A DNA stretch of 20,492 nt from a virus, in the IMG/VR virus record IMGVR_UViG_3300046798_000010, positions 1 through 20,492 of that record; one strand, given 5' to 3'. The stretch's first letter is position 1, and each line of letters starts with the position of its first letter. A program made the position numbers and the translations under genes. This document shows positions 1-20,492 of this stretch, piece by piece. The notes under the pieces were generated by a model. That model saw nothing but the letters and a program-made list of their open reading frames with translations. It did not search any database and was not told where the DNA came from.

Positions 1-54
1 CCGCCGCGCGGGTTCTGGCCGTGAAGTGCCTTGTTTTCCTACACTTGCGCGGAT

Positions 55-100
55 TTGCACACTTTCGGTGCACGCCAACGCACGCAGTTGCACACTTTCG
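55..100. repeat. 13-bp direct repeat upstream of terminase genes
   Basis: TTGCACACTTTCG occurs exactly at 55-67 and 88-100, 33 bp apart, about three helical turns. It lies in the non-coding leader before the small terminase operon. By position it could be a regulator site or a terminase-binding/cos-type site, since small terminases often bind repeats near their own gene. That role is inference. Nothing else recognisable is seen in 1-130. Confidence 0.5.
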
Positions 101-133
101 CGGGCAATCGACCGATTTACGCCCGCCGTTCGC

Positions 134-162
134 TTGACAGAGGACGCACGACGTTAACACCA
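134..162 (+). promoter_or_regulatory. possible sigma70-type promoter of the late operon
   Basis: A perfect TTGACA box lies at 134-139. The best -10 match is weak: TAACAC at 155-160 with a 15-bp spacer, or ACACCA at 157-162 with 17 bp. It is the only promoter-like element before the rightward block, and the first gene begins about 30 bp downstream with a good ribosome-binding site. Without a better -10 the call is tentative. Confidence 0.25.
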
Positions 163-192
163 GTATTTACAACGCGTTAGAGGGGGTTGCCC

Positions 193-423
193 ATGGAGAC
201 ACAACGGAATGTGACCGAGGAACGGGCGGCGCGACGCTACCGACAGATCGCGGCGATCGAACGTCAACTCGCGGTCAAGGCCGAGGAACACGCGGCGGCG
301 GCGGCGCTCGTGCGCAGTGTGAAAGACGATTACGAGGCGTTGCTCAGAACGCTCCGTGCGGCGGCGCGCGACGAGGGCGACTTGCCGTTGTTTGCCGACC
401 TCGACGACGCGGAGCGCGGGTGA
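193..423 (+). CDS. small coiled-coil protein preceding terminase
   Basis: The 76-residue product has no recognised family. It is rich in Ala, Arg and Glu with long heptad-like stretches, so it is probably a helical coiled coil, and it has an acidic end (DLPLFADLDDAERG). The ATG at 193 is preferred because AGAGGGGG lies at 179-186, about 6 bases upstream; a TTG at 187 would add two residues but sits on the ribosome-binding site. Its TGA overlaps the next ATG (TGATG), so it is coupled to the small terminase gene. Proteins of this size directly before terS are common in phages; a packaging or DNA-binding role is only inference. Confidence 0.7.
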   Translation: METQRNVTEERAARRYRQIAAIERQLAVKAEEHAAAAALVRSVKDDYEALLRTLRAAARDEGDLPLFADLDDAERG

Positions 424-911
424 TGGGAAATTGGAACTCGGGCCGACGCCCAGCCTCGACCGCGGTCAAGTTATTGACCGGCGCCGAGGGGCGACGCATC
501 AACAAGCGCGAACCGAAAATCGAAGCGGCCCCGGCGACGTTTGACACACCGCCCGAGGAACTCAACGGCGACGAGGGCGCGCGGGCCGAGTGGGCGCGGG
601 TCGTGCCGGTGTTGCGCGCCGCGGGCATGTTGTCGGTGTGCGAGCGATCGGTGTTGATCCTGTATTGCACGACATGGGCGCAATGGCTCACGGCGCAAGC
701 GGACGTGCGCACGCGGGGCATGGTGTATGCGCGCATGGGCGGCGGCGCGCCGGTCGTCAATCCGTATTGGAAAATCGCCGCGGCGTTGTATCCGCAGTTG
801 CAACGGTTGCTCGTGGAACTCGGGTTAACGCCGAGTGCGCGATCGCGGTTGATCGCGGCCGACGTGCCGATCGTCGAGACGCCCGCATCGAAATGGCAGG
901 GGGCCATATGA
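423..911 (+). CDS. terS: terminase small subunit, P27 family
   Basis: The small subunit recognises phage DNA and loads it on the large terminase for packaging. The 162-aa product matches the P27-type small terminase pattern: N-terminal basic GNWNSGRRP segment, a Pro-rich stretch (PPEELNGDEGARAEW), a helical core with W-x-R-V-x-P-x-L and a helix beginning around 'ERSVLILYCTTWAQW', then an N-P-Y segment and a C-terminal 'LGLTPSARSRL' motif. Length fits the family (about 140-180 aa). The ATG at 423 overlaps the preceding stop; a GTG at 420 is possible and would add one residue. Large terminase follows after three small genes. The family assignment is from motif recall. Confidence 0.9.
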   Translation: MGNWNSGRRPASTAVKLLTGAEGRRINKREPKIEAAPATFDTPPEELNGDEGARAEWARVVPVLRAAGMLSVCERSVLILYCTTWAQWLTAQADVRTRGMVYARMGGGAPVVNPYWKIAAALYPQLQRLLVELGLTPSARSRLIAADVPIVETPASKWQGAI

Positions 912-1108
912 GCGAACCAACAACGCCGATCGAGTTAGTGCCCGAGATCACACCGCCGCCCACGACGACCAAACGCCGCCGCCGCCAAAGCGATCCGGTG
1001 TTGCGCGCGCTCGCGTCGCTCGTCGAGGCGCTCGACCATGCGGGCGAGAACGACCGCCGCGCCACGATCCATTGGCTTGCGGCGAAATACCTCGGGCAAC
1101 GGGCATGA
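908..1108 (+). CDS. small basic protein, unknown function
   Basis: The 66-aa product starts at an ATG overlapping the terS stop (ATGA), a strong sign of translational coupling. It has a Pro/Thr-rich N-terminus, a basic patch TKRRRRQ at residues 21-27, and a helical C-terminal half (residues 31-63) with an 'L-x-x-L-x-x-A-x-x-x-x-x-x-R-x-x-x-x-W-L-A-x-K-Y' layout. That helical layout is common in short phage proteins near terminase genes. I do not recognise a named family. A DNA-contacting accessory role in packaging is possible but unproven. Confidence 0.75.
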   Translation: MSEPTTPIELVPEITPPPTTTKRRRRQSDPVLRALASLVEALDHAGENDRRATIHWLAAKYLGQRA

Positions 1109-1112
1109 GCCG

Positions 1113-1289
1113 GTGACGCCCGCACAACTCGCGTTGCCGCTCGGCGCCGGGTCGTATCAGGGGCGCGTCGAGTTGCCGATCGCGGTGATCACGTGGCGCG
1201 CCGACGGCGAGCGCCGCGAGGTCGTCATGTATCCGCACTCGATCGATCACGCGTGGCCGTGGTGGCGCCCGGAGTTGCCGCCATGCTAA
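1113..1289 (+). CDS. hypothetical small protein
   Basis: This 58-aa reading frame starts at GTG 1113, four bases after the previous stop; no other start is better placed. It contains a beta-rich middle (VELPIAVITWRADGERREVVMYP) and ends in a Trp/Pro-rich tail (AWPWWRPELPPC). No family is recognised. Its stop overlaps the ATG of the next small frame, supporting a real gene in the operon. The codon pattern matches its neighbours. Confidence 0.55.
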   Translation: MTPAQLALPLGAGSYQGRVELPIAVITWRADGERREVVMYPHSIDHAWPWWRPELPPC

Positions 1290-1405
1290 CCGCGTGGATG
1301 GATCGTTACCGCGGCACCCGCGGGTTATTCGGTTGGATCGTGAGGCGCGCGGACGTGCGATGGATCCGACGCATGGTGCGGACGGCACGACCGATGCGCC
1401 GGTAA
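1283..1405 (+). CDS. hypothetical 40-aa basic peptide
   Basis: A 40-aa frame begins at an ATG overlapping the preceding stop. It is strongly basic and aromatic (MLTAWMDRYRGTRGLFGW, then many Arg). No family is recognised. Short length leaves open that it is fortuitous; the only support is the overlap and the absence of another gene here. The following 94 bases before the large terminase hold a TAACAGGAAC motif and the terL ribosome-binding site. Confidence 0.35.
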   Translation: MLTAWMDRYRGTRGLFGWIVRRADVRWIRRMVRTARPMRR

Positions 1406-1499
1406 ACACACGAACGGCCGCGCGACGGTAACAGGAACGAAACCGCCGCACGGCCGCGCGAGTCGCCCCGCTTGGGAACCGGGCACGAAAGGGTAACAC

Positions 1500-3074
1500 G
1501 TGCCCCGACGCGAAACCATGGCGAGCCGCAAGGTTCGCCTCATCAATCAACTCACGCACACCAAAGGGCCGTTTGCCGGGCGCTCGTTCCAATTGCGCCA
1601 CTGGCAAGAGCACGGGATCGTGCGCCCGTTGTTCGCGACCGGCGCCGACGGGCGGCGCATTGTGCGCACGTGCTTGTTGATGTTGCCGCGCAAAAACGGC
1701 AAAAGCGAACTCGCCGCGGCGCTCGCGATCGATGGGTTGTTATTCGACAACGAGCGCGGCGCCGAGGTGATCTCCGCGGCGGCGGATAAGGGACAAGCGG
1801 CGCTCGTGTTCGACGTGGCGGCGGCGATGATCCGCGCCGACCCCGAGTTGATCGCGGTGTGCGACATTCTCGACTACCAAAAACGGATCGTGCACCGCAA
1901 GAGCGGATCGGTCTATCGCGCGATCTCGGCCGAGGCGTATAGCAAGCACGGGTTCAATTGCTCGCGGCTGATTTATGACGAGATTCACGCCGTGGGCGCC
2001 GACCGCGAATTATGGGACGTGTTGACCACGTCGACGGGCGGGCGCGATCAACCGCTCACGATTGCGATCTCGACCGCGGGCTACGACCGGCATTCGCTCT
2101 TGTGGGAACTCTACACCTACGCAAAGAAGTGTCTCGCCGACCCGACGATCGATCCGTCGTTCCTGCCGATCATTTACGAGGCGGCGCCCGACGCCGATTG
2201 GACCGACCCGGGCGTGTGGCGCGGCTGTAATCCTGCGCTCGGCGATTTTCGATCGTTGGAGGAAATGACGACCGCATGCGCGCGGGCGCAAGAGATCCCG
2301 GCGCAAGAAAACAACTTTCGGCGGTTGTATCTCAATCAATGGACCGAGCAAAGCTCACGATGGTTGACGCTCGCCAGTTGGGACGCGTGCCGCGGCACTG
2401 TATCGCCCGCCGCGCTCAAGCGGCGCCCGTGCTATATCGGCCTCGACCTCTCCATGACGCGCGACTTGACCGCGGTCGTCGCCGTGTTTCCGTTCGACGA
2501 CGGCACGTTTCAGGTGATCGCGCATTTTTTTATTCCGGCCGCGACCGCCGCGCACCGCGGCCGATCGGATCGCGTGCGCGTCGACGAGTGGACCCGCGGC
2601 GGGTGGCTGACGGCGACGCCCGGCGAGGTCGTCAATTACGAGGCGGTGCGCGCGTACATCAACGAACTCGGCGCCGCGTATGACGTGCGCGAGATCGCGT
2701 TCGACCCGTGGAACTCGACCGACTTGATCACGCGCTTGGCCGACATTGACGGATTCAAATGCTTCCCCATGCGGCAAGGCTACGGCACGTTGTCGGCGCC
2801 GAGTAAGCAACTGGAGACGGCGATCCTCAATCGGTCGTTGGTGCACGACGGCAACCCGCTGTTACGGCTCAACGTCGCGAGCGTCGCCCTCGAAACCGAC
2901 GGCGCGGGCAATATCAAACCGGACAAAGACAAGTCGACCGATCAGATTGACGGCGTTGTGGCGCTCATCATGGCGCTCGACCGTTTGACGCGGAACGCCG
3001 CGGCGCCGCCCAAGTATCAGTTGTTGATCCTCGGGCGCGACTCGACCCGGTTGGCCGCGGAGCGCATGCCGTGA
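1500..3074 (+). CDS. terL: terminase large subunit
   Basis: This is the ATPase/nuclease that pumps and cuts phage DNA at the portal. The 524-aa product has the usual two domains. The N-terminal ATPase carries a Walker A variant PRKNGKS (residues 63-69) and Walker B LIYDE (157-161). The C-terminal RNase H-like nuclease carries acidic residues at D316 (GLDLS), D402 (FDPWN) and D481/D484 (STDQIDG). This layout and length match the Terminase_1/HK97-like group. The GTG at 1500 is chosen because AAAGGG lies 6 bases upstream; ATG 1518 is an alternative. The stop overlaps the GTG of the next gene. A T7 run at 2525-2531 lies inside the gene and is read normally. Confidence 0.96.
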   Translation: MPRRETMASRKVRLINQLTHTKGPFAGRSFQLRHWQEHGIVRPLFATGADGRRIVRTCLLMLPRKNGKSELAAALAIDGLLFDNERGAEVISAAADKGQAALVFDVAAAMIRADPELIAVCDILDYQKRIVHRKSGSVYRAISAEAYSKHGFNCSRLIYDEIHAVGADRELWDVLTTSTGGRDQPLTIAISTAGYDRHSLLWELYTYAKKCLADPTIDPSFLPIIYEAAPDADWTDPGVWRGCNPALGDFRSLEEMTTACARAQEIPAQENNFRRLYLNQWTEQSSRWLTLASWDACRGTVSPAALKRRPCYIGLDLSMTRDLTAVVAVFPFDDGTFQVIAHFFIPAATAAHRGRSDRVRVDEWTRGGWLTATPGEVVNYEAVRAYINELGAAYDVREIAFDPWNSTDLITRLADIDGFKCFPMRQGYGTLSAPSKQLETAILNRSLVHDGNPLLRLNVASVALETDGAGNIKPDKDKSTDQIDGVVALIMALDRLTRNAAAPPKYQLLILGRDSTRLAAERMP

Positions 3075-3280
3075 GCGACGAGCCGCGGAAACCGTTTGTG
3101 TTGATCCTCGGCGCGGAGCGGCGCCGGGTCGGGCGCCCGGTCGCGGCCGAGCCGCGGGCGTCGTCGGTGACGGTGCGCCTACGCCCGGCCGAGCACGATC
3201 GGATCGTGCAACTCGCGATCAAACACGATGTGAGCGTGTCGGCGCTCGTGCGCGCGATCCTGTTACGGCCGCGGGATTGA
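3071..3280 (+). CDS. ribbon-helix-helix DNA-binding protein
   Basis: The 69-aa product starts at GTG 3071, overlapping the terL stop (GTGA). Residues 32-67 fit an Arc/CopG-type fold: a short strand (SVTVRLRP), helix A (EHDRIVQLAIKHD) and helix B (VSVSALVRAILLR). The N-terminus has a basic GRPV segment. Such proteins bind DNA as dimers and usually repress promoters. Here it sits between packaging and capsid genes, so it could autoregulate late expression or act as a packaging accessory. The fold call is moderately sure; the role is inference. Confidence 0.75.
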   Translation: MSDEPRKPFVLILGAERRRVGRPVAAEPRASSVTVRLRPAEHDRIVQLAIKHDVSVSALVRAILLRPRD

Positions 3281-3320
3281 TGTAAGACAACAACCGCCGC
3301 GGCGCCCGGTCGCGGTTACG

Positions 3321-5258
3321 GTGCTCGTCACCCTCGTGTCGGTCACTATCGATCTCGATCTGGAAGTTAAGAGCGCGACCACGACCGGCCGTAGCTTTCG
3401 CGGCATGGCCTCGACGCCGTCGCTCGACTCGCATGATCAGAGCGTCGACCCGCTCGGGTTGACCTACCAGAACCCGGTGCCGTTGTTGCTCAACCACGAT
3501 CAACGCGTGCCGGTCGGCTCGGTGGTATTCGGCCAAGCGACCGCCGCGGGGTTGCCGTTCGACGCCACGATCCCGACGGTCAACGAACCGGGCACCCTCA
3601 AGGAACTCACCGATCTCGCGGCGCATATGGTCGCGCACCGCTTGATCCGCAACGTCTCGATCGGCATGTTGACCAAGTCGGTCGCGCCGCTCGCCAAAGG
3701 TTTGCGGATCCTCGCCGCCGAAGTGCGCGAGATGTCTCTCGCCGCGGTGCCCGCGAACCTCGACGCCGCGATCCTCTCGATTAAAAGCGCGTCCGCTGTG
3801 ACTCCCGCAACCCCGGCCGCGTCTGGCCATGTGCACTTACGAGCGCGCAAGGACGCGCCACACATGGAAAACAAGTTCATTCCCGACGCGATCAAGGACA
3901 CCGAAAACCACCGCGCCGCGACGCACGCGCGCATGACCGAACTTATGAGCAAGTCGCACGAGGCGGGGTTGACGTTAGAGGGCACCGAGAGCGAGGAATA
4001 CGACCGGCTCGCCGACGACCTCACCAAAACCGACGCGCACCTACTCCGGCTCAAGTCGTTGGAAGCGAGCAACGTCGCCGCGGCCACACCGATCGCCCCG
4101 ATCGCGCGGATCAAAACCGCGAGCGATTTGCGCGGCGGGATCGTGACGGTCAAACCGAACGTGCCGCCGGGCACCGCGTTTGTGCGTCTCGCGTGCGCAA
4201 AACTCGTCTGCAACGGCAACGTGTTTGAGGCCGCGGAATATGCCAAGCGGTGGGATGACTCGACCCCCGAGGTCGCGCTCGCGCTCAAGGCGGCGGTCGC
4301 GCCGGGCACGGCGACTGACGCAACGTGGGCGTCGCCCCTCGTCAACCAAGGGATCTCGGCCGACTTTATCGAGTTACTCCGCGCCGCGACGATCCTCGGC
4401 AACATCCCGAACTTGCGTAAGGTGCCGTTTAACACCAAGGTGCCCGCACAGAGCGCGGGCGGCACGTATGGATGGGTGGGAGAAGCCAAGCCCAAGCCGG
4501 TGACCAAACTTGCCTTTACGAGCACCGCGCTTGGCATTGCCAAGGCCGCGGGGATCATCGTGCTCACCGAGGAACTGGTGCGCCTCTCGAACCCCTCGGC
4601 CGAGGAACTCGTGCGCAAGGATATGATCGACGGGATCGCGCGGTTCCTCGATGCGCAGTTTATTGATCCCGCGGTCGCGGCGGTCGCGGGCGTCAACCCC
4701 GCGTCAATCACCAACGGCGCGCCGACCGCGGCGGCAACGGCCAACCCGCTCGCCGACATTCTCGGGTTGATCAACCACTTTGCCACGAACAACATCAGCG
4801 TTGACGGGTTGACGTTCATCATGAACGCGGCCAACGCGCTCGCGTTGTCGTTCCGCTCGAACTTGGACGGCTCGCCGCAATTCCCCGGGATCACCATCAA
4901 CGGTGGCTCGTGGAAAGGCCTCAACTTTGTGGTGAGCAACACCGTGACGACCAACGTGGTCGCGTTGCAACCGCAGTTGATCTTGTATGCCGACGAGGGC
5001 GGCGTGACGATCGACGCGTCGCGCGAGGCGTCGTTGCAGATGGACAGTGCGCCGATGTCCCCCGCGGACGCGACCACGGTCTACGTCTCGTTGTGGCAGA
5101 CCAATTCGGTCGGTCTACGGGCCGAACGGTTTGTGAACTGGCTCCGCGCCAACCCCAACGCCGTGAAGTATCTGACCGCGGCGGCATGGCCCGCGCCAGC
5201 GGGCACGACGTTGGCCGCTGAGGAAGCGCCGACACGTAGCACCGGCAAGGGCGCGTAA
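3321..5258 (+). CDS. fused prohead protease and HK97-fold major capsid protein
   Basis: One 645-aa frame carries two head proteins. Residues 1 to about 155 are a prohead serine protease of the HK97 (U35) type: H59 in LLLNHD, S113 in NVSIGM and E137 in VREMSLAAVPAN fit its catalytic positions. A linker (about 156-181) follows. Residues 182-250 are helical and charged like a delta/scaffold domain. Residues of about 285-640 are the HK97 capsid fold, with 'GWVGEAKPKP' and 'TEELVRLSNPSAEELVRKDM' typical of it. In most relatives protease and capsid are separate genes. An in-frame ATG at 3864 with AAGGA ten bases upstream could yield capsid alone. The GTG 3321 start has only a weak ribosome-binding site. 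Confidence 0.93.
   Translation: MLVTLVSVTIDLDLEVKSATTTGRSFRGMASTPSLDSHDQSVDPLGLTYQNPVPLLLNHDQRVPVGSVVFGQATAAGLPFDATIPTVNEPGTLKELTDLAAHMVAHRLIRNVSIGMLTKSVAPLAKGLRILAAEVREMSLAAVPANLDAAILSIKSASAVTPATPAASGHVHLRARKDAPHMENKFIPDAIKDTENHRAATHARMTELMSKSHEAGLTLEGTESEEYDRLADDLTKTDAHLLRLKSLEASNVAAATPIAPIARIKTASDLRGGIVTVKPNVPPGTAFVRLACAKLVCNGNVFEAAEYAKRWDDSTPEVALALKAAVAPGTATDATWASPLVNQGISADFIELLRAATILGNIPNLRKVPFNTKVPAQSAGGTYGWVGEAKPKPVTKLAFTSTALGIAKAAGIIVLTEELVRLSNPSAEELVRKDMIDGIARFLDAQFIDPAVAAVAGVNPASITNGAPTAAATANPLADILGLINHFATNNISVDGLTFIMNAANALALSFRSNLDGSPQFPGITINGGSWKGLNFVVSNTVTTNVVALQPQLILYADEGGVTIDASREASLQMDSAPMSPADATTVYVSLWQTNSVGLRAERFVNWLRANPNAVKYLTAAAWPAPAGTTLAAEEAPTRSTGKGA
3849..3866 (+). promoter_or_regulatory. 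possible internal translation start for the capsid part
   Basis: AAGGA at 3849-3853 is followed, after 10 bases, by an in-frame ATG at 3864 exactly at the junction between the protease linker and the charged scaffold-like segment. Starting here would make a 464-aa protein of ordinary HK97-type capsid precursor size. The spacing is slightly long, so this is a candidate only. Confidence 0.35.
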
Positions 5259-5266
5259 CACCGCTC

Positions 5267-6655
5267 GTGGCTTGGCTGAGTTCGCTCCGCGCAACGCTCG
5301 CCCGCACGTTGGCCCCGACCTCGGGCCGCGGCGGGTGGGCGCCGGTCGTGCACGAACCCTACACCGGGGCGTGGCAACGGAACGCCGAGCAATCGCTCGA
5401 TAGCGTTGTCGCCGCGCCCATGGTGTTTGTCTGCGTCACCAAGATCATGAGCGATATCGGCAAGGTGCAATTGCGCCTTGTCCGGCAAACCGAGGATCGG
5501 GTGTGGGTCGAGGCGCAATCGAGCGCGTTTTCGCCCGTGCTCAAAAAACCCAACCGCTACCAGACCCGGATCAAATTCGTCGAGTATTGGATCGCGAGCA
5601 AGCTGCTGCACGGCAACGCCTACGCGCTCAAGGCGCGCGACGCCCGCGGCGTGGTCACGGCGTTGTATTTGCTCGACCCGACCCGCGTGTGTCCGCTCGT
5701 GACGCCGAACGGCGATGTCTATTACGAGTTACGCCGTGACGACTTGAGCGGCGTCGGCCCCGAGGTGACGGGCGGCGGCGACGTGATCACGGTGCCGAGC
5801 ACCGAGATCATTCACGATCTCATGTATGCGTTGTTTCACCCGCTGATCGGCGTGTCGCCGATTTTTGCGTGCGGGATGATCGCGGGCCAACAACAAGCGA
5901 TTGCCGCGGGGTCGAAAAGTTTTTTCGCCAACGGCGCGCAACCGGGCGGGATCCTCACGGCGCCCGGCGCGATCTCCGAGAAAACCGCGCAAGAACTCAA
6001 AGAATATTGGAACACGAACTTTACCGGGGATAACTCGGGCAAGGTCGCGGTTGTTGGCGACGGGTTGAAATACGAGCGCCTCACGATGAGCGCGAGCGAC
6101 TCGCAGTTGATCGAGCAACTCAATTGGAGCGGGCAAACGATCTGCGGATGTTTCGGCATGCCGCCGTATCTCGCGGGCATTGGCCCGGCGCCGCCGTTCG
6201 GCCCGGGGCCGCTCTTGCAGTTGTATTACAACGAGACGTTGCAACCGCTCATGACCTCGCTCGAAGTGTGCATGGACGAGGGGCTCGAACTGCCCGATCC
6301 GTATGGCACCGAGTTTTACATTCCCGACCTTATTTGGATGGATCCCGCCGCGCAAAACGTCGCCGCGGCCGAGGGGATCAAGGGCGGCGGCATGGCGCCC
6401 GACGAGGCGCGGCAACGCTATTACGGCCTCGGGAAAACGGCGGGCGGCGATACGCCCTACATGCAACAACAAATGTTCTCGCTGGCGGCGCTCGCCGAGC
6501 GGGACGCCGCGGCCCCGTTTGCCAAGGCGGCACCCGCGGCGCCCGCGGTGCCCGCCGTCACGGTCGAGAGTGACGACCTCGTCAGCAAGGCGGCATTTAT
6601 CCGCGCGACCGAAACCGCGTTGCGTGGGAAAGGGATCGAGATCCATGCGGGATGA
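5267..6655 (+). CDS. portal protein, HK97 family
   Basis: The portal forms the dodecameric ring at the capsid vertex through which DNA passes. The 462-aa product has the expected family features: N-terminal 'VVAAPMVFVCVTKIMSDIGKVQLRL', 'LLHGNAYALKARD', 'LYLLDPTRVCPLV', 'EIIHDLMYALFHPLIGVSPI', 'SFFANGAQPGGILTAPG', and 'WSGQTICGCFGMPPYLAGI'. Length is slightly above the usual 400-440 aa because of an Ala/Pro-rich C-terminal tail. The GTG at 5267 lies eight bases after the capsid stop. Its C-terminus overlaps the next gene by 11 bases. Placing portal after capsid differs from HK97 itself, where portal precedes the protease. Confidence 0.95.
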   Translation: MAWLSSLRATLARTLAPTSGRGGWAPVVHEPYTGAWQRNAEQSLDSVVAAPMVFVCVTKIMSDIGKVQLRLVRQTEDRVWVEAQSSAFSPVLKKPNRYQTRIKFVEYWIASKLLHGNAYALKARDARGVVTALYLLDPTRVCPLVTPNGDVYYELRRDDLSGVGPEVTGGGDVITVPSTEIIHDLMYALFHPLIGVSPIFACGMIAGQQQAIAAGSKSFFANGAQPGGILTAPGAISEKTAQELKEYWNTNFTGDNSGKVAVVGDGLKYERLTMSASDSQLIEQLNWSGQTICGCFGMPPYLAGIGPAPPFGPGPLLQLYYNETLQPLMTSLEVCMDEGLELPDPYGTEFYIPDLIWMDPAAQNVAAAEGIKGGGMAPDEARQRYYGLGKTAGGDTPYMQQQMFSLAALAERDAAAPFAKAAPAAPAVPAVTVESDDLVSKAAFIRATETALRGKGIEIHAG

Positions 6656-7175
6656 TCTCGCCGATAGCGTCGCCGATTTGATCGCGCGCGTCGTGCACCC
6701 GCTCACGGTGCGGCTCGCGGCCAATGAGGCGCAACTCGCCGCCCTCTTGCCGATCGTGGCCCGCCTCGAAACGGTCGACGCCCGCGTCAACGATCTCGCC
6801 GTCAAGGAACTCGGCACGCTCCGCGAGCGCGTGGCGGTCGTCGAGACGCGCCCGCCCGTGCCCGGCCCGCCCGGCCCGCCCGGCAAGGATGGCGTGAGCG
6901 TCAAGGATCTCGACCTCAGTTACGACGGGGCGCGCCGGTTCACGGTGAAGTTGTTGAACGACGACGCCCCGCAGGAACGATCGATCATGCTCGCGGGGAT
7001 CCTGATGCACCGCGGCGTGTGGGCGGCGGGCGGGTATGAGGCGGGCGACGTGGTGACGTGGTCGGGCGGATCATGGCATTGCACCGCGGCGACGACCACG
7101 GGCAAGCCGGGCGAGTCGCCCGATTGGGTGTTGATTGTGAAACGCGGCCGAGACGGCAAGGACGCGCGGCCATGA
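6645..7175 (+). CDS. collagen-like protein with carbohydrate-binding-like C-terminal domain
   Basis: The 176-aa product has three parts. Residues 1-65 form a predicted coiled coil. Residues 74-83 are collagen triplets (GPPGPPGKDG). Residues 122-165 resemble the short chitin/cellulose-binding (CBM5/12-like) module: GVW, Y131, AGDVV, W139, GGSWHC and a final W161. The tail ends in another RGRDGKD triplet segment. The ATG at 6645 overlaps the portal gene by 11 bases and has AAAGGG about 10 bases upstream. The product is probably a trimeric virion surface protein, possibly a head decoration or a glycan-binding element. That function is inferred from motifs, not shown. Confidence 0.75.
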   Translation: MRDDLADSVADLIARVVHPLTVRLAANEAQLAALLPIVARLETVDARVNDLAVKELGTLRERVAVVETRPPVPGPPGPPGKDGVSVKDLDLSYDGARRFTVKLLNDDAPQERSIMLAGILMHRGVWAAGGYEAGDVVTWSGGSWHCTAATTTGKPGESPDWVLIVKRGRDGKDARP

Positions 7176-7504
7176 TCTACATCAAGTCGCTCGACCAAGC
7201 GAAGCAATACGCGGGCGTCACGTGGCCGAACGGCGATCCGCGCGATCAGGAACTCCTTGACCAGATCGCGATCGCCGAGGCGGTCGTCGCCGACTATCTC
7301 GGGGTCCGCGACACGCCCGAGCAATACACCAACAACTTGATCGTGCAAGGCGCGACGTTGCGCCAGTTGCTCGATCAATGGCGGTGGCGCGGGGATGATC
7401 CCGAAACCGTGAGCGACTCGGCGCTCGACCGCCCGGCCGACGGGTATTTGTCGCCGCTCGTCACGAGCATGTTGCACCGGCTCAGAAAACAGGTGCTCGC
7501 GTAA
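7172..7504 (+). CDS. head-tail connector protein (gp6-like)
   Basis: The 110-aa product fits the small helical adaptor (HK97 gp6-like) that sits under the portal ring. Visible features are an N-terminal 'SLDQAKQYAGV', a 'DQELLDQIAIAEAVVADYLG' helix, and a C-terminal 'LSPLVTSMLHRLRKQVLA', all typical of that family. Length is typical (about 100 aa). The ATG overlaps the preceding stop (ATGA), and the stop overlaps the next ATG (TAATG). Confidence 0.82.
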   Translation: MIYIKSLDQAKQYAGVTWPNGDPRDQELLDQIAIAEAVVADYLGVRDTPEQYTNNLIVQGATLRQLLDQWRWRGDDPETVSDSALDRPADGYLSPLVTSMLHRLRKQVLA

Positions 7505-7854
7505 TGGCGATCCATTCGGCGGGGCGGCGGCGGCATTTGGTGCGGGTGCAAAACCCCGCGCCGCCCGTGCCCGACGGCGACGGCGGGTTTGTGCAGACGT
7601 GGTCCGACGCGAACCCGCGCGAGTTGTATGTGTCGATCGAACCGCCGACGGCGCGCGACCTCGAACGGTTTACGCACAACACGATCACGGCGGGGCGCTC
7701 GGTCATGGTGACGGGGCCGTATCACGCGGGCGTCTCGACGCATACGCGGTTGGTGCTCGGCGCGCGGGTGTTTAACGTGGCGGGCGTCGACGTGCCGCTT
7801 GAGGCGAACCGCGAGATCGTCATGCTGTGCGCCGAGGTCGAGGTGCGCCCGTGA
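7504..7854 (+). CDS. head closure / head-tail joining protein
   Basis: The 116-aa beta-rich product follows the connector gene, where the head-tail joining protein (HK97 gp7 / SPP1 gp16-like) is expected. It begins 'GRRRHLVRVQNPAPPVPDGDGGFVQTW', the recurring start of this family (basic strand, then a 'D-G-D-G-G-x-V/F-x-x-W' turn). It ends in 'EIVMLCAEVE', also typical. The product likely seals the connector and provides the tail attachment surface. ATG 7504 overlaps the previous stop; its own stop overlaps the GTG of the next gene. Confidence 0.8.
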   Translation: MAIHSAGRRRHLVRVQNPAPPVPDGDGGFVQTWSDANPRELYVSIEPPTARDLERFTHNTITAGRSVMVTGPYHAGVSTHTRLVLGARVFNVAGVDVPLEANREIVMLCAEVEVRP

Positions 7855-8315
7855 GCATCAAATACGGGGGCAAGAGTTACAAATACGGCGCGCTCGAATT
7901 TGAGTGGCGCGGGATCGCCGAACTGCAAGCGGCGTTTGCGCAGTTGCCCAAGGCGCTCGCCGAGGAAGCGAACGCGATCGCGTTGACGCACGCGCAAGCG
8001 GCCGAGGCCGAGGTGCGCGCCGCATGGGCGCCGCACTCCAAGAGCGGCGAGATGCTCGGCGAGTTGCGGATCGAGACAATTGCGGTCGGCCCCTACACCC
8101 GCGCCGCGGTGCTCGTCGCCACGTCGCCGCAGGCGTTGTGGTTGGAAATGGGCACCGTGGCCCGGCATACCCGGCAAGGGTGGGAACGCGGCGCCATGCC
8201 GGGCACCAATGTGTTTATCCCGGCCATGCGCAAAATGCGCGCGGCCTTTTATGCCGAGGTCGAGGCGTTGCTCGAACGCTACGGCATGTCGGTGTGGTCG
8301 CGATGGGCGTCGTAG
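7851..8315 (+). CDS. HK97 gp10-like tail component
   Basis: The 154-aa product has features of the gp10-like minor tail/neck family (PF04883-type). An N-terminal 'EWRGIAELQAAFAQLPKALAEEAN' is followed by a helix in which A and E alternate. The core contains 'HSKSGEMLGELRI', then 'ALWLEMGTVARHTRQGW', the conserved 'EfGT' loop with T. A 'MPGTNVFIPAMRKMR' stretch follows, corresponding to the P-x-x-F-x-x-P-A region. The GTG at 7851 overlaps the preceding stop. It is placed exactly where this gene normally occurs, before the tail terminator. Confidence 0.82.
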   Translation: MSIKYGGKSYKYGALEFEWRGIAELQAAFAQLPKALAEEANAIALTHAQAAEAEVRAAWAPHSKSGEMLGELRIETIAVGPYTRAAVLVATSPQALWLEMGTVARHTRQGWERGAMPGTNVFIPAMRKMRAAFYAEVEALLERYGMSVWSRWAS

Positions 8316-8770
8316 ATCCGTCGGTGGTCGACGAGGCGCTCGTCGCCGTGTTGCAAAACGATACGGCGATCAAGGGGTTGTTGCCCGATGGCGTGTATTG
8401 GGACGTGGCACCACCGGCCGCGGTCGCGTTTGCGGTCGTGTCGCTCGTGACGGGCGGCGGCGTCTCGGTGTTCGGCGGGCGCGTGATTGACGACACGTTG
8501 TATGCCGTGAAGGCGGTCGTGCGCGACGGGCATGGATCGATCGCGTCCGCGGCGGCGGCAATCGACGCGGTGCTCGACGAGGGCACGTTGAGCGTCACCG
8601 GGTTTGAGGCGATGTATCGCGACGACCTCGACGGGCGGATCCGTTTCACCGAGATCGACGACTTCGACCGGGCCATTCGTTGGCAACACCGCGGCGCGCG
8701 TTACCACGTGCAGATCTCACACGACCCGATCGGCGTGACGCGGTCGGTCTTATTGGAGCAACGACGATGA
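8303..8770 (+). CDS. tail terminator / tail completion protein
   Basis: The 155-aa product resembles DUF3168-like tail terminator proteins that cap the tail tube and join it to the head. Visible features are 'VVDEALVAVLQNDTAIKGLLPDGVYWDVAPP', the typical 'L-x-x-D-x-x-I-x-x-L-x-x-G-V-Y' opening. Also present are 'VAFAVVSLVTGG', 'DDTLYAVKAVVRDG', and 'ASAAAAIDAVLDEGTL'. The start ATG lies inside the previous gene, a 13-base overlap. The stop overlaps the ATG of the tail tube gene. The gene order supports the call. Confidence 0.8.
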   Translation: MGVVDPSVVDEALVAVLQNDTAIKGLLPDGVYWDVAPPAAVAFAVVSLVTGGGVSVFGGRVIDDTLYAVKAVVRDGHGSIASAAAAIDAVLDEGTLSVTGFEAMYRDDLDGRIRFTEIDDFDRAIRWQHRGARYHVQISHDPIGVTRSVLLEQRR

Positions 8771-9171
8771 TCAAAACCGGACGTTACGGGAAAGTCAGTT
8801 GGGATCCGGCGGGGACCACGCCCGTCGAAGTGATCTCGTTAAACGCGTGGAAGCTCTCGATGAAAACAGAGTACGAGGACGTAACCTGTTTCAACGATGG
8901 CAATAAGGTCTACGTGCCCGGGATGCCTGATGTGTCAGGTAGCCTAGGTGGTTTTTTTAATGCGTCGAGCCTCGTGATCATTGATGCCGCATTTGATGCC
9001 ACGGTGCCGGGCATGTTGGCGTTAATGCCCAACCGCAACGAAACCGGGATCGAGTTCTCGGGGTTGGCGTATCTCGACGCCGATATCGACGCGTCCCTCG
9101 GCGCGCCGAAGCTGGCGAGTAACTTTCGCGCGGCCGGAACATGGGACATTCCCACCACGCCCGTGCCGTGA
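8767..9171 (+). CDS. major tail tube protein
   Basis: The 134-aa product is beta-rich and sits between the tail terminator and the assembly chaperone, the standard position of the tail tube subunit. It starts 'KTGRYGKVSWDP' and has the 'ISLNAWKLSMKTEYEDVTCFNDGNKVYVPGMPDVSGSL' region, typical of small tube proteins: a strand, a charged loop, then a strand with G-S-L. The C-terminus ends with 'NFRAAGTWDIP'. A stretch near 8890-8970 is less GC-rich than neighbours and includes a T7 run at 8952-8958 (in-frame T_TTT_TTT). Function is inferred from position and pattern; homology is not proven here. Confidence 0.75.
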   Translation: MIKTGRYGKVSWDPAGTTPVEVISLNAWKLSMKTEYEDVTCFNDGNKVYVPGMPDVSGSLGGFFNASSLVIIDAAFDATVPGMLALMPNRNETGIEFSGLAYLDADIDASLGAPKLASNFRAAGTWDIPTTPVP

Positions 9172-9174
9172 TCG

Positions 9175-9465
9175 ATGCTCGACAAGTTCAAGTTACGCGG
9201 CGCCCGGGCGTCGATCGTGTGGGGGTATCACACGGCGGCGGCGCTCGGGGCGTGGCGTGTGTCGCGCGAGAAAATCCCGGGCACCAAGTTAGACACGGGA
9301 TGGCAACTGCGGGCGACGATCGAGCGGGCGGATGCGTTTCAGATGGCGCGCCGCCCGCTGTATTTCACGGCGCCGCACGACAAAGGGTTGTGGTGTTGGC
9401 CCGTCGACAAAGTCGCGATGCATGGCACGACCTTAACCGCGCGCTTACGTGCGCCGGAGCAATGA
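9175..9465 (+). CDS. hypothetical tail-region protein
   Basis: The 96-aa product lies between the tail tube and the tail chaperone genes. It is mixed alpha/beta, rich in Trp and Arg, with a 'GYHTAAALGAWRVSRE' segment, a central 'ATIERADAFQMARRPLYFTAPH' segment and 'GLWCWPVDKV' before the end. I recognise the layout as one recurring at this locus in siphovirus clusters, but no function is known to me. Its ATG lies three bases after the previous stop. Confidence 0.7.
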   Translation: MLDKFKLRGARASIVWGYHTAAALGAWRVSREKIPGTKLDTGWQLRATIERADAFQMARRPLYFTAPHDKGLWCWPVDKVAMHGTTLTARLRAPEQ

Positions 9466-9469
9466 CCGT

Positions 9470-9937
9470 ATGACCGACGGCACCCGATCCCGCTTCGTGC
9501 AACCGCTCGAACGCGTGTTGACGCTCGACAACGGCGATACGTTGACCGTGCGGCGCCGCCTCACGGCGGGCGAACAAATGGATATGTTCGGCCGCTTGTA
9601 TTCGGCGCACGGTAACGGGGGCGGGGCGTTGCGCCTCAACCCGGTGCAAACCGGGTTTGCGTTGATCGTCGCGTATCTGATCGATTGGAGTTTTGCCGAC
9701 GCGCACGGCGCGAAAGTGATCATCCGCGGCGAGCCGCTCGCGGTCGTCGAGGCCGCGATCCGGATGCTCGACCCGGATGATTTTCAAGAGGTCAAGCGCG
9801 CCGTCGAACTACACGACGCCGAGGTCGTCGCCGAGCGGGCCACAGTAAAAAAAACCCCGAATGGCGACGACGGATCGAAAGCGATCTCCGAGTCGCGATC
9901 CGGTGTGGGTGGCGCGTCGAGTGGGTTCGCGAATTAG
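9470..9937 (+). CDS. tail assembly chaperone, unshifted product (gpG-like)
   Basis: The 155-aa product is encoded directly upstream of the tape measure gene, the place of the lambda G-type assembly chaperone. It contains 'RVLTLDNGDTLTVRRRLTAGEQMDMF', then a helical, mixed central portion with 'LIVAYLIDWSF' and 'MLDPDDFQEVKRAVELHDAEVVAE'. At residues 127-128 an AAA-AAA pair forms a slippery heptamer (9847-9853). Translation without slippage adds 27 residues (ending SSGFAN). The start ATG 9470 follows the previous stop by four bases. The chaperone binds the tape measure during tail assembly; that role is inferred from position. Confidence 0.82.
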   Translation: MTDGTRSRFVQPLERVLTLDNGDTLTVRRRLTAGEQMDMFGRLYSAHGNGGGALRLNPVQTGFALIVAYLIDWSFADAHGAKVIIRGEPLAVVEAAIRMLDPDDFQEVKRAVELHDAEVVAERATVKKTPNGDDGSKAISESRSGVGGASSGFAN

Positions 9938-10056
9938 ATCTCGACGATTACGCCGTGTTGTTGGAGATGCTCAACGCCGAGGCGAAAGGCACGCGCGACG
10001 ATGACGACGACGAGCCGAGCGACGACCCCGACGCAGTGATCGAGGATCATGGCTGA
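9470..10056 (+). CDS. tail assembly chaperone, predicted -1 frameshift product (gpGT-like)
   Basis: A -1 slip on A_AAA_AAA (9847-9853) moves reading so that base 9853 is read twice, then continues through 67 more codons to the TGA at 10054-10056. The added part reads 'NPEWRRRIESD...' and includes 'WRVEWVRELDLDDYAVLLEM' and a strongly acidic tail of repeated Asp. That is typical of the T extension of gpGT-like chaperones. The joint product would be 195 aa. It overlaps the tape measure ATG (10049) by eight bases. The two segments are 9470-9853 and 9853-10056. The shift efficiency is unknown. Confidence 0.85.
9847..9895 (+). promoter_or_regulatory. programmed -1 frameshift site with downstream stem-loop
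   Basis: The slippery sequence A_AAA_AAA lies in frame at 9847-9853 within an A8 run. Eleven bases further on, a hairpin can form: an outer stem CGAC/GTCG (9865-9868 with 9892-9895) and an inner stem GATCG/CGATC (9873-9877 with 9882-9886) closed by an AAAG loop. Such structures can stimulate slippage. The spacing is a little longer than the usual 5-9 bases. Confidence 0.75.
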
Positions 10057-12292
10057 ACCTCTGAGCGGCACCCTCGGCGCCGACTTTTCCAAGTTTGTCG
10101 ACGAGTGCGCCAAGTCGGTCGCGGCGCTCGAAGCGATCAAAGCCACGTCCGAGCGCATGGTCGGCTCGCTCGATCAGGTCGTCAAGGCGACCGACGACAA
10201 CGCGATCTCATTTACCAAACTCACCGCGTCGTATGTGAGCGGGCAAGCGATCCTCAACGCCGTGTCGGCGACGTGGGAGACGCTGACCGGGTTCATGGGT
10301 GACGCCGTCGCCGCGGCCAACGAGAGCGAGGCGGCACAGGTCAAACTCAACGCGGCGTTGACGGCGCAAGGCACCAACATGCCGAGCGTCGTCGCCGCGT
10401 ATGAGCAATACGCCCGCACGTTGCAAGCGACGACCACCTTTAGCGACGACGCCGTGACCGCGGCTGAGGGCGTGCTCGTGACCATCGGGCAGGTCATGCC
10501 GCGCGATATGAAAAAGGCGCTCGACGCGAGCGCCGACCTTGCCGCGGGGTTGGGTAAGACGTTGCCCGAGGCGGCGACGATGCTCTCGAAAGCGATCGAG
10601 GGGAACGCGGGCGCGCTCAAGTCGGCCGGGATCAACTTCGCCGACGCGGGCAAAGAGGCCGTGTCATTCGATCAAATCATCGGCGCCATCAATGACAAGT
10701 TTGAGGGGCAAGCGAGCGCCGCCGCGGACACCTACGCGGGCAAGGTCAAGCAACTGGAAAATGAGTGGTCGTCGTTGCTCACGACGATCGGCAAGTATGT
10801 GACGACTAACCCGGTCGTGAAGGCGGCGATCGACGAGGTCACGCGGTTGCTCGGGTCGCAGAATGACAAACTCGGCGACAACAAGAAAGCGGTCGACTTT
10901 GTCTCTGAGGCGGTGATCTTTTTTGCCAAGGCGCTCGACACGGGCGTCGGCGCGGTCGGCGGGTTTGTCGGCGCCGCGTTGCGCATGCAATCGGACGTGC
11001 AGTTAACCGCGTCGGTGATCTATGGGTTCGTGGCCGATCTCGCCGAGGCGTGGCAAACGCTCGGCGCCATGGATCCAACGGGCGGATTTTTCACACCCGG
11101 GTATGAGGCGCAACTCGTCGCGGTCACGCAAGCGGCCGAGGGGTTCCGGCAACGCTCCGTTGAGTTGAGCGAGGCAAGCGGCGTTAACGCCGTGGCGGCG
11201 GGCCAATGGGATCAAGCGCTCGGCGGCGTGCGCTCGACGCTCGGCGACATGATTACCAAGCTAGAGGAAAGCCGCGACACGACCGCGCGTAACACGACCG
11301 CGACCAACGATCAAACCGGCGCATGGGATCGCGGCACGACCTCGTTGATGAATCGCGCCAAGGCGCAAGAGGATGCCGACAAAGCCGCGCGACGGGATAT
11401 CAAACTGTTAGAGGATGGGATCGCATGGGCCGAGGCGTTCTCCGCGGCGTATGCCAAATTGCAAGCGGACTATTACGCCGAGGTCGGCAAGGCGTCGGCG
11501 AACACGACCAAGGCACAGATCGATAACGCATGGGCCGCGGCCAATGCACAGATCGCGAGTATGGAGAAAGCCAAAACGCTCACGATCGATAACTACAATT
11601 TGATCATCGCGAAAGCCAACGCGACCGTCGACAACATTATCGCCAAGCGGTTGCAAGACGACGCCTCGACGATCGACCACTATCAGTTACTCGCGGCCAA
11701 GGCCGAGGAAGCCTACGGGTTCGCGCTCGCGCACTCCGACCACTACACCGCCGAGGCGATCAACAACTTGCGCGAGCAAGCCGACGTGGCCAACGAGCGG
11801 TTGACGTGGTGGCAAGACGCGGCCAACGCGTCCCTTGACAATGTCAAGGGCACGGCCAAAAGCACGGCCGACACGATCGGCGAGATTACGAAAAAGTTTG
11901 ACGAGGCGAGCGGCGCGGCGACGCGCTTTCAGGATGCGCAGAAAACGTCCACCTCGATCGCGGGTGGGTGGTTGCCCGAGGGCGCGAAGATCGTCGGCGA
12001 TCAATTGATTGGCCCACAGGGGCAGACGGTCAACCTCGTGTCGGCGGGCGGGTTCCTCAGCGGGGCCAAAGCGTTGCCGGACAATTGGCAAGCGACCTAT
12101 TACGGCGGGTTAGGGTTGGGCGGCGGGTGGAATGCGGCGGGCGCCAAGGCGTCGACCACGGTCAACGTCAACGCGGGCGCGGTCACGAATAATTACCCGA
12201 TCATGAACGACCCCAACGCCATGGATCAACTGGGGCGGATCGTCGGTGACGCCGTGATGAACCGCGTGACGCGAAGCGGGGCGCTCGTATGA
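10049..12292 (+). CDS. tape measure protein
   Basis: This protein sets tail length and may assist DNA entry. The 747-aa product is long, helical and Ala-rich, lies directly after the chaperone, and carries a recognised conserved block (about residues 130-200). That block is 'FSDDAVTAAEGVLVT' followed by 'DLAAGLGKTLPEAATMLSKA' and 'GALKSAGI', as in many tape measure proteins. Residues 285-312 are hydrophobic and Gly-rich, a possible membrane-active segment. At 0.15 nm per residue (a rule of thumb) the tail would be near 110 nm. The ATG overlaps the frameshift product's stop; the stop overlaps the hub start (ATGA). Confidence 0.9.
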   Translation: MAEPLSGTLGADFSKFVDECAKSVAALEAIKATSERMVGSLDQVVKATDDNAISFTKLTASYVSGQAILNAVSATWETLTGFMGDAVAAANESEAAQVKLNAALTAQGTNMPSVVAAYEQYARTLQATTTFSDDAVTAAEGVLVTIGQVMPRDMKKALDASADLAAGLGKTLPEAATMLSKAIEGNAGALKSAGINFADAGKEAVSFDQIIGAINDKFEGQASAAADTYAGKVKQLENEWSSLLTTIGKYVTTNPVVKAAIDEVTRLLGSQNDKLGDNKKAVDFVSEAVIFFAKALDTGVGAVGGFVGAALRMQSDVQLTASVIYGFVADLAEAWQTLGAMDPTGGFFTPGYEAQLVAVTQAAEGFRQRSVELSEASGVNAVAAGQWDQALGGVRSTLGDMITKLEESRDTTARNTTATNDQTGAWDRGTTSLMNRAKAQEDADKAARRDIKLLEDGIAWAEAFSAAYAKLQADYYAEVGKASANTTKAQIDNAWAAANAQIASMEKAKTLTIDNYNLIIAKANATVDNIIAKRLQDDASTIDHYQLLAAKAEEAYGFALAHSDHYTAEAINNLREQADVANERLTWWQDAANASLDNVKGTAKSTADTIGEITKKFDEASGAATRFQDAQKTSTSIAGGWLPEGAKIVGDQLIGPQGQTVNLVSAGGFLSGAKALPDNWQATYYGGLGLGGGWNAAGAKASTTVNVNAGAVTNNYPIMNDPNAMDQLGRIVGDAVMNRVTRSGALV

Positions 12293-14991
12293 GCACGTAT
12301 CCGGCGACGTGTTTACTCGGGCACCGCCTCAACGCGTTCCGCCTCAATTATCTCGTCGGCAAGATCCTGATCAACATCGGCGGCGCATGGACCGACGGCG
12401 CACAGGATTTTGTGATCGAGTCGCTCACGATCGCCGACCGCCTCAACGAAGTGCCCAATACGTTGATCGCCACGGTGCGCGGCGCCAAGCCGATCGAGGG
12501 GTCGATCGTGCGCGTGGTGATCGGGAGTCGCAACGGGCAACCGTTATTTGTCGGCAACGTGTTGCGCGTGACGCGCCGCTGGGCCGCGGCCAACCCCGCG
12601 CACGTGCTGTACGATATCGAGGCGATCGATCCCACATGGCGGCTGACGGCTAAACTCTTTTCAAATCGCTATCGCAACCTCTCGGCCTCGGTGATTGCGG
12701 CCGACGTGCTCACCTACGCGCCGTCGGGGTTCACGAGTCAGATTGAACCAAATTTACCAGTGCTCGACGAGATCACGTTCACGAACGTCAACATCATGGA
12801 CGCGTTCACGCAACTCGCCAACCGGATTGGCGGCTATACGCTCGTCGATTACAACGCGGTCGTGTATTTGTTCCGGACCCCGACCGTCGTGTCGCCGCCA
12901 ACGCCGCTCAATGCGGCGCACCCGTCTCTCGCGGGCGTGACCTATACACGCGACCTCTCACAGATCGTCACGCGCGCCCTCGTCGAGGGCGGCGGCGGCA
13001 ACGCGATCGCCAACGTGGCCGAGGGCGGCACGATCATTCCGGTCGACGTGATCGGGTGGTATCTCACGAGCGGGGGGCTCGTGCGGCCCGGTCCGCAATA
13101 TGTCGGCTATACGGGGATCCAACAAGGCGGCGCGGGCGCGTTTGCGGGCGAGGGCACGGTGCCCACGAGCGCGCCGAATGCGGCGTTGTATGGACACGTC
13201 GACGGGGCGGGCGTCGATCCCGGCGCGCACAGTTACGCGTATACGTGGATCACGGGGAACGGCCAATCGATCCCCTCGCCGGTGGCGACGGTGACGACCT
13301 CGGGACCGCCGCCCGCGATGACGCCCGGCCCGGTGCTCGCGAATGAAACCAACGCGGGGTATTTTGGCAACCTGATCGCGAACGCCGATTACGTCTACGC
13401 GCATACGTTCACGACCGCGGCCACGTATAACGATTTGGATCCCACGAAAGAAAGCGCGTTGTCGGTGCCGAGTCAAATCCGCACGATCGCGCGCGCGCAA
13501 CCGGCCGCGCCGCGGCTCGCGAGTGAAACCACGGGCGGCGGATCGTTCGTGGTCGGCGCGACCTACTATTGGGCCTTTCAGTTTTCCGCGGCGCCCGAGT
13601 ATGCGACGCTCGATCCGGCGTTGCTCTCGCCGTTGTCGGCGCTCGGGTGGTATACCCCGACGCCGCCGCCGCCCGGCGCGCCGGGGAGTGCGACATCGGC
13701 GGGCGTCTCGGTGTTTTTCCCGTGCCCCGCGGGCGGGCCGTTTCGGTGGATCCACTTTTTCCGCGGCGCCGCGAATGCCGGACCCGAGACGCTGCGCCAT
13801 TATCCGAGCGGCCCGATCGCGTATCCGTCGCAGGGGGGCGAACAATACTTCCGCGACTTTGGCGGGCCGACCGATGCCGGGGGCGTGCCGACCGTGACGG
13901 GGGCGCAACAAGTCGGCGTCCGCATTGCCGGACCGGCCGCAACGCCGTATACGTTTATTCACTTGTGGCGCTCACCGGCCAACGGTGGCGCGGGCGCGCT
14001 CAAGTGGATCAACGTGGCGTTGCCGTTCCTGCCGGGTGCTGAACAGTATTACCGCGACGGCGGCGCCGACGGCACGTTGACCGGGAACACGCCGCCCGCG
14101 CAAGGGCAAAGCATTAATCAAGTGATGGTCACGGGGATCGCGCCGGGGCCGTTGGGCGTGACGCAACGCTATCTCTACCGCACCGCCGCAGGGTCGTCGC
14201 AGTTGCGCCTAATCACGGCGTTAGGCGACAACACGACGACGGCATACCTCGACCTCATCCCCGACACGAATTTGCAGGGCAACGCGCCGACGGTCGACAC
14301 GTCGGGCATTATTCAAACCGCGAAATTGATCTCGGCGGGGTCGACGTCGATGACGATGACCAGCACCGCGCCATTTTCCGCGACGGGCGGCTATGTGATC
14401 GTCAATCAACAAGTGATCCGCTATACGGGCGTGACGGCGACGGCGTTGGTTGGGATCCCGCCGTTCGGCGACGGGGCGATCCTGCAATCGATCCCATGGG
14501 GCACGCCCGTAACCGCGGCGCCCGCGTTGGTCGGCGTGTCGGGCGTGAAGTATCCGATCCGCAAGGGCGATCAAATCAATGTGCTGGCCGTGGTCGAGGA
14601 CGCCGCGGCGCAACAGGCGCTCGCCGCCTTGATTGGCGGCAACGGCGTGCGCGAATCCTTGTTACAGGATGGGCGCATTTCGATCACCGAGGCGACGGCG
14701 CGCGGGCGCGCGTTACTGGCGGCGCACAAGGACGTGCTTGAAACGTTCGCGCACCGCTCGCGGGATCCGCTGACGCGCTCGGGCGCGACCGTCACGGTCG
14801 ACCTACCGGCGCCCACCGACATTCACGGCGCCTTCCGCTTGCAGGATGTGACGATCGCCCACTTCAACGGGCGCGGGTTGGTGATGCCCACGTATGACGC
14901 CCGATCGTCGTCGCAACGCTTCACGTTTGAGGATCTCGTGCGCCAGATGGCGAACACCACGCCGCCGCCCGCGACCGGAGAGGATCGCTAG
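12289..14991 (+). CDS. tail tip / baseplate hub protein with large repeat insertion
   Basis: The 900-aa product begins with about 235 residues resembling the gpD/gp27-like hub fold: a barrel-type start 'DRLNEVPNTLIATVRG', 'PLFVGNVLRVTR', 'YDIEAIDPTWRLTAKL' and a helix 'MDAFTQLANRIGGYTLVD'. A hub-like end (about 745-900: 'ARGRALLAAHKDVLETF', 'GATVTVDLPAP') follows. Between them lies a long beta-rich insertion (about 290-690). It holds three fibronectin-like units (each with Y-x-Y/W, then P-x-S-x-x-S) near residues 315, 365 and 423, and three units with an 'IH-x-x-R/YLYRT' core near 490, 558 and 628 that end G-x-x-P-T/P. The insertion is probably exposed and may bind host glycans. The name is inferred from pattern and position. 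Confidence 0.7.
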   Translation: MSTYPATCLLGHRLNAFRLNYLVGKILINIGGAWTDGAQDFVIESLTIADRLNEVPNTLIATVRGAKPIEGSIVRVVIGSRNGQPLFVGNVLRVTRRWAAANPAHVLYDIEAIDPTWRLTAKLFSNRYRNLSASVIAADVLTYAPSGFTSQIEPNLPVLDEITFTNVNIMDAFTQLANRIGGYTLVDYNAVVYLFRTPTVVSPPTPLNAAHPSLAGVTYTRDLSQIVTRALVEGGGGNAIANVAEGGTIIPVDVIGWYLTSGGLVRPGPQYVGYTGIQQGGAGAFAGEGTVPTSAPNAALYGHVDGAGVDPGAHSYAYTWITGNGQSIPSPVATVTTSGPPPAMTPGPVLANETNAGYFGNLIANADYVYAHTFTTAATYNDLDPTKESALSVPSQIRTIARAQPAAPRLASETTGGGSFVVGATYYWAFQFSAAPEYATLDPALLSPLSALGWYTPTPPPPGAPGSATSAGVSVFFPCPAGGPFRWIHFFRGAANAGPETLRHYPSGPIAYPSQGGEQYFRDFGGPTDAGGVPTVTGAQQVGVRIAGPAATPYTFIHLWRSPANGGAGALKWINVALPFLPGAEQYYRDGGADGTLTGNTPPAQGQSINQVMVTGIAPGPLGVTQRYLYRTAAGSSQLRLITALGDNTTTAYLDLIPDTNLQGNAPTVDTSGIIQTAKLISAGSTSMTMTSTAPFSATGGYVIVNQQVIRYTGVTATALVGIPPFGDGAILQSIPWGTPVTAAPALVGVSGVKYPIRKGDQINVLAVVEDAAAQQALAALIGGNGVRESLLQDGRISITEATARGRALLAAHKDVLETFAHRSRDPLTRSGATVTVDLPAPTDIHGAFRLQDVTIAHFNGRGLVMPTYDARSSSQRFTFEDLVRQMANTTPPPATGEDR

Positions 14992-15519
14992 ATGCCCATC
15001 AACCGCGGACCGTTTAACGCGCTCGTTGACGACGACGGATCGAACACGATCGGCACGCCGTGGAATAAACAAGCGATCAAGGACGTGCTACTCGATCCGA
15101 TGGATCTGGCGTTGCCCGTGTGGCAAGTGCAACCGTTCAACGCGGCGCACTATAGCGGGTCGGGCGGCATGGTGTGGACCGTCGGCGCCGCGGCGGTTCT
15201 GGTTAGCCGTTACGCCATCATCAATGGGCGGATCTTGGTCTGGTATTTTTACGTGTCGTGGTTTTCCGGCGGGAATGCCTTGAGCGGCACGCCATCGACC
15301 AGTATCACTATCACGTTACCGGGCGGATTAATCGGCTTTGCGGGACCACAAATCGAAACGATCGATTTTTGCGCCGGGGTCGCGGGTGTGCCGCAAGGGG
15401 CGGGGTTAAACGCGTCGCCGCAAGGTGGCCAACTATCGATCTCCAAAACGAATTCGCAGAACTTTGCGGTGACGGACATCCCCGGCTTGGTGGCAACGGT
15501 CGTATTAGAAATCGCGTAA
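14992..15519 (+). CDS. virion-associated tail-tip protein, unknown function
   Basis: The 175-aa product starts immediately after the hub stop, with GGAG/AGGA at 14977-14984, seven bases upstream of the ATG. It opens 'RGPFNALVDDDGSNTIGTPWNKQAIKDVLLDPMD', a pattern that recurs in tail-end proteins. The rest is beta-rich with hydrophobic aromatic strands (VSRYAIINGRILVWYFYVSW) suggestive of a jelly-roll or lectin-like fold. It is likely part of the tail tip or a receptor-binding structure. No named family can be assigned. Confidence 0.75.
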   Translation: MPINRGPFNALVDDDGSNTIGTPWNKQAIKDVLLDPMDLALPVWQVQPFNAAHYSGSGGMVWTVGAAAVLVSRYAIINGRILVWYFYVSWFSGGNALSGTPSTSITITLPGGLIGFAGPQIETIDFCAGVAGVPQGAGLNASPQGGQLSISKTNSQNFAVTDIPGLVATVVLEIA

Positions 15520-15525
15520 ACCATC

Positions 15526-15822
15526 ATGGCGCAACCCTTTCCGCCGCAAGGCAACCAAACGCAACACACCGAACGCCCGTTGAAGATCTACGCGGAGCAA
15601 TACGTCGACGGCGCGCCGTTGCCGATCGGCGTGTCGACCGCGGGGCCTAACAACGCGGTGACGCCGCCGTATGTGATCGCGGGCGGCGTGTATTGGCCGG
15701 TGCGCGTCGGCGAGTGGGTGATCTCGAATCGGTATACCGGCGCGCCGATCGAAGTGATCTCGGATGAGGAATTTTCCGAGCGGTTCGGCGGCGGCGGCGG
15801 GCCGAACGAGGCGCCCGTGTGA
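15526..15822 (+). CDS. hypothetical small virion protein
   Basis: The 98-aa product follows the preceding stop by six bases. It has a Gln/Pro-rich N-terminus, a beta-rich core with 'KIYAEQYVDGAPLPIGV' and 'GVYWPVRVGEWVISNRYTGAPIEVISDEEF', and ends in a Gly-rich stretch. The 'VRVGEWVISNRYTG' segment resembles a small structural beta-sandwich. No family is recognised. The stop overlaps the GTG of the next 29-aa frame. Confidence 0.7.
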   Translation: MAQPFPPQGNQTQHTERPLKIYAEQYVDGAPLPIGVSTAGPNNAVTPPYVIAGGVYWPVRVGEWVISNRYTGAPIEVISDEEFSERFGGGGGPNEAPV

Positions 15823-15908
15823 ATACCGACCAAACGCAAAACTTTGTCTTGATTGCGTTCGGCTTTGCGTTGTTGCTCGTCGTGTTCTACGGCGCCCGGC
15901 GCCGCTAA
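15819..15908 (+). CDS. 29-aa single-pass membrane peptide
   Basis: A GTG start overlaps the preceding stop (GTGA). The product has a polar N-terminus (NTDQTQN), a hydrophobic segment of about 16 residues (residues 9-24) and a basic GARRR end. It is a plausible small membrane protein preceding the next two-pass gene. Together they could be lysis-related (holin or partner). The short length keeps confidence moderate. Confidence 0.5.
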   Translation: MNTDQTQNFVLIAFGFALLLVVFYGARRR

Positions 15909-15918
15909 CGGAGGGTCC

Positions 15919-16062
15919 GTGCCTAATCTGATCGTGCTCTTGTTGCTCGTCGCGTTCGCGGTCACGGTCGGCGCGGGCGTCGGCAAGCTGCCGTTGTGGC
16001 CCGCCGTGCTCGTGCTCATCGTCGCCGACTTGCTCGCGCACTGGCCCGGGGCGGTGCGCTAA
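15919..16062 (+). CDS. 47-aa two-pass membrane protein, candidate holin
   Basis: The product has two hydrophobic segments (about residues 3-20 and 27-41) separated by a short GKLPLW turn, with a short basic end. A strong GGAGG lies at 15910-15914, four bases before the GTG. Two-pass small proteins after tail genes are often holins that time lysis by permeabilising the inner membrane. No endolysin is seen beside it, which weakens the holin call. The stop overlaps the next ATG (TAATG). Confidence 0.6.
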   Translation: MPNLIVLLLLVAFAVTVGAGVGKLPLWPAVLVLIVADLLAHWPGAVR

Positions 16063-16421
16063 TGCTCGTGACCTTGCGCAACGGCAACGGCGATACCTTG
16101 TGGACGGGCACGGGGGTTGCGGATATCGAGGCGATCGACGAGCAGAGCGCGCCCGTGCTCATGGCGATTGAACCCGCCGTCAAGGTGCTCGGCACCGCCG
16201 ACGACGTGTTGCACTGCTACGGCTCGGGGTTTGCCGCGGGCGCGGTGATCATCTGGAACGGCACCGCCGAACCCACGACCCGCGTATCGAGTCGGGAACT
16301 GACAACCGGGATCAACATGGCGACGGCGTCAACCCCGCTCACCCTCTCGGTCGCGGTGCGCAACCCCGACGGCGGCGAGTCGGTCGCGCTCGCGTTCCGG
16401 TTCGACCCGGTCACGCCGTAA
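16062..16421 (+). CDS. Ig-like (IPT/TIG-type) domain protein
   Basis: The 119-aa product carries, from about residue 31 to the end, features of an IPT/TIG Ig-like fold: 'GSGFAAGAVIIWNG' (54-67), 'VSSRELTTGI' (75-84) and 'LSVAVRNPDGGES' (95-107). The N-terminal 30 residues form a separate beta strip (LRNGNGDTLWTGTG). Ig-like domains on phage particles often contact carbohydrates; that is inference. It is the last gene of the rightward operon, with its start overlapping the preceding stop. Confidence 0.7.
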   Translation: MLVTLRNGNGDTLWTGTGVADIEAIDEQSAPVLMAIEPAVKVLGTADDVLHCYGSGFAAGAVIIWNGTAEPTTRVSSRELTTGINMATASTPLTLSVAVRNPDGGESVALAFRFDPVTP

Positions 16422-16634
16422 CGAGTTCGGCCGCGGGGCGGGATCACGGGGGCGCCCGGGTTTGGTGGTTGCCATGCCGCCCCGGGCCGCTCGCGGGTAG
16501 GGCACCCGGCCCGCGGCCGATTCCACGCCCGCAGGAACGCCGCCCGGCGTGCACGGCCCAACCCTCGTCACCCTCGCCGATCGCCTCACAGCGGGCCAAT
16601 GCTTGCGCCGGGCGTGGCACGTGGAACGATCCGC

Positions 16635-16691
16635 GCAAACCACGCGCACCGCCGCAAACCACGCAAACCCCGGCAAACCACGCACGCCGTT
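16635..16691. repeat. three tandem 19-bp units with GCAAACCACGC core
   Basis: GCAAACCACGC occurs exactly at 16635-16645, 16654-16664 and 16673-16683, with a constant 19-bp period and variable bases in between. Such regular spacing suggests protein-binding sites (integrase arm-type sites or iteron-like sites). Confidence 0.7.
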
Positions 16692-16829
16692 GGCATAGTT
16701 GAGGCGCGTTCCGCTGGCATAGCGCTGGAATAGCTCGTGGCATAGCTGAAAGAATCATTAAGCTTTTGGCGTAACAAATGACGCAATGAAACGGCGCCGG
16801 GCACCCGAACCGCGATCCCCCTAAAAGCA

Positions 16830-16857
16830 AAAAACCCCAATGTTTATTGGGGTTTTT
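16830..16857. terminator. bidirectional intrinsic terminator
   Basis: A perfect 12-bp stem (AAAAACCCCAAT at 16830-16841 and ATTGGGGTTTTT at 16846-16857) closes a GTTT loop. U-rich tails exist in both directions. It likely ends the rightward late operon and blocks read-through from the opposing operon. Confidence 0.9.
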
Positions 16858-16900
16858 GTCGGTTTTGGCGGGGCGGATTGGATTAGGTATCTCTCCCGGC

Positions 16901-16925
16901 CAGTGTCAACAACACCAGTGTTAAC
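16901..16925. repeat. direct repeat CAGTGTYAAC with inverted repeat AACAC-CA-GTGTT
   Basis: CAGTGTCAAC (16901-16910) and CAGTGTTAAC (16916-16925) are 15 bp apart. Overlapping them is AACAC-CA-GTGTT (16911-16922). The element lies between the two TGGCATAG clusters, where a recombination core would be expected. Confidence 0.45.
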
Positions 16926-16993
16926 TCGTTGCGTTTACAGGTAGTTGCACTTTTCTGGCATAGGCGCTTGGCATAGTTGCCCCGAAAACAACA

Positions 16994-17018
16994 ACGGCCG
17001 GGCGAGGTGCCCGGCCGT
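16994..17018 (-). terminator. intrinsic terminator of the leftward operon
   Basis: A perfect 10-bp GC-rich stem (ACGGCCGGGC at 16994-17003 with GCCCGGCCGT at 17009-17018) closes a 5-base loop. On the minus strand it is followed by a T-rich run (TTGTTGTTTTC). It lies 33 bases past the stop of the last leftward gene. Confidence 0.85.
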
Positions 17019-17051
17019 GTTCGAGGTCGTCGTCGAGGCGCTCGGCGCCCG

Positions 17052-17312
17052 TCAGTCGTCGCCGTCGTCGGGTAGGTGTGAGAGGTCGGGCGGCGCATAG
17101 GTTGAGCCGCCGTCGTGCCCGAGGAACTCGGCCGCGGGGAATGCCGCTTGCGCCTCGGCGAGCGTCGCGAACGTCTCCACGAACACCCGCCGCGGTTGCC
17201 CGGCGAGCACGCTCGACCGCGGGTAGGTCGAGTGCTCATACACGGTGTAGCCGTCGGCGTGGCGGTAGGTCGCGCCGCGGCTCGCATACTCGACCGTGAG
17301 GCGCGACCTCAT
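17052..17312 (-). CDS. hypothetical protein downstream of integrase
   Basis: The 86-aa product begins at an ATG overlapping the integrase stop (ATGA). It has a beta-rich N-terminus 'RLTVEYASRGATYRHADGYTVYEHSTYPRSS', a short 'VFVETFATLAEAQAAFP' helix typical of small host-interacting proteins, and an acidic tail (LSHLPDDGDD). No family is recognised. It is the last gene before the leftward terminator. Confidence 0.7.
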   Translation of the reverse strand: MRSRLTVEYASRGATYRHADGYTVYEHSTYPRSSVLAGQPRRVFVETFATLAEAQAAFPAAEFLGHDGGSTYAPPDLSHLPDDGDD

Positions 17313-18538
17313 GACGCCCGCCGTTCGCGCGCCGCCCGCGCCACGATCTTGAGCGGTGCCCGGCGCCGCGGTTTCGGCATGGGCGCCGCGGTCGGCGTCG
17401 GCGTCACGGTCGGCATAACAAACGCCGCCGCCGCCGCGCGGTTAACCTCGTCGTGCGCCGCGAGCGTATAGCGCGCGGTCATGCGCGATCCCTCGCAATG
17501 CAACGCGAACCGCGCGACCGTCGCCTCGTCCTTGCACAAGCGGAACAACTCGGTGAGGAACGAGTGCCGGAGATCCTTTTGCCGAAACGACCCGAGCACG
17601 ACGCCGACCTTAGCGGCGGCGCACTTTACGGATTTGTTGACGCCTTGCACGCCGTATTTGCCCCATGCATTCGCCGCCACAAACGTGAGCAACGCCGCCC
17701 GGCCCGCCTCGACGAGATAGACCTTACGGACCTCAACCCCGGCGCCTTTTTTGCGCCCGATCTTGAACCACGGATCGGCGCCAACGAGCATGAGATCTTT
17801 CGGTTGGAGCGTCATGATCTGCGCGGGGTCGAGGCCAGTGGTCGCGGTGACGCGGGCGCGGATCTTGGCGAGCGACGGCGAGCGACGATCGGGGCCAGTG
17901 TCGCGCATGGCGTCGAGGATGCGGGCGATCACGTCCATGGGCACGCCGCGCGCCTCGGGATCGGGTTCGGGCGGGCGCTCGCTGCACAACTCGACGGGGT
18001 TTTTGTGCTTGGGCAACATGACGTTGTAAAAGCGCGTGAGCACCGCGAGGCGCTTGCGGATCGTGGCGGCGCCAAGGCCGTGCGGCGCCGAGCGCCCACG
18101 GGCCGCGCCCGGGGTTTTGTTGTCATACACGACCGGCGTGCTTTTCCATTTTTGAATGACCTGATCGATCTCGGTATCGGTGACGGTGCGCGGGCCGCGG
18201 GTGCCGCCGAGTTCCGTAATCCACAATCCCGCATGCCGCACTTTTTCCTTGTAGCCGGTTTGTGCGGTGACGCGGGTGAGGTATTCATCCATGAGCGCCG
18301 CGAGCGATCCGGCCACGGGCACGGGCGCCGACGCTTTGATCGCGGCGTGCGCGTCGAGCAACGCGCTTGCGCTCGTCTCGATCGGCAACGTGTCGGAGTA
18401 GCGCACGCGCCCGTTGACCGAGCGATACGCTTGCCACCCGGCGCCGTGCAAGCGCACGCCCTTGAGCGACAACCGCGGGTCGTCGCGGCGGATGCCCGCG
18501 GCAATCGCGGCGGGTGTGAGAATAATTCGTTTTGCCAT
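17309..18538 (-). CDS. int: tyrosine-type site-specific integrase (divergent)
   Basis: The 409-aa product integrates phage DNA at an attachment site. The N-terminal half (to about residue 195) is a DNA-binding arm/core domain with 'SLAALMDEYLTRVTAQTGYKEKVRHAGLWITEL'. The catalytic half contains 'TATTGLDPAQIMTLQPKDL' (231-249), a beta-hairpin Lys (K263/K264), 'KDLRHSFLTEL' (R324), H347, and 'MTARYTLA' with the Tyr nucleophile at Y357. At the usual first Arg position an Asp (D237) is read, and K321 replaces the usual His of H-x-x-R. The tail (about 374-409) is Pro/Ala-rich, then basic. The ATG has AGGAAC upstream within a TAACAGGAACA motif. Confidence 0.88.
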   Translation of the reverse strand: MAKRIILTPAAIAAGIRRDDPRLSLKGVRLHGAGWQAYRSVNGRVRYSDTLPIETSASALLDAHAAIKASAPVPVAGSLAALMDEYLTRVTAQTGYKEKVRHAGLWITELGGTRGPRTVTDTEIDQVIQKWKSTPVVYDNKTPGAARGRSAPHGLGAATIRKRLAVLTRFYNVMLPKHKNPVELCSERPPEPDPEARGVPMDVIARILDAMRDTGPDRRSPSLAKIRARVTATTGLDPAQIMTLQPKDLMLVGADPWFKIGRKKGAGVEVRKVYLVEAGRAALLTFVAANAWGKYGVQGVNKSVKCAAAKVGVVLGSFRQKDLRHSFLTELFRLCKDEATVARFALHCEGSRMTARYTLAAHDEVNRAAAAAFVMPTVTPTPTAAPMPKPRRRAPLKIVARAARERRAS

Positions 18539-18540
18539 GA

Positions 18541-18551
18541 TGTTCCTGTTA
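18541..18551 (-). repeat. TAACAGGAACA motif before integrase
   Basis: This 11-bp sequence, read on the minus strand, lies directly before the integrase ATG and contains the likely Shine-Dalgarno AGGAA. The same 11 bases occur before the 109-aa gene (19554-19564) and before the 154-aa gene (20364-20374). A nearly identical copy (TAACAGGAACG) lies on the plus strand at 1429-1439. Confidence 0.6.
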
Positions 18552-18806
18552 CTTGGCGGCGTCGACGTAGGCGTCGAACGCGGTCAACACGATGTTGCGG
18601 ATTGAGCGCCCGTCGCGTTTCGCTTGCGCCTTGACGGCGCGCCACAACGCGGGCGGGATGTTGTCGACGAGATAGCGTTTGCCGGTGCCGTCCGCTTGCG
18701 GGAACGCGCGCGAGTAGCCGCGCGTCGCGAGGGGCGCCTTATGCGCCGAGAGGCGGGCCGCGTTGGCCCGCCTCGTGGTGGTCGTCGTTGAGGTGCGCGG
18801 CGCCAT
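18549..18806 (-). CDS. ribbon-helix-helix protein upstream of integrase
   Basis: The 85-aa product has a Thr/Arg-rich basic N-terminus and a C-terminal ribbon-helix-helix-like region: strand 'RYLVDNIP' (44-51), helix 'PALWRAVKAQAKRDG' (52-66), helix 'SIRNIVLTAFDAYVDAAK' (68-85). Its stop is 10 bases before the integrase ATG, so the two genes are probably cotranscribed. By position and fold it is a candidate excisionase-like or regulatory DNA-binding protein; that is inference. Its ATG overlaps the preceding stop by one base (TAATG). Confidence 0.75.
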   Translation of the reverse strand: MAPRTSTTTTTRRANAARLSAHKAPLATRGYSRAFPQADGTGKRYLVDNIPPALWRAVKAQAKRDGRSIRNIVLTAFDAYVDAAK

Positions 18807-19219
18807 TACTTCGCCGCCTTGCGGGTGCGGCGCCGCGCCTTGCGCAACGCCTCGGGGTTGCCGATCGCGACGCCCGCGGCGCGCTTGGTCGCGACCGCCG
18901 CCCGGGCACCACGCCGCCGCGAGGCGGTCACGCCGCGGTCACGGTGCCGGGCCAGTGCCGCCGTGACGCCCTCGGGCAACACGATCCGCACGGGCGTGCC
19001 GCTCGCGTCGATCCGTTGGAGCAACACGACCTCGTCGCCGCCGTCGAGGCGGAACGTGTCGAGGATCCATGACTCGTGACGCCCGTAAAAATCGGTGCGG
19101 TCAACCCGTGACGCCGAGTGCACGGCGCCGGGGTTGCCGCTCAACTCGCGCAAGCGTTCCGAGAATTGATCGCGCGGCAACACTAGCTCGGGCGCCGCGT
19201 CGTTGGTGCGGGTCGCCAT
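18806..19219 (-). CDS. hypothetical protein with basic C-terminus
   Basis: The 137-aa product starts at an ATG overlapping the previous stop by one base (TAATG). Residues of about 18-85 are a globular alpha/beta region (RDQFSERLRELSGNPGAV, WILDTFRLDGGDEVVLLQR, 'VRIVLPEGVTAALAR'). The C-terminal 45 residues are a highly basic Arg/Ala/Lys tail, suggesting nucleic-acid contact. A frame starting further upstream exists but would overlap the preceding gene strongly. No family is recognised. Confidence 0.65.
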   Translation of the reverse strand: MATRTNDAAPELVLPRDQFSERLRELSGNPGAVHSASRVDRTDFYGRHESWILDTFRLDGGDEVVLLQRIDASGTPVRIVLPEGVTAALARHRDRGVTASRRRGARAAVATKRAAGVAIGNPEALRKARRRTRKAAK

Positions 19220-19548
19220 TAGCGCACCGCCTTGGCGACGACGGCGCCGTCGGTCACGGTCACGGCCACGGCGCCCGTGCATGCGCGCAACGCCTCGGCG
19301 AGTTGCGCGGCGGGTGTAACGAGCGTGCAGTCGCTCGCCTTCAGGGTGCGCATTGGGCCAAAGTCGGCGCCGTCGCGTTGACCGACGACGCCGAGGTAGG
19401 CAACCCGATAAGGGTTGGCATCGAAGCGGACACCGGCCGCGGAATGAATCACCGATTGAGCGGCGACGCGGTAAACGCGATACAGCTTGCCCGCCTTGTG
19501 ACGGACGATCGCGTTGGTCGGGAGTGCAATTGCTTGAGCGTTGGTCAT
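19219..19548 (-). CDS. hypothetical protein, first gene of the integrase operon
   Basis: The 109-aa product starts at an ATG with AGGAA eight bases upstream, within TAACAGGAACA. It has a beta-rich core (IVRHKAGKLYRVYRVA, 'YRVAYLGVVG') and an Ala-rich C-terminal strand 'VAVTVTDGAVVAKAV'. No family is recognised. It follows the 118-bp regulatory gap and is probably the first gene of the leftward transcript that ends with the integrase. Confidence 0.65.
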   Translation of the reverse strand: MTNAQAIALPTNAIVRHKAGKLYRVYRVAAQSVIHSAAGVRFDANPYRVAYLGVVGQRDGADFGPMRTLKASDCTLVTPAAQLAEALRACTGAVAVTVTDGAVVAKAVR

Positions 19549-19570
19549 TCGTGTGTTCCTGTTATGTGCG

Positions 19571-19583
19571 GGGCACCATGCCC
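19571..19583 (-). other. small hairpin in the 5' leader
   Basis: GGGCA (19571-19575) and TGCCC (19579-19583) form a perfect 5-bp stem with a 3-base loop, downstream of the candidate promoter. GGGGCACC also repeats at 19570-19577 and 19622-19629. The hairpin is short, so its significance is unclear. Confidence 0.3.
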
Positions 19584-19592
19584 TACCCCCTT

Positions 19593-19621
19593 ATTATCGA
19601 CAAAAACCATATGGTTGTATA
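19593..19621 (-). promoter_or_regulatory. candidate leftward promoter (TATACA-N17-GATAAT)
   Basis: On the minus strand TATACA (19621-19616) and GATAAT (19598-19593) are separated by exactly 17 bp. That is 4/6 and 5/6 against the sigma70 consensus. It lies about 45 bp before the 109-aa gene, within AT-richer DNA. The spacer contains a perfect palindrome. Confidence 0.5.
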
Positions 19622-19645
19622 GGGGCACCGTAAACCATAGGGTTT
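19605..19645. promoter_or_regulatory. two operator-like palindromes
   Basis: AACCATATGGTT (19605-19616) is a perfect palindrome lying between the -35 and -10 boxes. AAACC-ATAG-GGTTT (19632-19645) is a second inverted repeat just upstream, with centres 28 bp apart. Shared AACC/GGTT half-sites suggest one regulator binds both. Which protein binds them is not known. Confidence 0.5.
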
Positions 19646-19666
19646 CAACGGGTTACGGGCGGCGGG

Positions 19667-19882
19667 CTATAGCTCCGACTCGTCGGCGGGATCGTAGGCG
19701 CCCGGGAGCACGACGATCGGGTCGAGGCCGTTGGCGATCCGCCGCGGGTTGACGCGCTCGACGCACGCCCGGCAAATGGGTTGCCGCTCGCCGTCGACGC
19801 GCACGCTCGGGACGCGGTGCGGGTGAAAGTAAAACAACCGCTTGCACCCGTAGCACGCGGCGAGTGCTTGAATTACGCCCAT
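19667..19882 (-). CDS. small zinc-ribbon-like protein
   Basis: The 71-aa product has four Cys in two CxxC pairs (C10/C13 and C37/C40), the layout of a small zinc-binding ribbon. Between them lies a basic stretch rich in His/Tyr (LFYFHPHRVPSVRVDGERQP). The ATG at 19882 is chosen because GAGG lies about seven bases upstream; a GTG at 19894 would overlap the previous stop (GTGA) and add four residues. No precise function can be assigned; a nucleic-acid or protein-binding role is likely by family type. Confidence 0.65.
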   Translation of the reverse strand: MGVIQALAACYGCKRLFYFHPHRVPSVRVDGERQPICRACVERVNPRRIANGLDPIVVLPGAYDPADESEL

Positions 19883-19890
19883 GGCTCGCC

Positions 19891-20355
19891 TCACGGCGTA
19901 AACGCCTTGGCGGTGCGCACGTAGCCGGTGCGCCGCTTGGTGAGATACCCGTGCTTGAGCAACACGGCGACGGCGCGCGCCTCGGTGCCGCCCGCGCCCG
20001 CGGGCCGCGGTTCGGTCGTCGAGTAGGCGGTGAGGATCTTGGCCGTGTCGGCGCGGCGCTCGCGCACGGGGCGACGGCGCCGCGCCTTGTCGCCCTTGAT
20101 CGCTTGCGCGATCGTCGAGGCCGCGGTCGCGCGCTTGGCGATCGTGCGGCTCACGTCGAGATCGACGAGCACAAACTCATACGCGTCGATCTGTTTTTGA
20201 ATGTCGGCGCGTTGCTCGTGCAACTCGGCGAGGCGCTTGCGGATCCGTGCGGCGGTCGCGGGGGCGCCGATCGTGGGCGCGTGGTGGTGCGGCGCGGGGG
20301 CGACGTGTTCCGCGGGATAAGGATCGCCCGCGGCGCCGTTGGTGTGCTTGGTCAT
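19891..20355 (-). CDS. coiled-coil protein with winged-helix-like C-terminus
   Basis: The 154-aa product has a His/Pro-rich N-terminus, a coiled-coil stretch (about residues 35-65; 'RIRKRLAELHEQRADIQKQIDAYEFVL'), a basic linker with KARRRRP, and a C-terminal region with 'KILTAYSTTEPRP', 'ARAVAVLLKHGYLTKRRTGYVRT'. That region looks like a winged-helix wing and recognition helix. A DNA-binding regulator is plausible. Its ATG lies about ten bases after the AGGAA of a TAACAGGAACA motif. The stop overlaps the next gene's GTG. Confidence 0.65.
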   Translation of the reverse strand: MTKHTNGAAGDPYPAEHVAPAPHHHAPTIGAPATAARIRKRLAELHEQRADIQKQIDAYEFVLVDLDVSRTIAKRATAASTIAQAIKGDKARRRRPVRERRADTAKILTAYSTTEPRPAGAGGTEARAVAVLLKHGYLTKRRTGYVRTAKAFTP

Positions 20356-20382
20356 GGTCGTGTTGTTCCTGTTACCCCGGCG

Positions 20383-20492
20383 TTAGGTGGTCGCGGCACG
20401 ACGGCGCCGGGCACGTCGCGACGCCGCCGCGGTCACGTGCTCCGCGGCGTCGTGGTGGTGTTTGAGGGTCGAGAATGAGAGGAACTCGGCCG
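20383..20492 (-). CDS. partial CDS, C-terminus only, truncated by window edge
   Basis: The open minus-strand frame at the right edge ends in TAA at 20383-20385 and encodes at least 35 residues: a polar 'EFLSFSTLKHHHDAAEHV' stretch followed by a basic Arg/Ala tail. The frame is open through the edge and the stop is 27 bases before the next gene's ATG, fitting the operon. No family can be assigned from the fragment. Confidence 0.5.
   Translation of the reverse strand, partial: AEFLSFSTLKHHHDAAEHVTAAASRRARRRRAATT

Follow-up and report, generated by a model that had tools for sequence, protein, structure and literature searches.

The slippery heptamer of phage lambda is G_GGA_AAG, and a downstream stimulatory RNA structure is common in G/GT frameshifts without being obligatory. 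In lambda, the genes follow the order G, T, tape measure, T overlaps G, and a -1 slip near the 3' end of G gives a short and a long product from one start, a scheme that is general among long-tailed phages (PMC5009743). Neither of the two lambda proteins is present in the virion (PMC5009743). The reported shift site in the g-t genes of the haloarchaeal tailed virus HCTV-2 is A_AAA_AAC, and in E. coli A_AAA_AAG is shiftier than A_AAA_AAA or A_AAA_AAC (PMC5009743). HK97-like chaperone genes showed frameshifting under 10% (7%) in tests, and the shift in E. coli dnaX is stimulated by a Shine-Dalgarno-like element and a hairpin (PMC3711429). Gene callers overlook joined tail chaperones, although these are a routine item of annotation (PMC10885494).

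We analysed a stretch of 20,492 bases from an IMG/VR virus record (hereafter the window; G+C content 65%), in which a long-tailed phage very probably encodes its tail assembly chaperones G and GT, through a -1 frameshift, at positions 9470-10056 of the + strand. The locus resembles lambda in gene order, in the overlap of T with G, in its predicted short and long products from one start and in the position of the slip near the 3' end of G; it differs in its heptamer, A_AAA_AAA, and no sequence similarity to the lambda genes was shown. As in dnaX, an A-rich heptamer would be read by lysyl-tRNA, whereas neither of the two dnaX stimulators is supported in the window. The likeness to HCTV-2, which has an archaeal host, lies in the shift site, found in 43 of 139 relatives.

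The G gene runs on the + strand from the ATG at 9470 to the TAG at 9935-9937 and encodes a 155-residue product. Its junction reads ACA GTA AAA AAA ACC, with eight As at 9847-9854, and A_AAA_AAA (9847-9853, + strand) lies in phase with the open reading frame. After the slip the -1 frame reads AAC CCC GAA TGG ... GGC over 67 codons (9853-10053) and stops at the TGA in 10054-10056, so that the T extension (9853-10056, + strand) overlaps by 8 nt the tape measure gene, whose ATG lies at 10049. The joined product GT (9470-9853 joined to 9853-10056, + strand) would comprise 195 residues, 128 in common with G and 67 from the -1 frame, and the unshifted 0-frame tail after the heptamer measures 27 residues. 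The first-pass annotation had given this heptamer exactly to the base, and its length for the open -1 frame and the stop 8 nt inside the tape measure gene agree with our coordinates. It had also described the extension as T-like and acidic: the peptide it quoted is present, and the extension is acidic in its C-terminal tail, DDDDDEPSDDPD, and basic where it begins. It had further stated that no other poly-T or poly-A heptamer of the window is followed by an extension of this sort, which is true in kind. The eight-A run is the longest A or T run of the window and contains its sole in-frame A heptamer; the in-frame T heptamers in terL (2525) and in the portal gene (5920) are followed by 50 and 35 open -1 codons and lie well within their genes. 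By length alone the statement does not hold, since AAATTTA at 12750, in frame within a 900-residue open reading frame, opens 196 codons in the -1 frame.

The left part of the window is a phage structural module, in the order terminase, capsid with protease, portal, head closure, tail completion and major tail protein (8680-9171, + strand; PHROG 9522, E 8e-6; PHROG 10528, E 1.2e-5). The major tail protein gene is followed by a 96-residue open reading frame, G, a 747-residue open reading frame (10049-12292, + strand) and further open reading frames. The 747-residue product matched tape measure families, though weakly (PHROG 3779, E 0.021; Pfam TMP_3, E 0.008), and was called a tape measure protein from these matches together with its place and its length. 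G thus has the major tail protein gene upstream and the tape measure gene downstream, as expected of G/GT chaperones, and in nearly all relatives a long open reading frame begins within a few bases of the T stop. Within the same module, the N-terminal part of the 645-residue capsid product (3321-5258) matches a head maturation protease profile, and protease and capsid seem, from this match, to be fused. By the protein of this capsid gene the nearest phage record is Rhizobium phage RHph_X2_26 (39.5%). The gene preceding the tape measure gene in that phage (L084:12360-12932) is annotated as 'tail tube protein' and encodes 190 residues; it contains no -1 heptamer in frame and may encode a chaperone made without a shift.

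A model of the G product was built together with 65 relatives and had a mean pLDDT of 87.6. Against viral models, its best named matches were tail assembly chaperones (E 2.9e-5 to 7e-4), and the Mu FS-gp41 model was matched with an E of 2.6e-3. No solved structure was returned under E 0.4 by a Foldseek search of the PDB, and a sequence search of the PDB gave no match; the HK97 chaperone (2ob9) emerged on realignment to solved chains, where it ranked first with a Z of 5.3, the next, unrelated chain reaching 3.1. This best solved match covers 94 residues with an rmsd of 4.4 and differs from the window's G in sequence, with 8% identity across the structural alignment. The predicted fold of G is therefore chaperone-like at moderate scores, a Z of 5.3 being modest alone, and it is the agreement of name, place and fold that carries weight. 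The T part was modelled as a small helical domain. Family-profile matches were weak, with none to the window's own G; PHROG 1442 (tail assembly chaperone) was matched by T in 14 of 37 members, with a best E of 0.0088.

A search with G returned one near relative, at 69% identity and with an identical sequence in two assemblies, which carries nine As in the same phase and a -1 frame that reaches the start of the tape measure gene. The -1 extension is much better conserved than G. A first scan of viral contigs with the T extension gave 85 stretches, and scans with patterns devoid of lysine codons gave 157 and 194 confirmed stretches; the best 80 loci of each scan were fetched, some contigs twice, and the 187 fetched loci with a heptamer correspond to 139 distinct junctions. 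All 139 distinct junctions with a readable site carry A_AAA_AAN in phase (91 AAA, 43 AAC, 4 AAG and 1 AAT), and in all of them the G frame extends upstream of the heptamer for 90 or more codons without a stop. Beyond these, only one relative, L044:1-60, has no A heptamer in frame; 43 bases separate its junction from a contig end, and an assembly fault is the likely cause. Relatives in which the site is missing and the T frame interrupted were sought among these loci and none was found. With 139 distinct junctions preserving both heptamer and extension, their association is not due to chance. Among cultivated phages, tblastn of G, T and the tape measure protein against 50,697 phage records gave no match. 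A genome collection searched with G returned no relative and, searched with T, returned one, on a contig of a Propionibacteriaceae metagenome-assembled genome with A_AAA_AAC; 197 genomes of the Propionibacteriaceae gave no further hit.

The lengths of the A runs bear on the nature of the slip. Some bacterial genes are known to undergo polymerase slippage at runs of 8-9 As, and an RNA polymerase adding or dropping As could produce altered messages from which GT is translated, either alone or beside ribosomal slippage. The window has eight As and 66 of the 139 distinct junctions have nine, the remainder being distributed over six (21), seven (21) and eight (31), with none longer; this ceiling may be an upper limit set against polymerase slippage or mutation. 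However, the 42 junctions with six or seven As keep an in-phase X_XXY_YYZ heptamer, in many cases A_AAA_AAC, and in other phages it is the ribosome that slips by -1 on tail chaperone genes (PMC5009743), making the transcriptional route improbable. Ribosomal -1 slippage at the heptamer is favoured by the phase, by the exact A_AAA_AAC in members with six As and by the precedent of lambda; on the runs of 8-9 As, in the window and in many relatives, the polymerase may also slip to some extent. We infer that the slippage is translational, and likewise its efficiency.

T might instead be a separate gene, or a frame open by chance and never joined to G by slippage, as -1 frames are often open in G+C-rich DNA and the window, at its G+C content, holds many long chance open reading frames. 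T is nevertheless conserved and selected, and the heptamer always stands at its head. Moreover, in 103 of the 139 junctions, the window among them, the T frame has no ATG, GTG or TTG after its upstream stop and before the heptamer; in some loci that stop lies as close as 2 codons upstream of the heptamer. We consider this explanation very improbable. The selection on T was measured in the overlap, where 25 independent pairs of sequences showed differences of 0.213 at third positions of the T frame, 0.059 at first and 0.053 at second positions. T-frame third, first and second positions correspond to 0-frame second, third and first positions, and the pattern is the opposite of that predicted for coding in the 0 frame. 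Because the differences concentrate on T-frame third positions, sequence comparison indicates that the -1 frame is the protein under selection in the overlap, and the 27-residue 0-frame tail would be mostly a by-product.

The 0-frame stop itself is nevertheless maintained. It falls at one fixed column in 64 of the 83 distinct loci of the first scans and in 82 of 138 overall, because it is formed by the codon chosen for the conserved Leu of 'VREL' together with the next residue: mostly CTA or TTA before Asp, creating TAG, and CTG or TTG before Ser, Asn or Thr, creating TGA. In the window, the T-frame Leu codon TTA (9934-9936) creates the TAG of G (9934-9937 in all, + strand). CTA and TTA account for 57% of the codons at this Leu, versus 0, 6 and 4% at three other Leu positions of T, and the Leu codon is coupled to the next residue with a Fisher p of 4e-10, a value uncorrected for shared ancestry. 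These biases indicate selection on the 0-frame stop of G, which is maintained through Leu codons of the -1 frame, CTA and TTA, that are otherwise rare. With the stop kept by selection, the short and the long product, G and GT, both appear to be needed. It is conceivable, if somewhat doubtful, that the stop is an independently selected part of the cassette about 80 nt past the heptamer, with either the length of the unshifted tail mattering or the terminating ribosome tuning the shift. A limited look at the literature found no earlier description of a selected 0-frame stop. An error of sequencing or assembly in the A run, by which G and T would truly be one frame, needs just one extra A to fuse them but is virtually discounted by the same frame offset in 139 distinct junctions with six to nine As and by the selective maintenance of the 0-frame stop.

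A stem-loop at 9865-9895 had been put forward at first pass as a stimulator of the shift. A hairpin can indeed be drawn 10 nt past the heptamer (9864-9896, + strand), and the hand-picked stretch 9859-9900 folds at -16.8 kcal/mol with a z of -1.98. Its pairs are not conserved, 63.7% of cells pairing in the relatives against 63.5% in shuffles. Across the family, the first 45 nt past the heptamer are more stable than dinucleotide shuffles (mean z -1.07) and show no excess stability over synonymous T-frame variants (mean z about 0), so that the fold excess reflects the encoded protein, and the proposed role of the stem-loop is not supported. Two alternative family hairpins, TGGCGAGA/TCTCGCCA and GGCGA/TCGCC, were tested and found no support. 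A Shine-Dalgarno-like element showed a slight family excess at -9 to -6 and does not occur at that place in the window. The comparative analysis thus supports no stimulator of the shift, although one may exist.

In the mechanism we propose, most ribosomes would read the 0 frame to the TAG at 9935-9937 and release G, while a minority, with lysyl-tRNAs in the P and A sites at A_AAA_AAA, would slip back one base and produce GT, ending just within the tape measure gene. If they act as in lambda, both proteins would bind the tape measure protein through their G part, the T part would recruit the major tail protein, and the ratio of G to GT, set by the slip, would govern tail assembly; these roles are likewise what we infer for the window's proteins. 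The frameshift in the tail assembly chaperone, as claimed at first pass, is supported by the conservation of the heptamer, the selection on the -1 frame, the gene order and the fold, and the comparison of the -1 frame across homologues, which had been suggested there, bore it out.

The finding is correct and of an ordinary kind: the mechanism has been known since lambda, and the window is a further case, in a family that has no match in the phage records searched. Across a large group of uncultivated phages, it corrects how two proteins that ordinary gene calling overlooks are annotated. As a deep natural alignment, the 139 distinct junctions show a plain A heptamer that has persisted with no conserved stimulator detected beside it, and they make selection on the 0-frame stop visible.
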